A stretch of 64,000 bases of DNA from Rheinheimera sp. MMS21-TC3 (GTDB taxonomy: Bacteria; Pseudomonadota; Gammaproteobacteria; Enterobacterales; Alteromonadaceae): the NCBI RefSeq assembly GCF_032229285.1, contig NZ_CP135084.1, positions 1,426,001 through 1,490,000 on the forward strand, in the 5' to 3' direction. Each line of letters opens with the position of its first letter. The first letter of the stretch is position 1. A program made the position numbers and the translations under genes. This document shows positions 1 through 64,000 of the stretch, in pieces. Below the pieces are notes generated by a model. That model ran no database searches, was not told the origin of the DNA, and saw only the letters and a list, made by a program, of their open reading frames with translations.

Positions 1-1122
1 TATGGCCAAGTAGTGCAAATGCCTGAAGCACCTAACATTGCTCGGGAAATTGTATTGGGCACCAATATGAGCATACATACTGATGCGTTTAGTGTTAGCC
101 GTGCTTGTGCAACTAGCTTTCAATCAGTAGCAAATGTATTAGAAAACATGATGGCAGGCACATCAGAAATTGCTATTGCCGGTGGCGCAGATTCTAGCTC
201 AGTGTTACCTATTGGTGTCAGTAAAGCCTTAGCGCGTGCCCTTGTTGATTTAAACAAGGCTCGTACCTTGAGTCAGCGTATCGCTATCTTTCGTCGCTTA
301 AAATTAAAAGATTTATTACCTGTACCGCCAGCCGTTGCCGAATACAGTACCGGTTTATCTATGGGCGATACTGCCGAGCAAATGGCGAAAAGCCATAATA
401 TTAGTCGTCAAGAGCAAGATGCTTTAGCGCATCGCTCACACACTTTAGCAACGGCGGCGTGGCAAAGTGGTGTTATGCAACAAGAGGTGATGGCCGCTTA
501 TCCAGAGCCGTATTCGCGCTTCTTGGAGATGGATAATAATATTCGTCAAGACTCTAAATTAGAGTCTTACGCTAAATTAAAGCCAGCCTTTGATCGTGCG
601 CATGGCACTGTTACTGCGGCAAATAGTACTCCATTAACAGATGGGGCTTCAGCCGTATTAATGATGACAGAAAGTAGAGCTAAAGCCTTAGGTTATAAGC
701 CATTAGGCTATATTCGTAGTTATGCTTTTGCTGCGATTGACGTTAAACAAGATATGTTAATGAGCCCATCTTATGCGACACCGCTAGCTTTAGATCGCGC
801 AGGTATGACCTTAGCCGACTTAACCTTAATTGAAATGCATGAAGCTTTTGCTGCGCAAACCTTAGCTAACGTAAAAATGTTTGCTAGTAAGAAATTTGCC
901 GCTGAAAAACTCGGCCGCAGTGAAGCCATTGGTGAAATAGATATGGATAAGTTTAATGTTAATGGCGGCTCTTTAGCTTATGGCCATCCGTTTGCTGCCA
1001 CAGGTACCCGCTTAATTGTGCAAACATTAAATGAATTAAATCGTCGCGGTGGTGGTGTAGGCTTAACAACAGCTTGTGCTGCAGGTGGACTTGGAGCGGC
1101 TATGATAGTGGAGACAGAATAA
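1..1122 (+). CDS. fadI: 3-ketoacyl-CoA thiolase FadI (5' end outside window)
   Basis: Beta subunit of the anaerobic-type fatty acid oxidation complex; it cleaves 3-ketoacyl-CoA with CoA to acetyl-CoA and a shortened acyl-CoA in the cytoplasm. The frame is open from base 1 and already reads [17 protein letters not shown], which matches E. coli FadI from roughly residue 65, so the N-terminus lies upstream of the window and the GTG at 13 is not the real start. Thiolase landmarks are intact: the acyl-accepting Cys in SRACATSF, the MHEAFA motif, the His in [10 protein letters not shown], and the second Cys in [10 protein letters not shown] near the C-terminus. Its TAA stop shares one base with the fadJ start codon (TAATG), so the two are translationally coupled. 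The match to FadI is very strong. FadR control is expected from the family, but the promoter is not in the window. Confidence 0.97.
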
Positions 1123-3254
1123 TGACATCAAGCAATAGTTTTAGTTTAGCGGTTCGTGATGACCAAATAGGTGTAATTACCATGGACATCGTTGGCGAAT
1201 CTATGAACGTGTTAAAAGCCTCATTCGCAGATGAAATTACCGCTTTATTATCAGAGATTAAAGCCAATAAGCAATTAAAAGGTTTAGTATTTATTAGTGG
1301 TAAGCCTAGCTCATTTATCGCAGGTGCTGATATTTCAATGTTAGATAACTGCGAAACAGCCACAGAAGCACAAACCATTGCAACTATGGGCCAAGATATG
1401 TTTAATCAACTTGAACAGCTCAGTATTCCTTTAGTTGCGGCGATTAATGGCCCTTGTTTAGGCGGCGGTTTAGAGCTTGCTATGGCCTGTCATGCTCGTG
1501 TGGCAACAACTAACCCTAAAACGGTACTTGGCTTACCTGAAGTGCAATTAGGTTTATTACCCGGCAGTGGCGGCACTCAGCGTTTACCTAAGCTGGTTGG
1601 TTTGCAAAAAGCTTTAGATATGATGTTAACCGGAAAGCAACTTCGTGCTGCCCAAGCTAAGAAATATGGCTTAGTTGATGATGTGGTTCCTGAGTCTATT
1701 TTACTAGAAGCTGCAGTGAAGCTGGCTTTAAAAGGTAAGCCACAGCGTGCTGATCGTAAACTGGGATTAATGGATAAGTTTTTAGAGCAAACTAGCGTTG
1801 GTCGCAATATTGTATTTAACCAAGCACGTAAACAAACGCTAAGTAAAACACAGGGTAATTATCCTGCGCCTATTAAAATTTTAGAGGTTATTCAAACTGG
1901 GATAGAGCAAGGCCGTCTGGCTGGTTTAGCCGCAGAAGCCGAAGCTTTTGGCCAGTTATGTATGACTAAAGAATCTGCTGCTTTACGTAGTATTTTCTTT
2001 GCAACAACTGAAATGAAAAAAGAAACCGGTGCCGGTGATATTAAGCCGCAACAAATTCATAAAGCAGGCGTTTTAGGCGGCGGTTTAATGGGTGGGGGCA
2101 TTGCTAATGTAACGGCAACCAAAGCGGGTATTCCTGTTAGATTAAAAGATATCAACCCGCAAGGCATAGCCAACGCTTTACAGTACAGTTATTCACTACT
2201 AAAGAAAAAGCGTGATCGTCGTTTTATTAGCCAAGCCGACCTGCAAAAGCAGATGATGCTAATTAGCGGTACAACCGATTATACCGGTTTTCATGATGTT
2301 GATGTTGTAGTTGAAGCGGTATTTGAAGATTTAAGCTTAAAGCAGAAAATGGTTGCTGAGATTGAAGAGCATACTCATGACAAGACTATTTTTGCCAGCA
2401 ATACAAGTTCTTTACCTATAAGTCAGATAGCAGAGAACGCTAAACGCCCTGAAAATGTTATTGGCCTACATTACTTCTCTCCGGTTGATAAAATGCCACT
2501 GGTTGAGGTAATAGCCCATGACAAAACATCGCCTGAAACTATTGCAACTACCGTTGCTTTTGCTAAAAAACAAGGCAAAACACCTATAGTTGTTAAAGAT
2601 GGTGCGGGTTTTTATGTGAACCGTATTTTAGCTTTATATATGAATGAAGCGGCCAATATTTTACTTGAAGGCGAATCAATAGAAAGCATTGATACATCTT
2701 TAGTTAAATTTGGTTTCCCGGTTGGCCCTATTGCGTTATTAGATGAAGTAGGCATTGATGTAGGGGCTAAGATCTCACCTATTTTAAGTGACGCTTTAGG
2801 TGAGCGTTTTGTTGCTCCTGCGGCCTTTGACAAGCTGTTAGCGGATGATCGCAAAGGTAAAAAGAATGACAAAGGCTTTTATTTATATAATGGCAAAAAT
2901 AAGAAAGCGAAAAAGCAAGTAGATAGCACGGTTTATAATTTACTTGCTGTTACGCCAGTATCACGCTTAAGCCAAGAAGATATAAGCAGTCGCTGTGTGG
3001 TGCAAATGTTAAATGAAGCGGTTCGCTGCTTAGACGAAGGCGTTATTAGTAGTGCAAGAGATGGTGATATTGGTGCGATATTTGGTATTGGTTTCCCGCC
3101 ATTCTTAGGTGGCCCATTCCGTTATATCGATAGTATAGGTGTGACAACCTTAATTGCTCAGTTGCGCAGCTTAGAAAGCCGCTTTGGCGCTCGCTTTACG
3201 CCAGCACCGCTACTGTTAAAAATGGCTGAGCAGCAAGAAAAATTTTATCAATAG
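1122..3254 (+). CDS. fadJ: Fatty acid oxidation complex alpha subunit FadJ
   Basis: Multifunctional alpha subunit: enoyl-CoA hydratase plus 3-hydroxyacyl-CoA dehydrogenase, partner of FadI. The N-terminal crotonase domain (about residues 1-190) has the oxyanion-hole GGGLELA segment and the second catalytic Glu in LPEVQLG. The dehydrogenase domain starts near residue 310 with the NAD-binding [10 protein letters not shown] motif and has the catalytic-His segment [16 protein letters not shown]. The C-terminal dehydrogenase half ends with [14 protein letters not shown]. The ATG at 1122 overlaps the fadI stop and gives 710 residues, close to the 714 of E. coli FadJ. A longer frame opening at 1074 would add 16 residues of out-of-frame fadI sequence and was not used. 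A strong terminator follows, so fadIJ ends here. Confidence 0.97.
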
Positions 3255-3270
3255 TTAATAAAGCTTAAGC

Positions 3271-3304
3271 AAAAAGGCATGTTGTAAAACATGCCTTTTT
3301 TAAT
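3271..3304 (+). terminator. Intrinsic terminator after fadIJ
   Basis: A perfect 13-bp stem (aaaaaggcatgtt paired with aacatgccttttt) closes a 4-base loop and runs straight into a T-rich tail. It lies 16 bases after the fadJ stop. Confidence 0.9.
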
Positions 3305-3393
3305 TAAAAAATAAAATAGAACCAACAAAAATGTAACAGTACTGATGCTAGTGGTGGTGTATACTTTACCTAGTTAATAAGTGGAGTAGTTAA

Positions 3394-3591
3394 GTGTTAT
3401 TATTACCTGTTATTTGGCTGTGTACTGCAGTAGGAATCTATATTGCAGCTATGCGTAGTGGTATGGCTGCTTTTCGCTGGGCTTTAGCTGCTATCTGCTT
3501 AGGACCGTTATTGATACCTTTATTTAATAGTCATAAGCGTCTGAATATCTTACGAGTAAGAGGTGATTTGTCTGCCTGTTATAAAGCTTAG
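3394..3591 (+). CDS. Small predicted membrane protein, unknown function
   Basis: A 65-residue frame with a GTG start; GGAG lies about 8 bases upstream as a ribosome site. The protein has two hydrophobic stretches (about residues 2-20 and 27-43) separated by a short Arg-containing turn. A basic tail (SHKRLNILRVRG) would face the cytoplasm by the positive-inside rule. It sits alone between the fadIJ terminator and the convergent LysR gene, and its last four bases overlap the end of that gene. No family is recognised. The ribosome site, membrane-protein composition and snug fit between neighbours favour a real gene, but this is inference. Confidence 0.55.
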   Translation: MLLLPVIWLCTAVGIYIAAMRSGMAAFRWALAAICLGPLLIPLFNSHKRLNILRVRGDLSACYKA

Positions 3592-4442
3592 TCTTTAAGT
3601 AATAAAGTCTGGGCTAGTTGACTCGTTATCACCTCTATCTGTTTTAAATTAGCAGTGCTGGCTAAAAATGCTGCATATATTCCCTTGGTAATGGTTGGGA
3701 CTTCTGGGACTAAATATAAACGCTGCTGGTTGAGTTGCTGCTGTATCATTGCTTTAGGTAAATAAGCACTACCACCACTATAGAGCATCATTTCTAACGC
3801 TATTTTGGCATTGCCGACTTGATGCTTGGCGCTTGGCTTCTCAGGGAAAAGACGATTAAACTGGCTATTAAAGCTGCTACCCCAACTAATACTAATATAA
3901 TCTTGCTGCCAATTGGTTAAACTTGCTGAACTAGAACTACTGACAGCAACTAAACTAATATCACCTAACTTTTCAATTTGCATATCATCTGCTTTAGGTG
4001 CGTCAAACAATACAGCCAAATCTAAGCTTCTCTCTTGTACTTGCCGTACTATTTGTTCACGGCTTAATAAATCTGCCCGCCAACACATATTAGGCAGCAA
4101 GTGCTGACTGCGAACGAAGCTGTGTAGCAAAAATGCATCCCAAATATTCGCTGTACCAGCTATAGAGAAGGGCTGGGTTAATTCTGCACTAATAGCCACA
4201 TCTTGCTTAGCCCGCTGCAAAGCGCTTAACATAGATTCTGCATGAGGTAATAAGCGTTCACCTGCTACGGTTAATTGTATATTGTTACGATGGCGGCTAA
4301 ATAGCATTACGCCTAAATATTGCTCTAATTGGCGGATCCTAAAACTGACTGCAGACTGGGTTAAATATAAGTTTTCTGCAGCTTGACCAAAGTGGCGAGT
4401 GCGCTGAACTTCTATAAAGGTTTTGAGTAGCTCTGTGTCCAA
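3588..4442 (-). CDS. hdfR: LysR-family regulator HdfR
   Basis: Transcription factor of 284 residues with the LysR winged helix at the N-terminus (about residues 2-60: MDTELLKTFIEV, then TQSAVSFRIRQLE) and a substrate-binding-like C-terminal domain. The first 60 residues are nearly those of E. coli HdfR, which represses the flagellar master operon flhDC. The gene is divergent from maoP, exactly as hdfR is from maoP (yifE) in E. coli, which supports orthology. The C-terminal domain is much more diverged, so the effector and targets may differ. LysR proteins usually bind in the divergent intergenic region, and a 19-bp palindrome is found there (4534-4552). Confidence 0.88.
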   Translation of the reverse strand: MDTELLKTFIEVQRTRHFGQAAENLYLTQSAVSFRIRQLEQYLGVMLFSRHRNNIQLTVAGERLLPHAESMLSALQRAKQDVAISAELTQPFSIAGTANIWDAFLLHSFVRSQHLLPNMCWRADLLSREQIVRQVQERSLDLAVLFDAPKADDMQIEKLGDISLVAVSSSSSASLTNWQQDYISISWGSSFNSQFNRLFPEKPSAKHQVGNAKIALEMMLYSGGSAYLPKAMIQQQLNQQRLYLVPEVPTITKGIYAAFLASTANLKQIEVITSQLAQTLLLKD

Positions 4443-4533
4443 AATTGCCTCTTTGAATTATTTATGGTGTCGATAAAAAGTTTTTGTTTTACGATAAGTT
4501 TATTGTTAACCATACTCCGCACAGTTTCAACTG

Positions 4534-4552
4534 GTTAGAACTAAGTTCTAAC
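4534..4552. promoter_or_regulatory. Perfect 19-bp palindrome upstream of maoP
   Basis: GTTAGAACT-A-AGTTCTAAC is a perfect inverted repeat with 9-bp arms and a 1-base centre, in the hdfR/maoP divergent region, ending 20 bases before the maoP start. Two roles fit. It could be an HdfR binding site, since it contains the T-N11-A pattern of LysR boxes. It could also be a maoS-like site for MaoP, since in E. coli maoS lies just upstream of maoP. The sequence alone does not decide. Confidence 0.6.
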
Positions 4553-4572
4553 AACATTAGAGGAAAAAAGTG

Positions 4573-4920
4573 ATGCAACAAAGTTTTGTCAGTCACCGTC
4601 GCTTTTTCGATGACCGTAATTTCCCTAAAGGGTTTACTCGGTCTGGGCGTTTTACACTAAATGAGGGTAATGTGCTCGAGAAGCATGGCTTAGCAATGTT
4701 CGAGCTGGAGCAAGGAACAAGAGCGCCAGCAAATGATGAAGAGCAGAGGTTTATAGCTGTTTGCAAAGGCGAAGAGCCAGCTACGACCATATATGAAAAA
4801 ACCTGGCTGAAGTACAAAAATCGTTTAGCTGAAAAGCGCAAGTTTCATACTGTATTTGGCAAAAAGAAACTTGCTGATGGCAGTGATGATTTTTCTTATG
4901 TAGAAACCGATCTGGATTAA
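4573..4920 (+). CDS. maoP: Macrodomain Ori organisation protein MaoP (YifE/DUF413)
   Basis: Small soluble protein of 115 residues. In E. coli MaoP acts with the cis site maoS to restrict long-range DNA interactions in the Ori macrodomain. Family landmarks: a RRFFDDRNFPKGFTRSGRFT start, the LEKHGLAMFELEQGTRAP segment, FIAVCKGEEPAT, and the KRKFHTVFGKKK tail, each lining up with E. coli YifE. ATG 4573 is chosen over the adjacent GTG at 4570 because AGAGGA lies 9 bases upstream; either could be used. The gene is divergent from hdfR, a conserved arrangement, and ends in its own terminator. Here the pair sits beside fadIJ, a different neighbourhood from E. coli. Confidence 0.9.
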   Translation: MQQSFVSHRRFFDDRNFPKGFTRSGRFTLNEGNVLEKHGLAMFELEQGTRAPANDEEQRFIAVCKGEEPATTIYEKTWLKYKNRLAEKRKFHTVFGKKKLADGSDDFSYVETDLD

Positions 4921-4924
4921 CATG

Positions 4925-4953
4925 AACAGCGCCTAAATGGCGCTGTTTTTTTA
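4925..4953 (+). terminator. Intrinsic terminator after maoP
   Basis: A 9-bp stem (aacagcgcc with ggcgctgtt), 5-base loop and a run of T residues, starting 4 bases after the maoP stop. Confidence 0.9.
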
Positions 4954-4966
4954 GATAGGACAAACC

Positions 4967-7132
4967 TCAAGACTTAGATGAACTGTTGCTCATGGCTAAT
5001 GCTAGCCGCTCTTGCTTTATATCTTGTAGTAACAGTTTAAACTCATTGCCACTAATTGGCTTACTATAATAATAACCTTGAATAATCTCACAGCGTAATT
5101 TATGTAGCTGTTCTACTTGCTCTGCTTGCTCAACACCTTCTGCAACAACAGTTAAATTAAGGTTATGAGCAATAGTAACAATAGTGTCTACCATATTACG
5201 GCCACGAGCTGTATTCAAATCATCGATAAAAACTTTATCTATTTTTAAGGTATTAAGTGGGAACTGCTTTAAATAAGCTAATGAAGAATATCCGGTACCA
5301 AAATCATCCATAGCTAAATGCATACCACGAGCTCGGAGCTTTTTCATAGTTTCAATAGCTAGAGTAGGAGATTGCATAACAGTTCCTTCGGTAATCTCTA
5401 GCTCAAGATGAAACGAAGCAAGTCCAGTTTCTGCTAAGATCTGGTCAATTTGCTCACATAAATAAGGTAAAGAGAATTGGCGCGAGGATAAGTTAACAGC
5501 AACTTTACCACTAAATAAACCTTGATCTATCCAGCTTTTTACGTCTTGGCAGGCTTTACGTAGTATGACTTCACCAATCTCAACAATTTGGCCAGTTTCT
5601 TCTGCGATTGGGATAAAGTTAGCAGGGCTAATTAAGCCACCTTTAGGCGTGTTAAAACGAGCCAAAGCTTCCATACCTGCTAACTCGCCAGTAGTAATAT
5701 TCAGTTTAGGTTGATAATAAACACAAAAGTAATCTTCTTTTAAGCCATGCCGGATTAGGTTTTCAATTTGTAAGCGTTTAACTGCTAATTGATTCATTGA
5801 GTCATTAAAGAATAAATAGCGGTTGGCACCTTGGCTTTTTGCGTTGTACATAGCAGTATCAGCATTACGTAATAATACTTGAGCATCCTTGCCATGTTTA
5901 GGATAAGTGACGATACCTATGCTACAGCTAATAGCTAACTCATGCTTATTAACAAAAAATGGCTGGTTAATTAAAACTAATAAATCTTTTGCTATCGACT
6001 CTACAGATGCAGTGCTTTTGGGTTGTTGAATTAAAATGGCAAATTCATCGCCGCCTAATCGATATAAAGCGTCTTTATAGGGAGCTATTTGACTTAAGCG
6101 GGCGGTAATTTTGCATAATAAGTTATCACCTAACTCATGACCTAAAGAGTCATTTATTTTTTTAAAGTTATCTAAATCAAAGGCTAATATTGCATACTCA
6201 GTGTCTCTGGTCACAATGGCTGATAATTGCTGTATAAACACACTGCGATTAGGTAAGCCGGTTAAGGTATCTTTATTAACTAAGTTGTTAAGCTCTACTT
6301 CACGTCTTTTACGTTCAGTAATATCAGATAATACAGCTACAAATTGGCTGGTCTGTTGTTGTTCATCTTTAACTGCATCGAAAGTGAGTTTGGCATAATA
6401 GATCTCACCATTAGGCCGTTGCTCACGGATCTCTCCGCTCCAATGATCGTTTTGGCTTAACTTGGTGCGGATGTCCGCCATAAAATCACTAGAATGTAAG
6501 CTTAATTGAAATTGTTTATTTATGACTCTTTTTTGGGATAGCCCCGTGATCTTTTTAAAAGCAGGATTAACATCTAAGATAGTAAAGTTGTGATCGCAAA
6601 CCATTACAGCATCAGAAATTGTTTCTAAACACCGAACTAATAATTGCATTTGCTCTTCGGCTTGTATTAAATGCTGAATATTTCTTAGGGTGCCGGTGAC
6701 TCGAGTCGCATTACCCTCAGCATCAAAAGTTACCGCTTTGCCGCGATCTAGTACCCAAGTCCAGTTATTGTTGCTGCTTTTAATACGATATGTTGCTTCG
6801 AAGTACTCAGTTTCTCCTGCTAGGTGCTGTTGTAGTAAAGTTTGTACCCGAGACAGATCATTAGGGTGAATTTGTTGCTTGTTAGGAGGAAAGTCGGCGG
6901 CATTAGTGCTTTCTTCAACCGGAACCTTCCATGAGCTTGAGCGATATAGTTGTGCTTGGTCAATTCTCCAGTCCCATAATTCATCACCGCTACCCCAAAG
7001 AGATAAACGCAGTTGCTCTTCACTTTGCATAAGCTTAACTTGCGAGCGTCTAGCCTTAATAACACTATAAAGAGCTAAAAGAGAGGTTAAAACGGCAACT
7101 GTTAGGGCTGTTGTTGATATATATAATTGCAC
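4967..7132 (-). CDS. PAS-PAS-GGDEF-EAL membrane protein, probable bifunctional c-di-GMP enzyme
   Basis: Membrane-anchored c-di-GMP turnover protein. Order: one transmembrane helix at the N-terminus, two PAS modules (about residues 50-160 and 170-285), a GGDEF domain with an intact RLGGDEF motif, and an EAL domain near the C-terminus. The EAL domain keeps GMEALAR, NLSSRQ, ELEITEG, MDDFGTGYSSL, LKIDK, VVAEGVE and IIQGYY, so both cyclase and phosphodiesterase activity look possible. GTG at 7132 is preferred because GGAG lies 5 bases upstream and it starts directly before the helix; the frame stays open to a TTG at 7177 that has no ribosome site. The SLWGSGDELWDW segment is familiar from much longer proteins with an N-terminal beta-propeller sensor, which is absent here. 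The signal sensed is unknown. Confidence 0.87.
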   Translation of the reverse strand: MQLYISTTALTVAVLTSLLALYSVIKARRSQVKLMQSEEQLRLSLWGSGDELWDWRIDQAQLYRSSSWKVPVEESTNAADFPPNKQQIHPNDLSRVQTLLQQHLAGETEYFEATYRIKSSNNNWTWVLDRGKAVTFDAEGNATRVTGTLRNIQHLIQAEEQMQLLVRCLETISDAVMVCDHNFTILDVNPAFKKITGLSQKRVINKQFQLSLHSSDFMADIRTKLSQNDHWSGEIREQRPNGEIYYAKLTFDAVKDEQQQTSQFVAVLSDITERKRREVELNNLVNKDTLTGLPNRSVFIQQLSAIVTRDTEYAILAFDLDNFKKINDSLGHELGDNLLCKITARLSQIAPYKDALYRLGGDEFAILIQQPKSTASVESIAKDLLVLINQPFFVNKHELAISCSIGIVTYPKHGKDAQVLLRNADTAMYNAKSQGANRYLFFNDSMNQLAVKRLQIENLIRHGLKEDYFCVYYQPKLNITTGELAGMEALARFNTPKGGLISPANFIPIAEETGQIVEIGEVILRKACQDVKSWIDQGLFSGKVAVNLSSRQFSLPYLCEQIDQILAETGLASFHLELEITEGTVMQSPTLAIETMKKLRARGMHLAMDDFGTGYSSLAYLKQFPLNTLKIDKVFIDDLNTARGRNMVDTIVTIAHNLNLTVVAEGVEQAEQVEQLHKLRCEIIQGYYYSKPISGNEFKLLLQDIKQERLALAMSNSSSKS

Positions 7133-7257
7133 ACCGTCTCCATTAACAGCATATAAGTGACACGGCCAAAACAGCAAAAATAAGCTAGATACTGGTCAAG
7201 TTTTAAGCTTTGTTATCTAAAAGTGAGTGTTACTAACTGTGCTTTAATAAGCCTACG

Positions 7258-10053
7258 TTAGCTAAGTTTTTTTAAACTGTCAAAAGCAATTTTTGTTTGT
7301 TGTAATAGCTGTTTTAATTCTGAGCTATTACTGGTTTTAATGTGTGCTAATGCAGGCTTAGGGTCTGTAGCTAAGAATATAACATCATATTCCGCTAATA
7401 ACAGTTGCTGTAAAAAAGCAATAAATTGCTCTAAAGATAACTGAGTTAAAGCTTGAAGTATATTTTCGGTTAAGCTGAAGGAGTAATCTTGTTGACCTAG
7501 CGCTAGCCAAAAGCGCTTAGCTCTTGCGCCTAAACTACCGTCAGTTTGGCTTAATTGAGTTTGTAAGCCTTGTTTCATTACAACAAAGTCACTGGCCGAT
7601 AAATTTTCAGTTTCCTTTAAGAATGAACGAAAAAAAGCGACAGTTGCTTGATATAGTTGATGGCAGTTTGCTGTGGGAGATTGCACATAAAAAACAATGC
7701 CAGGCAAAGTGTTTATTGGTGCATAACCAGTACCAACTAAGTAGCCTAGTTGCTGCTCAGTGCGTAACTGATGAAAGTACTCTGCTGATAACACATGGTT
7801 AGCTAACATAAATAATGCCATAGTGACGGCTGTTGTTTCTTGTGCGGGTAAGTAAATAACTAGCGCATGATCGTCATGTTCTGTTTCTATTTGTAGCCAA
7901 ACAGGACCTTGGCCCTGAATTTTATAGACAGGGTTTGCGACAGTTGGAGCAGCATTAGCAAACTTATGTTGCCAATGTTGAAGGTTAGCGGTTAATTTAC
8001 TTGCCTCTGTGGGGAGCCAATTACCAATCATTAAACTTTCTATATGTACTTTTTCAAACAACGACTTATGAAACTGCATAAACTCATTAAAACTTAAAGT
8101 ATCTAGTGCCTGAGCAAGCTCAATTATTTCTGGATTTGATGGCTGTAAAATAGCAGACAATTGGCCAAATAGCTTAGGTACAGGTTTGCTTTTACTACTA
8201 TTTTTCCAGTGCCTGATAAGCTGCCGTTTAATTTCTAAAAACCTAGGCGGGCTAAACTGCTGTTCTGGCATCTTCTCAAGTAAGTTTGTTAACAATAACA
8301 ACTGATTGGCAGCCAAACCGCTGGTATGAATGCTAATACCTTGCCGATGGACATGGACATTATAAACTAAGTCGATAGCAGTAGCAGGATAAAACTCTTG
8401 GTTTATATTATCTTGAAATAATTCCACCCATAATCGTATTGCAGCAAGATGGCTATTGCTTTTTTGGCTATTAGCTAGGCTTAACTGAACAAAAATATGG
8501 CCTTTAGGACTATTAAACTCAGTGTCTGCTTTATACCAAATGGATAAAAATTCTGTATCTAGCAGCTGTTTAGGTATTGCCATATGGGCACTTTTATCTA
8601 AGAGGCTAAGGTTGTCAGTTAGGTAAGGGTTAGGCTTAGGTAAATGTAGTTCAGCAAGCAGGGGGGCTTGATTGAGTTGTTGCAATAATTCAGTAGCTAT
8701 AGGCTCTGTGCTGTAAGGAGTATGATACCACTGAGCTTGTTTATCGACAGCTACCTTAGAAGCCACTAGCATTAAGCGCATATTAGTACTGCAAAAATAT
8801 TGTAAAATATGCTGATACAAAGATTCGTTTGGGGCCTCCATCCTGTAATCACCAAAAATAATATCGGTAACGGGATAATGTTGCATATTAATTGATAGAT
8901 GGCTGGCCGTTTCTAACTCATCGGCGGGCTCTTGATATAAATAGGCCCACTCTAAGAGAATTTGTTTTTCTTGGTATAAATCTATAGGTAAAGGCTTAGA
9001 TTTAAGCAAAGCCAGATAACTAAATAAGCTGCTAACTATAGCATCACGTTGGCTTAAGCCTTGATCGGTTAGTTCAAAAGCTATGGTAAAATCTTTATAA
9101 TTGCTGCCATCAATACCGCCACCGGCACTAAGTTGATTTACCCAAGCACGCTGTTTTAAGTAACTGAGTAAGGAGCCATCGGCTTCATCACCTATTAGAT
9201 GAGCTAAAAAGCTAATAATTTTATGTTTATACCAAGTCTGGATGTCGGGTAGGGCAAAGCTGACAACAAGTTTTTGGCTATCTTTATGTGGCCTAATATT
9301 TAATTGAATACCTTGTTGTTCAGGTAAATAAAGCGGTTCTGTTAGCATAGGCTTAACTGGTTGTTGATTAGCGATTGCCGTAAAATACTTTTCAACATAT
9401 CGGCGCTGCTCATCAAGAGGTAAGGGTGATACTAAAACTAAAGTCATGCGCTTAGCACTATATTGTTGCTGAAAAAAATGCACTACTGCTTGGTGCAGGC
9501 TCTCATTAGGCAAGTCTGCTAAGGTTGAGAGATTGCCAACAGAGAACTTTGCAAAAGGGTGGGCGGGGTTAACGGTTTCTTTGTGTACTTGATAAATACG
9601 TCGGCTATCATCTTTAAGCTTTAAGCTGAACTCGGCTTCAATAGCGTGCCGTTCTTTTTCAATATGTTCAGGGCTTAATAACGGCTGAGTAAACATATCC
9701 GAGAACCGAGCTATTGCTTGAGAAAAATAGTCATTATTTATATCAAAAAAAAAGCTGCTATGCTCAGTACCGGTCCAAGCGTTATGACTTCCACCATGAT
9801 GACTAATAAACTGCTGATACTCACCGGGCTTAGGGTGATTTTTTGAACCCAAAAACAACATATGCTCCAGAAAGTGGGCTAAACCTTGCCGCTCATTAGG
9901 ATCGTCAAAGTGACCAACATTTACCGTTAATGCTGCGGCACTTTTTTTTGCATCGGTTTGTTGAATTAACAACACGGCAAGCCCGTTTTCAAGTAGCAAA
10001 TGCTGATAACTACGCCGATCGTTTACACTTTGCAATAGTTGTTGATTTTTCAA
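7258..10053 (-). CDS. Insulinase-family (M16) zinc protease, pitrilysin-like
   Basis: Large M16A metallopeptidase of 931 residues, similar in length to E. coli protease III (962). The inverted zinc motif HFLEH is at residues 60-64, with the third ligand Glu predicted at 141 (AIEAEF) and the supporting Glu at 134. The usual four-module M16 architecture fits the length. The C-terminal half has the RTEQQLGYLVGTGY segment typical of the family. Unlike E. coli PtrA there is no signal peptide (the start is MKNQQLLQSVNDRR), so this copy is predicted to be cytoplasmic. It lies on the same strand as the GGDEF-EAL gene, with about 125 bases between them. Pitrilysin-type peptide degradation is a family inference; substrates cannot be read from sequence. 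Confidence 0.88.
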   Translation of the reverse strand: MKNQQLLQSVNDRRSYQHLLLENGLAVLLIQQTDAKKSAAALTVNVGHFDDPNERQGLAHFLEHMLFLGSKNHPKPGEYQQFISHHGGSHNAWTGTEHSSFFFDINNDYFSQAIARFSDMFTQPLLSPEHIEKERHAIEAEFSLKLKDDSRRIYQVHKETVNPAHPFAKFSVGNLSTLADLPNESLHQAVVHFFQQQYSAKRMTLVLVSPLPLDEQRRYVEKYFTAIANQQPVKPMLTEPLYLPEQQGIQLNIRPHKDSQKLVVSFALPDIQTWYKHKIISFLAHLIGDEADGSLLSYLKQRAWVNQLSAGGGIDGSNYKDFTIAFELTDQGLSQRDAIVSSLFSYLALLKSKPLPIDLYQEKQILLEWAYLYQEPADELETASHLSINMQHYPVTDIIFGDYRMEAPNESLYQHILQYFCSTNMRLMLVASKVAVDKQAQWYHTPYSTEPIATELLQQLNQAPLLAELHLPKPNPYLTDNLSLLDKSAHMAIPKQLLDTEFLSIWYKADTEFNSPKGHIFVQLSLANSQKSNSHLAAIRLWVELFQDNINQEFYPATAIDLVYNVHVHRQGISIHTSGLAANQLLLLTNLLEKMPEQQFSPPRFLEIKRQLIRHWKNSSKSKPVPKLFGQLSAILQPSNPEIIELAQALDTLSFNEFMQFHKSLFEKVHIESLMIGNWLPTEASKLTANLQHWQHKFANAAPTVANPVYKIQGQGPVWLQIETEHDDHALVIYLPAQETTAVTMALFMLANHVLSAEYFHQLRTEQQLGYLVGTGYAPINTLPGIVFYVQSPTANCHQLYQATVAFFRSFLKETENLSASDFVVMKQGLQTQLSQTDGSLGARAKRFWLALGQQDYSFSLTENILQALTQLSLEQFIAFLQQLLLAEYDVIFLATDPKPALAHIKTSNSSELKQLLQQTKIAFDSLKKLS

Positions 10054-10284
10054 ACTTGATCCCTTTGTCTCAACATTGATGTTTGAGCTTGATACTTTGG
10101 TAGTAAGATGTTGTCATAGCCATTAGTAATAAAACTTTTAGTTTATATGCATTATTAACAGTTACACTTGGTGCGAGTTTTCTTTATGATAGCGCACAAT
10201 TTAAACTCAGTAATGTGCCGCTGGCATTTTGTTAACTGCTAATATCTCAAAACAGGGTTTATTAAGTAGTATGGTGTTTTTTTA

Positions 10285-10770
10285 ATGGTAAATCTTGTAA
10301 TTATGCGACATGGCGAAGCTGCGCCTATAGCGTCTGCTGACAAATTAAGACCCTTAACAACTAAAGGGATAGATGATGTAAAGCAGATGGCAACTTGGTT
10401 GTATAAGCAATATGGTAGCTTTGATTATATTTGGGCTAGTCCGTATTTGCGTACTAAGCAAACAGCAGAGTTAATGTTAGCTAAGCAACCTAATTATAGC
10501 CAGTTAAATTTAATCTCAGATTTAGTGCCTGAAGCTGATGTAGCTATGCTGCAGTCTTACTTGGATGCTTTTTTAGCGACTAAACCAGACGCTAAAGTAT
10601 TACTTGTGTCTCATATGCCATTAGTGAGTTTTTTAGTTGCTCAATTTACTGACTATAGCCAAACGCCGGTTTTTAGCCCAGCACAGCTAGCCTGTATCGA
10701 TTATAAACCACAGCAGCGAGGTCAGTTAGTTAAGTTATTTAATACTGCAGATTTAGCGCTATTAAGTTAA
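10285..10770 (+). CDS. sixA: Phosphohistidine phosphatase SixA
   Basis: Histidine phosphatase of 161 residues. The RHG catalytic motif is at residues 8-10 (MVNLVIMRHGEAAP), with the second-half segments WASPYLRTKQTAE and LLVSHMPLVS that supply the other active-site Arg and His. E. coli SixA dephosphorylates the HPt domain of ArcB and the nitrogen phosphotransferase protein NPr. In E. coli sixA lies between fadJ and smrB; here smrB is still its tail-to-tail neighbour (stop codons overlap by 4 bases), while fadJ is about 7 kb away. Cytoplasmic, with no signal peptide. Confidence 0.9.
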   Translation: MVNLVIMRHGEAAPIASADKLRPLTTKGIDDVKQMATWLYKQYGSFDYIWASPYLRTKQTAELMLAKQPNYSQLNLISDLVPEADVAMLQSYLDAFLATKPDAKVLLVSHMPLVSFLVAQFTDYSQTPVFSPAQLACIDYKPQQRGQLVKLFNTADLALLS

Positions 10771-11318
10771 GCTTTTACTTTAAGTAATATTAATAAAGCA
10801 CCGTGCTTGCCCCAACTTTTAGGTGCAGTGTGAAAAGCTCGTACATTAGGGTGTTGAATTAGCCAGTTTGGCACTTTACGGGCTAAAATACCTAAGCCTT
10901 TGCCGTGAATAACACAAGCACAATTAAGATGCTTTTGCTCACAATAAGCCAGTAAGCCAGCAAGTTCATTTTTAGCTTCTGCTGAAGTTAAACCATGTAA
11001 ATCTAAAATGACTTGAGGTTGAAACTCACCACGTTTTAAGCGGCCACTTAAATATACATCATCGCCAGCTTGGACATAGCTTTGACTGCCATTATGATGG
11101 ACATAACCTTCATATTGATCAGAAAAGTAAAATAAATCGGTTAAAACGGCTTTAGCAGAGACGTCCGCACGTCTTTTTTGCTTGCTCACAGTAGCAACAG
11201 GCGGTATCTTATCTTGTATAATAGGCCTAGCGCCTGCTATGGACTGGCGAAATAGTTGACTATCTTCGGCAGTAACGTCCTGCGATGCTGAGGTTAATTT
11301 AGTTTTTTTATTCTGCAT
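10767..11318 (-). CDS. smrB: Ribosome rescue endonuclease SmrB
   Basis: Smr-domain protein of 183 residues. The C-terminal Smr domain (about residues 100-180) has the LDLHGLT motif, the VIHGKGLGILARKVPNWL core and the SWGKHGALLILLK end. In E. coli SmrB recognises collided ribosomes and cleaves the mRNA between them so that trans-translation can free them. The N-terminal part is charged, as in the family, where it helps ribosome binding. It is divergent from prmB, as in E. coli, and convergent with sixA. Confidence 0.92.
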   Translation of the reverse strand: MQNKKTKLTSASQDVTAEDSQLFRQSIAGARPIIQDKIPPVATVSKQKRRADVSAKAVLTDLFYFSDQYEGYVHHNGSQSYVQAGDDVYLSGRLKRGEFQPQVILDLHGLTSAEAKNELAGLLAYCEQKHLNCACVIHGKGLGILARKVPNWLIQHPNVRAFHTAPKSWGKHGALLILLKVKA

Positions 11319-11370
11319 CGTGCAAGTCTACTTAATATGAATGATTTTTACAAAAGAGCTTATCTAAACC

Positions 11371-12321
11371 ATGGCTGAATCTAGCGAATTATTTTTAAGC
11401 GCTGAGTGTATAGCAGATGCTATCGCTGAGCTAGAAACTGTGCACGATTGGTTACGCTTTGCCGTTAGCCAATTAAATCATGCTGATGTTTATTTAGGCC
11501 ACGGCACAGATAATCCATGGGATGAAGCAGCAGCTCTATTAAGCTTTGTGTTGCATTTACCCCCTTTAACTAATGATAAACTATTAACCGTTCGTTTAAT
11601 TAAACAAGAGCGAGCAGCTTTTGTTGATTTATTGCAGCAGCGTATAAGTCAGCGTTTACCAGCAGCTTACTTAACTAATCAAGCTTACTTTGCTGGTTTA
11701 GCTTTTTATGTTGATGAACGAGTGTTAATTCCTCGCTCACCTATAGCTGAACTAATAGCTGATAAGTTTTCTGGCCAATTGCAGGGCAAAGCTGTGCACA
11801 ATATCTTAGATTTGTGTACTGGATCGGGCTGTATTGCTATAGCTTGTGCTTATGCTTTTCCAGAAGCAGAAGTTGATGCCGTAGACATTAGCCCTGATGC
11901 TCTAGAAATTGCTCAGTTTAATATTGAGCAGCATAATTTGGAGCATAGAGTCTATCCTATTTTATCTGATGGCTATGATGCTTTAGTTGGTACCAAATAT
12001 GATTTAATAGTGACCAATCCACCTTATGTTGATGCAGAAGACATGGCCGATTTACCTGCGGAATATCAGCATGAGCCTGAACTAGGTTTAGCTTCTGGAG
12101 AAGATGGTTTAGCTTTAACTAGGCGTATTTTAGCTCAAGCTGTTGCCTACCTAAATGACGGTGGTGTTTTAGTTTGTGAAGTGGGCAATAGCATGGTGCA
12201 ATTACAACAACAACTGCCAGAAGTACAATTTGACTGGTTAGAGTTTAAACATGGTGGTATTGGTGTCTTTGCTATTACCAAAGCGGAACTACAGCGCTGT
12301 TTGCATTATTTTGAACAGTAA
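11371..12321 (+). CDS. prmB: 50S ribosomal protein L3 glutamine methyltransferase PrmB
   Basis: SAM-dependent N5-glutamine methyltransferase that modifies a Gln in ribosomal protein L3. It has the N-terminal helical domain typical of PrmB/PrmC, the SAM-binding motif [12 protein letters not shown], the acidic [11 protein letters not shown] strand end, and the catalytic NPPY at residues 216-219. The length of 316 residues and the neighbours smrB (divergent) and aroC (downstream, 42 bases) match the enterobacterial prmB context, which separates it from prmC (normally beside prfA). Confidence 0.95.
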
Positions 12322-12363
12322 GCAATTTAAACGAAATGTCAGTTAATCAGTTAAGGAGTAACA

Positions 12364-13458
12364 ATGGCCGGCAATAGTATAGGGCAATTATTTAAAGTCA
12401 CTACTTTTGGTGAAAGCCACGGCCCTGCTATAGGTGGCATTGTTGATGGTTGCCCACCGGGTATGACCTTAACGGCTGAAGACTTACAACTAGATTTAGA
12501 TCGGCGTAAACCTGGCACCTCGCGCTATACAACTGCTAGGCGTGAAGCCGATACTGTAAAAATATTATCGGGTGTGTTTGAGGATACTACAACAGGCACC
12601 AGTATAGGCTTGTTGATTGAAAATACAGATCAACGTTCACAAGATTACTCAAACATAAAAGATGTGTTTCGCCCAGGCCATGCTGATTATACCTATTGGC
12701 ATAAGTATGGCATTCGTGATTATAGAGGCGGTGGTCGAGCATCTGCTCGTGAAACTGCTGTTAGAGTAGCAGCTGGCGCTATTGCTAAAAAGTATCTATT
12801 TGAGCAATGTGGTGTGCAAATACGGGGCTATTTAGCCCAACTTGGCCCAGTTAAAATGGAAAAGCTAGATTGGGATGAAGTGAATAATAACGCTTTTTTT
12901 GCCCCTGATGTGGATAAAGTTGCCGAGTTAGATCAATACATGCGTGACTTAAAGAAAGCCGGCGACTCAGTTGGAGCGCGAATTAATGTTGTGGCTTCTA
13001 ATGTGCCTGTAGGCTGGGGCGAGCCAGTATTTGATCGGCTAGATGCTGATATTGCTCATGCCATTATGAGTATTAACGCCGTTAAAGCCGTTGAAATAGG
13101 AGATGGTTTTGCTGTTGTAGAGCAACGAGGCTCTACTCATCGTGATGAATTAAGTCAGCAAGGCTTTAGTGCTAATCATGCTGGTGGCGTATTAGGTGGT
13201 ATTTCTTCGGGGCAAGATATTACCGTGAGTATGGCACTTAAACCTACTTCAAGTATCAGTATTCCAGGTAATAGTATTAATAGTCAGGGTGATGAAATTG
13301 AAATGTTGACTAAAGGTCGACATGATCCTTGTGTTGGTATAAGAGCGGTACCTATAGCTGAAGCTATGCTAGCAATAGTACTAATGGATCATTACCTTCG
13401 TCATAGAGCGCAAAATGCTCATGTTCAAGTGGCAACGCCAGATATAGCTCGTAAATAA
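12364..13458 (+). CDS. aroC: Chorismate synthase AroC
   Basis: Last step of the shikimate pathway: converts 5-enolpyruvylshikimate-3-phosphate to chorismate using reduced FMN. All three family signatures are present: [18 protein letters not shown] near residue 16, [12 protein letters not shown] near 120-130, and the C-terminal [17 protein letters not shown]. The 364 residues are standard. A good ribosome site (AAGGAG) lies just before ATG 12364. It follows prmB in the same orientation and is probably co-transcribed. Confidence 0.98.
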
Positions 13459-13568
13459 TGTCAATAAGTTAACTTATATTATTGGCAAGCCAAGCGTACA
13501 ACTCCTAGCTAGTTGTTAGACAAAAGCTATAATTAATAAGCTTCTTTAAAAGTAACTTTAGGTAATTC

Positions 13569-14738
13569 ATGTCTGCTGTTTCAGCTCGGTCAGCGCTAAT
13601 GCTGGCCTATTTCACCTACTTTGGTGTGCTCGGTGTTTTTGTTCCATATTTTGGCTTGTTTTTAGACGGTCGAGGCCTAGACTCTGCTGAAATTGGCTTA
13701 TTACTGGCTATTGTAATGGGCAGCAGAATTATTGGTCCTAATATCTGGGCAGCGCTTGCAGAACGCACCGGTAAGCCCTTGGTAATTATGCGCACTGGGG
13801 CTTTTTTAGCCATTTTGGGTTGGTGTGGCAGTTTTGCCAATATAGGATTTTGGCCACTATTGATTGGCTTTACATTATTTAGCTTTTTTTGGACGGCAAT
13901 TTTACCGCAGTTAGAGGTATCAGCTTTTCATTTTTTAAATGATGACACTCAAGCCTATAGTCGAGTGCGCAGTTTTGGCAGTGTCGGTTATATAGTGTTA
14001 GTGCTATTTGGTGGCTGGTTATTTGAATTGTTTGGTAGTGAGTTCTTACCGGTTTCAGCTTTAATGTTTTTAATGCTGTTATTGGCTAGTTTATTTTTGT
14101 TACCAGCAGTTAGTTTAAATTTGCATACTAAAACGGTTAGTGAACGTTTTTCAGATGTCTTAAAAAACAAATTATTACTGCGCTTTATGTGCGCTGCTTT
14201 ATTAATCCAAATGAGCTTTGCCCCTTTTTATGGCTTTTTTACCTTATATAGTCGTGATCTTGGTTATAGTGGTACTGAAACAGGTTTATTTATCGGTGTG
14301 GCGGTAGTTGCTGAAATAGTTGCTTTTTACTTTGCTGGCAAAATAATGCGTAATCGAAGTTATAAGCTGTTATTGAGTATTTGTTATAGTTTAACGATTT
14401 TACGTTGGACCTTAGTGGCGACGGTGGCAGATAACGCTTGGTTATTAGCCTTTAGTATGATGTTACATGCAGGAAGCTTTGCTATAGCGCACTCTTGTGC
14501 CATGCAGTTTATTCAGCAGTTTTTTCCTAAACAGTTGCGTAGCAAAGGCCAAGCATTTTATGCCGGTGTTATTTACGGTGGGGGTGGTGCAATTGGCGCT
14601 TATATTTCAGGTATATTATGGCAAGATGGCGCAGGGGCAAGTAATACCTTTCTTGCCGCCGCAGCTTTAGCTTTTTTTGCTACTCTAATTGCCATTAGCT
14701 TACCTAAGGTGATACCTAGCGCAACAACCATTTCATAA
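13569..14738 (+). CDS. MFS transporter, HcaT/phenylpropionate-permease-like group
   Basis: Integral inner-membrane protein of 389 residues with about 12 hydrophobic segments and the two-half layout of the major facilitator superfamily. Features of the MFS_1-like (HcaT) group: the N-terminal YFTYFGVLGVFVPYFGLFLD helix, the SAEIGLLLAI start of helix 2, and RVRSFGSVGYI between helices 4 and 5. The substrate is unknown; HcaT is thought to carry phenylpropionate, and related proteins carry nucleosides or sugars. It converges on an aldehyde dehydrogenase whose 3' end it overlaps by 23 bases. A role with that enzyme in aromatic aldehyde use is possible but only inferred from position. Confidence 0.82.
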   Translation: MSAVSARSALMLAYFTYFGVLGVFVPYFGLFLDGRGLDSAEIGLLLAIVMGSRIIGPNIWAALAERTGKPLVIMRTGAFLAILGWCGSFANIGFWPLLIGFTLFSFFWTAILPQLEVSAFHFLNDDTQAYSRVRSFGSVGYIVLVLFGGWLFELFGSEFLPVSALMFLMLLLASLFLLPAVSLNLHTKTVSERFSDVLKNKLLLRFMCAALLIQMSFAPFYGFFTLYSRDLGYSGTETGLFIGVAVVAEIVAFYFAGKIMRNRSYKLLLSICYSLTILRWTLVATVADNAWLLAFSMMLHAGSFAIAHSCAMQFIQQFFPKQLRSKGQAFYAGVIYGGGGAIGAYISGILWQDGAGASNTFLAAAALAFFATLIAISLPKVIPSATTIS

Positions 14739-16104
14739 TAAGCCGAAATACAGCGCGGTTAAAGGGCGGGTAGACAAAAGTACCGCTGCTAAAACGACCT
14801 TTTTTATGAATAGCTTTTTGATGAGAAAAAGTTAAAAAGCCAGCCTCGCCATGATAAGCGCCCATACCGGATGGTCCTATGCCACCAAAGGGCAAGTCAT
14901 CTTGGCCAACATGCATTAAACTATCGTTAATACAGACACCACCAGCATGAGTTTGCTGTAGAACTTGTTGTTGCAAGGTGCTAGATGGACTAAATAAATA
15001 TAAGGCAAGCGGTCTTGGTTGTTGGTTAACAAAGCTAATTGCTTGCTCTATATTGTCGTATAACATGATAGGTAAGATAGGGCCAAAAATCTCTTGCTGC
15101 CAAAGTGCTGTTTCTAAAGGTGCATTGATTACCAACTGTGGTGCCAACTTACGCTGTGTTGCTTGTTGCCAGTGCTGATCGTCTAAGGCAATAATTTCAG
15201 CTTGGGCTTGTTCGGCTTCGGCTAAATAAGTTTGTAACCGTGAATACTGCTGCTCATTAATAATGGCCGAATAATCTTCGCTTTGCACCCCTTTAGGATA
15301 AAACTGTACAAAGCAGCGTTTTGCTTGCTGGATAAAGTCGTTTAATTGCTCACGGGGTAATAATAAATAGTCTGGTGCTACACAGGTTTGGCCGGCATTA
15401 GCAGTTTTACCAAATAATAGGCGAGGTACAGCTAACGCTAGTTCGGCATCTGTAGTAATAATAGCTGGAGATTTACCACCTAATTCTAAGGTTACCGGCG
15501 TTAGGTTTGCTGCGGCAGCTTGCATAACTTTACGGCCAATATTGCCAGAGCCGGTAAATAGCAAGTGATCAAAAGCTAAGCTAGAAAATTCAGCAGCAAC
15601 TTCGGCATCGCCTTCAATAACAACCACTTGATCTGGTAAATACTCGCTAAGCATAGCTGTAATAACACTGTTAGTAGCTGGAGTATATTCCGACAGCTTT
15701 AGCATCACTTTATTTCCAGCTGCTAAGGCTGCCATTAAGGGACCTGTGGTTAAAAAAACAGGATAATTCCATGGCACTATGATGCCAACTACACCTAAGG
15801 GTTGCGGCATTAGCTTATTACTGGCAGGTTTATAGCTATAATGCACCTTATGGTTTTTAACTTGCATCCAGCGTTTAATGTTTTTTATTTGATAAGCAAT
15901 ACCACTTAAGGTCGGCATAATCTCAAGCAGCCTGGTTTCATCCATGCTGCGATGACCAAAATCAATGCTAAGGGCATGGCATAGTTTATCATCATAGTGT
16001 CGTATAGCTTGCTCTAAGGCTTGTAACCATTGCACGCGTTGTGCAACATCGGGATAGGGACTCTGGCTAAATTGTTGTTTTAGTTTATTAAGTTGTTGTT
16101 TCAT
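14716..16104 (-). CDS. Coniferyl-aldehyde-dehydrogenase-type aldehyde dehydrogenase
   Basis: NAD(P)-dependent aldehyde dehydrogenase of the class-3 group that includes CalB. The cofactor-binding segment IIVPWNYPV, LELGGKSPAII with the general-base Glu, and NAGQTCVAPDY with the catalytic Cys are all present. The C-terminal end contains DLPFGGIGPSGMGAYHG. ATG 16104 (about 462 residues) is preferred to the upstream TTG at 16146, because GGGA precedes it at a workable distance and its first residues fit the family. It overlaps the MFS gene tail to tail. The physiological aldehyde is uncertain: coniferyl or medium-chain aliphatic aldehydes are both used by relatives. Confidence 0.88.
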   Translation of the reverse strand: MKQQLNKLKQQFSQSPYPDVAQRVQWLQALEQAIRHYDDKLCHALSIDFGHRSMDETRLLEIMPTLSGIAYQIKNIKRWMQVKNHKVHYSYKPASNKLMPQPLGVVGIIVPWNYPVFLTTGPLMAALAAGNKVMLKLSEYTPATNSVITAMLSEYLPDQVVVIEGDAEVAAEFSSLAFDHLLFTGSGNIGRKVMQAAAANLTPVTLELGGKSPAIITTDAELALAVPRLLFGKTANAGQTCVAPDYLLLPREQLNDFIQQAKRCFVQFYPKGVQSEDYSAIINEQQYSRLQTYLAEAEQAQAEIIALDDQHWQQATQRKLAPQLVINAPLETALWQQEIFGPILPIMLYDNIEQAISFVNQQPRPLALYLFSPSSTLQQQVLQQTHAGGVCINDSLMHVGQDDLPFGGIGPSGMGAYHGEAGFLTFSHQKAIHKKGRFSSGTFVYPPFNRAVFRLIMKWLLR

Positions 16105-16289
16105 TATCTTAGTATCCCATTGCTGTTTAATCCTGTTAGCCGACAAAATTACTCTAAAGTAGTCCGATCAGTTATACAAGCAGTGCTGTTAATAAAGATT
16201 AACTCAGGCATAGCTGGGAAATTTAGTGTTATGCCTATACAATAACGGCCATTTTTAAGGTCAGTTTTATCTGAATGTTGAGGAAAGAT

Positions 16290-17420
16290 ATGGCTATAAA
16301 ATTTCGTTTAGGCTTAATTATTAATCCTTTAGCTGGCTTAGGGGGCAGTGTGGGCTTAAAAGGCTCTGATGGCCAAGCTGAACAAGCTTTAGCCTTAGGT
16401 GCTGTACCACAAGCAATGAATAGAGCCGAAACCACTCTAACTGAACTACTGGCATTAAAATCACAATTTGAAGTTTATACCGTAGCGGGTGATATGGGTG
16501 AAAATGTCTGTAAACAGTTGGGTTTATCCTATCAGATTATTTATAAACCCAAGGCCAGTCCTAGTACAGCACAAGATACCGAGCTAGCTGCCCAAGCTTT
16601 AGTTGATGCTAAAGTAGATCTTATTTTATTTGCCGGTGGTGATGGTACAGCTAGAAATATTTGTCATGTTGTCGCAGAAAAAACAACAGTATTAGGTATT
16701 CCTGCCGGAGTAAAAATTCATTCTGGCGTTTATGCCATATCACCCACAGCAGCAGGTAAATTAGTCGCTAAACTGGTCGCTGGTGAACTAGTCTCGTTAG
16801 ACAGTGCAGATGTCATGGACATTGATGAGGAAGCTTTTCGCCAAGGAATAGTTAAAGCAAGGCGTTTTGGTGAGATGCGTATACCCGCGCAATTACGTTA
16901 TGTGCAAAGTGTAAAAGCAGGCGGCCAAGAATCAGATGAATTAGTCTTAGCAGATTTAGCGGCTTATGTTAGCGAGCAAATGGAAGATAACGTGCGCTAT
17001 GTTATGGGCTCAGGGTCAACAGTGGCTGCTATTATGCAAGAGTTAGGTTTAGATAACACTTTGCTAGGCGTAGATGTAGTCGAAAATGGTCAATTAATAG
17101 CTCAAGATGTGACAGCAGATCAGTTGTTTAGTTTAATTGATGGTTATCCTAGTCAATTAATTATTACTTTAATCGGTGGTCAAGGCCATGTTTTTGGCCG
17201 AGGCAATCAGCAGTTATCACCTAAAGTAATACGTTGTTTAGGTCGTAGCAATATCCAAGTCATAGCCACTAAAGAAAAACTAGAGCAGTTACAAGGTCGG
17301 CCATTATTAGCTGATACGGGAGATACTGCTTTAGATCATGAATTAGCAGGTTTAATTAATATACTCACCGGCTATAACGACTATGTTATGTATCGATTAG
17401 GCTGGGAGGAAGAGGAGTAG
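16290..17420 (+). CDS. ATP-NAD kinase-family protein
   Basis: Protein of 376 residues with the NAD kinase/diacylglycerol kinase fold. It begins with the LGLIINPLAGLGG phosphate-binding-like strand, carries the GGDGT motif at residues 116-120, and has the LGIPAGVKIHSGVYAI segment characteristic of the AcoX-like subfamily. ATG 16290 is chosen because GAGGAA lies 4 bases upstream; ATG 16275 has no ribosome site. The stop is one base before the yfcL start, indicating an operon. Its substrate is not established: canonical NAD kinase (NadK) is about 290 residues and would be a separate gene, so this may phosphorylate another nucleotide or small molecule. Confidence 0.85.
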   Translation: MAIKFRLGLIINPLAGLGGSVGLKGSDGQAEQALALGAVPQAMNRAETTLTELLALKSQFEVYTVAGDMGENVCKQLGLSYQIIYKPKASPSTAQDTELAAQALVDAKVDLILFAGGDGTARNICHVVAEKTTVLGIPAGVKIHSGVYAISPTAAGKLVAKLVAGELVSLDSADVMDIDEEAFRQGIVKARRFGEMRIPAQLRYVQSVKAGGQESDELVLADLAAYVSEQMEDNVRYVMGSGSTVAAIMQELGLDNTLLGVDVVENGQLIAQDVTADQLFSLIDGYPSQLIITLIGGQGHVFGRGNQQLSPKVIRCLGRSNIQVIATKEKLEQLQGRPLLADTGDTALDHELAGLINILTGYNDYVMYRLGWEEEE

Positions 17421-17421
17421 C

Positions 17422-17733
17422 ATGAATAGTGTCCTAGACAATAGTGTAAGTAGTAGCACCGAAGTGTATATCAATGAGGTGGCCAATTTTTTTGACCAGT
17501 TAGTGCCAGTAGCCACTGATGATGAGTTATTTGCATCAGGCTATTTACGAGGGCACTTCGATCTTATTGTAGGCACCTTACAAGTAAGTGGTGCTGCTTT
17601 TACTGCCAAAGATGTAATTAACCAAGTAAATACTAGTTTGCAACAGGCAATAAGCCAAGGTGAGTTAGACAAAACAGATCAAGCTAGCGTAGAAAATATT
17701 TGGCTGCAAGTTCAGAAGTTAGCAAGCGAATAA
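17422..17733 (+). CDS. yfcL: YfcL-family protein
   Basis: Small soluble protein of 103 residues of unknown function. The ATDDELFASGYLRGHFDL segment is almost identical to E. coli YfcL, and the C-terminal helical part (LQQAISQGELDKTDQ) also fits. It starts immediately after the ATP-NAD kinase-like gene. In E. coli yfcL also lies a few genes from aroC, prmB and smrB, so the neighbourhood is conserved. Confidence 0.9.
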   Translation: MNSVLDNSVSSSTEVYINEVANFFDQLVPVATDDELFASGYLRGHFDLIVGTLQVSGAAFTAKDVINQVNTSLQQAISQGELDKTDQASVENIWLQVQKLASE

Positions 17734-17826
17734 TCGGCTTAACAAGACATTAGTATTCGTTTGCGCTAGACTGCGTGGCGAAATTAACCTTGGCTTTAAT
17801 TAGCCAAAATAAATAAAGTGGGACTC

Positions 17827-18450
17827 ATGGCAGATAAATTCACAACCTTAGAACAACATGCAAGTTATGGTATTGGTTTACAAATGGGGCAGCAACTAGC
17901 TGATAATCCATTTGACGGTTTAGATATTGAAGCAGTAGCAGCTGGTGTAAAAGCGGCATTTACTGAACAGGATCCTGAAGTAACTGATGAGCAAATTCGT
18001 GAAGCATTTGGCGTTATTAGTGAACGTATGCAAGCTCAACAAGCTGAAAAAGCACAATTATTAGCTGAAGCTGGTACAGATTTTTTAGCTGAAAATGCTA
18101 AACGTGCTGAAATAACAGTTACTGAGTCAGGTTTGCAATATGAAGTGTTAACTGCTGGTGCCGCAGATGGCGAAAAACCAACAGCGGAATCAACAGTACG
18201 TACTCATTATCACGGTACATTAATCGATGGTACTGTCTTTGATAGCTCTTACCAGCGCGGTGAGCCAGCAGAATTTCCGGTGTCTGGTGTTATCGCTGGT
18301 TGGACCGAGGCCTTACAATTAATGACACCTGGTACTAAGTTACGTTTATATGTACCGCATGAATTAGCTTATGGTGAGCGCGGCGCAGGTAATGCGATTG
18401 CTCCTTTTAGTACTTTAATCTTTGATGTTGAATTATTAGCTATTATCTAA
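17827..18450 (+). CDS. fklB: FKBP-type peptidyl-prolyl isomerase, FklB-like
   Basis: Prolyl isomerase of about 207 residues: an N-terminal helical dimerisation domain (ASYGIGLQMGQQL, about residues 10-100) followed by a C-terminal FKBP domain. Active-site landmarks: YHGTLIDGTVFDSS, FPVSGVIAGWTEAL and YGERGAGNAIAPFSTLIFDVEL. The length and lack of a signal peptide match cytoplasmic FklB (206 residues) rather than periplasmic FkpA. ATG 17827 gives the family N-terminus MADKFTTLEQHASYG; the GTG at 17818 would add three residues. The gene ends at a strong terminator. Confidence 0.92.
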   Translation: MADKFTTLEQHASYGIGLQMGQQLADNPFDGLDIEAVAAGVKAAFTEQDPEVTDEQIREAFGVISERMQAQQAEKAQLLAEAGTDFLAENAKRAEITVTESGLQYEVLTAGAADGEKPTAESTVRTHYHGTLIDGTVFDSSYQRGEPAEFPVSGVIAGWTEALQLMTPGTKLRLYVPHELAYGERGAGNAIAPFSTLIFDVELLAII

Positions 18451-18478
18451 GCTGCTTAGCAATTAGTTATCTCTAGTT

Positions 18479-18509
18479 AAAAACGCTCTGTAATCACAGA
18501 GCGTTTTTA
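18479..18509 (+). terminator. Intrinsic terminator after fklB
   Basis: Stem aaaacgctctgt paired with acagagcgtttt, 4-base loop aatc, then a T run. The reverse complement is also A/T flanked, so it may act for the convergent dsbB as well. Confidence 0.85.
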
Positions 18510-18529
18510 TTTTGAGTTGTTCTAAATTC

Positions 18530-19066
18530 TTACCCTTTATAAGGGTTTGGATTTAATTTAACCCCTTGGCACAGTAAAAAAGCAGTAACAATAATAATAT
18601 AACCATATAAGGTTATACTGGTCCAAAAGGCCATACTACGATCGAAAAAACGCCAGCTATCATCACCGCAACTAGCTGTTGGCTCAAACACTGCGGGCAA
18701 CCACTGTTCAAGCGGTAGCCAACTAGGATATTCGGCAAAGAACGAGCAAGTTGAAAAGCCACCAGCAGCGATAATGCGTTCAATTTCTAATAATTCATTT
18801 GTTTGTATTAAGCCAAATACAGCTGCTGCTATAACACCCAGTAGAGCAATACAGCGTATAAATGTTATTTTTGCGCCAAAAAAACCAATAACTGCAGCAG
18901 CCAACATGCCACTAAAGGCGGCTCGGATATAAACGCATTTAATGCAAGGTTGAATATTCATGCCATGCTGAAAATACAATGCAGTTGCTAGTAACCCGGC
19001 AATAGAGACTATTAACAATAACCAGCTTAAGCGTTTACTAGATAATAATTTTACTTTTTTCAACAT
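18530..19066 (-). CDS. dsbB: Disulfide bond formation protein DsbB
   Basis: Inner-membrane quinone reductase that reoxidises periplasmic DsbA. It has four predicted transmembrane helices and both catalytic Cys pairs: CIKC at residues 41 and 44 in the first periplasmic loop, and Cys107 and Cys133 in the second, almost the same positions as in E. coli DsbB (41, 44, 104, 130). The 178 residues are normal. Divergent from fadR, about 170 bases away. No dsbA is in the window. Confidence 0.95.
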   Translation of the reverse strand: MLKKVKLLSSKRLSWLLLIVSIAGLLATALYFQHGMNIQPCIKCVYIRAAFSGMLAAAVIGFFGAKITFIRCIALLGVIAAAVFGLIQTNELLEIERIIAAGGFSTCSFFAEYPSWLPLEQWLPAVFEPTASCGDDSWRFFDRSMAFWTSITLYGYIIIVTAFLLCQGVKLNPNPYKG

Positions 19067-19187
19067 TAGATAACCTTATTTATAGTACTTCTGCTTGATG
19101 CCGGCTAATTTACGGTATTTTTCTCTGTTCTACAATTAGCGTTTAAGCCGTCTATTTTGCTTAGATGCCTTGTTAACTGATTAAGCT

Positions 19188-19200
19188 CTGGTACAATCAG
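19188..19200. promoter_or_regulatory. Possible weak FadR site upstream of fadR
   Basis: CTGGTACAATCAG is an imperfect dyad 36 bases before the fadR start. Its left arm, CTGGTAC, equals half of the known E. coli fadB-type operator pattern (CTGGTNNGACCAG), but the right arm has two mismatches. Autoregulation is only a suggestion. Confidence 0.3.
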
Positions 19201-19236
19201 TAGAATTTAATTCAATAAGTAGACGGATAGATCCGC

Positions 19237-19953
19237 ATGACCAACCTGATAAAAGCGCAAAGCCCAGCCGGTTTCGCAGAAGAATATATTGTCGATTCTA
19301 TTTGGAATGGCAAGTTTGCACCTGGCTCCATTTTACCCGCAGAGCGCGAACTGTCGGAATTGATTGGTGTCACTCGTACTACTTTACGTGAGGTATTGCA
19401 GCGTTTAGCCCGCGACGGCTGGTTAACGATTAAGCATGGCAAACCTACTAAAGTTAATAATTTTTGGGAAACATCAGGCTTAAATATTCTAGAGACTTTA
19501 GCTCGTTTAGATGAAGAGCATATGCCAGATTTGGTTGACGAGCTGTTATCTGCGCGAACCAATATCAGTGCAATTTATATTCGTGGCGCTATTAAGAATA
19601 ATGCCCAGCGAGTTATAGAAGTGTTTGCTGGCGCAGAGTTGCTTGATGATACGGCTGAAGCTTATGCCGAGTTTGATTACAACTTAAATCATGAATTAGC
19701 ATTACATTCTGCTAACCGTATTTATGTCTTAATTTTAAATGGTTTTCGTGGCTTGTATAATAAAATAGCGCGCTTTTACTTTTCTCATCCTAAAGCGCGT
19801 GAAGTTGCTCGTAATTATTATAATCAAATTAAGCTACATGCTGAAAATGGCAAGTTTGATGAAGTAGTATTTGCTGTGCGTAAATATGGCCGTGAAAGCG
19901 GTTTAGTGTGGGCTGAACTGCGGCCAGAAATTCCTAAAGATTTAATTGAGTAA
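19237..19953 (+). CDS. fadR: Fatty acid metabolism regulator FadR
   Basis: GntR-family regulator of 238 residues that responds to long-chain acyl-CoA. The N-terminal winged helix (about residues 8-75) contains the [20 protein letters not shown] helix-turn-helix and [17 protein letters not shown], very like E. coli FadR. The C-terminal FadR-type acyl-CoA-binding domain ends in [16 protein letters not shown]. It would repress fadIJ and fadL and activate unsaturated fatty acid synthesis genes. A matching operator is found in the fadL promoter of this window. The gene ends in an intrinsic terminator. Confidence 0.96.
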
Positions 19954-19974
19954 TAAGTATGTAACTTATATTTT

Positions 19975-20005
19975 AATAAACCGCCGTAAGGCGGTTTATT
20001 GTTTA
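19975..20005 (+). terminator. Intrinsic terminator after fadR
   Basis: Perfect 11-bp stem aataaaccgcc/ggcggtttatt with loop gtaa, followed by a T-rich tail. Confidence 0.88.
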
Positions 20006-20134
20006 TAATGCCACTATACTTTAATAGTTTTACTATCAGCTTAAAACAAATTAGATCCTACCTTGAGCTAGTACACCAAGGCGGTTATGATATTGCGCTA
20101 TATATTATGCTAATTAGTTATAAGGCTGCCTTTC

Positions 20135-22387
20135 ATGTCATCAATTAGACCGTTGTCGTCATTAAGCGAAGTTTATTTAGATAATAATGCTACTACACCG
20201 GTATTAGCAGTGGCCGCCGCTGCGGCTATGCATAGCATGCAAAGTAGTTTTGGTAACCCAAGTAGTAGCCACGCAACAGGTATTAAAGCAAAAGCAGAAC
20301 TTGAAACGACCCGCGCCCTGGCTAGAAAGTTAATTGGCGCAACCAGCGGCGATATTGTTTTTACCTCAGGCGCGACCGAAGGAATTCAAACCTCTATTGT
20401 ATCGGCGCTACAGTCTGCTCGTGATAAAGGTCAAATAGGTCCAGAGGCATTACTGTTATATAGTTCAACTGAGCATAAAGCTGTACCAGAAAGTTTAAAA
20501 CACTGGAATCACGTTCTACAAGTTAATGCCACCATTCAAGCTATACCTGTAGATAAAAATGGCATTATTGATTACCAATTCTTAGCTGATAATTTAGCAA
20601 AAGCCATTATGGTATGCACCATGGCTGCGAATAATGAAACGGGTGTTAAACAAGATTTAGTCGCACTAGAAAAGCTGATTAGAAGCAGTAATCCTAATGT
20701 TTTTTGGATGGTTGATTGTGTACAAGCGCTGGGGAAGATGGCTTTAAATATTGCAAAAACCAGTATTGATTATGCGCCTTTTAGTGGTCACAAATTATAT
20801 GCCCCTAAGGGCATTGGTTTTTTGTACGTTCGGGATGGCGCACCTTATCAGCCTTTTATTGCAGGTGGTGGCCAAGAAAGTGGTTTGCGATCTGGTACTG
20901 AAAACTTACCTGGCATTGCAGCTTTGCATGCTGTTTTTACTGAGTTAACTAAAACCACCGATTCTGCTTTTAAAGATGATGCAACTTTATGGCGTTATCG
21001 CGAACATTTATTAGCTGCTTTACGGAGTGTTTTTCCTGCTTTAGTATTAAACAGTGACCAGCCTTATATAGTACCAACTACTATCAACTTTTCGGTGCCA
21101 GGGTTTTACAGCAAAGATATTATGGATTTATTTGATGCTGCGGGTATTCGGGTGAGTTCAGGCTCGGCCTGTAGCTCAAAAGTGCCCAGTAGCTTTGTTT
21201 TAGACGCTATGGGATTAGAAGCATGGCGCAGCCAAGGCGCGATAAGGCTCTCATTTGGCCCAGCAATGACCGAGCAAGAATGTGAACAGGCTTGTCAACG
21301 TATTGCTCAACTGGCAGACGTTGTATGTAAGCACTGTTTAGTCTTAACCGATGCCACGCCTACATTAGAGTTACATGCCCATGGTTTAATTCAGCTAAAA
21401 CATGAAGCTTTATGTAGTTATATTGTAATCTGTGCTGAAACCCGTCAAACGGTGGTGATAGATCCTGTTTTGCCCTTAGCCAGTCGTATCGCTAATATTG
21501 TCTTGGGACAAAATTTAGACTTAGTCGCTGTATTAGATACCCATATTCACCAAGATCATCAGTCTGCTCGTTGTGAACTGCTTATGTTGGCTGGTTTAGA
21601 AGATGAAAAGCAAAAGGTGGACAATTTAGGCTGGCCATTGCAGCAAACAAGCATTTTAGTTGGCCAATATCGGTTAGAAAAATGCCAAACGCCAGGCCAT
21701 ACGCCAGAAGCTATTAGTATTTTATTGACTAAACAAGAGCAGCTTCAAGCAGCTTTTGTTGGTGATGTTATATTACCTGGCGGCATAGGGCGTACTGATT
21801 TAGTCGGCGGCAATATGGATGATTTAGCGAACAGCATTAGGTTATTAGCACAAAAAGTAGGTAAAGAATGCTTATTGTTGTCTAGTCATGATTATGCACA
21901 GCGCTTTTTTACTACTCTTCGTCTTGCGTGTTCCGAGCAGCCTTTATTAGCTCAGCTATTGCAAGGCTTACCAGCCAAGCAGTGGCAAGCAGAACTTCGT
22001 GCTCAGGCTATTAAACTACAACAAGTTAGCAATTACTTTTGTGGCTTAGTTGAGGTGAGCTATGCCGATGCTACTGATGTAATAGCACCAGAAAATATCG
22101 CAGCATTTTTACAGCAAAAGCCCAATACTAAAGTGATAGATGTGCGTGAACCGCATGAGCAAAGTGCAGGCGCTTTAAGTTTATATTTGCCAAATGAATT
22201 AGAAATTAAAGAAATCCCTTTATCTAAATTAGCCGATGCCTTAATTAATGCCGAGTTGAATATTGAACAGCCGTTATTATTGGTTTGTCGTTCGGGAAAC
22301 AGAAGCTTAGTGGCTTGCAAGATCTTAACTGAAATGGGTTTTACTGAAGTATATAACTTAAAAGGCGGTACAGCTTTATTAAGTTAG
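20135..22387 (+). CDS. Cysteine desulfurase / metallo-beta-lactamase-fold / rhodanese fusion protein
   Basis: A 750-residue protein with three complete enzyme modules. Residues about 13-395 form a NifS/IscS-type cysteine desulfurase: DNNATTP start, PLP Lys220 in SGHKLYAPKG, and persulfide-carrying Cys346 in SSGSACSSK. Residues about 405-625 form a metallo-hydrolase related to persulfide dioxygenase/glyoxalase II: HIHQDH at 470-475, a His in TPGHTPEA, and GDVILPGGIGRTDL with the bridging Asp. Residues about 640-750 form a rhodanese with active Cys718 in CRSGNRS. Known chemistry of the parts suggests that sulfur taken from cysteine is handled as persulfide within one chain, either oxidised or passed to an acceptor; that is inference. 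Cytoplasmic. No isc/suf genes are nearby, so a housekeeping Fe-S role is unlikely. Confidence 0.9.
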   Translation: MSSIRPLSSLSEVYLDNNATTPVLAVAAAAAMHSMQSSFGNPSSSHATGIKAKAELETTRALARKLIGATSGDIVFTSGATEGIQTSIVSALQSARDKGQIGPEALLLYSSTEHKAVPESLKHWNHVLQVNATIQAIPVDKNGIIDYQFLADNLAKAIMVCTMAANNETGVKQDLVALEKLIRSSNPNVFWMVDCVQALGKMALNIAKTSIDYAPFSGHKLYAPKGIGFLYVRDGAPYQPFIAGGGQESGLRSGTENLPGIAALHAVFTELTKTTDSAFKDDATLWRYREHLLAALRSVFPALVLNSDQPYIVPTTINFSVPGFYSKDIMDLFDAAGIRVSSGSACSSKVPSSFVLDAMGLEAWRSQGAIRLSFGPAMTEQECEQACQRIAQLADVVCKHCLVLTDATPTLELHAHGLIQLKHEALCSYIVICAETRQTVVIDPVLPLASRIANIVLGQNLDLVAVLDTHIHQDHQSARCELLMLAGLEDEKQKVDNLGWPLQQTSILVGQYRLEKCQTPGHTPEAISILLTKQEQLQAAFVGDVILPGGIGRTDLVGGNMDDLANSIRLLAQKVGKECLLLSSHDYAQRFFTTLRLACSEQPLLAQLLQGLPAKQWQAELRAQAIKLQQVSNYFCGLVEVSYADATDVIAPENIAAFLQQKPNTKVIDVREPHEQSAGALSLYLPNELEIKEIPLSKLADALINAELNIEQPLLLVCRSGNRSLVACKILTEMGFTEVYNLKGGTALLS

Positions 22388-22392
22388 AGCTA

Positions 22393-22424
22393 AAGCCTTA
22401 AAATAACTGGTTACTTTAAGGCTT
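22393..22424 (+). terminator. Stem-loop after the desulfurase fusion gene
   Basis: 10-bp perfect stem aagccttaaa/tttaaggctt with a 12-base loop, just after the stop. There is no clear T run, so termination is only likely. Confidence 0.4.
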
Positions 22425-22546
22425 ATAACGAGATACCAAATAGTCGTATTTGTACAGCCAATAGCCGCATCTTAAGTGGATATGGTTGCGTTAATTGAAT
22501 AAGCTTTGTATAACAACAGGACTTTTATTAGCAAAAGCACACTATT

Positions 22547-25015
22547 ATGAAACTTATACTTAAATCCACCCTGAGTATTGCGCTCTGTAGTTTATTGTTT
22601 GCAACACCATTGCAAGCTAAAAAATATGAACCGCTAACTTATAACACTGAAACTGTTAGTGTTGCCACAGTATTTGAAGCTGATCCCAGTATTAAATTAA
22701 CCTTAGAACAAATAATGGCTGATCCAGATTGGTTGGGGCGGCAACCAGAGCGAGCTTTTTGGTCGGCAGATAGTAAAACCGTCTTTTATCAACGAAAACA
22801 ACAAGGTAATGAGAACCGTGATTGGTTTGAACGGCCGTTAGATGGGACTGATAATGGTCAGCTAGTGTCTCTTAGTCAAGTTCATACTATGGGTGCAGCT
22901 AATGCCGTATTTAATCGAGATAAAACTATCCAAGCGTACACTTTTGCCGATAACCTATTTGTACGTAACATGGCATCAGGCAAGATTACTCAATTAACTC
23001 AAGATAGCGCTAAACAAAGTGGCCCTCAGTTTTTACTTGATGGCCGTCTAGCTTATCGTCAAGGTTGGCAATTTTTTGCTATTGATTTAAGTACAGGTTT
23101 ACGTAGCGAGCTAGCCAATTTAAAAACTGAACAGGCGCCAGAAGCACCAACAGTTGCTAAAGGTTATTTAGCCCAAGAACAGCATAAACTTATTAATTAT
23201 GTTGCTTTAAGCCATAAAAATAAACTAGACCGACATAAGTCTAGTGTGCAGTTACAGCAGCAAAATAAAACCTTAACTCCACAGCCTATTTATTTAGGTA
23301 AAGGCATACAAATAGTAGAGGCCAGCTTATCACCTGCTGCAGACTTTATTGTATTAGCCACTCGCAAAGCGACTAAGCGCAACGACAAAGACATAATGCC
23401 TAATTATATTACTGCTAATGGTGATGTTGCTGCACAGCCGGTTAGAGCAAGAGTGAATGATGCCAGTCCAGAACCGCAAAAATTATGGTTAATCAATTTA
23501 AATAATGGTGAACAGAGCGAGTTAAGCTATGCAAGCTTGCCTGGCTATAATGAAGATGTGTTAGCCAGCGTTAAGGCCGAAAATGCAAAAGCAAAAGGTG
23601 AAAAATATAAAAGTGAAAAAATCATTCGTGATATAGGTTTAATGAATGATTGGTATTGGAGCCAAGGAGCAATCCGTTGGCATGCTTCAGGTGAGCAAGT
23701 CGCTGTAATGCTAAAAGCCTTTGACAATAAAGATCGTTGGTTAGCAACTATAGATCTTAAAAAACAGCGTTTTGTGCCACAACATCGTTTACATGATACG
23801 GCTTGGGTAAATTACGCCTTTAATGATTTTGGTTGGTTGAATAATAGTCAAGCGCTTTATTATCTATCTGAAGAGTCAGGCTATGCTCATTTGTATTTAA
23901 AAACTTTAACAGGCAAAGCTCAAAAACTAACAAAAGGTACTTTTGAAGTTAGCGAACCTACGTTAACCCAAGACGATAACTATATTTACTTTAAAGCTAA
24001 TATGGCGCATCCAGGCCAATATAATGTTTATCGGGCTAATTTAGCTACTAATGCTATTGAGCAGGTAACTAACTTAGTGGGTAGTACTAGCTTTACGCTA
24101 TCGCCAGATGAAACTAAGTTATTACTACGTTATTCTACAAATTTATTACCTGAAGAATTGTATGTTGCGGAGGCGAGTCCAGCCAAGCAGGTTATCCGTT
24201 TAACCGATACTGTTTCTGAGCAATTTAAAGCATTACCTTTAGTTGCGCCAAAAATTGTTGCAGTTAAGTCTTCGCGGCAAGCAAAACCTATTTTTAGCAA
24301 AGTGTATCAACCTACTACTGATTCAGCAGAAAAACGTCGTGCTGTTGTTTTTAGTCATGGTGCGGGTTATCTGCAAAATAGTGATATGGGCTGGTCAGGT
24401 TATTTCCGTGAGTTTTTATTCCATAACTTATTAGTACAACACGGCTATGTTGTTATGGATATGGATTACCGTGCATCTAAAGGTTACGGCCGTGATTGGC
24501 GTACCGCTATTTACCGTCATATGGGTAAACCAGAGATTGAAGATTTAGCCGACGGTGTAGATTGGTTAGTAAAAAATGCCAATGTTGATCGTCAGCGTAT
24601 CGGCACCTATGGTGGCTCTTATGGTGGTTTTATGACCTTTATGGCTTTATTTACTCAGCCTGATTTATTCCAAGCTGGTGCAGCCTTACGGCCTGTAACA
24701 GACTGGGCGTATTACAATCAGCCTTACACGGCTAATATTTTAAATACGCCTAGCATAGATCCTATCGCTTATGAGCGCAGCTCGCCAATCTACTTTAGCC
24801 AAGGTTTAACTAAACCATTGTTAATTAATGCGCCTATGGTGGATGATAATGTGTTTTTCCAAGACAGCGTTCGCTTAGTTCAGCGCTTAATTGAGCAAGA
24901 AAACTCTAACTTTGAGATCGCGCTCTACCCAGTAGAAGCTCATGGTTTTAGACAACCAAGTAGCTGGCTAGATGAGTACCGCCGGATCTTTAAATTATTT
25001 GAACAAAATTTATAA
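22547..25015 (+). CDS. Exported S9-family (prolyl oligopeptidase/DPP-IV-like) peptidase
   Basis: A protein of 822 residues with a signal peptide (about residues 1-24, LFATPLQA cleavage region), an N-terminal WD40-like propeller and a C-terminal alpha/beta-hydrolase domain. The predicted catalytic triad is Ser691 in GGSYGGF, Asp766 in MVDDNVFF and His799 in VEAHGF, in the order used by S9 enzymes. It is probably a periplasmic peptidase removing dipeptides or cleaving oligopeptides; specificity cannot be told. It is a single-gene unit flanked by stem-loops. The ATG has weak ribosome-site similarity, but the signal peptide fixes the start. Confidence 0.9.
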   Translation: MKLILKSTLSIALCSLLFATPLQAKKYEPLTYNTETVSVATVFEADPSIKLTLEQIMADPDWLGRQPERAFWSADSKTVFYQRKQQGNENRDWFERPLDGTDNGQLVSLSQVHTMGAANAVFNRDKTIQAYTFADNLFVRNMASGKITQLTQDSAKQSGPQFLLDGRLAYRQGWQFFAIDLSTGLRSELANLKTEQAPEAPTVAKGYLAQEQHKLINYVALSHKNKLDRHKSSVQLQQQNKTLTPQPIYLGKGIQIVEASLSPAADFIVLATRKATKRNDKDIMPNYITANGDVAAQPVRARVNDASPEPQKLWLINLNNGEQSELSYASLPGYNEDVLASVKAENAKAKGEKYKSEKIIRDIGLMNDWYWSQGAIRWHASGEQVAVMLKAFDNKDRWLATIDLKKQRFVPQHRLHDTAWVNYAFNDFGWLNNSQALYYLSEESGYAHLYLKTLTGKAQKLTKGTFEVSEPTLTQDDNYIYFKANMAHPGQYNVYRANLATNAIEQVTNLVGSTSFTLSPDETKLLLRYSTNLLPEELYVAEASPAKQVIRLTDTVSEQFKALPLVAPKIVAVKSSRQAKPIFSKVYQPTTDSAEKRRAVVFSHGAGYLQNSDMGWSGYFREFLFHNLLVQHGYVVMDMDYRASKGYGRDWRTAIYRHMGKPEIEDLADGVDWLVKNANVDRQRIGTYGGSYGGFMTFMALFTQPDLFQAGAALRPVTDWAYYNQPYTANILNTPSIDPIAYERSSPIYFSQGLTKPLLINAPMVDDNVFFQDSVRLVQRLIEQENSNFEIALYPVEAHGFRQPSSWLDEYRRIFKLFEQNL

Positions 25016-25016
25016 T

Positions 25017-25053
25017 AAAAAAAGCCGCTACCTTTAAAGTAGCGGCTTTTTTA
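25017..25053. terminator. Bidirectional intrinsic terminator between the S9 peptidase gene and mscL
   Basis: Long stem aaaaagccgctac/gtagcggctttttt with A run upstream and T run downstream, so it can serve both convergent genes. Confidence 0.88.
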
Positions 25054-25102
25054 TTGCGATAGTTTTATCTAAACACTAAACACTAAACACTCAAGCCTAA
25101 GC

Positions 25103-25501
25103 TCACTTCTTCACCGCGTCTCTAATCTCTCTTAATAAAATAACTTCTTCAGGCACAGGGGGCGGGGTATTAGGCTTGGCTTCTTCTTTCTTTTTCATGG
25201 AGGTTATAGCTTTAATTCCAACAAAAACGGCTATTGCAATAATGATAAAGTCTATTATGGTCTGAACAAAAGCACCGTATTTAATTAATACTTCAGCTTG
25301 AGTTTCTGTTGCCTGCTGGATAACAATAGCTAAATCTCTAAAATTTACACCACCCAACAAGACACCTATTGGTGGCATAATGACGTCATTAACGAAAGAC
25401 GTCACAATTTTGCCAAAAGCGGCTCCGATAATAATACCAACAGCCATATCAACCACATTACCCCGTAAGGCAAAGGTTTTAAATTCTTGTAACATGCTCA
25501 T
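25103..25501 (-). CDS. mscL: Large-conductance mechanosensitive channel MscL
   Basis: Homopentameric inner-membrane channel that opens on hypo-osmotic shock. It has 132 residues: an amphipathic N-terminal helix ([20 protein letters not shown]), the pore helix with [24 protein letters not shown], a periplasmic loop, the second helix, and a C-terminal cytoplasmic helix ([15 protein letters not shown]). All diagnostic positions are present. A ribosome site (GGAG) precedes the ATG. Confidence 0.97.
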
Positions 25502-25614
25502 ATCTACTCCTTAATTATTAGGTTGGCTACTGTTGTTATCACAGAAAAAATTAGATACGCCAGTTAGCTAAAGTAATATAAGCAGTAAAAGCAAAATTTA
25601 ACAATTAATATGAA

Positions 25615-26304
25615 TTAATTAGCGATTAAACAACCTGCCGCAGTTACAAAATCGCTATCCGCGCTGAAGTTGAGTACTTGGCCAGTATAGGGTTGCTGTA
25701 ATTGCAGATGAGCAGCGTGTAGTAATAATCTAGGGGCAGCAGCGCAAGCGTGCTCTGAAGCATAAAAACGATCCCCTACAATGGGTAAACCTAAAGCCTG
25801 CATATGCACCCGTAATTGATGGGAGCGACCTGTAATAGGCGTTAGTTCTACTAAGGCGCTATCCTTGAATTGTTGCAATAGCCTATAGTGGGTGATGGCG
25901 GCTTTACCTTGTTGGTAACAAACATAATTTTTTGGCGGATCACCACCGGCTGAGGATAAAGGTAAATCGACAGTGCCATATTGATGCTGTAATTGGCCCC
26001 AAATAACGGCTAAGTAGCGTTTATGTACTTGCCGCTTGGCAAATTGTTGTTTTAAGTGTCGCTCGGCTTTGCGTCTAAGTGCAATAACAACAAGACCTGA
26101 CGTTGCTAAGTCTAGGCGGTTAACTATTTGGGCAAAGCCATACTCTGCTTGCACTCGGCTTAATAGACTATCGGCTAGATGCTCGCCACGACCTGGAACG
26201 CTGAGTAAGCCACTGGGTTTATTTAAAACTAATAAATCTTTATCTGCAAAGATAATATCAAGCCAAGGTTGCTGCGGTGGTTGGTAGTTAAAAGGTGCTG
26301 ACAT
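25615..26304 (-). CDS. rluA: RluA-type pseudouridine synthase with NRLD motif
   Basis: A 229-residue pseudouridine synthase of the RluA class. The N-terminus (NYQPPQQPWL) and the end (AAPRLLLHAAHLQL) follow E. coli RluA, which modifies 23S rRNA position 746 and tRNA position 32. The catalytic Asp65 is present, but the signature is NRLD (62-65) rather than the usual HRLD. The second conserved stretch PITGRSHQLRVHMQALG is intact. It is divergent from a second RluA-like gene 137 bases away. Orthology to RluA is favoured over RluC/D because no S4 domain is present. Confidence 0.85.
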   Translation of the reverse strand: MSAPFNYQPPQQPWLDIIFADKDLLVLNKPSGLLSVPGRGEHLADSLLSRVQAEYGFAQIVNRLDLATSGLVVIALRRKAERHLKQQFAKRQVHKRYLAVIWGQLQHQYGTVDLPLSSAGGDPPKNYVCYQQGKAAITHYRLLQQFKDSALVELTPITGRSHQLRVHMQALGLPIVGDRFYASEHACAAAPRLLLHAAHLQLQQPYTGQVLNFSADSDFVTAAGCLIAN

Positions 26305-26441
26305 AAGGATTAAGCTGTACTTTAAGTTGGTGGTAGCTTAGCGGAATTTGCACAGAGCCACTAGCTCTTTGTCTGCAAGCACTTTAGTAGTGACTAGCTT
26401 TACGGCATAATAACTCAGTAATAATGATTATTGAGATAAGT

Positions 26442-27116
26442 ATGACAGATGCCATTGATACCTTAGCAAGGTTAGAAGCAAGTAGTGAAGATTATAAAAT
26501 TTTATATCAAGATGATATTGTCTTAGTGGTTAATAAACCAGCCAAGTTATTAACAGTACCGGGTAGACACCCTGATAATGCAGATTGTTTAATTAGTCGG
26601 CTACAGCGAGAGTTTTTAAGCGCCAGTATTGTGCATCGATTAGACTATGATACTTCTGGCCTTCTGATTATTCCGTTAACTAAGCGGGCTTTATCTGATA
26701 TTAGTAAACAATTTCAAGTCAGAACCGTTGTTAAACAATATATAGCGGTTGTTGACGGTATTATTAAAGCTGACTCACAGCGAATTGATTTACCTTTAGC
26801 GGCGGATCTGGAAAATAGGCCTTGTTATAAAGTGTGCCAGCAAAGTGGTAAACCCTCAGTTACTGATATGAAAGTAATAAGCCGCGATTTACAGCTGCAG
26901 CAAACGCGAGTGCAATTAAACCCTATTACTGGTCGCTCGCATCAGTTACGGGTGCATATGCAAGCTCTAGGGCATACCATTTTAGGTGATAGCTTATATG
27001 CGACAAAGGCAATAGCCGAGGCCAGCCCACGTTTATTGTTACACGCCGAGCAAATACAGTTTACCCATCCACTGACAGGGAAAAGTCTTAACATTAGTGC
27101 AGCGCCAAACTTTTAA
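26442..27116 (+). CDS. RluA-family pseudouridine synthase, second copy
   Basis: A 224-residue paralogue of the divergent neighbour, with the standard HRLD motif at residues 65-68 (IVHRLDYDTSG) and the same PITGRSHQLRVHMQALGH signature. It lacks an S4 domain. ATG 26442 is chosen because GAGATAAG precedes it; ATG 26424 would add six residues. Its end converges on the rhombosortase gene. The RNA target is unknown: RluA-like single-domain enzymes modify various tRNA or rRNA sites, and it could have taken over or split the RluA role. Confidence 0.83.
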   Translation: MTDAIDTLARLEASSEDYKILYQDDIVLVVNKPAKLLTVPGRHPDNADCLISRLQREFLSASIVHRLDYDTSGLLIIPLTKRALSDISKQFQVRTVVKQYIAVVDGIIKADSQRIDLPLAADLENRPCYKVCQQSGKPSVTDMKVISRDLQLQQTRVQLNPITGRSHQLRVHMQALGHTILGDSLYATKAIAEASPRLLLHAEQIQFTHPLTGKSLNISAAPNF

Positions 27117-27134
27117 TATAGTTTGGCTGTTATC

Positions 27135-27764
27135 TTATTTAGGCTTTGTCGCGGTTTTTAATGCTTGGATAAAAGCTGTGCTGCTTAGCATAAAAGCTAA
27201 TATAAAGCCTGAAATAACACCATATAAATGGGCATCAATAGCTACATTAGCATTAATTAATTGCGCTAAATCGGCATCTGGTCCTTGCCATTGCTCATAA
27301 CCAACTTTTGCTATTAAGCCAAAAAATAATATTTTCCCTGTAGGCTCTTTATGTTGAATATCTTTAAAGGCGCCAATACAAAGTAAGGCGTGTAATACGC
27401 CAGACAAGCCAACATATACTTTAATCTCAGGGGCAAAAAATAGTAATAAATAACTAATGCCTAAAGCTGTACAACCAACATATAAAATAATTGACCATGC
27501 GGTGTAATAACGACCATGTAATAAGTAAACTAAGCCTAATCCTGCTAAGTTCATCACTAAATGCCAATTATTAGAGTGCATTAAATGTCCGGTTAATAAC
27601 CGCCAATATTCGGCTTGTTCTATAGCACTATACTGGTAGAAAAATAGTTGCTGTATTTGCTCGGGCAGCATGATTGCCACACAACTGATAATGGTTATAA
27701 AAGCAAAGCCCAACCAAGTTTTGCTTCGTCTGTTTTGCTGTAGCCAAGCGCTTAATGTAAACAA
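27135..27764 (-). CDS. rrtA: Rhombosortase (rhomboid-family intramembrane protease)
   Basis: Polytopic inner-membrane serine protease of 209 residues with about six hydrophobic segments. The Ser/His dyad is Ser121 in VGLSGVLH and His179 in AIDAHLYG. The compact size, WRLLTGHLMHSNNWHLVMNL segment and GLSGVLHALL are typical of the rhombosortase branch, which processes proteins carrying a C-terminal GlyGly-CTERM tail on their way to the surface. It uses a TTG start with AGGA about 8 bases upstream. No GlyGly-CTERM substrate was recognised in the window, so its clients are elsewhere. Confidence 0.82.
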   Translation of the reverse strand: MFTLSAWLQQNRRSKTWLGFAFITIISCVAIMLPEQIQQLFFYQYSAIEQAEYWRLLTGHLMHSNNWHLVMNLAGLGLVYLLHGRYYTAWSIILYVGCTALGISYLLLFFAPEIKVYVGLSGVLHALLCIGAFKDIQHKEPTGKILFFGLIAKVGYEQWQGPDADLAQLINANVAIDAHLYGVISGFILAFMLSSTAFIQALKTATKPK

Positions 27765-27957
27765 AAGATAATCCTAATTAATGGCCACTAGTTGCCAGCT
27801 ATTGGTAATAATAGTAATAAATACAGTTTAGTACTTAAGCTTACTATAAATAGCAGATTTACAGCAGCGATAAGCATGACTTTTCAGCAGTAACTTTGTT
27901 GATCTTCCTGCATTAACTGGGTAGGGTGAAAGTTCTAATTTTAGTGAGACTTTCAAG

Positions 27958-29712
27958 ATGCAATTTAGGTTTAAACAGACGCTAATAATTCCTATATTTT
28001 TGTTAGCTAGCGGCTTAAGCAGTTTTGCTATTAGTGCTCAGCAAGAAACCCGCGAGCCGGAAGCTGCTACCGGACTTTATCAACAGCAACTGGTAACAGC
28101 CCAACATTATATGGTGTCTGCTGCTCACCCATTAGCAGTACAAGCAGGTAAAAATATATTAGCCAAAGGTGGCAGTGCGGTTGATGCCGCTATTGCTACT
28201 CAGTTGATGTTAGGTTTAGTTGAACCTCAAAGTTCGGGTTTAGGCGGTGGGGCTTTTATGCTGCATTGGCAAGCCGATAATCAACAGTTAACCACCTTTG
28301 ATGGCCGTGAAAAAGCCCCTGCAGCCGCAACAGAAAAGCTGTTTTTTCAGTATGATAAAGTGATGGATTGGCGTAGTGCTTATGTTGGTGGTAAGTCGGT
28401 TGGCGTGCCAGGTGTAGTAGCTATGATGGAAAAAGCCCATCAGCAGTTTGGTCAATTAGCATGGGCAGATTTATTTACTGAGACAATAAATATAGCTAAG
28501 CATGGTTTTGCCGTGTCATCTCGTACAGCTGAGCAATTAGCTAAAGGCTGGAATAAAGGTGTTTCTGAGTTTCCTGAATCGCGACAGTACTTTTATCCTG
28601 ATGGCCAAGTGGTTAAACAAGGGGAGCTATTAAAAAATCCTGCTTATGCTAAAACATTAGAAATAATCGCCAGTAAAGGTGCAGCAGGTTTTTATAGTGG
28701 CGAAATAGCTGCTGCAATAGCGCATGCGGTGCAAACAGCCAGTGTTAATTCTGGCCAATTACAACTTAGTGACTTAGCAAATTATCAACCTGTTCAGCGC
28801 GAACCGGTGTGTATGCCTTATCGGATATACAAAGTCTGTGGTATGGCACCACCTAGCTCGGGCGGCGTTGCTATTTTACAAATTTTAGGCATGCTGGAAC
28901 AATATAACTTAGCTAACATTAAGCCCAATAGCGTGGAAGCTATTCACTTGCTAAGCCAAGCGGCTAAGTTAGCTTTTGCCGATAGAGAACGCTATATGGC
29001 CGACCCGGATTTTGTTTCTGTGCCTATTAGCGGCATGCTAGCAAAGGATTATTTAACTGCACGAGGTAAGTTAATTAATGCAAAAGCTGCAGGACCAAAA
29101 GCTAAAGCGGGTTTACCCTTAGCGGCACAGGTTCTAGCTGCTAGTCAGGCCATTGAGTTGCCCAATACCAGCCATTTATCTATTGTGGATGCAAAGGGTA
29201 ATGCTGTTAGTATGACAACCAGTATTGAAAATGTTTTTGGCTCAGGATTAATGGTTGCTGGGTTTTTATTAAATAATCAATTAACTGATTTTAGTTTAGA
29301 GCCAGTTGTAGCTGGCAAAGCTGTGGCCAATAAAGTGCAAGGCAATAAAAGACCTCGCTCATCTATGGCGCCAATGATGGTGTTTGATCAACATAATAAA
29401 TTAATCTTAGTTATTGGCTCACCAGGTGGCAGTCGCATTATTAATTATGTTGCCCAAACCATTATTGCGGTTTTAGATTGGCGGATGAATATGCTTGATG
29501 CGATTGCCTTACCTAAGTTTACCCATCGTAATGATTATCTGGCTTTAGAAAAAGATACCATTTTACAACAGCAGCAAACTAAGCTGGAAAAGATGGGCTA
29601 TAAAGTGCAAATACAAGATTTAAATAGTGGCTTGCATGGCATTATGCTGACAGAGCAAGGCTTACAAGGTGCAGCTGATCCGCGTCGAGAAGGTCGTGTA
29701 GCTGGCAATTAA
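27958..29712 (+). CDS. ggt: Gamma-glutamyltransferase
   Basis: Periplasmic N-terminal-nucleophile hydrolase of 584 residues that cleaves the gamma-glutamyl bond of glutathione. It has a signal peptide (about residues 1-28), the family start SAAHPLAVQAGKNIL and the GGSAVDAAIA segment. The autocleavage site lies before the nucleophile Thr404 (PNTSHLSIVD), leaving a small subunit with the GSPGGSRI oxyanion segment. E. coli Ggt uses Thr391 in the same context. It is a single gene, followed after 30 bases by the enoyl-CoA hydratase-like gene in the same direction. Confidence 0.95.
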   Translation: MQFRFKQTLIIPIFLLASGLSSFAISAQQETREPEAATGLYQQQLVTAQHYMVSAAHPLAVQAGKNILAKGGSAVDAAIATQLMLGLVEPQSSGLGGGAFMLHWQADNQQLTTFDGREKAPAAATEKLFFQYDKVMDWRSAYVGGKSVGVPGVVAMMEKAHQQFGQLAWADLFTETINIAKHGFAVSSRTAEQLAKGWNKGVSEFPESRQYFYPDGQVVKQGELLKNPAYAKTLEIIASKGAAGFYSGEIAAAIAHAVQTASVNSGQLQLSDLANYQPVQREPVCMPYRIYKVCGMAPPSSGGVAILQILGMLEQYNLANIKPNSVEAIHLLSQAAKLAFADRERYMADPDFVSVPISGMLAKDYLTARGKLINAKAAGPKAKAGLPLAAQVLAASQAIELPNTSHLSIVDAKGNAVSMTTSIENVFGSGLMVAGFLLNNQLTDFSLEPVVAGKAVANKVQGNKRPRSSMAPMMVFDQHNKLILVIGSPGGSRIINYVAQTIIAVLDWRMNMLDAIALPKFTHRNDYLALEKDTILQQQQTKLEKMGYKVQIQDLNSGLHGIMLTEQGLQGAADPRREGRVAGN

Positions 29713-29742
29713 GTTAATTGTTTAATAAAAGAGTTTATAAGC

Positions 29743-30492
29743 ATGATTTTAACTGAACTGAATCAGGGTGTATTAACTATTACTTTGCACCGACCTGAAA
29801 AGAAAAATGCTCTTAGTCAACAGATGTATCGCGACTTAGTGCAGGCTTTGCAGCGAGCAGAAGCTGATAGTGGGATAAAAGTGGTGTTACTAGCTAGCAG
29901 CAGTGATAGCTTTTGTGCAGGAAATGACTTGCAAGATTTTTTAGGTGCTGGCGAATTAAATGATCAGCATCCAACAGTGATTTTTTTGTATCAATTAGCT
30001 CGATTTACCAAGCCACTAATTGCTGCCGTTGATGGTTTAGCTATAGGTATAGGTACTACGGCTTTATTGCATTGTGACTTAGTATATGTAACAGAGAGAG
30101 TCAGGTTTCAATTACCCTTTACTGCTTTAGGCTTATGTCCTGAAGCTGGCTCTAGCGTGTTATTACCACAAGTAGCGGGTTACCAAAAAGCAGCGCAATA
30201 TTTGTTATTAGGTGAAGATTTTGGCGCTAATGAAGCACTGCAAATGGGCTTAGTTAATCAAGTGATAAACGCGGATAAGCTTATGACATTGGCTACTGGA
30301 AAAGCGCAGACTTTAGCTCAGTTACCAGATGCAGCTGTGTTAGCCACTAAAAAACTACTGCGTCAGCAGCTGCAGCAACCAACTTTAGCGGCTATAGCCA
30401 AAGAGTTAGAATTGTTCCAGCAACTGTTGGTCAGTGATGATTGTCAGCAACGGGTAAAGGGCTTTTTCGGTACTAAAAATAATAAGTCTTAA
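29743..30492 (+). CDS. Enoyl-CoA hydratase/isomerase family protein
   Basis: Crotonase-fold protein of 249 residues. Oxyanion-hole segments are FCAGNDLQDF and DGLAIGIGTT. The LGLCPEAGSS segment, with an acidic residue but lacking the second hydratase Glu position, is more like enoyl-CoA isomerases or PaaG-type proteins than a classic hydratase. The exact reaction is uncertain; a delta3-delta2 enoyl-CoA isomerase would complement FadIJ for unsaturated fatty acids. It follows ggt closely and may be co-transcribed. Confidence 0.8.
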   Translation: MILTELNQGVLTITLHRPEKKNALSQQMYRDLVQALQRAEADSGIKVVLLASSSDSFCAGNDLQDFLGAGELNDQHPTVIFLYQLARFTKPLIAAVDGLAIGIGTTALLHCDLVYVTERVRFQLPFTALGLCPEAGSSVLLPQVAGYQKAAQYLLLGEDFGANEALQMGLVNQVINADKLMTLATGKAQTLAQLPDAAVLATKKLLRQQLQQPTLAAIAKELELFQQLLVSDDCQQRVKGFFGTKNNKS

Positions 30493-30517
30493 AGCGAGAG
30501 CCGGTATTAATGCATTG

Positions 30518-30973
30518 TTAATGAGCGGACCGGCTTAGTTTGTCTTCTTTTACACTGTTAACTAGCCAGCGACCACCATGCTGAACCAATGTTACTAAGC
30601 GTACTTCAGCTATTCTTTCATTTTCATAGTGGCCTATTAACACAACAGAAATATCAGCTTCCTCTTCATATTGTTGTCTGACATTTTGGCTGCTAGGGTT
30701 AATACTGATATCAACATTATCAAAAGAGATATTTATTAAGATCCTGCTAACTTGTCTTGTTGTACCATAACTGTCTAGTAGCGCTGCATACTTTTTGGTA
30801 CTGAAGTATTTCACTTTTTCAAAATCATCAGTGTTATATAAAGCATCAAAAAATTCTGTCGCTATAGCTTCAGGGGTTCCCCACTGTGTAGCTATAGATG
30901 GCGCGGGATCACTACAAGCATTTAGTAGTAATAATAGTAAAAAACAACAAGCGGACTGACAACGAAACAACAT
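30518..30973 (-). CDS. Putative lipoprotein, unknown function
   Basis: About 151 residues. A hydrophobic leader ends in the lipobox LLNAC, so it is predicted to be a lipid-anchored periplasmic protein. The mature part (FFDALYNTDDFEKVKYFSTKKYAALL, ending VTLVQHGGRWLVNSVKED) has the pattern of small NTF2-like/DUF4878-type domains. The ATG at 30973 starts right before the leader; a GTG at 30988 would add five residues. It is convergent with the enoyl-CoA hydratase-like gene. Function unknown. Confidence 0.7.
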   Translation of the reverse strand: MLFRCQSACCFLLLLLLNACSDPAPSIATQWGTPEAIATEFFDALYNTDDFEKVKYFSTKKYAALLDSYGTTRQVSRILINISFDNVDISINPSSQNVRQQYEEEADISVVLIGHYENERIAEVRLVTLVQHGGRWLVNSVKEDKLSRSAH

Positions 30974-31035
30974 GAATATCAACACCAATAAAGAATTTAC
31001 TGCTCAGTGTGACTTTAGTCGTTATAGATGTAAAG

Positions 31036-31060
31036 CAAAAGGGCAGTAAGAACTGCCCAA
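31036..31060 (-). terminator. Probable terminator of cysK
   Basis: Read on the minus strand, GGGCAG-TTCTTA-CTGCCC is followed by TTTTGCTTT, about 57 bases after the cysK stop. Confidence 0.7.
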
Positions 31061-31114
31061 ATAATTATAAAGCAAAGGGTTAAGTAAGCTTAGTCGTTAA
31101 AGTTGTAAATAAGC

Positions 31115-32095
31115 TTAAACACTTAACTCTTTATCGGTAAACATATCTGTAAACAAGGCGCTAGATAAATAGCGCTCCGCCGCACTAGGCAAAATAATAA
31201 CGATATTTTTACCCGCATATTCTGGTTTTGCCGCTAAACGCTGGGCTGCAACTAAAGCGGCTCCTGAAGAAATACCGGCTAGAATACCTTCTTCACGCAT
31301 TAAGCGGTGAGTTGCGGCAAAGGCATCTTCACTGGATACGGTTTCAACTTGATCAATAACGCTTAAGTCTAAATTACCTGGAATAAAGCCTGCTCCTATT
31401 CCTTGAATTTTATGTGGTCCAGGAGTTAATGTTTCGCCTTTTTTCGCTTGGCTAATAACAGGTGATTCTGTTGGTTCAACCGCAACGGTTACTACATTTA
31501 ATTTTTTCTCGTGTTTTAAAAAACGACTTACACCCGTGATAGTGCCGCCAGTACCTACGCCGGCAATAAATACATCAACTTTACCTTCTAAGGCGGTATA
31601 AATTTCCGGCCCTGTGGTATCAAAGTGAATTTGTGGGTTAGCAGGGTTATCAAATTGGCCTAATAAAATGTACTTACTGGGATTTGAGGCCGCAATTTCT
31701 TTAGCTTTAGCAATAGCGCCATTCATGCCCTTGGCCGCTTCAGTTAACACTAAATTAGCGCCTAGAGCTTTTAATAATTTACGCCGCTCTAAACTCATGC
31801 TTTCTGGCATGGTGAGAGTTAATTTATAACCACGACTGGCAGCAACAAAGGCTAAAGCAATACCCGTATTGCCAGATGTTGGTTCGACAATCTCTTGCTC
31901 AGCTGTTAGTTTACCTTGTTTCTCGGCATCCCAAATTAACGCGGCGCCTAAACGACATTTTACACTAAAGCTGGGATTACGAGATTCAATTTTAGCATAA
32001 ACATTAGCCCCATTAGCGCTGGGAATAGTCCGGTTTAATTTGACCAAAGGGGTGTGACCGATAGACAATGAATTATCAGCGTAAACGTTTGCCAT
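31115..32095 (-). CDS. cysK: Cysteine synthase A (O-acetylserine sulfhydrylase)
   Basis: PLP enzyme that makes cysteine from O-acetylserine and sulfide. It has 326 residues, very close to E. coli CysK throughout: PLP Lys46 in NPSFSVKCR, the substrate loop [11 protein letters not shown], the phosphate-binding [11 protein letters not shown] and C-terminal SAAERYLS. The full-length match to CysK rather than CysM is clear from [13 protein letters not shown]. It supplies the cysteine that the desulfurase fusion upstream would use, though the genes are about 9 kb apart. Transcribed alone, ending at the hairpin near 31050. Confidence 0.95.
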
Positions 32096-32206
32096 CTTAA
32101 AGCTCCATAATAATAAGAAATTGCTACCAGAATACGCTACATAGAAAAAATTAAAACAAGCTTTTTGCTATAACATATACCGTTTTACTACTAAAAAGAG
32201 GATGCA

Positions 32207-33052
32207 ATGGCATTTGTAAGTACAGAGCACTATATCGTATCAGATGAGTTAGCCTTAGCCGTTAATGCTGCGGTTACACTAGAAAAGCCGTTATTAATTA
32301 AAGGTGAACCAGGTACAGGGAAAACCCGCTTAGCAGAAGAACTGGCCGCAAGTCTAGGCACCGATTTAATTCAATGGCATGTAAAGTCAACTACTAAGGC
32401 TCAGCATGGCTTATATGAGTATGATGCAGTATCGCGTTTGCGTGATAGCCAGCTAGGTAGTGATAAAGTGCAAAATATTGCCAACTACATTCGCCCCGGT
32501 AAATTATGGCAAGCCTTTACGGCTGAAAAACGACCGGTGTTATTAATAGATGAAATTGATAAAGCGGATATTGAGTTCCCCAATGACTTGTTGCATGAAT
32601 TAGACCAAATGGCATTTCATGTTTATGAAACAGGCGAACAAATTAAAGCCAAGCAAAGGCCTATTGTTATTATCACATCGAATAATGACAAAGAACTCCC
32701 GGATGCTTTTTTACGCCGTTGTTTCTTTCATTATATTCGTTTTCCTGATGCTGATACCTTAAGAGACATTGTCGCTGTACATTACCCACAAATCCAAGCG
32801 CAGTTATTAAATACAGCTTTAGAGATATTTTTTGATTTACGCCAAATGCCAGGGCTGAAGAAAAAGCCTTCAACTTCAGAATTACTTGATTGGTTAAAGT
32901 TATTATTAGCTGAAGATATTTCACCAGAAGTCCTGCACGATAAACAGCATCAAGGTGGTTTAATGCCCATGTTTGGCGCTTTATTAAAGAATGAACAAGA
33001 TGTTGAGCTAGTCGAAAAGTTAGCCTTTATGGCTAAGCGGCAGGGCAGGTAG
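32207..33052 (+). CDS. MoxR-type AAA+ ATPase
   Basis: A 281-residue AAA+ protein. Walker A GEPGTGKT is at residues 33-40, Walker B VLLIDEIDKAD with Asp115-Glu116, sensor 1 near IVIITSNNDKELPDAFLRRC with the Arg finger, and a helical lid at the C-terminus. Ribosome site AGAGGA precedes the ATG. It ends 4 bases before a VWA-domain gene. Such MoxR/VWA pairs act as chaperones that insert cofactors or remodel partner complexes (CoxD/CoxE, RavA/ViaA). No obvious client enzyme is in the window. Confidence 0.88.
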   Translation: MAFVSTEHYIVSDELALAVNAAVTLEKPLLIKGEPGTGKTRLAEELAASLGTDLIQWHVKSTTKAQHGLYEYDAVSRLRDSQLGSDKVQNIANYIRPGKLWQAFTAEKRPVLLIDEIDKADIEFPNDLLHELDQMAFHVYETGEQIKAKQRPIVIITSNNDKELPDAFLRRCFFHYIRFPDADTLRDIVAVHYPQIQAQLLNTALEIFFDLRQMPGLKKKPSTSELLDWLKLLLAEDISPEVLHDKQHQGGLMPMFGALLKNEQDVELVEKLAFMAKRQGR

Positions 33053-33056
33053 CTTA

Positions 33057-34229
33057 ATGCTGATTGCGTTTTTTTTCACTCTTAGAAACTATGGCTTAAA
33101 AGTCAGTATTACCGAGCTACTTGATTTACTTAATGCGCTTAAGCAACAAGTGGTCTTTGCTGATATTGACGCCTTTTATCACTTATCGCGGCTATGTTTA
33201 GTTAAAGATGAAACTCAGTACGATAAGTTTGATCGCGCTTTTACCGAGTATTTTACAGGTGTAGCCGAAGTGGATATTGCCGCTAGTATTCCTCCTGAGT
33301 GGCTAGTGCCTAGTATTCTTAAACAGCTCACGGATGAAGATAAGGCTAAGTTACAAGCTTTAGGCGGTTTAGATAAGTTACTAGAACAATTTCAACAGCG
33401 CTTAGCCGAGCAACAAAAAAAGCATAGTGGTGGTAATAAATGGATAGGCACTGGCGGCACTTCGCCTTATGGTGCTTATGGTTTTAACCCTGAAGGTATT
33501 CGTATTGGTCAGCAAGGCAGTGGGGCTAGACGGGCCGTTAAGGTATGGGATAAGCGCGAGTTTAAAGATCTCGACACTGATACCGAGCTGAATAATCGCA
33601 GTATTAAATTAGCCCTAAAGCAGCTAAGAAAATTTGCCAGAACAGGCGCTGAAACTGAGCTTGATTTACCCACTACCATTCAAGCAACTTCGGCTCAAGC
33701 CGGTTGGTTAGACTTACACTTTATGCGCGAGCGGCATAATGCCATTAAGCTATTAGTACTGTTTGATGTTGGTGGCTCTATGGACGACCATATTGTGCAA
33801 TGTCAGCAGTTATTTGCCGCAGTTAAGTCTGAATTTAAACATTTAGCTTTTTACTATTTTCATAACTGTGTATACGAAGCGGTGTGGCAAAACAATAAAC
33901 GCCGCCATAATGAACTGATTAGCGTTAACGATATTATTCATACGTACGGCAGTGATTATAAATTAATACTGGTAGGGGATGCGACTATGGGGCCCTACGA
34001 AATTGAATACCCAGGAGGTAGCGTCGAGCATTGGAACCCTGAGCCAGGCAAAGTATGGATGCAACGGCTATTAAGCCATTACCCTAAAGCTGTTTGGTTA
34101 AACCCACAGCCAGAGCGATATTGGCCGCATTATCATTCCATTAGTATTATGCAGAGGCTAATGGAAAATAGAATGTATCCATTAACCTTAAATGGTATTA
34201 ATCAGGCGATTAAAACCTTAGTTGGTTAA
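33057..34229 (+). CDS. VWA (CoxE-like) domain protein, partner of the AAA+ ATPase
   Basis: A 390-residue protein with a long N-terminal helical region and a C-terminal von Willebrand A domain from about residue 225. The metal-ion site is DVGGSM at 237-242, with Gly in place of the first Ser of the usual DxSxS, as is common in this COG3552/3825-type family. A Gly-rich linker (GGNKWIGTGGTSPYGAYG) lies near residues 125-145. Tight coupling to the MoxR gene shows they work together. The ViaA- or CoxE-like chaperone role is inferred from the pair. Confidence 0.85.
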   Translation: MLIAFFFTLRNYGLKVSITELLDLLNALKQQVVFADIDAFYHLSRLCLVKDETQYDKFDRAFTEYFTGVAEVDIAASIPPEWLVPSILKQLTDEDKAKLQALGGLDKLLEQFQQRLAEQQKKHSGGNKWIGTGGTSPYGAYGFNPEGIRIGQQGSGARRAVKVWDKREFKDLDTDTELNNRSIKLALKQLRKFARTGAETELDLPTTIQATSAQAGWLDLHFMRERHNAIKLLVLFDVGGSMDDHIVQCQQLFAAVKSEFKHLAFYYFHNCVYEAVWQNNKRRHNELISVNDIIHTYGSDYKLILVGDATMGPYEIEYPGGSVEHWNPEPGKVWMQRLLSHYPKAVWLNPQPERYWPHYHSISIMQRLMENRMYPLTLNGINQAIKTLVG

Positions 34230-34262
34230 ATAAAAAAGGTTTTATTAACCGCCTTGAACAAG

Positions 34263-34503
34263 CTAAGTTGTTTTATTTTTTAAAGGAATAAGCAGAGTTA
34301 GCGTGATCTGTTGCTGGTGCAACTGAGCGGTTAATGTACTATTTATAGCTTTAGCAAAAGTATCCGCGATGGAAAGACCTAACCCATAGTTACCACTTGC
34401 ACTTCTGGCTGAGTCTTTTTGCCACAAAGGTTCAAATAATTGCTTTAAATCGTCGTTGCTAAGTTTTGTTGCGCAAGTATTGCTAATAGCTAATTTAATT
34501 GCG
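34263..34503 (-). pseudogene. C-terminal remnant of a sensor histidine kinase (PmrB/BasS-like)
   Basis: On the minus strand this stretch reads as the end of a HATPase_c domain: IKLAISNT, then DDLKQLFEPLWQKDSARS (F box), then NYGLGLSIADTFAKA (G2 box), a final beta segment and a TAG stop. There is no N-box, H-box or membrane region, and the same frame hits a stop (TAA) shortly upstream. The kinase has therefore lost its 5' three quarters. Its 5' break meets the truncated phosphoethanolamine transferase fragment on the other strand. The remnant is too short to function. Confidence 0.8.
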
Positions 34504-34684
34504 TTTGCAGCTGGGTTATAGCGTTAGTAACAATGACTGCGTAACTCAGCAAACTGCGTTATCTTTTTCGCATGATAATATCTTTGATACTTTGCTCGGT
34601 CTTAGTCACGTTGATTCTAAGCTGTATCGTCCTGAGTTAGATATTTTGCAACCTTGCCAGAGAGCTTTAGTGGCACAAGGATAA
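34499..34684 (+). pseudogene. C-terminal remnant of a lipid A phosphoethanolamine transferase (EptA-like)
   Basis: About 60 codons ending at a TAA 18 bases before dgkA. The segment FSHDNIFDTLLGLSHVD, with YRPELDILQPC, is the hallmark C-terminus of EptA/PmrC-type transferases (compare YSHDNLFHSVLGL and YQPSLDIF). The membrane domain and the catalytic Thr and metal sites are missing, and no proper start codon or ribosome site is present. It is a gene fragment left by a deletion. The short spacing to dgkA fits an original eptA-dgkA operon. Confidence 0.8.
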
Positions 34685-34702
34685 TCATAAGAAGAGGTAG
34701 TC

Positions 34703-35080
34703 ATGAATTTTGAACCTAGTAAAAAACCGATAGGTTTAAGCCGAATTTTGTTAGCGTTTAAAAACTCTTGTCGTGCTTTTAATTGGCTAATAAAAAATGA
34801 AGTGGCTGTTAGGCAAGAAATTATTTTGTTAGTTATAAATATAGTATTAATTAGTATCTGGTCTATTAGTGTTTATGAAAAGTTACTTTTGCTTTGTGCC
34901 GTGTTATTTTTACTTTTTGCCGAAGTGATTAATACTGCCATTGAAGTGACAATAGACAGAATTAGCTATGAAATAAACCCCTTATCTGGCTTAGCTAAAG
35001 ATCTTGGTTCTGCTGCGGTGTTAATTGCTACAGTTATTTATAGTATGGTCTTATTAACTATTTTATATGTGAATTTTTAG
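34703..35080 (+). CDS. dgkA: Diacylglycerol kinase DgkA
   Basis: Small trimeric inner-membrane enzyme of 125 residues that phosphorylates diacylglycerol to phosphatidate. Three transmembrane helices follow an amphipathic N-terminus. The active-site signature EVINTAIEVTIDRIS and the following SGLAKDLGSAAVL are present. AAGAAGAGG gives a ribosome site. It recycles the diacylglycerol made when phosphoethanolamine is transferred from phosphatidylethanolamine, which explains why it sits behind an eptA gene, now a remnant here. It ends at a strong terminator. Confidence 0.95.
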   Translation: MNFEPSKKPIGLSRILLAFKNSCRAFNWLIKNEVAVRQEIILLVINIVLISIWSISVYEKLLLLCAVLFLLFAEVINTAIEVTIDRISYEINPLSGLAKDLGSAAVLIATVIYSMVLLTILYVNF

Positions 35081-35083
35081 ATT

Positions 35084-35114
35084 AAACAAAGGCTGCATTA
35101 AGCAGCCTTTGTTT
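35084..35114. terminator. Bidirectional terminator between dgkA and the tricorn-like gene
   Basis: Perfect 13-bp stem aaacaaaggctgc/gcagcctttgttt with a 5-base loop; A/T rich on both sides, between two convergent genes. Confidence 0.82.
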
Positions 35115-35122
35115 GGTTAATA

Positions 35123-38100
35123 CTATAGGCCTAGTTGTTTTGGCATAGCTGGGGCTTGGCTATGATCCGCTGGTGGGTTAGCGTTTAATTGTTCTAAGGT
35201 ATGCTCAATTGCCCGTTCTAATTGCACATCTATACCTTTATTTACGGCTATAGGGTCAAGCTCAACTTCAATGTCAGGGCTGACGCCTTCGTTTTCTATG
35301 CGCCACTCGCCATCAGGGGTATAAAAACGGAAGAAAGGTACAACATGAAAGCCGCCATCTATCATGCTTGGGTTGGCAGAAATACCTATTAACCCCCCCC
35401 AAGTTCTAGTGCCTATAGTTTTGCCCAAGTTTAAGCGCTTAAATGCCCAAGGTAAAAAGTCACCACCAGAGCCGGCATCTTGATCAATAAGCATTGTTTT
35501 AGGGCCATAAATAGCGCCACCTGGCGTAGTGAAGCCTAAGCCATCTCTGTCTTTCCAGCCAGATAAAAATGGCCGACTTAAGATCTCAGTAATATAGTTA
35601 GCCGCTTGGCCACCACCATTTTTGCGCTCATCAATAATTAATGCGGCTTTATCTACCTGAGCAAAAAACATTCGGTTAAAGTAGTAAAAACCGCCATCTG
35701 CTGTATTGGGTAAATACACATAAGCCAGTTTACCATTTGATTTTTTGGCAACTAATTGTCTATTTTGCTCTACCCAATGCCATAAACGTAACTGGCTTTC
35801 ATTAGCAATGGGCTCAACTGTGATATTACGGCTGTTTTTACCTTTGCTGTTGTCGGCAATGGTTAGCACGACTTGTTTACCAACAGTGTTTTCTAATAAT
35901 TGATAAATATTTTGCTCAGCAAATAATTCTTTGCCATTAATGGCTAATAAATATTCACCTGCTTTAACAGCAGTACCAGGAACGGCCAAAGGTGCAATTA
36001 CAAAAGGCGCCCAGCGATCACCTTGGTAAACTGTACTAAATAGGTAACGGTTATTACTAATGGTAAAGTCAGCGCCTAATAATCCAACTTGGCTAGATTT
36101 TTCTTGATGGGTGTCGCCACCACCAATACGGTTGTGGCCAACTTGTAGTTCAGCAATCATTGCCACTAAAACATCATTTAAGTCTTCACGGCGCTGGACA
36201 TGGGCAAGCATTGGTTGGTATTTATCGTAAATAGATTGCCAGTTAATACCGTGCATATTGGCATCATAAAAATACTCTTTTTGCATCCGCCACGCATCAT
36301 TGAAGATTTGCTGCCATTCTTGCACCGGATCAATAAAGCTTTTAACGTCAGCTAAACTAATAGTTTCAGGTTTTGGCTCGGCTACGGCATCTGCAACTTT
36401 ATAGCTGTTATCAGTAGCAACCAATAATATCTTTTTACCATCAGCGCTTAAACTAAAGCTAGCTAAATTATCTTGAATTTTAGTGCTGGTTTTATCTTTA
36501 AAATCAAATCGATATAAACTAGCGCCCTTGTTAGCTCTAGCCTGAGGTAATTCGTTGCTGCTGCCTGGTTGATTGTGTTGTAAGTAAAATAATGCACCAT
36601 CATTGGCAATGGCTAAGCTGTCGTAATTACGCTCTGCTATCGGTAGCGCCACGATACGATTGCTCAAACCAGCTAAGTCTATTTTTACAGCTTTAACTGC
36701 TGCATTGGTTTTAGCTGTCTCTTTGGCTTTTTCTGCTGTTTTGGGTTCATCACCTGTTTTTGCTAATAAAGGCGACTTTCCATCAACCGCTAATACCGCA
36801 ACATAAATACCTTGGCGTATAGGTCTTTCACGGGTAGATAAGTCTAAACCAACTTGAGAAGGACCTGTATTAACTGAAGCGGTAAAGTATAAATAATCTT
36901 GAGCAAAAACCGGATCATCAACATGACTCATGCCATCAGTAATTAAGGAGCTGTTGTTATTATTAAAGTCGAATAGCTTAATTTGGCTAAAGTAGTTTTC
37001 ACCTGCAACTGTATAAGCTAGATAGCGGCTATCAGCTGAAAAGCTAACTTTAAAATCAGCTCTGCGCAAAGATGTATCTAGTTTTTGAGTGTTTTTAGTT
37101 TTTATATCAAAGGCATAAAGGTTTAAATGATTGTCTTGGTATATCAGTTTTTGACCATTAGGTGACCAGCTTAGCAAAGTTAAATAGCCATTATTGTTTA
37201 AATCATAAGTTTTGCCAGCGCTTAAGCCGTCTTGGCTGCGGATAATAAGTTGATGTTTATTACCCTGATCTGAAATATAGGCTACTTGACTGCCATCTGG
37301 GCTCCACAAGCCTGAAAATTCACGAACACCTGAGGTTTGAGTAAGGTTACGGGTTGAGCCTTCATCTACCGGCACAGTAAAAATATCACCACGAGCACTT
37401 ACTATTAATCGTTGGCCAGTACTAGATAATTGTGCGGAAGTGATAGTTTTGCTTGCGTCTTTCCATTGCGGGCGGCGCTGTGCAGATTGGCTATTAATAG
37501 TAACAGGTATTGGCTGGCTTTGGCCGTTAGTTATATTTAACTGATATAAGTAGCCACCGGCAGCGTAAATAATATCATTATCATAACCTGCTGCAGATTC
37601 TATATCCCACTCTGTAAGTTGGGTAAGCTGGTTGACAGTCTTGGCCGAATAGCTAAATAAATTGACGGCTTGGTTATCGCGATCAGATAAAAAATATACC
37701 GTATCACCAAGCCAAAATGGATTAAATTCATTCGCATTAGGGTGAGGGATTTTCTCTAGCTTTTGCTTGGCTATATCAATTATCCATACTGGCGGGGTGC
37801 TACCACCGCGATGTAACCGCCAACCACTAGTACCGCTATAAGCCATATTGTTGGGACGATAGGCTAATTTTTTACCATCATCAGACCATTTACCTTCAAA
37901 GGCTATGGCTGGCATGACCTTTTGCTCATAGCCGCCAGTAATGGCAACTTCATATAATTGATTGCTCCGACTATTGGCCACTTCGCGATTAGAGGCAAAT
38001 AACACTTTTTTGCCGTCTGGGCTCCAACCATTAACGGTATCTGCTGACGGATGCCAAGTTAAACGTTGAGCCGTGCCGCCTGTGCTTGGCATAACATAAA

Positions 38101-38365
38101 CATCGGTATTATTGTCGTAGTTAGCCGAAAAAGCGATCCAGTTACCATCAGGAGAAAAATGCGGTGCAAATTCATCAGCTGGGTGGCTAGTAAGTTGCCG
38201 AGGATTTTGCCCATCGCGTTCGGCTAACCAGATATCGCCACCATAAACAAAGGTTAGCTTATCGGCCGAAATATCAGGTTGCCGTAATAACCGACTACCT
38301 TCACTGGCACAAAGGCTAGTGGAAGTTAGTATTGCCACTAACCATAAATGTCGAGGAGAAAACAT
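35123..38365 (-). CDS. Tricorn-protease-like S41 peptidase, exported
   Basis: A 1080-residue periplasmic peptidase. A signal peptide (about residues 1-20, ending SLCASEG) is followed by a WD40/PD40 propeller region (repeated SPDGNWIAFSANYD-type units), a tricorn C1 domain, a PDZ domain (GLLGADFTI onward) and the S41 catalytic domain with nucleophile Ser966 in DAGSGGDFLPW. Tricorn-type enzymes degrade oligopeptides. A run of eight G (minus strand; C on the plus strand, 35393-35400) lies in the catalytic domain and could be prone to slippage. Together with the S9 peptidase and the M49-like lipoprotein it suggests heavy use of peptides as nutrients. Confidence 0.9.
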   Translation of the reverse strand: MFSPRHLWLVAILTSTSLCASEGSRLLRQPDISADKLTFVYGGDIWLAERDGQNPRQLTSHPADEFAPHFSPDGNWIAFSANYDNNTDVYVMPSTGGTAQRLTWHPSADTVNGWSPDGKKVLFASNREVANSRSNQLYEVAITGGYEQKVMPAIAFEGKWSDDGKKLAYRPNNMAYSGTSGWRLHRGGSTPPVWIIDIAKQKLEKIPHPNANEFNPFWLGDTVYFLSDRDNQAVNLFSYSAKTVNQLTQLTEWDIESAAGYDNDIIYAAGGYLYQLNITNGQSQPIPVTINSQSAQRRPQWKDASKTITSAQLSSTGQRLIVSARGDIFTVPVDEGSTRNLTQTSGVREFSGLWSPDGSQVAYISDQGNKHQLIIRSQDGLSAGKTYDLNNNGYLTLLSWSPNGQKLIYQDNHLNLYAFDIKTKNTQKLDTSLRRADFKVSFSADSRYLAYTVAGENYFSQIKLFDFNNNNSSLITDGMSHVDDPVFAQDYLYFTASVNTGPSQVGLDLSTRERPIRQGIYVAVLAVDGKSPLLAKTGDEPKTAEKAKETAKTNAAVKAVKIDLAGLSNRIVALPIAERNYDSLAIANDGALFYLQHNQPGSSNELPQARANKGASLYRFDFKDKTSTKIQDNLASFSLSADGKKILLVATDNSYKVADAVAEPKPETISLADVKSFIDPVQEWQQIFNDAWRMQKEYFYDANMHGINWQSIYDKYQPMLAHVQRREDLNDVLVAMIAELQVGHNRIGGGDTHQEKSSQVGLLGADFTISNNRYLFSTVYQGDRWAPFVIAPLAVPGTAVKAGEYLLAINGKELFAEQNIYQLLENTVGKQVVLTIADNSKGKNSRNITVEPIANESQLRLWHWVEQNRQLVAKKSNGKLAYVYLPNTADGGFYYFNRMFFAQVDKAALIIDERKNGGGQAANYITEILSRPFLSGWKDRDGLGFTTPGGAIYGPKTMLIDQDAGSGGDFLPWAFKRLNLGKTIGTRTWGGLIGISANPSMIDGGFHVVPFFRFYTPDGEWRIENEGVSPDIEVELDPIAVNKGIDVQLERAIEHTLEQLNANPPADHSQAPAMPKQLGL

Positions 38366-38528
38366 GTAAAGTCCTTGAGTTAAGCATTCTAATATTTTTA
38401 ATTATAGCATTTAATAGCGAGAAAGAGTTCTGACTTCTGCTACTAAAACTAACAAATATAAACTGCAACACCTGTGCTAAAGTAGCGTAATATTAATGTT
38501 TTAGGCTAATAAACAATGGCAGCTAAAT

Positions 38529-39806
38529 ATGGTAATAAAAATGGCAAAGAATCCAGCTAATAAAAAAACGTTTTTAGGTCCTGCTGTATTAGTAACTGCG
38601 GCTTTTATTGGCCCAGGTACTGTTGTTTCAGCGTCATTAGCCGGGGCCAACTTTGGCTATGCCTTAATATGGGCCTTAGTGTTTTCGGTTTGTGCCACTA
38701 TGATATTACAGGAGATGGCGGCTAGATTAGGCATAGTGACAGGGAAAGGATTAGGTGAAAATTTACGTAATCTAGTTCAGCAACCTTTATTACGTTGGCC
38801 CTTATTGTTATTAGTTATTCTGGCTATAGTGATAGGTAACAGTGCTTATCAAGGTGGCAATATTACCGGTGCCTCTATGGGCGCTGAAACGCTCTGGGGT
38901 AAGAGTGCATGGCTGCAAAGCTGGTCACAACTGTCTAGTTTAAATCCTTGGGCATTAATCTTAGGCTTGCTGGCTGCATCGGTATTATGGTTTGGTAAAT
39001 ATAACGTTATAGAGCGTTTTTTAATTGTTTTGGTGTTGTTAATGAGCTTAGCCTTTATTAGCACTATGCTACTGACTAAACCAGATATTTTAGGCCTTTT
39101 ACAAGGTGCATTTATCCCCAGTATTCCAACTGGGGCGACTTTGACTGTTGCCGCTTTAATTGGCACTAGCGTAGTGCCTTATTCCTTATTTTTACATGCT
39201 GCTAGTGCCGCTCAAAAATGGCCAGCAGAGCAGGTAGAGATCCCTGAAGCCTTAAATGCGGCAAGGCGAGATATAGTTGTCGCTATTCCTTTAGGTGGTC
39301 TTATATCAATTGCTATTGTCTCAGCGGCAGCAGCAGCCTTTTTTGGCCAAGCTAAGCAATTAGAAAATGTTAGTCAGCTTGCGGTTGCCTTAGAGCCTTT
39401 ATTTGGCAAAGCGGCCACTTGGGGCTTATCTTTGGGCTTGCTCGCATCAGGCTTGTCTTCTGCTATTACAGCGCCGTTAGCAGCAGCTTATGCCATGGCT
39501 GGTATCTTAGGTAAACCTTTAGATTTAAAACAGCCGGTATTTCGAGTCACTTGGTTATTTATTATTGTTAGTGGGGTGATTTTCGCCTCTTTAGGCATTA
39601 AGCCAGTATCAGTTATTTGGTTTGCCCAAGTAGCTAATGGCATTTTATTACCGCTAATATGTTTTTGTTTATTATTAGCGATGAATCATAATATCTTAGG
39701 CCGTTATAAGAATAATAAATGGCAAAATATACTGGGTTCAATTGTGCTGTTGCTCAGTGTTATTTTAAGTTTTCGCAGTTTAGGCTTGGCTTTTAATTTA
39801 TTTTAA
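38529..39806 (+). CDS. NRAMP-family transporter lacking the canonical metal-site motifs
   Basis: Polytopic membrane protein of 425 residues with about 11 helices and the LeuT-like fold of the NRAMP family. In canonical MntH helix 1 carries DPGN; here the aligned segment is IGPGTVVSAS. The helix 6 MPHN site is replaced by VVPYSLFLH. The next parts, LAGANFGYALIWALVFS and RLGIVTGKGLG, are clearly NRAMP-like. Mn/Fe transport through the usual ligands is therefore not supported, and the substrate is unknown. The start at 38529 has no strong ribosome site; an internal ATG at 38541 is possible. Confidence 0.8.
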   Translation: MVIKMAKNPANKKTFLGPAVLVTAAFIGPGTVVSASLAGANFGYALIWALVFSVCATMILQEMAARLGIVTGKGLGENLRNLVQQPLLRWPLLLLVILAIVIGNSAYQGGNITGASMGAETLWGKSAWLQSWSQLSSLNPWALILGLLAASVLWFGKYNVIERFLIVLVLLMSLAFISTMLLTKPDILGLLQGAFIPSIPTGATLTVAALIGTSVVPYSLFLHAASAAQKWPAEQVEIPEALNAARRDIVVAIPLGGLISIAIVSAAAAAFFGQAKQLENVSQLAVALEPLFGKAATWGLSLGLLASGLSSAITAPLAAAYAMAGILGKPLDLKQPVFRVTWLFIIVSGVIFASLGIKPVSVIWFAQVANGILLPLICFCLLLAMNHNILGRYKNNKWQNILGSIVLLLSVILSFRSLGLAFNLF

Positions 39807-39934
39807 GCTTTGGTGTTTACTACAAAGTACTGATAATTGAATAAACTGCAGATAAATAGCACGTTTTACTAGTAATTACCGCTATAATAGCCACTAGGAA
39901 TAGCATAACAGTTGTGATGCTAGTGGGAGTAAAA

Positions 39935-41242
39935 ATGACAACCTTTGAATATGTTCTGTTAATGCTATTGTTAGTAGCGGGCAGTGCCTTTTTTTCTATC
40001 TCAGAAATTGCATTAGCTGCAGCGCGCAAAATGCGGCTGCGCTTTATGGCCAGTGAAGGCAATATTAACGCTGAAAAAGTATTAACGTTACAAGAGCAGC
40101 CGGGCAACTTTTTTACCATAGTACAAATAGGCTTAAATGCAGTGGCTATATTGGGTGGTATTTTAGGTGAAGCTGCTTTTACGCCTTATTTTACACAATT
40201 GTTAGCGTTGTTCTTCACTGGCACTTGGTTATCTAGTGTTGCTTTTGGCTTATCAGTCTTTTTTATTACCTCATTATTTATTCTATTTGCCGACTTAATG
40301 CCTAAACGACTGGCGATGATAGCCCCAGAATATATAGCAGTGCGGGTTGTTAAACCTATGCTGTTTTTAATTATGCTATTAAAGCCCTTTGTCTGGTTAT
40401 TTAATGGCTTAGCTAATGTTATTTTCAGCTTATTTAAAGTACCCACTATGCGAAAAGATGATATTACGCCAGATGATATTATCGCCATGATGGAAGCAGG
40501 TGCCCAAGCAGGGGTATTACAGCAGCATGAGCATCAATTACTAGAAAATGTATTTGATATGGAGTCGCGTACAGTAACTTCTGCTATGACAGCGCGGGAA
40601 AGCTTAGTGTTCTTTATGAAAAGCGAGTCTTTAGCCGATATTAAAGATAAAATTTCTCAGCACCCGCATGCTAAGTTTTTAGTCTGTGATCAAGTGCTAG
40701 ATCATGTTGTTGGTTATGTCGATGCGCGAGATATTTTGCTGCAAGTGTTACATGAACAACCGATATCTCTGAACAAAGAAGGCATAGTTCGTACAGCACT
40801 AATTATTCCTGATACTTTATCTTTATATGAAGTCTTAGAGCACTTTAAATCTGCAGGGGTTGATTTTGCCGTTATTATGAATGAATACGCTTTAGTGGTA
40901 GGTATTATTACTCTTAAAGATGTGATGAGTATAGTTATGGGCGAATTAGTGAATTCTGAAGAAGACCAAATCGTTGCTCGCGACAGTAATTCTTGGTTAG
41001 TAGAAGGCTTAACCCCGCTAGAAGATGTGATGCGAGCTTTGTCTATAGACAGTTTCCCCAATCAAGAAAACTATGAAACCATTGCCGGCTTTATGATGTA
41101 TACCTTGCGCAAAATTCCTAAGCGGACCGACTTTGTTATTCATCAAGGTTATAAATTTGAAGTGGTCGATATTGACAGCTATAAAATTGACCAGCTTTTA
41201 GTGACCAAAATAGGCGCTGAGCCTTTGGATATAAGCGCTTAA
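39935..41242 (+). CDS. paeA: Polyamine export protein PaeA/YtfL-like (CNNM/CorC family)
   Basis: Inner-membrane protein of 435 residues with an N-terminal DUF21/CNNM transmembrane domain, a CBS pair (about residues 205-330) and a C-terminal CorC_HlyC domain. Long stretches equal E. coli YtfL, for example GNFFTIVQIGLNAVAILGG, the RKDDITPDDI segment, EYALVVGIITLKDVM and YKFEVVDID. E. coli PaeA reduces cytoplasmic putrescine and cadaverine under stress. The ATG at 39935 is chosen because GGGAG lies 6 bases upstream; the frame opens at 39914 but without a ribosome site. Confidence 0.9.
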   Translation: MTTFEYVLLMLLLVAGSAFFSISEIALAAARKMRLRFMASEGNINAEKVLTLQEQPGNFFTIVQIGLNAVAILGGILGEAAFTPYFTQLLALFFTGTWLSSVAFGLSVFFITSLFILFADLMPKRLAMIAPEYIAVRVVKPMLFLIMLLKPFVWLFNGLANVIFSLFKVPTMRKDDITPDDIIAMMEAGAQAGVLQQHEHQLLENVFDMESRTVTSAMTARESLVFFMKSESLADIKDKISQHPHAKFLVCDQVLDHVVGYVDARDILLQVLHEQPISLNKEGIVRTALIIPDTLSLYEVLEHFKSAGVDFAVIMNEYALVVGIITLKDVMSIVMGELVNSEEDQIVARDSNSWLVEGLTPLEDVMRALSIDSFPNQENYETIAGFMMYTLRKIPKRTDFVIHQGYKFEVVDIDSYKIDQLLVTKIGAEPLDISA

Positions 41243-41280
41243 TTCAGAAGTTGCTTTAAACCACTTTAACTCATTGAAAA

Positions 41281-42624
41281 TTAATGGTTTGGTATGAGTT
41301 TGTGGTGCCGTAATTGGTTAAAAAATACTAGTGCTAAGCTAATGCTGCGTAACGCCATAAAGCCGCATAAGGCCAGCCATAAAGCATGGTTTTGCCATTG
41401 CTTAAATATTGTAAATAACACTACAAAACCAATTAAAGCAATAAACATAGTATTACGTAAGGTTTTGCCTTGGGTGGCGCCAATAAATATGCCATCTAGC
41501 AAGTAGGCCCAGCTGGCAACTAAGGGTAGCAGTATCATCCAAGCTACATATTTAGCGGCTTCAGCTTGCACTTCAGGGATTGACGTTAGTAAGTTAACAA
41601 AAGCTTGCCCTGCGACAGCGTAGCTAAGACTAAATATAACCGACAGTATTAAACACCACAGGCTTAACACTACTAGACTCTCAATTAACTGGTTGTTATT
41701 ACGCTGGCCTATGGCTTGGCCGGTAATGCTTTCTGCAGCATAAGCTAAGCCATCTAAGGCATAAGAGACTAGCATTAAAAAGCTTAGTAATACGGCATTA
41801 GCTGCTACGGTATTATCGCCATAAGCCGCGCCTTGAAAGGCAATAAAAATAAATACCGCTTGTAAGCATAAACTGCGTAAAAAAATGTCTCTATTTAACG
41901 AAAATAGCGGTTTAAATTGGGCAAGCTGTAATGATTTTCGCCATGTTAGTCTAAAATGGTTAATAATATGTGTGCGCATAGTGCTGCGGTAAATAAAGCT
42001 GATGGCTAAGCCTAAGCCCGCAAAATCGGCTATTACTGAAGCGGCAGCAATGCCTGGTACCTGCCAATGAAAGTACAATACAAATACCAAGTCTAAAATA
42101 ATATTAATACTGTTACTAAAAATTAGCATCCACATGGCATAGCGGGCGTTTTGCTGACCTAAAAACCAACCCATTAATACTAAATTAGTTAGCAGAGCAG
42201 GGGCGCTCCAGATCCTAATTTGAAAATAACTAATGGCCTGTTCAGTTATTGCAGGACTGGCATCGCTAAAATAAAACAGTAGGCTTAAAGGGGCTTGCAG
42301 TAGCAGCAAAATAATAGCCATACTTAATGCGAGTGTAATGCCTTGGAACAAGTGGTTTAGTTGGCCTTGCATATTGTTTGCACCATAGGCTTGAGCGGTT
42401 AGCCCTGTGGTACTCATGCGTAAAAAACTTAGTAAAAAGAAAAGCAAACTAATAGCACTACTGCCAAGCGCTATACCCCCTAGATATTGAGCATCATCTA
42501 AATGGCCAGCAACAGCGGTATCGACTAAGCCGAGCAGGGGCACACATAAGTTGGATAACACCATAGGTAAGGCTATAGCGCCAATCTGTTTCTGTAATGA
42601 TAAGTTAAAAAAGCGTGCAAACAT
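41281..42624 (-). CDS. dinF: MATE-family efflux protein, DinF-like
   Basis: Membrane protein of 447 residues with 12 predicted helices and the two-half MATE layout. The start LQKQIGAIALPMVLSNLCVPLLGLVDTAV and the RMSTTGLTAQAYG segment are typical of the DinF branch. It probably exports cationic or toxic compounds using an ion gradient. No LexA-type box was recognised before it, unlike E. coli dinF, where it follows lexA. It stands alone and converges on paeA. Confidence 0.87.
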   Translation of the reverse strand: MFARFFNLSLQKQIGAIALPMVLSNLCVPLLGLVDTAVAGHLDDAQYLGGIALGSSAISLLFFLLSFLRMSTTGLTAQAYGANNMQGQLNHLFQGITLALSMAIILLLLQAPLSLLFYFSDASPAITEQAISYFQIRIWSAPALLTNLVLMGWFLGQQNARYAMWMLIFSNSINIILDLVFVLYFHWQVPGIAAASVIADFAGLGLAISFIYRSTMRTHIINHFRLTWRKSLQLAQFKPLFSLNRDIFLRSLCLQAVFIFIAFQGAAYGDNTVAANAVLLSFLMLVSYALDGLAYAAESITGQAIGQRNNNQLIESLVVLSLWCLILSVIFSLSYAVAGQAFVNLLTSIPEVQAEAAKYVAWMILLPLVASWAYLLDGIFIGATQGKTLRNTMFIALIGFVVLFTIFKQWQNHALWLALCGFMALRSISLALVFFNQLRHHKLIPNH

Positions 42625-42655
42625 CTATAGAGTAAGCCTTTAATTTAATGAGACA

Positions 42656-43402
42656 TTAGTCAGCGGTACAATGTATATTTTCAGTTTGTACTAACTGTAA
42701 TAAGCTGGTTAATGCTTCGTCTTGAATTGGCTCTATTGCCGTAACTGCTAAATTAGCTAATTGAATATTATGTAAGCTGATCCGACATAAATTAAGTACA
42801 TTTACGCCTTGGCTTTTGCACATATAGCGAATTTGTCTATGTAAGCCTTGGGTTAAGGTGATAATAAATTCGCGCTTATTGATGGGCTCTAATTGACAAG
42901 GGCGAGAGGTATAGATTTTGCTGCCGAGCTGCCAGCTTACACCTTGGCTTAATTGGCTGATAAAATTGGCATCAATATCGCGGTCTACTTTTACTCGATA
43001 CGACTTTTTATGATGAAAGTCAGGGTGAATTAATCTTTGACACAATAATCCGTCATTAGTTAAGAGTAAAAGGCCACTAGAGTCTTTATCTAAACGGCCG
43101 ACGGCAAAGACTCGCTGAGGAATTAGCTGTAAAACATGATACAAACTGGCACTATCGTCTGCTTTAATATTGCAGTCAATGCCCACAGGTTTATGGTATT
43201 TATAATAAACGCGTTCAGGGTTAATTATTAAAGGCTGCTGGTCAATTATAATGGTGTCGTTAGCTGTTACTAAGTCGGTATGCTTGGCTATTTGGCCATT
43301 AACATTTACCTTAGAAGCGCTAATTAAACGCTCAGCATTACGCCTTGAGCAGTAACCATTAGTGGCTATCCACTTCGCTAAACGTTGCGGTTTAAGATTC
43401 AT
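42656..43402 (-). CDS. S4-domain pseudouridine synthase, RluF/RsuA class
   Basis: A 248-residue protein with an N-terminal S4 RNA-binding domain (RLAKWIATNGYCSRRNAERLI, about residues 7-65) and an RsuA-type catalytic domain with Asp105 in GRLDKDSSGLLLL. The HKPVGIDCN segment and the LTQGLHRQIRYMC motif fit the RluE/RluF branch, with RluF (23S rRNA 2604) the best guess. The exact rRNA site cannot be fixed from the sequence. It is divergent from the GNAT gene. Confidence 0.83.
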   Translation of the reverse strand: MNLKPQRLAKWIATNGYCSRRNAERLISASKVNVNGQIAKHTDLVTANDTIIIDQQPLIINPERVYYKYHKPVGIDCNIKADDSASLYHVLQLIPQRVFAVGRLDKDSSGLLLLTNDGLLCQRLIHPDFHHKKSYRVKVDRDIDANFISQLSQGVSWQLGSKIYTSRPCQLEPINKREFIITLTQGLHRQIRYMCKSQGVNVLNLCRISLHNIQLANLAVTAIEPIQDEALTSLLQLVQTENIHCTAD

Positions 43403-43536
43403 GATATTTGCCTGTTACACACACTAGTTGACCTTATTATGCGACAGACGGTCTGGGGTTACATCTGTTCTATGTTTATCTATTTTGGCTGCTTATGGTA
43501 TCTTAATCCAATAAATCATACCTGAGTTATTGCACC

Positions 43537-43950
43537 ATGCCAGAGTTTATAGCCGATCATACTGAAAGTTTAGCCACGCTAGCAAAACAAAAAATTGCGG
43601 AATTTAATGCTTTACATTGGGATGCCAGTCTACGCCAGCCGTTAGGTTTGAAAAAGCTGAATGATGCCGGTGAGGTTATAGCTGTTTTAACCGGCCGCAC
43701 TTTTGGTAATTGGTTCTATTTAGAATCGTTTTGGTTAGATAAACAGTATCGGGGGCAAGGGCTTGGTAAAGCTATGCTAGTAGAAGCAGAGCAAATTGCT
43801 AAACAACGAGGCTGTCGTTATGTCTTATTAGACACGCTTAACTTTCAGGCTAAACCATTTTATCAGCAACTTGGTTATCAGATAACCTGGACGCAATTAG
43901 ATTACCCTTTTGATGGCGGTGCCAAGTATTTTATGCAAAAAACGCTTTAA
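43537..43950 (+). CDS. GNAT-family N-acetyltransferase
   Basis: A 137-residue GNAT protein. The acetyl-CoA-binding motif A reads LDKQYRGQGLGKAMLVEAE (R/QxxGxG/A at RGQGLG), followed by RYVLLDTLNFQAKPFYQQLGY, the typical end of small-molecule GNATs. The acceptor is unknown. A single gene between the RluF-like gene (divergent) and fadL (convergent). Confidence 0.85.
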   Translation: MPEFIADHTESLATLAKQKIAEFNALHWDASLRQPLGLKKLNDAGEVIAVLTGRTFGNWFYLESFWLDKQYRGQGLGKAMLVEAEQIAKQRGCRYVLLDTLNFQAKPFYQQLGYQITWTQLDYPFDGGAKYFMQKTL

Positions 43951-43958
43951 AACAGCAA

Positions 43959-43980
43959 AGTGCAAGCAAAAACTTGCACT
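43959..43980. terminator. Hairpin between convergent GNAT and fadL genes
   Basis: 8-bp perfect stem agtgcaag/cttgcact, 6-base loop, with T-rich sequence on the fadL side and AATTTAG on the other; probably ends both transcripts. Confidence 0.55.
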
Positions 43981-44030
43981 AATTTAGTTAAGACAATGCT
44001 ATTTTACAGTTGCGTTTTTAACGTTATCGC

Positions 44031-45500
44031 TTAAAACCGATAATTAGCTTGTACAGCCAACACTTGGGCTTTATTGCTATAATCACCGGTTAAATTACTG
44101 CGGTAAAGCGGTTGCTCTTGAACGTTATATTCATGCTCATCAATACTCACATCACCGGTAAATAAATAGCCATAGGCAAAATCTAAGCTAATTTTTTCGC
44201 TAACTACCCAGTTAGCGCCAACAGTTAACCAAGTTCTATGATCAGTAGGAATACGGGCGGTTTTTTGCGCTTGTGGGATAGGGTTTTCATCATAAGCAAT
44301 ACCAGCCTTTAAGGTTAATTCTGGTTGCACAATATAAGTTGCGCCTAAAGCATAAGACCAAGAGTTTTGCCATTTTTCTGGGATATAGCCAATGTAACCA
44401 GGCGCGTTTAAGTTTGGCGGTAATTGGGTATTGTTAGAGATACTGGGATTTACATCGTTACTAACAATATCAATGCTTTGAAACTTACTCCACTGGGTCC
44501 AAGCTGCAGTAAACTGCAACGAAAAGGCAGTAGTAAACTGCTGGTCAATGCTAAGCGCGGCTGACGCGGGCGTGGTTAAGGAGAGCTTACTGGCTTCAGT
44601 TAAAAGATTGTTTGATGCCAGTTTACCGGTAGAGAGGTCAATAGCCGGTAATTGCGGTGCGACTACAATAAAGTTTGGATTACCTACTACGTTAGCACCG
44701 GTAATAGGGGTGTTGGTGATGGTTGAATCGCCTTTTAAGGTATAACGAACCTGTGAATGATAACTTAGCGCTAAGCGAGTACCAGCTATAGGTTCACCAT
44801 GAATACCTAAGGAGTAACCAAAAGCGATATCATCTCCTGTTACTTCATACTGGCTGTGGCAATAGGCATCATTGTAGACAGGGGCGCCAAATATAGTGTT
44901 AATTGCTGTTTCGCCTAGTTCGCATAAGCCTGTATGATCTTTATATTTAGATAAAGTCCCCGCGATTCGGTTTACTGAAATTGCAGCGCCAATAGACCAT
45001 TGCTCATTTAATTTATAGCCAATAGCAGGTTGTAAGCTTAATACTTGAATAGCCGTTTCATCGGCAAAGTAACGGCCCACAAATTCATTGTCATAATCTG
45101 ATGATAAGCCAAAAGGTACATAAAAGCCTATGCCCCAACTTAGTTGCTCAGAGTAATGATCTGCATAGAATAAAAATGGTACGGCTTCGGTTAAATTATT
45201 TTGTCCATAATCGTCACCTTGAACAGCCTGACCATTAGCGCTTTTAGCTTGCATGTTCTGATAATTAGTTTTGGCATCAATAAGACTTACACCACCTGAA
45301 AATTGGCTGCCAGCTAATTGAGTTAAAGCTGCTGGATTTGAGTAAACTAAAGTAGCGTCAGTGATCTGTGCACCACGACCAGCATAACCATTGCCCATGC
45401 TACTGACAGATTGTTCAAATAACTTATAGCCTTCAGCTTGGATCTGAAAACTTGAAATAGCAGCGAATACAGCAACGGCGATGCCTGTTTTTCTAAACAT
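44031..45500 (-). CDS. fadL: Long-chain fatty acid outer-membrane transporter FadL
   Basis: Outer-membrane beta-barrel of 489 residues with a signal peptide (about residues 1-22, ending QIQAEG). The N-terminal hatch motif is present: EQSVSSMGNGYAGRGA with NPAALTQL, typical of FadL proteins. It ends in a terminal aromatic (NYRF) for barrel assembly. It imports long-chain fatty acids for FadIJ. Upstream is a promoter whose spacer holds a palindrome with the FadR core, so repression by the FadR of this window is expected. The ribosome site AGGA lies 8 bases before the ATG. Confidence 0.95.
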   Translation of the reverse strand: MFRKTGIAVAVFAAISSFQIQAEGYKLFEQSVSSMGNGYAGRGAQITDATLVYSNPAALTQLAGSQFSGGVSLIDAKTNYQNMQAKSANGQAVQGDDYGQNNLTEAVPFLFYADHYSEQLSWGIGFYVPFGLSSDYDNEFVGRYFADETAIQVLSLQPAIGYKLNEQWSIGAAISVNRIAGTLSKYKDHTGLCELGETAINTIFGAPVYNDAYCHSQYEVTGDDIAFGYSLGIHGEPIAGTRLALSYHSQVRYTLKGDSTITNTPITGANVVGNPNFIVVAPQLPAIDLSTGKLASNNLLTEASKLSLTTPASAALSIDQQFTTAFSLQFTAAWTQWSKFQSIDIVSNDVNPSISNNTQLPPNLNAPGYIGYIPEKWQNSWSYALGATYIVQPELTLKAGIAYDENPIPQAQKTARIPTDHRTWLTVGANWVVSEKISLDFAYGYLFTGDVSIDEHEYNVQEQPLYRSNLTGDYSNKAQVLAVQANYRF

Positions 45501-45529
45501 GATAAAAATCCTATTGAAAAAAGTAGTTT

Positions 45530-45558
45530 AGTATATTCAGGTCAGACCTGAGAGTAAA
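45530..45558 (-). promoter_or_regulatory. fadL promoter with FadR-type operator
   Basis: On the minus strand: -35 like TTTACT (45553-45558), 17-base spacer, -10 TATACT (45530-45535). The spacer holds the perfect palindrome TCAGGTC-A-GACCTGA (45537-45551), whose GGTCNGACC centre equals the core of the E. coli FadR consensus (TGGTCNGACCA), with the outermost T/A pair swapped to A/T. An operator between -35 and -10 predicts repression. Confidence 0.65.
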
Positions 45559-45787
45559 CGCTCTAACTCTTGATAAATTGTGCATTGGTCGTGATTTTTA
45601 ATTAATTTGACTAATCTTTAGTTTATTTGACGAAATTATCTGAAATTAATGTGCTAGGTTTCACAGATATTTTATTTAAGTTATTGATTTTAAATGCTAT
45701 ATTGTAAGTTTGAAATACTGGCACAGTGCCTGCTTTATAAGTACAGAGTCTATAGAGAACTGAAATAGTCAATTCAAGGAAGTTTAT

Positions 45788-46846
45788 ATGAAATATTTTG
45801 CCTTAATGATGGCAATTACCCTAAGCAGTGTTTTAATTGCTGGCTGCCAACCTGCAGAGAGTGCTGCTTCAGCGACTAAAGCGGATGAAGTAATGGCTAT
45901 CCCTATCGAAACTAGTTTAAGTCGCAAAGGCGAAATTAGCAGTAGCTACCAAACTACGGCGACACTAGAAACTCGCACTGAAGCGCAAGTTGTCAGTAAA
46001 GCCACCGGAATTGTAAAAACCATTTTAGTTGAAGAAGGCCAGCAAGTTGAAGCCGGCCAGTTATTAGCCACCTTAGATAACGAACGTCAGCAATTTAGTT
46101 TACAAAAAGAACAGGCTGAATTAAGCCGGTTAACTAGTGAGCTAAAACGCATGGAGGAAATGTATCAACGCAAGTTGATTAGTGCCGATAATTTTGAAAA
46201 GTTAAAATGGCAATACGATGCTGTTTTAGCCTCAGTTAACTTAGCTCAGTTAGCCTTAACTGAAACAGAAATTCGCTCACCTATTAAGGGTGTGGTGGCA
46301 AGACGTTATGCAAAAGTGGGCCAGTTAATTAGTCAATATCAGACTGAATCATTATTTCATGTTGTTGCTAATCAGCAACTTGAGGCCATTATTTACTTAC
46401 CTGAGCAACATTTAAGTCAAGCTGAAATTGGCCAAAATGCCATTTTGCATTTTGTCGGTTCTCAGCCAGTGAATGCCAGTTTAGTGCGGATCTCACCGAT
46501 AGTGGATGCAGCCTCAGGTACGGTAAGAGCAGTATTAAAAGTCGATAACAGTCAGTTGCAATTAAAACCGGGCATGTTTGCGCAAGTTCAGTTGCAATTT
46601 GATGTAAAAACAGATGCCTTATTAATCCCAAAACGGGCGCTTATGACAACAGATAATGTAGCTTCTGTATTTGTGGTGTCTGCAGATAACACCGTCAGCC
46701 GTCAAGTTGTTGAGTTAGGCTATCAATCAGATAATACCGTTGAAATTATTGCTGGCTTATCGCTAGAGCAACAAGTGGTTATCGCCGGTCAAGCCGCACT
46801 TAAACCCGATGCACTTGTTAATGTGGTATCTGTCCGTCAGTTTTAA
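45788..46846 (+). CDS. RND efflux periplasmic adaptor lipoprotein
   Basis: Membrane fusion protein of 352 residues. A lipoprotein leader ends in LIAGC, giving a lipid-anchored adaptor. It has the biotinyl-lipoyl halves (ATGIVKTILVEEGQQVEAGQLLATLD and ETEIRSPIKGVVARR), a short helical hairpin of about 60 residues between them, a beta-barrel domain, and a membrane-proximal end. It would link the two RND pumps that follow to an outer-membrane channel. No TolC-type gene is in the window, so the channel is encoded elsewhere. Confidence 0.9.
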   Translation: MKYFALMMAITLSSVLIAGCQPAESAASATKADEVMAIPIETSLSRKGEISSSYQTTATLETRTEAQVVSKATGIVKTILVEEGQQVEAGQLLATLDNERQQFSLQKEQAELSRLTSELKRMEEMYQRKLISADNFEKLKWQYDAVLASVNLAQLALTETEIRSPIKGVVARRYAKVGQLISQYQTESLFHVVANQQLEAIIYLPEQHLSQAEIGQNAILHFVGSQPVNASLVRISPIVDAASGTVRAVLKVDNSQLQLKPGMFAQVQLQFDVKTDALLIPKRALMTTDNVASVFVVSADNTVSRQVVELGYQSDNTVEIIAGLSLEQQVVIAGQAALKPDALVNVVSVRQF

Positions 46847-46916
46847 TGGCTAAATATTCTTCTCATTTAAAAGCTGTAATTAAACACAACAACAATAATA
46901 AATAGGATTTTAAGCC

Positions 46917-49900
46917 ATGAAGCTAGTGGATTTAGCCGTAACAAGACCCGTTACTATATGGATGTTTACGCTTGGTATTTTACTTTTTGGCTTAGTTGCA
47001 GCCGGACGCTTAGCGGTAAACTTATTGCCTGATTTATCTTATCCCTCTTTAACCATCCGCACAGAATTTATTGGTGCTGCGCCGGCTGAAGTTGAACAGT
47101 TGGTCAGTAAACCCATTGAAGAAGCTATTGGCATTGTTAAAGGAGTGCGAAAAGTTCAGTCGGTCTCACGCTCGAGCCGCTCAGATGTGGTAATGGAGTT
47201 TGATTGGGGCACCGATATGAATATAGCGGCGCTTGAGGTGCGAGAAAAGCTGGATGTGTTGTTTTTACCGCTAGAAATAGAAAAACCGTTATTGCTTAGG
47301 TTTAATCCTAACCTTGATCCTATAGTGCGTTTAGCTTTAAGTCGAAAAGATAAGGATCAAGCATTAACAAATTCGCAATTGGTTAGTTTGCGTACTTATG
47401 CTGATGAAGATTTACGCCGAGCCTTAGAATCCTTATCAGGTGTGGCTGCGGTTCGTCCAGATGGTGGCTTAGAGCAAGAAATTCAAATCTTGGTTGATCC
47501 ACATAAACTTAGCCAATTGCAGCTAGATATTAGTCAAATAAGCCAGCGCTTGCGCCACGAGAACTTAAACCAGTCTGGCGGTAGGTTAGAAACCAGTAGT
47601 TTTGATTACTTAGTGCGTACTATTAATCAGTTTAGTAATTTACAGCAGATTAAAGATTTATATGTTGCCGAAGTCGCCAATAGCCCCATTCGTTTATCTG
47701 ATGTTGCTGAAATACGCGATGGCTTTACAGATCGTAAAAGCATTACTTATGTCAATGGTAAAGCGGCCATCGAAGTTGCCTTGTACAAAGAGGGTGATGC
47801 TAATACGGTTCAAGTTGCTAAAACAATCTTAAGTAACTTAAGTAAATTACAGCAGGCTTTACCCGCTGATTATCAACTGGATGTAGTTTATGACCAGTCA
47901 GAGTTTATTAAACAAGCAATAGATGAAGTGAAGTCATCAGCCCTTATTGGTGGCTTACTGGCCATGCTAGTACTGTATTTATTTTTAGGTAATGCTTGGG
48001 CCACGTTAATTATCTCAATTTCAATTCCGTTATCTGTTATTGCCACTTTTAATTTGATGTACGGTCAGGGCATATCCTTAAATATGATGAGCTTAGGCGG
48101 CATTGCTTTAGCCGTTGGTTTATTAGTAGATAACGCTATAGTAGTTTTAGAAAATATTGATCGCCATAAAAAGCTAGGTAAAACAGCCTTTGAAGCTGCC
48201 AAGCTTGGTACTAAAGAAGTGTCTATGGCGATTACTGCTTCTACCTTAACCACAGTGGCAGTGTTTTTTCCTTTAGTCTTTGTTGAAGGCATTGCCGGAC
48301 AATTATTTCGCGATCAAGCCTTAACGGTAACCTTTGCTTTATTAGCCTCTTTAGTTGTTGCTTTAACCTTAATTCCAACCATGGCGGCACGTGAGCGGCA
48401 AGTTAAAGTCAACGCTAATCAAGCTGGCCATGACAGCGAACTCGTAGCAAATAGAAAACCTAGCAAAAAAGCTTGGTACTACTGGCCAACCTTACCGCTT
48501 CGGCTGCTAGGGCAATTATTTAAAATCAGCATTGTGGCTATTATTACTGTTATTACCTTATTAAGCCGTTTGGTCTCTCGCCTTTTTGCTTTACTGTTTA
48601 AGCCCGTTATTGCAGCTGTGCGCTGGTTTTTAAGCCAGTTAGAATTAAAGTATCAGTGGTTTTTGCAGCAGGCATTACAGGCAAAAAGTTTGACTATAGG
48701 TTTAACTTTAATCATAGCCGCCGCTTGTTATAGCTTATTACCGCGCCTTGGTGCTGATGTTATCCCTAATATGAACCAAGGTGAGTTTTATGTTGAAATT
48801 CAGCTACCAGTAGGTAGTGCTATTGAGCAAACCGATAAATTAATGACGCGCTTAGCCTTATTAGCTAAAGAGCAAACTACAGTTGAAAAAACCTATGCTC
48901 AAGCGGGTACAGGTGCTCAAATGACGGTAGACCCAAGCATTGGTGGTAGTCATTGGGGCCGATTAAATGTGGTATTACAGCCTAATACTACCACTGAGCA
49001 GCAACAGCAGTTAATTACATTATTTCGTCAAGAGCTGGCGTTATGGCCTGATGTAAAGGTTAAAATTGATCAGCCGCAATTACTTAGCTTTAGTACGCCT
49101 TTACAAATTGAGTTGTCAGGTTATGAGTTAAGCCAATTAAAGCAAGCGGCCGATGCGCTAGTGATCCGTTTAGCGGCAGAGTCACAATTTACTGATGTAA
49201 AATCTAGCCTAAGACCTGGCCAGCCGGAGATTAGTTTATATTTTAATCATGATCTATTATCGCAACTAGGTTTAAATTCTCACGATATAGCCAAGCGGGT
49301 AGCGGCTTATGTCGGCGGAGAAGTTGCTGGCCAATATTCAATTGATGATCGCAAAGTGGACATTCGGGTGCGCTTAGCTGAGCAATATCGCCAATCGCAA
49401 CAGCAACTGGCGCAGTTAATTATTAACCCTAATAGCAGTAAGCCTTTGCCGCTTTCTGCGGTTGCAGAAATTAAAAGTGAAATTGGCCCCAGCGAAATTA
49501 CCCGCATTGGCCAACAACGTGTTGCCTTAGTTACTGCTAACCTTGCTTATGGTGACATTGAGCAAGCTAGCAAAAATGCTGCGGCTATACTTGCTAAGCA
49601 ACCTTTATCTTATGGTGTTAGCGCTTTTGTAGCGGGGCAAAGCGAAGAGATGGAGCGCGCTTATTCCTCTTTAGTTATGGCGCTATTACTAGCAATATTT
49701 TTAGTTTACTTAGTAATGGCATCACAGTTTGAAAATTTGCTGCAGCCGTTATTAATATTATTTACTGTTCCTTTAGCTGGCGCTGGTGCCATATTAGGCT
49801 TGTGGTTAACCGATACTCGACTATCAGTCATTGTTTTTATCGGCTTAATTATGTTGGCAGGTATAGTGGTTAATAATGCCATAGTACTGATCGATCGGAT

Positions 49901-50189
49901 TAATCAGCTACGAGCCGAAGGCATAGATGTACAGCAAGCTATTATTGCTGCCGGCACTAGTCGATTACGACCGGTATTAATGACAACGTTAACTACTATT
50001 TTAGGCTTATTGCCAATGGTATTAGGCGGTGAAGGTAGTGAGATTAGAGCGCCTATGGCAATAACCGTTATTTTTGGTTTAGCGCTGGCAACGTTATTAA
50101 CCTTAGTCTTTATCCCAGTGTTATATCATTTAGTTAGTCACAATAAACCTAATGCTGTATCCGCTGTAAGTCAGGAGACCTTGCAATGA
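46917..50189 (+). CDS. RND efflux pump subunit 1 (HAE1-like)
   Basis: Inner-membrane proton antiporter of 1090 residues with the AcrB layout: a first helix, two large periplasmic loops and 12 helices. The proton-relay helix 4 segment GIALAVGLLVDNAIVVLENI has its Asp. Between the two halves, roughly residues 495-580, lies an extra segment with two hydrophobic stretches, absent from a minimal RND pump. It is co-transcribed with the adaptor (70 bases) and with the second pump, which overlaps by 4 bases (ATGA). Substrates are unknown; heterodimeric RND pairs such as MdtBC export drugs and bile-like compounds. Confidence 0.9.
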   Translation: MKLVDLAVTRPVTIWMFTLGILLFGLVAAGRLAVNLLPDLSYPSLTIRTEFIGAAPAEVEQLVSKPIEEAIGIVKGVRKVQSVSRSSRSDVVMEFDWGTDMNIAALEVREKLDVLFLPLEIEKPLLLRFNPNLDPIVRLALSRKDKDQALTNSQLVSLRTYADEDLRRALESLSGVAAVRPDGGLEQEIQILVDPHKLSQLQLDISQISQRLRHENLNQSGGRLETSSFDYLVRTINQFSNLQQIKDLYVAEVANSPIRLSDVAEIRDGFTDRKSITYVNGKAAIEVALYKEGDANTVQVAKTILSNLSKLQQALPADYQLDVVYDQSEFIKQAIDEVKSSALIGGLLAMLVLYLFLGNAWATLIISISIPLSVIATFNLMYGQGISLNMMSLGGIALAVGLLVDNAIVVLENIDRHKKLGKTAFEAAKLGTKEVSMAITASTLTTVAVFFPLVFVEGIAGQLFRDQALTVTFALLASLVVALTLIPTMAARERQVKVNANQAGHDSELVANRKPSKKAWYYWPTLPLRLLGQLFKISIVAIITVITLLSRLVSRLFALLFKPVIAAVRWFLSQLELKYQWFLQQALQAKSLTIGLTLIIAAACYSLLPRLGADVIPNMNQGEFYVEIQLPVGSAIEQTDKLMTRLALLAKEQTTVEKTYAQAGTGAQMTVDPSIGGSHWGRLNVVLQPNTTTEQQQQLITLFRQELALWPDVKVKIDQPQLLSFSTPLQIELSGYELSQLKQAADALVIRLAAESQFTDVKSSLRPGQPEISLYFNHDLLSQLGLNSHDIAKRVAAYVGGEVAGQYSIDDRKVDIRVRLAEQYRQSQQQLAQLIINPNSSKPLPLSAVAEIKSEIGPSEITRIGQQRVALVTANLAYGDIEQASKNAAAILAKQPLSYGVSAFVAGQSEEMERAYSSLVMALLLAIFLVYLVMASQFENLLQPLLILFTVPLAGAGAILGLWLTDTRLSVIVFIGLIMLAGIVVNNAIVLIDRINQLRAEGIDVQQAIIAAGTSRLRPVLMTTLTTILGLLPMVLGGEGSEIRAPMAITVIFGLALATLLTLVFIPVLYHLVSHNKPNAVSAVSQETLQ

Positions 50190-53100
50190 AGGAACAACCT
50201 TTAGCCCTGACAAGATTTGCGCTAAACCGGCCTGTTACTACTTGTATGCTGTTTTTATCCATGCTGGTGTTTGGTGTTTTAGCTAGCCGCATGTTGTTAT
50301 TAGAACGATTTCCGGGGATTGATATTCCGCAAATCTTTATCAATGTGCCTTATGCCAATGCAACCCCAGCTGAAATAGAACGCTTAATTACTCGGCCATT
50401 AGAAGAAGCGCTAGCGACAGTAACAGGCATTAAACAAATGCGCTCTTGGTCCAATGAAAATAGCGCTGAAGTGTCGTTAGAGTTTAATTGGGATCAAGAT
50501 ATAAACAGTAAAAGTATTGAAGTACGTGAGCGCTTAGATAGTATTAAACATTTACTGCCCAAAGATGTTGAACGGGTATTAGTGTTTCAATTTAATACCA
50601 ATGATATGCCTATTTTTCAGCTAAGAATTTCTAGCCAACGCGATTTGGCAATGGCATATGATTTGCTGGAGCGTCAAATAAAGCAGCCTTTAGAGCGGGT
50701 TCAGGGCGTATCAAAAGTCGAGCTATATGGCGTGCAAAAGCGCCAAGTCGTGATCCGTTTAAATCCAGATAAAATGCGGGCCTTGAATATTGATGCTGCT
50801 ATGATTGTTCAGGTGCTTAGGCAAAACAACTTTGCGTTAACAGCTGGCGAATTACGTAATGCTGAGCATAGTATTTTGGTAAAACCCATTGGCGAATATA
50901 GCCAACTAAGCCAAATAGCCGCGCTACCTTTACGACCCGGATTAAGCCTGCGTGAAGTTGCAACTGTCGCCTTAGAGTTACCTAAAGTAGAAGATGGTCG
51001 GCATTTAGACCAAACTTATGCCGTTGGCATGAATGTGTATAAAGAGTCTGGCGCTAATTTAGTTGAAGTAGCAAAAGCAGCTTTAGCAGTAGTGGCGACC
51101 GTAGATAAAGATCCGGCTTTTAATGGCATCAGTTTATTTATTATGGATGATATGGCTGAGGGCGTAACAACCTCATTAAAAGATTTATTAATGGCAGGCG
51201 CTATTGGAGCCTTGTTATCATTTTTAGTCTTATATGCCTTTTTACGCCACTTAGGCAGCACTATGGTAGTAGTGTTAGCTGTACCTGTGTCAATTTGTAT
51301 TGCGTTAGGTTTTATGTACTTTCTTGGCTATAGCTTAAATATATTAAGCATGATGGGCTTAATGCTAGCCATAGGTATGTTAGTGGATAATGCTGTAGTA
51401 GTAACTGAAAGCATATTTCGGGAGCGGGCAGTTGGCGGCGATGTTAAAACAGCAACAGCGCGTGGTGTGCGTCGTGTTAGTTTAGCGGTAGTTGCAGGTA
51501 CAGCCACTACCGCTATTGTTTTTTTGCCCAACATTATTGGCCAAAAGATGCAGCTAACCATATTTCTTGAGCATGTGGCTATCGCTATTTGTTTATGTTT
51601 AGCAATTAGTTTATTAATGGCTTTAACCTTGATTCCTTTGCTTAGCACTAAACTGAAGATGCAGTTAAATGCTAATAATAACTCGACCAAACTAGGCCGA
51701 GCTTATCGTAAAGCTTTAACTAAAGTGATGGCTTATCCAAGATGGTCTAGCTTTGTAGCTATAGTTATCTTATTGAGCATAGCTGTACCTATAGCAGCAG
51801 TATCAGGTGGTGAAGATAATAATCAAGATACTAGCCGCATTTATATTAATTATAATATTCAAGGTAACTATGCTTTAGCTGAGGTGGAAGCTGAAGTGGT
51901 TAGCATGGAAAACTACTTATATGCTAATAAAGAAAAATTTGATATAGGATCTGTATATAGCTACTACAGTACAGGCCAAGCTTCGTCTACCCTTATTTTA
52001 AACCAACCTCTTAGCCAACCTTTTGCTGAGTTAAAGCAAGAAATCCGAGAGAACTGGCCAAGTTTAGTTCGCTCTAAACCTACTTTTGGTTGGGGCGGTA
52101 ATGATGGCTTGCAAGTGCACTTATTGGGTCGCTCTACAGAAGTACTAATACGCTTAGCTAAAGATATTGAACCCATCTTAGCCAATATCACTGGCTTAGA
52201 CGATGTAAGCTCTGCAATTACCGATGGCCAACAAGAGTTACAAATTAAGTTGCAACTAGAGCAGCTGCAACGCCATGGCTTAACTGCTCAGCAAGTTGCT
52301 GATGCGGTTTCACTGGCTTTACGTGGTGTTAATTTACGAACATTTCGAAGCGCAGAGCAAGGCGAGTTATTAATGCGAGTGCTTTATGATGAGCGAGTTA
52401 GCACTTCTATGGCTGAATTAGCCGCTTTACCAATTTTAACTAAAGACGCTATTGTGATTAGCCTTAATCAAGTTGCTACCTTATCAATAGTCCCTAGGCT
52501 TGATAGAATTAGTCGCTTTAATCGGCAAACGGGTATTGCCTTTCAAATGAACTTAACTAAAGACGCCACTATGGATAAAGTGCGTGCAGATATTAAGCAA
52601 GTGATGGATCAAGTTGCGCTACCCACTGGCTACACTTGGTCATTTCAGGGCGGGTTTTCCAATCAAGATGAATCGCAACAAGTGATGCTGGTTAATATGT
52701 TACTGGCTGTAGCTATGATCTATCTGGTTATGGCGGCTTTGTTTGAATCTATTTTATTACCCACAGCTGTGATTGGCTCTTTATTGTTTTCGTTAGTAGG
52801 TGTCTATTGGACCTTCTTAATTACCGGCACCAATATGGGCATGATGGGAATGATAGGTATGCTGGTGCTAATGGGAATAGTGGTAAATAACGGTATCGTC
52901 TTGGTGGATAGAATTAACCAAGATAGACAAGCTTTTCCCGAGCAACCATTATTAGAGGTTATTATTACCGCTAGTGAGTCACGTTTACGGCCTATTTTAA
53001 TGACAGTGGCCACAACCATATTAGGCTTGCTGCCATTAGCTTTTGGTGGTACGCAAATTGGTGGTGACGGCCCAAGCTATGCGCCTATGGCTATTGCTAT

Positions 53101-53239
53101 TGTCGGCGGCTTATTATTTTCTACCTTAACCAGTTTAGTGTTGGTGCCTTTAACCTATTGGGGCTTAATTCAACTGAATAGTAAATGGTTAAGCTGGCGC
53201 CAAACGGCGACGCGTTGGGCGAATAAAATATTTATTTAA
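50186..53239 (+). CDS. RND efflux pump subunit 2
   Basis: A 1017-residue RND protein of the same type, without the extra segment of subunit 1. Start LTRFALNRPVTTCMLFLSMLV, porter-domain NATPAEIERLITRPLEEAL, and helix 4 MMGLMLAIGMLVDNAVVVTE with its Asp. ATG overlaps the previous stop by 4 bases, so both subunits are made together. A three-component heterotrimer such as that proposed for MdtBC is inferred. A stem-loop follows at 53258-53284. Confidence 0.9.
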   Translation: MKEQPLALTRFALNRPVTTCMLFLSMLVFGVLASRMLLLERFPGIDIPQIFINVPYANATPAEIERLITRPLEEALATVTGIKQMRSWSNENSAEVSLEFNWDQDINSKSIEVRERLDSIKHLLPKDVERVLVFQFNTNDMPIFQLRISSQRDLAMAYDLLERQIKQPLERVQGVSKVELYGVQKRQVVIRLNPDKMRALNIDAAMIVQVLRQNNFALTAGELRNAEHSILVKPIGEYSQLSQIAALPLRPGLSLREVATVALELPKVEDGRHLDQTYAVGMNVYKESGANLVEVAKAALAVVATVDKDPAFNGISLFIMDDMAEGVTTSLKDLLMAGAIGALLSFLVLYAFLRHLGSTMVVVLAVPVSICIALGFMYFLGYSLNILSMMGLMLAIGMLVDNAVVVTESIFRERAVGGDVKTATARGVRRVSLAVVAGTATTAIVFLPNIIGQKMQLTIFLEHVAIAICLCLAISLLMALTLIPLLSTKLKMQLNANNNSTKLGRAYRKALTKVMAYPRWSSFVAIVILLSIAVPIAAVSGGEDNNQDTSRIYINYNIQGNYALAEVEAEVVSMENYLYANKEKFDIGSVYSYYSTGQASSTLILNQPLSQPFAELKQEIRENWPSLVRSKPTFGWGGNDGLQVHLLGRSTEVLIRLAKDIEPILANITGLDDVSSAITDGQQELQIKLQLEQLQRHGLTAQQVADAVSLALRGVNLRTFRSAEQGELLMRVLYDERVSTSMAELAALPILTKDAIVISLNQVATLSIVPRLDRISRFNRQTGIAFQMNLTKDATMDKVRADIKQVMDQVALPTGYTWSFQGGFSNQDESQQVMLVNMLLAVAMIYLVMAALFESILLPTAVIGSLLFSLVGVYWTFLITGTNMGMMGMIGMLVLMGIVVNNGIVLVDRINQDRQAFPEQPLLEVIITASESRLRPILMTVATTILGLLPLAFGGTQIGGDGPSYAPMAIAIVGGLLFSTLTSLVLVPLTYWGLIQLNSKWLSWRQTATRWANKIFI

Positions 53240-53257
53240 TTGGCTCCGTTAATTATA

Positions 53258-53284
53258 CTAAAGCTGTTTTTGATACAGCTTTAG
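53258..53284 (+). terminator. Stem-loop after the RND operon
   Basis: Perfect 10-bp stem ctaaagctgt/acagctttag with a 7-base loop, 19 bases after the stop. There is no T tail, so the effect on transcription is uncertain. Confidence 0.35.
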
Positions 53285-53341
53285 CAGTTGGCTTTAGTAA
53301 TGCAGCTGAAGTAATGGAATTGCAGTAATGGATGCTAGGTA

Positions 53342-53926
53342 ATGTTAAGTGTAAGCAACCTTGTTAAATACTATGGCCAACAGCCGGTTATTAAAGAGTT
53401 ATCGTTACAGTTTGCTAATAAGCGCAGTTGCATAGTCGGTGCTAATGGTAGTGGCAAAACAACCTTTTTATTTATTTTAGCCGGCTTAATTAAGCCAGAT
53501 TCTGGCCAAGTGTTATGGCAAGGAAAAAAGTTAATTTCGCCGCAGTCGATAACAGCAATAGCATCAGATGCTATTAGGAACCCAAGCTTTTTAACAGTAA
53601 GGAAGTTGTTTTTATTAACCCAAAGCATGTGGCAGCTAGATTTTCCCGATAAGCTAATCGCTGCTTTTGGCTTAACACCACACCTAGATAAGACCCTGGA
53701 TCAATTATCGGCTGGTAATTTAAAAAAGGCGCATCTAATCAATGCCTTTATGCGTAACCCTAGGTTATTGTTACTAGATGAACCTAATATTGCTTTAGAT
53801 GAGAACAGCTCTATGGCCTTATGGCAGGCTATTGATGACTTCTCTGGCGATATTATTGTTGCAAGTAACGAACCGGCCGTTTTTACCGGTAAGGGCTTTA
53901 ATTTGCAGGGTATAAGCGGTGATTAG
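53342..53926 (+). CDS. Small ABC-type ATPase with atypical Q-loop and H-loop
   Basis: A 194-residue nucleotide-binding subunit. Walker A GANGSGKT is at 33-40, a signature LSAGN at 122-126, and Walker B RLLLLDEPN with Glu147, followed by the D-loop ALDE. However, the H-loop His is replaced by Asn176 (IIVASNEP), and the Q-loop position reads IASDAI with no Gln. This is unusual for an active ABC ATPase; the catalytic Glu and P-loop are still there. Its last 8 bases overlap a membrane-protein gene that starts with GTG, so the two form one transporter. Confidence 0.78.
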   Translation: MLSVSNLVKYYGQQPVIKELSLQFANKRSCIVGANGSGKTTFLFILAGLIKPDSGQVLWQGKKLISPQSITAIASDAIRNPSFLTVRKLFLLTQSMWQLDFPDKLIAAFGLTPHLDKTLDQLSAGNLKKAHLINAFMRNPRLLLLDEPNIALDENSSMALWQAIDDFSGDIIVASNEPAVFTGKGFNLQGISGD

Positions 53927-55019
53927 TCGTTATATTAGTTATCGCTTTGAGCTGTTCAGGTTTGAGATAAAGCATTGGCTGGCGCAGCTATCGGGCTTAT
54001 CTTTATTTTTAGTTGGCATCTTAGGCTCGGCAATACCAGTAGTTTTTTATCTTACTTTGCTCGGTTTTGGCATGCTGTTTGAGAATAAGCTGACTATCAA
54101 TGAGGCCATCTTTTTTGCTGCGACTGTGTTACTTTTTCAGACAGTTTGTTTAGGCTTATGCAAAGCTGCTATTACAGGTCAGCGCTTTATTGCTTTTACC
54201 CTGTCTCTTACCGATAAAGCTTGGCTGGCCAAACTAACTGACATCTTGCTAGCAAGTCTTTGTAACCCGCTGTTACTGCTTCATATTATTCTTATTGGCT
54301 CTGTAAATATAAAGTACTGGCTTAATTTCCCGCATATGTTTTTACTTCTGCTGTTGCAGATCTTGTTCTCTATTATGGCTTTTATATCAGCTAAGCAACT
54401 TTATGTAGTTTTGGCTTTGTTGTTTGTGGCTGCTCAAACTGAACTTATACCAAGTATAGAAGTAGGGTTGCTTATACCTTTACTGCTTTTAGCTCTGTTT
54501 CAGCTTATGCCTAAAATATCTCTTATGTTTAAGAGTCAGCTAAGACACAAAGTAACAGCTTATTCTGCTTATAACTTTTGGTTAGATTTTTGGCGCCAGC
54601 ATAGTCGGATCCCTCTTTTAGTGCTGGCTGTAACGGGAATAAGTTTGCTTATTAGCCATATCTTTGTTCAGCAAAGGCCCGATCTAGCACCGTTTGTGTT
54701 TTTATTTTGTGGCCAGTTGTTAGTGCTGGTGGTGAGTGCTTTACCATTAGAGTTAAGTAGGCAAATACAAAACAATCAGCACTTTTATGCTTTGTTTGCC
54801 ATTTTTCCTGCTTTTAATTTGATTAAAAACCTGTTTTTAGTGGTGGCAGGCTTATTGGTGTTTTTGTTTTTTGCATTTATTTCAGCCAGTTTAGGCATGG
54901 CATTAGTGCACTTTTCGATGCTGTTAGGTTGTTTTTATATAATAAAAACTCGATCTAATTATTTAATTTTTGCCTGGTTATTTAGCTTTGTTTTTGTTGT
55001 TGGGATCTCAAGTTTATAG
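53919..55019 (+). CDS. Putative ABC-2-like membrane subunit
   Basis: Very hydrophobic protein of 366 residues with about 10 membrane segments and no soluble domain. It begins by GTG inside the end of the ABC ATPase gene (8-base overlap), so translation is coupled. No precise family is recognised; size and partner suggest a membrane permease of an exporter or a protein-maturation ABC system. Base composition is like the rest of the window. Confidence 0.65.
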   Translation: MISRYISYRFELFRFEIKHWLAQLSGLSLFLVGILGSAIPVVFYLTLLGFGMLFENKLTINEAIFFAATVLLFQTVCLGLCKAAITGQRFIAFTLSLTDKAWLAKLTDILLASLCNPLLLLHIILIGSVNIKYWLNFPHMFLLLLLQILFSIMAFISAKQLYVVLALLFVAAQTELIPSIEVGLLIPLLLLALFQLMPKISLMFKSQLRHKVTAYSAYNFWLDFWRQHSRIPLLVLAVTGISLLISHIFVQQRPDLAPFVFLFCGQLLVLVVSALPLELSRQIQNNQHFYALFAIFPAFNLIKNLFLVVAGLLVFLFFAFISASLGMALVHFSMLLGCFYIIKTRSNYLIFAWLFSFVFVVGISSL

Positions 55020-55088
55020 CTGTTGCACTCTAAGAGCACTTTACTTACTCTATAACTCAAATTTCTCTTTTAATCATACAGGTTTTTT

Positions 55089-56798
55089 ATGCGTATTAAT
55101 TCAGTTCTTAGCGCCTTGTTTATCGCCGGTGTCTTATCTATTTCGGCTTGTTCAGATAACTTAAGCCCAGAAAATACTATTTCTAAAGATGCTAACCAAA
55201 ACACTATAGACTCACCAGCAGCTGAACAAAGTAGCGTTAGCTTAATTCCTGAATTTGCATCCCGCTTAGATATTTATTATCCAGTAGATTTAACGGCAGA
55301 TTTGTCAGGCCTTTCGGCTAATCAACACAAAATGCTGGCTTTACTTATTGATGCGGCCAAAGTGATGGATGACTTATTTTGGCAGCAAGCCTTTGGCGAG
55401 CCAAAAGCTGAATTTTTAGCCAAATTACCACAAGGTAAAGTTCGTGATTTTGCCGAAATTAACTATGGCCCTTGGGATAGATTAAAAGGCGATCAGCCAT
55501 TTCTTACAGGTTATACCGCCAAAGCACTAGGCGCAGAGTTTTATCCGCATGATTTAACTAAAGCTGAGTTTGCTTCAGCCAACTTTGCCGATAAAACCGG
55601 ATTATATTCAATAGTGCAGCGTGATAGCCAAGGTGATTTAGTTACCATAGCCTACTCAAAACACTATGCTGCAGAGCTTGAAAAAGCGGCTAAGTTATTA
55701 ACTCAAGCAGCGGCCTTAGCTGAAGATAAAGAATTTGCTCATTATTTAACTCTAAGAGCCCAAGCCTTATTAACTGATAACTACCAAGCTTCAGATTTAG
55801 CATGGATGGATATGAAAAATAATCCAATAGATGTTGTGATTGGGCCTATAGAGAATTATGAAGATCAGCTATACGGTTATCGCACCGCCTTTGAAGCTTA
55901 TGTGTTAGTTAAAGATCAAAGCTGGAGCGAAAAACTGGCTAAATACGCAGCTACTTTACCTGCATTACAAAAAGGCTTACCGGTAGATGCAAAATATAAA
56001 GCAGAAGTGCCAGGCAGTGATGCCGATTTAAATGCTTATGATATTATTTATTATGCTGGTCATGCTAATGCTGGCTCTAAAACCATTGCAATTAATTTAC
56101 CTAATGATGAGCAAGTGCAATTAGAAAAGGGCACGCGGCGCTTACAGCTAAAAAATGCCATGCAGGCTAAGTTTGAGCATATTATGTTGCCTATAACTGA
56201 ACTGCTAATTGCGCCAGAGCAGCGCCAGCATGTAACTTTTAATGCCTTTTTTAATAATACTATGTTCCATGAAGTTGCTCATGGCCTAGGCATTAAAAAT
56301 ACCATTAATGCTAATGGCACAGTGCGCCAAGCCTTAAAAGAACACGCTTCTGCCTTAGAGGAAGGCAAAGCCGATATTTTAGGTTTGTATATGATCACCC
56401 AATTGCATAAACAGGGCATGTTAAGTGAAGGCCAGTTGGAAGACTACTATACAACCTTTATGGCGGGGATCTTCCGCTCTGTGCGCTTTGGTGCATCAAG
56501 TGCTCATGGTAAAGCGAATATGATCCGCTTCAACTACTTTGCCGAACAGGAAGCCTTTGTCCGTAATAATGATGGCACTTATCAAGTAGACTACCCGAAA
56601 ATGCAGTTGGCTATGGCCTCGTTATCTGAATTAATTCTAACCTTACAAGGCGATGGTAATTATGACGGCGTGGCGTCTTTAGTTGCTGATAAAGGGGTAA
56701 TTAAACCACAACTTGCTAAAGACTTGGCACGCTTAGCCACAGCGAATATCCCTGTTGATATCGACTTTAATCAAGGTAAGCAAGTATTAAAGTTATAA
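55089..56798 (+). CDS. M49-like zinc metallopeptidase lipoprotein (dipeptidyl-peptidase III family)
   Basis: A 569-residue lipoprotein: the leader ends in SISAC, predicting a lipid-anchored periplasmic protein. The zinc site is HEVAH at 394-398, with the third-ligand segment EEGKAD (Glu424/Glu425, Asp429), and the order and spacing fit the dipeptidyl-peptidase III family. The classic family motif is HExxGH; here it is the five-residue HExxH followed by GLG, which is typical of this bacterial branch. It probably removes dipeptides from peptides. It lies 70 bases after the ABC membrane gene in the same direction. Confidence 0.85.
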   Translation: MRINSVLSALFIAGVLSISACSDNLSPENTISKDANQNTIDSPAAEQSSVSLIPEFASRLDIYYPVDLTADLSGLSANQHKMLALLIDAAKVMDDLFWQQAFGEPKAEFLAKLPQGKVRDFAEINYGPWDRLKGDQPFLTGYTAKALGAEFYPHDLTKAEFASANFADKTGLYSIVQRDSQGDLVTIAYSKHYAAELEKAAKLLTQAAALAEDKEFAHYLTLRAQALLTDNYQASDLAWMDMKNNPIDVVIGPIENYEDQLYGYRTAFEAYVLVKDQSWSEKLAKYAATLPALQKGLPVDAKYKAEVPGSDADLNAYDIIYYAGHANAGSKTIAINLPNDEQVQLEKGTRRLQLKNAMQAKFEHIMLPITELLIAPEQRQHVTFNAFFNNTMFHEVAHGLGIKNTINANGTVRQALKEHASALEEGKADILGLYMITQLHKQGMLSEGQLEDYYTTFMAGIFRSVRFGASSAHGKANMIRFNYFAEQEAFVRNNDGTYQVDYPKMQLAMASLSELILTLQGDGNYDGVASLVADKGVIKPQLAKDLARLATANIPVDIDFNQGKQVLKL

Positions 56799-56828
56799 CT
56801 TTAACGGTTAAGTTTTATTAAGCATAAC

Positions 56829-56896
56829 ACTACCCGTTTTAACTGTAGTGACTAAGTTTTTTAGCTTAGTTCAGCAGCAACTATGGGTAGTTTTTA
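56829..56896 (+). terminator. Probable terminator after the M49-like gene
   Basis: Outer stem actaccc/gggtagt and inner stem actaag/cttagt, followed by a T run. A composite hairpin. Confidence 0.5.
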
Positions 56897-56914
56897 ATGT
56901 TAGTGTTAAAATAA

Positions 56915-58582
56915 TTAAAGTTGCAATCTAAATTTATTTACTTCTGTTGTTTCTGTCACGTTAAGATCTGCATTGATTTTAATCAGTTTTTCATATTCTT
57001 CGGGGAAAAATCTTTTAATTCTAGCTACTCTTGAAAAGTGGCTTAACTCAAATTCTTTAACTACTGTTAACACTGGAATTAAACTTGGGTTCAACAGACC
57101 TTTTTCATAACTGTCTTCTAATAAAAAGTCTAAAACATCTAGCCCAAGGTGATTAAGGCTAGGTAAAAAACCATTGTCTAATAATAACTGGACAGCTTGT
57201 TCAGAGTGTAATGCTGCTGGCAAAAACATATCATTGCCATATTGATCTTGAAGTGAGAAATCAAACCCACGCAGCATTAATAAATGCCACTGTTTAATAT
57301 TAAAATATTTAAAGCTAATGAGTGCGGAAGGCTGCTTTGACGTTATTCGCGAATTCCAAATAGGTAAAACCGCATCTATATTTTGTAGCAGTGCAAACAC
57401 TAACATATCAATTTCTTCTGTAGTTAGTGGTGTTGTAGAACTGTACTCAAGCGCATCTTGGTATTGCTCCGCTCGTAACAAGTCAATCAACCTGCTTTCA
57501 TTATTAAGTGAACCGCTGTTAGTTGGGTTAGCTCTCCGCCATAAATTGACTAAAACAGGATCAATTTCATGTAATCGCTCAGCAATGTTTTCTCCATCAT
57601 TTTTAATATCGTTTATTATTTTATATGCTTCGCTAATATCTATAAAACCTTCGGCCACTAATAGCTCTTTTTGAATATTTTGACAAGCATCCGAATTATC
57701 GTATATGGCTGATTTTCTTATTTCAATTGCTTCAATTGCACTAGCCACTAACGAATTATCAACGGCGAGTTGTTTGCTAGCTTCATTAGAGCCTATTAAT
57801 GCGATCTTATTCATAACAGCTCTTAGTTTAGGCTCTAATATTTCAGAGCTTTGAACGCCTCTACTGAATGGAGCTTTGAATAATATTATCGTTTCATGAT
57901 CGGTTTGATGGGTTATACCATGGGCATTGAAGCCTTTTTCAATCAAATAGTTTAATGTTTCTATGTATTTATCCGGAAAAGACTGTAAATTTTGGTATTC
58001 TGCTGCTGCGGTTGGAAAGTTCATTATTGCAATATCTAAGCCTGTAATCACGCCCGGTTCGTTGGTTGCATGAACGCCATGCGTTTCCAGTAACTTAAGA
58101 AGCGGGACGTTATGTTGAGCTACTGCGACATCAGCTAGATTGTTGTATGAGGAATATTCTGTGTGTAATACCAAAGGCATATCTGCAACTGATTCCGTTT
58201 GTGCGAAAAGTAATGTTAAGTATGGCATCGGTAAATTATTTTGTATGGCTACTGCAAGATCATTTACAGTAAATGATTGCAAAGTGACAGCTTGTTCAAA
58301 TTCATCAAGGCTAAGTTGGCTTGCCGTTAAAACAAATAATATAGAGGGTGATATAACTGAGCTACCATTAATACTGAGTGGGGATTCCAGATAGGTATTA
58401 AAATTTTCAGTATTATCTAACAACTTATAAATTTCTGTTTTGCTAATATTATTATTTAGCGTTAGATGCATCGTTAAGCCATTACTTTTACCTTCGAATG
58501 CATTTAATCCTTTAATAACTGTAGAAATATTCTCTTCTGAAAACCCAGCTATCACTGATAGTCTGAATCGCCCCGAGTTCAT
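56915..58582 (-). CDS. Ankyrin-like repeat protein, 5' end replaced by IS sequence
   Basis: A 555-codon frame on the minus strand with several helical repeats of ankyrin-like look, for example LADVAVAQHNVPLLKLLETHG and AALHSEQAVQLLLDNGFLPS. The first ATG (58580-58582) and the codons up to about RF lie inside the left end of the IS3 element, so the present start is not original and the true 5' end is lost. A later Met (MHLTLNN) is the next possible start. Function is unknown. No signal peptide remains visible, and expression depends on what the IS end provides. Confidence 0.6.
   Translation of the reverse strand: MNSGRFRLSVIAGFSEENISTVIKGLNAFEGKSNGLTMHLTLNNNISKTEIYKLLDNTENFNTYLESPLSINGSSVISPSILFVLTASQLSLDEFEQAVTLQSFTVNDLAVAIQNNLPMPYLTLLFAQTESVADMPLVLHTEYSSYNNLADVAVAQHNVPLLKLLETHGVHATNEPGVITGLDIAIMNFPTAAAEYQNLQSFPDKYIETLNYLIEKGFNAHGITHQTDHETIILFKAPFSRGVQSSEILEPKLRAVMNKIALIGSNEASKQLAVDNSLVASAIEAIEIRKSAIYDNSDACQNIQKELLVAEGFIDISEAYKIINDIKNDGENIAERLHEIDPVLVNLWRRANPTNSGSLNNESRLIDLLRAEQYQDALEYSSTTPLTTEEIDMLVFALLQNIDAVLPIWNSRITSKQPSALISFKYFNIKQWHLLMLRGFDFSLQDQYGNDMFLPAALHSEQAVQLLLDNGFLPSLNHLGLDVLDFLLEDSYEKGLLNPSLIPVLTVVKEFELSHFSRVARIKRFFPEEYEKLIKINADLNVTETTEVNKFRLQL
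58564..58575 (+). repeat. Left terminal inverted repeat of the IS3 element
   Basis: TGAATCGCCCCG, exactly matched by the reverse complement at the right end; similarity continues imperfectly for about 15 bases (GTT and AGAGAC/GGAGAC patches). Confidence 0.88.
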
Positions 58583-58602
58583 CGGAGACCAGTTTGTTTA
58601 AG

Positions 58603-59822
<1,220 letters not shown>

Positions 59823-59860
59823 AGTTCCAGTTTCTCAAGTTATTGAGTCTCTGGCAAACA

Positions 59861-59872
59861 CGGGGCGATTCA
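59861..59872 (-). repeat. Right terminal inverted repeat of the IS3 element
   Basis: CGGGGCGATTCA, the exact reverse complement of the left end. Confidence 0.88.
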
Positions 59873-60324
59873 AAGCGGCTATGGATAATCTGCTAGGCGA
59901 TGGTAAGTACGGTGCTGCAGTTAATATGGCACTTTACCAGTTTGGATCTGTAGAACATGCGCAAATGGCAGCATTAGCCGCTAATTCAGCAGGCCGAATG
60001 TCAGATATTAGTACTCAAGATTTATATGCGTTAGCTAGTTGGTTCAGTCATGGCCCTGTGCGGAGTGCGGCTGACAATGAAATGGCCAAGCGAGGTACTG
60101 GTTTAGAAGGTACCTTTGGTACCGGCACTAATCAAGCTGGCGCTGCAGATGCACGTTGGAAACAGCAATACGGCAGCAGCGCACTTAAACCTGCATCATC
60201 AAGTTATGCGCCAAACCGTCCTTCTGTACTTAGCTCTTCTGAAGCGGCCAAACAAACTCGTGAGAAATACCGTACAGCTCATTGCACTATGACAGGGAAT
60301 GCAAACCATAATCTCTGCCGTTAG
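59873..60324 (+). pseudogene. 5'-truncated gene fragment beside the IS, unknown function
   Basis: An open frame of about 150 codons running out of the IS right end. The ATG at 59881 lies 8 bases from the IS and has no ribosome site; the frame is also open into the IS, which suggests that this is the C-terminal part of a larger protein. The sequence is Ala/Ser rich with LLGDGKYGAAVNMALYQFG and SAADNEMAKRGTG; the end TAHCTMTGNANHNLCR has two Cys. No family recognised. It points away from the IS, opposite to the ankyrin-like gene. Confidence 0.5.
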
Positions 60325-60502
60325 ATCTTTTTAATATAAGTCGCCAAGTCTCTATAATTTTGGCGGCTTATTACCTCTAAACCATCCCAAATAAAACGAT
60401 AACAATTTTCTGGTCTAACTTCTTATTGCCACCTATAACGCACTCGAAATAACTGTGGTTCTAAATCTAGTATAAAAATTAGTATAAAAATTAATGTTTA
60501 AC

Positions 60503-60551
60503 TTGCACTTATTGATTACATCTGTAATATTTAATGTATTACAGATGTAAT
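60503..60551 (+). promoter_or_regulatory. blaI promoter with two BlaI/MecI-type operators
   Basis: -35 TTGCAC (60503-60508), 16-base spacer, -10 TAATAT (60525-60530). Operator 1 ATTACATCTGTAAT (60515-60528) covers the -10 side, and operator 2 ATTACAGATGTAAT (60538-60551) lies just after it. They are reverse complements, each a TACA/TGTA dyad of the type bound by BlaI and MecI, centres 23 bases apart. Autorepression of blaI and the M56 gene is predicted. Confidence 0.8.
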
Positions 60552-60566
60552 CTTATAGGTGAATGG

Positions 60567-60941
60567 ATGATTGAAATTAGCAATGCTGAGCTGAGAGTTA
60601 TGCAGGTGCTTTGGCAAAAGCAGCCACAAACCGCTAATGAAGTGGTTGCTAGTTTAGGCCAAGACTGGCATGAAAAAACGGTTAAAACCTTACTTAATCG
60701 CTTAGTAAGCAAAGGGGCATTGGATTTTGATAAAAATGGCCGCGCTTATCTTTATTATCCGCTTATTAAAGAAACAGAATATCAGCAGCAACAAAGTCGG
60801 ACTTTTGTTGAACGTATTTTTGCTGGCCGTATTGCACCTTTAGTGGCGGGGTTTGCTAATCAAAATAAGCTTAAGGCAGATGATGTAGAGCAGTTAAAAC
60901 AGTTAATAGCTAATTGGGAGCAGGAGCAAAAAAATGACTGA
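60567..60941 (+). CDS. BlaI/MecI-family transcriptional repressor
   Basis: A 124-residue repressor with a winged helix at the N-terminus (NAELRVMQVLWQKQPQTANEVVASL, then WHEKTVKTLLNRLVSKGAL) and a C-terminal dimerisation helix. BlaI-family proteins bind TACA/TGTA dyads, two of which lie just upstream, and are inactivated by proteolysis after an M56 sensor signals. ATG 60567 is chosen because the family N-terminus MIEISNAEL starts there; the open frame begins at 60534 but crosses operator 2. Its end overlaps the M56 gene by 8 bases. Confidence 0.9.
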   Translation: MIEISNAELRVMQVLWQKQPQTANEVVASLGQDWHEKTVKTLLNRLVSKGALDFDKNGRAYLYYPLIKETEYQQQQSRTFVERIFAGRIAPLVAGFANQNKLKADDVEQLKQLIANWEQEQKND

Positions 60942-62187
60942 GTATTTATTGTATTTAATGCTGCCATTGTCCTTATTGCTACTGCTGTTAATGATAGTAC
61001 AACACTTTTTTATGGCGAAACTTGGAGCCCGAACAATTTACGCTTTATGGTCCAGCGTGCCGTTGTTGCTGTTATTGAGTGTCATTAGCCCATTATTGCA
61101 AAACTTTATACCAGCCTTTGCATCTGCTGCACCATTTCAGCATTATCAAGTAGGTGTACAGCAACTAACCGTAACAGCTAATAATACTAATTGGCTATTT
61201 GTCTTGTGGTTAACTGGAGCCTTGCTAGGGCTAGGTTATTTATTCTTAAGTTACCTATATAGCCTAGTGATTTTTCGCCGTGCTACACCGGTTTTAGTTA
61301 AGTCTGTCAAGCTAGTCTGTTATCAGTCAGATACTAAAGATGGGCCTTATATCAGTGGTTTTTTTAAACCATCAATATTATTGCCGCAAGACTTTTTTAC
61401 TCGTTTTAGTGACTTGCAGCAACAACTTATTGTGCGCCACGAACTAACGCACTGGCAGCGCGGTGATATCTATTTAAATTGTATAGCTTTAGTGGTTTTG
61501 TGTTTATTTTGGTTTAATCCACTGTGCTATTTAGCTTATCGTCAATATCGGCAAGTACAAGAGTTAGCATGTGATGCACAAGTTACTGCTAATGCTAGTC
61601 ACGACGAAAGAATTGCTTATGGTTATGCTTTACTAAGCAGTGCCCAGCAGTCAGTTAATTTAACTTGGCCGCTTACTCATCATTATGGAGATTTTAAAAT
61701 TATGAAACAACGAATTACCCAATTGCAATTTCAGCGGGGCGTAAGCAAAAGTATAGTACTTAGTGTTATAGCTATAGTCGTTATTGCCTCCTTATTTATC
61801 CAGCAACCAGCTCAAGCAACAGGTGTGAAAACACCAAGTTTAGCACCTGTTACCCGGATAGAGCCACGTTATCCTTTGCAGGCAGCAAAAGAGGGTATAA
61901 CCGGTTTTGTTCAGTTCGAGTTTGATGTTGATGCTAAGGGTAATGTTATTAATGCCAAGGTGCTTAAAGCAATTCCTAGCAATGTCTTTGAAAAAGAGGC
62001 CTTAAATGCGTTACAGCAATGGCAATATACGGCTACGGGTAAATTGCATAAATCACAGCGGGTACAATTAAATTTTGAGCTAGATGTAATAAAATCTGAT
62101 ATGGAGCGCATTAGTGTTACGCCGCCAGCTCCTCCAGTACCACCTGCGCCTGTGGCTCCACCTGTAGCACCAGAAAAGAATATGTAA
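60934..62187 (+). CDS. M56 (BlaR1-like) zinc peptidase fused to a TonB C-terminal domain
   Basis: A 417-residue inner-membrane protein with an M56 peptidase domain (about residues 1-270). The zinc motif is HELTH at 169-173 and the third ligand is Glu210 in QELACDAQ. It is followed by a further transmembrane segment and a TonB C-terminal domain (about 300-390: RIEPRYPLQAAKEGITGFVQFEF). A Pro/Ala/Val-rich tail comes after the TonB domain, not before it as in classic TonB. No penicillin-binding sensor domain is present. M56 proteins of the BlaR1 type cleave the BlaI repressor; the gene is coupled to blaI by an 8-base overlap. The inducer is unknown. Confidence 0.87.
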   Translation: MTEYLLYLMLPLSLLLLLLMIVQHFFMAKLGARTIYALWSSVPLLLLLSVISPLLQNFIPAFASAAPFQHYQVGVQQLTVTANNTNWLFVLWLTGALLGLGYLFLSYLYSLVIFRRATPVLVKSVKLVCYQSDTKDGPYISGFFKPSILLPQDFFTRFSDLQQQLIVRHELTHWQRGDIYLNCIALVVLCLFWFNPLCYLAYRQYRQVQELACDAQVTANASHDERIAYGYALLSSAQQSVNLTWPLTHHYGDFKIMKQRITQLQFQRGVSKSIVLSVIAIVVIASLFIQQPAQATGVKTPSLAPVTRIEPRYPLQAAKEGITGFVQFEFDVDAKGNVINAKVLKAIPSNVFEKEALNALQQWQYTATGKLHKSQRVQLNFELDVIKSDMERISVTPPAPPVPPAPVAPPVAPEKNM

Positions 62188-62201
62188 TAACGTTGCGAAT
62201 G

Positions 62202-62249
62202 CGATAAAGCAGCGGTGTAACCAGCAGTGCTAATAGCGCTGCTTTATCG
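62202..62249. terminator. Bidirectional stem-loop between the M56 gene and the CbiM-like gene
   Basis: A perfect 13-bp stem cgataaagcagcg/cgctgctttatcg with a 22-base loop, between two convergent genes. Confidence 0.6.
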
Positions 62250-62280
62250 TATTTGAATATTGCGTCACTAGTGCTTTAGC

Positions 62281-62928
62281 TTAGCGTTCAGGTGATAAGT
62301 ATTCTCGATCATAAAAAGTGCGTAACCAATGCGGTTGATATACCGCCATTAAGGTGATGGCGCCACCATTAAGTAAGGCTTCTGGAAACCACGTTAATAT
62401 TGATAGTTTAAGGTAATTATCATAAATAATATCCCAAGCAAAACGGCCTTCTGCATAAAACCATAATGAGACTAATAGCATATGCAGCGCTATGGTTAAA
62501 GCTGCAGCTAAAAAACCTGCAACAAAAATATAAATAAATAAATGTCGGGTTAAATAACGATAACTGGCTAAAAATAATAAATAACTAAATAGGCCAGGTA
62601 AGATAAAAGTAGTGAAAGCATAGAGGCCAGCATCAGCTATAGGAACTTGTTGTAATAAAATTAATATAAGACTTACAAATAGGCACAGCAGCATAGCAAT
62701 ACGCCAACCATGGCAAAGAATTAGCGTAGTAAGGAGTAAAAAGTGAATGTTTAAACCAGCTATAATGCCTGCCTTTACACTCCAGAGCGCGCTTAGGCCT
62801 AACACAGTGGCAAAAACAAAGTGCTGATAACCTGGTTCAGTTTTTAATTTAGGCCAAAATTCACGCGGAAAATAACGAACGATTATTAGAAGCCATAAAA
62901 TCCAACCGGCTATTTGCCAGACACTCAT
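62281..62928 (-). CDS. CbiM/COG3235-like integral membrane protein
   Basis: A 215-residue polytopic protein with about six helices. The WFPEALLNGGAITLMA stretch near the end and the helical pattern resemble COG3235, a CbiM-like group that may take part in metal (cobalt/nickel) uptake as an ECF component. No partner ATPase is adjacent, and the small ABC ATPase at 53342 is not near. Function is therefore uncertain. Single gene, minus strand. Confidence 0.6.
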   Translation of the reverse strand: MSVWQIAGWILWLLIIVRYFPREFWPKLKTEPGYQHFVFATVLGLSALWSVKAGIIAGLNIHFLLLTTLILCHGWRIAMLLCLFVSLILILLQQVPIADAGLYAFTTFILPGLFSYLLFLASYRYLTRHLFIYIFVAGFLAAALTIALHMLLVSLWFYAEGRFAWDIIYDNYLKLSILTWFPEALLNGGAITLMAVYQPHWLRTFYDREYLSPER

Positions 62929-63156
62929 TCATCTTCTCCACTTAACTAAGTTGTTGTTTAATTATGTAATTTAAAGCCTAAATCACTGAGTCAATTATTT
63001 ACTGACTATCTTGCTGAATACGCTATATTTATTATGATAGAGTCTAAGACTGTTATTATAACGTTTATTAGGGTTAACTTTAATTTCTTGAATGTAAATT
63101 ACGCTAAGCACTAGATACACTTTTGCTGTTATAAAGTATTAATGTAGGTGTCGACT

Positions 63157-63612
63157 ATGAATAGATTAGAAAAAAAGCTGCCACCCTTAGCGCTGGTTAT
63201 TATTGTGGCGATATTAATGTGGTTAATTTCTATTTATGCACCGCTTATCTTTATACCTTATAGGTTAGGTATAGTAACGCTATTAGCATTAGTCGCGCTA
63301 GGAATAATTTTTGCTGGTTTATTAGCGTTTTGGCAAGCAAAAACTACGGTTGATCCTAGCACGCCAGAAGCTGCTTCTGAATTAGTATCATCAGGTATTT
63401 ATAAGTGCACTCGGAATCCAATGTATCTTGGCTTTGCGTTTTTACTTTTAGCTTGGGCGGTATTTTTAGCATCCGTTTGGTCAATGCTGATGATTGGAGT
63501 TTATATTCTGTATTTAAATCGCTTTCAAATTCAAGCTGAAGAGCGAGCATTAACCGATATTTTTGGTGTTAAATATCAACAGTATCAGACCAAAGTTAGG
63601 CGTTGGCTGTAG
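63157..63612 (+). CDS. Isoprenylcysteine carboxyl methyltransferase-family membrane protein
   Basis: A 151-residue membrane protein with about four helices and the phospholipid/isoprenylcysteine methyltransferase signature GIYKCTRNPMYLGF near residue 82, plus a C-terminal AEERALTDIFGVKYQQY motif. It probably methylates a small lipid or thiol. The ATG at 63157 (AGGT upstream) is preferred over the GTG at 63148. Bacterial members are poorly studied, so the substrate is not known. Confidence 0.8.
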   Translation: MNRLEKKLPPLALVIIVAILMWLISIYAPLIFIPYRLGIVTLLALVALGIIFAGLLAFWQAKTTVDPSTPEAASELVSSGIYKCTRNPMYLGFAFLLLAWAVFLASVWSMLMIGVYILYLNRFQIQAEERALTDIFGVKYQQYQTKVRRWL

Positions 63613-63714
63613 TAATGCTTGCTAACTTAAGTCGCTATAGTTCATTTAAGATTAACCTTCATAAGCTAGTATTATGAAGCTTTAGTGTGCGCTTTTAAAA
63701 AACTAAGGATAGTC

Positions 63715-64000
63715 ATGTCTGAATCATCATCATTTTTTAGTAAGCTTTTTGGTTCGATTAATTGGATTGCGCCTCCTTGGTGTCAGCAATTAAAATCTTC
63801 AGCTCAACAGCAACCAGCAAGGTTTTGGTCAATTATTGTTGTTATATTATTAGTGTTTAGTGCAGTTGTTGCTGGAAGCTATTACATTAATCAATTGCCT
63901 AAACCTATGCAGGTTATAGCAGAAGTTAGTGCCCCCGAAATTGGCTACTATCAAGATGATATAGAGCAACCTAGCACTCTGACTCTGGCTTTTTCTTATG
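63715..64000 (+). CDS. Alpha-2-macroglobulin-like protein, N-terminal part (cut by window end)
   Basis: The frame starts at ATG 63715 and runs off the right edge after about 95 codons. It has an N-terminal cytoplasmic stretch (IAPPWCQQL), one transmembrane helix (FWSIIVVILLVFSAVVAG) and a following SYYINQLPKPMQV segment, which resemble bacterial alpha-2-macroglobulin proteins that trap proteases in the periplasm. Only a small part is visible, so the assignment is moderate. AAGGAT lies before the start. Confidence 0.6.
   Translation, partial: MSESSSFFSKLFGSINWIAPPWCQQLKSSAQQQPARFWSIIVVILLVFSAVVAGSYYINQLPKPMQVIAEVSAPEIGYYQDDIEQPSTLTLAFSY

Follow-up and report, generated by a model that had tools for sequence, protein, structure and literature searches.

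Probable deletion of a five-gene lipid A modification module, with retention of dgkA, in Rheinheimera sp. MMS21-TC3

A chromosomal locus of Rheinheimera sp. MMS21-TC3 very probably once carried a lipid A modification module that was lost by a deletion of about 5.76 kb, with the diacylglycerol kinase gene dgkA kept. The locus lies in a window of 64,000 nucleotides (contig NZ_CP135084.1, positions 1,426,001–1,490,000), and its features are listed in Table 1 with those of its intact counterpart in Rheinheimera salexigens (genome G019), the closest relative compared. The case is well documented and ordinary in kind, the lost module being of a known type.

Table 1. Features of the locus in the window and of the corresponding locus in R. 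salexigens (strands in window orientation).
Feature	Genome	Position or length	Strand	Basis or remark
VWA/CoxE-like gene, left flank	Window	33057..34229	+	Intact; 90% identical in R. salexigens, where it adjoins the kinase gene
Histidine kinase stub, C-terminal end, ATPase domain only	Window	34263..34502	-	HATPase_c match and alignment to R. salexigens kinase
Deletion junction (probable)	Window	Interval 34487..34532		Split alignments against R. salexigens
EptA stub, C-terminal end	Window	34532..34684, inside open frame 34499-34684	+	NCBIfam EptA match and alignment to R. salexigens EptA
dgkA, intact gene for a predicted diacylglycerol kinase	Window	34703..35080	+	DAGK_prokar match
S41 peptidase gene, right flank	Window	35123..38365	-	Intact; 86% identical in R. 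salexigens, adjoining dgkA there too
AAA gene, then VWA gene	R. salexigens			Window orientation; left of the kinase gene
Kinase	R. salexigens	470 aa	-	
OmpR-type regulator	R. salexigens	225 aa	-	
MdoB/LtaS-like Sulfatase-fold protein	R. salexigens	722 aa	+	Best named match phosphoglycerol transferase I
EptA	R. salexigens	576 aa	+	Both domains, EptA_B_N and Sulfatase
DgkA	R. salexigens		+	After EptA; followed by the S41 peptidase gene on the minus strand

Between the VWA/CoxE-like gene and the S41 peptidase gene, which we take to be Tricorn-like, the window holds two gene remnants and one complete gene. The initial annotation had read the remnants as no more than the ATPase end of a histidine kinase and the end of a phosphoethanolamine transferase, and both readings are borne out. 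The 79 residues of the kinase stub match positions 49–109 of 111 of the Pfam HATPase_c model (E = 9.4e-6, 26.5 bits against a cut-off of 26.4) and align with residues 394–467 of the R. salexigens kinase, firm homology being limited to 34263–34489; the phospho-acceptor domain, at residues 254–315 of the R. salexigens protein, is missing. The plus-strand frame matches the NCBIfam EptA model only at positions 496–544 of 546 (E = 1e-9) and also the C-termini of MCR models, has no Pfam match, and aligns with residues 521–564 of the R. salexigens EptA. In an alignment to 5fgn it begins past the conserved SDHGES stretch, to which we ascribe a functional role, and it does not show the combination of EptA_B_N membrane domain and Sulfatase-fold catalytic domain by which EptA is recognised. 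Relative to R. salexigens, the aligned codons (70 in the kinase stub, 44 in the EptA stub) contain no stops and no gaps; upstream of the junction, stops are met in both frames. The third gene, previously annotated as an intact dgkA, is indeed whole. Its product covers positions 2–102 of 102 of DAGK_prokar (E = 1.9e-23, 82.6 bits against a cut-off of 22.3), aligns over residues 7–122 with the solved DgkA 3ze4 (E = 1.7e-17), and is predicted to act as a diacylglycerol kinase.

Among 41 genomes searched for DgkA, the window genome included (35 with a match), a close match outside the window genome was found in R. salexigens only (79% identical), the next being 50%, also in R. salexigens, and 47%. 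R. salexigens has the whole five-gene module between the same flanks as in the window, in the divergent arrangement that the initial annotation had proposed as ancestral, with kinase and regulator on the minus strand and eptA-dgkA on the plus strand. The kinase and EptA are full-length there. The R. salexigens EptA scores 562.8 bits against a cut-off of 500 for NF028537 (phosphoethanolamine--lipid A transferase) and lies under the stricter EptA equivalog (497.1 against 660) and under the MCR cut-offs. For the 722-residue protein, the MdoB label denotes the best named match only, since phosphoglycerol transferase I is reached at 73.7 bits, far under the cut-off of 572. The regulator (150.9 bits against 330 for PmrA) and the kinase (72.2 against 314 for PmrB) fall short of the curated cut-offs, and the PmrAB name given earlier to the pair stands as an analogy, not as an assignment. 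By gene content (Pfam, NCBIfam), that is, a regulator pair with dgkA, eptA and an mdoB-like gene, the locus is of the CarRS-eptA type, and by analogy its regulator would activate the enzyme operon.

The position of the module was compared across the genus. A match to the module kinase at E ≤ 1e-40 occurs in R. salexigens alone among the 31 genomes, and the VWA and S41 genes flank the same locus in R. salexigens and the window genome. In the eight other genomes with both genes on one contig they are at least 80 kb apart; as far as the genomes allow a judgement, the position is therefore particular to the window genome and R. salexigens. Elsewhere in the genus there are more distantly related clusters with these kinds of gene, their MdoB/LtaS-like proteins being about 44% identical.

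Two further observations concern R. salexigens. A second eptA (538 aa) and a second dgkA, identified by EptA_B_N and DAGK matches, lie at L042:3664-9221 in a cluster that looks mobile; its other genes are presumably cation-efflux-like and PAP2-like, with what we take to be an IS66-like transposase gene adjoining and an RND efflux gene near. A response-regulator match with two internal stops at G019:C1:1043584-1044246 is probably a pseudogene.

Against R. salexigens, the flanks align at 81.3% (window 31000–34219) and 77.6% (34703–39999); the only other aligned sequence in the interval is 144 bases from the kinase end (75.0%) and 83 bases from the eptA end (74.7%). The missing sequence, about 5.76 kb, is a single unbroken block that runs from one stub to the other and comprises the regulator gene, the intergenic region, the MdoB-like gene, the 5' portion of the kinase gene and most of eptA. 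Alignment to a relative with eptA beside dgkA thus gives the single contiguous gap that the initial annotation had anticipated. Its account of the deleted content, from the kinase middle to the eptA end, is correct and had omitted the MdoB/LtaS-like gene; its claim of one deletion agrees with the gap, a single event being the simplest reading and not a proven one. In two-sided alignment, 10 of the 12 best splits fall at 34486–34529 with 5753–5758 bases missing (best 34487/34488), and the junction, earlier placed at about 34500, is thereby located to about 45 bases. The other two splits (34624–34625, 5829 bases missing, score 268 against 274) conflict with the protein alignment, which tracks EptA from 34532. 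Between the two R. salexigens sites that correspond to the deletion edges, the longest direct word in common has 6 bases, against a mean of 6.6 and a maximum of 10 in shuffled sequence; given no repeat beyond chance, illegitimate deletion is the likely mechanism.

Several successive deletions with decay, in place of one event, would leave a similar picture, and we regard this as improbable, though it is the strongest of the alternatives. About 25–40 junction bases can be assigned with confidence to neither stub, as such a history would allow. The nearest DgkA clusters point the same way: P0122 (92% identical, longest contig 147565) and P0123 (86%, 99059) have no EptA with a longest contig of the same size among the best 120 of 7999 EptA relatives, whereas other lineages do pair DgkA and EptA by longest contig (3134 for P0128 and P0002; 91508 for P0132 and P0004). 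The loss may therefore be older and common to the P0122 and P0123 lineages. Against a stepwise history, only about 45 bases lie where the stubs meet, no other pieces of the module and no inserted element are seen, the aligned codons are free of stops and gaps, and the similarity of the EptA stub to four outgroup EptAs is about that of the two nearest intact relatives. The stub has 31/46 identities with P0003 (intact relatives 33/46 and 33/46), 27/51 with P0004 (24/51 and 25/51), 24/48 with P0005 (27/48 and 23/48) and 26/47 with P0007 (24/47 and 25/47). Together with the uninterrupted codons, this similarity suggests that most of the stub divergence accrued while the genes were still whole. The outgroup comparison is a better hint on the age of the loss than dN/dS, which is 0.120 for dgkA and 0.117 for the kinase stub at saturated dS values of 1.1–2.0 and is undefined for the EptA stub; the two ratios do not discriminate, and selection on dgkA is therefore not demonstrated by them.

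That the stubs are real short genes making useful peptides is very hard to credit: both frames are open and the kinase stub has a dN/dS of about 0.12, but at a dS of about 2, which is saturated, while each stub starts in the middle of a domain of a gene that is full-length in R. salexigens, TTG is the only type of start codon in either frame, no candidate of similar size (0.55–1.75 times the query length) matched the EptA frame among about 5.8 billion proteins, and the divergence pattern is the one expected if it mostly accrued in whole genes. Equally remote is an assembly artefact in a strain that still has the module, as the genome is in one contig and 99.97% complete, no 14-mer of 34400–34620 is repeated in the window on either strand, the R. 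salexigens edges share no repeat beyond chance, and no other part of the assembly contains the missing genes.

Loss of the module by deletion is matched by what the rest of the genome lacks. In its 3,136,108 bases, searches for Sulfatase, EptA_B_N and PMT (ArnT-type) domains gave no match, with E. coli positive as a control in each; no match to the module kinase was found at E ≤ 1e-40, and the best match to the module regulator is 37% identical. These absences fit the earlier suggestion that the strain is without this lipid A modification, and judged from its gene content the strain should not make the modification of this module. EptA_B_N is found in 18 of the 31 genomes of the genus and is absent from the other 13, so that such absence is common; a Sulfatase match is found in 27, the exceptions being G000, G010, G011 and G023.

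DgkA, on the other hand, is found in 30 of the 31 genomes, with one copy in the window genome, where the module dgkA is the sole DAGK_prokar match, and two in R. salexigens. In genome G043, dgkA lies at L079:5069-5440 between genes that we take to be slmA and pyrE. Of 17 other loci examined in the genus, 6 show the same placement and 10 have an MdoB/LtaS-like neighbour instead, which weakens the idea that the slmA-pyrE gene is the usual copy of the genus. The slmA-pyrE interval holds no dgkA match in the window genome (L082:4943-5203) or in R. salexigens (the same interval of L083). Since this site is empty in the window genome, the module dgkA is the last copy there, and it may have been spared for that reason. 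A last dgkA is, however, not always kept, as genome G010, 99% complete, has no DAGK_prokar, Sulfatase or EptA_B_N match. A YicC-like gene of R. salexigens at L083:2721-3579 was recovered in two overlapping tblastn pieces, possibly through a frameshift or a sequencing error. Near dgkA in the window, no promoter-like site was seen on the plus strand, one was seen on the minus strand (shuffles average 3.6), and no terminator-like site was seen; that dgkA is expressed by read-through from the VWA gene is no more than conjecture.

Twelve of the 13 genomes of the genus that lack EptA still carry DgkA, as do 3 of the 4 in which no Sulfatase match was found, and in the window genome the last dgkA has outlasted the rest of its module. 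MdoG, which partners the classical glucan-linked source of diacylglycerol, is absent from all 31 genomes, with E. coli positive as a control. We consider it possible, although we do not favor it, that DgkA in this genus has a job independent of EptA and of any sulfatase-fold transferase.

The nearest described system that we found is the CarRS system of Vibrio. According to the excerpted text of PMC10433830, a dgkA-eptA-mdoB operon of Vibrio vulnificus is under activation by CarR; polymyxin B resistance depends in part on EptA, and dgkA and mdoB are reported to be needed for resistance to be complete. In gene content the R. salexigens locus agrees with this system, having a two-component pair with EptA, DgkA and an MdoB-type transferase, five kinds of gene in all; it differs in the order MdoB-like, EptA, DgkA, divergent from the regulator pair, and the window retains only dgkA. 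In the Vibrio Harveyi clade, RstAB controls dgkA-eptA, and colistin resistance involves joint action of DgkA and EptA, as stated in the excerpt of PMC12064563; a regulator pair near dgkA-eptA is again the common feature, but that excerpt names no MdoB-like gene, and the locus is intact there and collapsed in the window. DgkA is held to recycle the diacylglycerol released by such transferases (excerpts of PMC12064563 and PMC7559476). The mcr-3-dgkA pair likewise links a phosphoethanolamine transferase to a diacylglycerol-recycling dgkA but is mobile and intact (PMC7559476, in excerpt), whereas the window locus is chromosomal and has lost the transferase. In Pseudocolwellia sp. AS88 (L031), kinase and regulator lie on one strand and dgkA, MdoB-like and eptA diverge from them; this locus is intact and differs in enzyme gene order, with 37–56% identity to the R. 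salexigens proteins. Among the literature matches listed, no title or abstract opening describes the present locus.

The following history best accounts for the locus. The ancestral site very probably carried five genes for lipid A modification, those of the sensor kinase and regulator on the minus strand and those of the MdoB/LtaS-like transferase, EptA and DgkA divergent on the plus strand. By analogy with Vibrio CarRS, kinase and regulator would have switched on the enzymes; EptA would then have passed phosphoethanolamine on from phosphatidylethanolamine to lipid A, and the diacylglycerol set free would have been returned to phosphatidic acid by DgkA. In the window lineage, a deletion of about 5.76 kb very probably took the regulator and MdoB-like genes, the 5' portion of the kinase gene and roughly nine tenths of eptA, along with the region between the divergent operons and its presumed promoters. 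Both stubs are then dead, and dgkA survives severed from its presumed promoter, probably because it was the last dgkA of the genome.

Taken as a whole, the locus is a clean case of module loss with an intact sister locus for comparison, and it leaves the small puzzle that the recycling gene dgkA stays. It offers a natural setting in which to ask what DgkA does once none of the searched diacylglycerol-releasing transferases remains. A job of DgkA independent of EptA, if real, would suggest another source of diacylglycerol, or another substrate such as undecaprenol.
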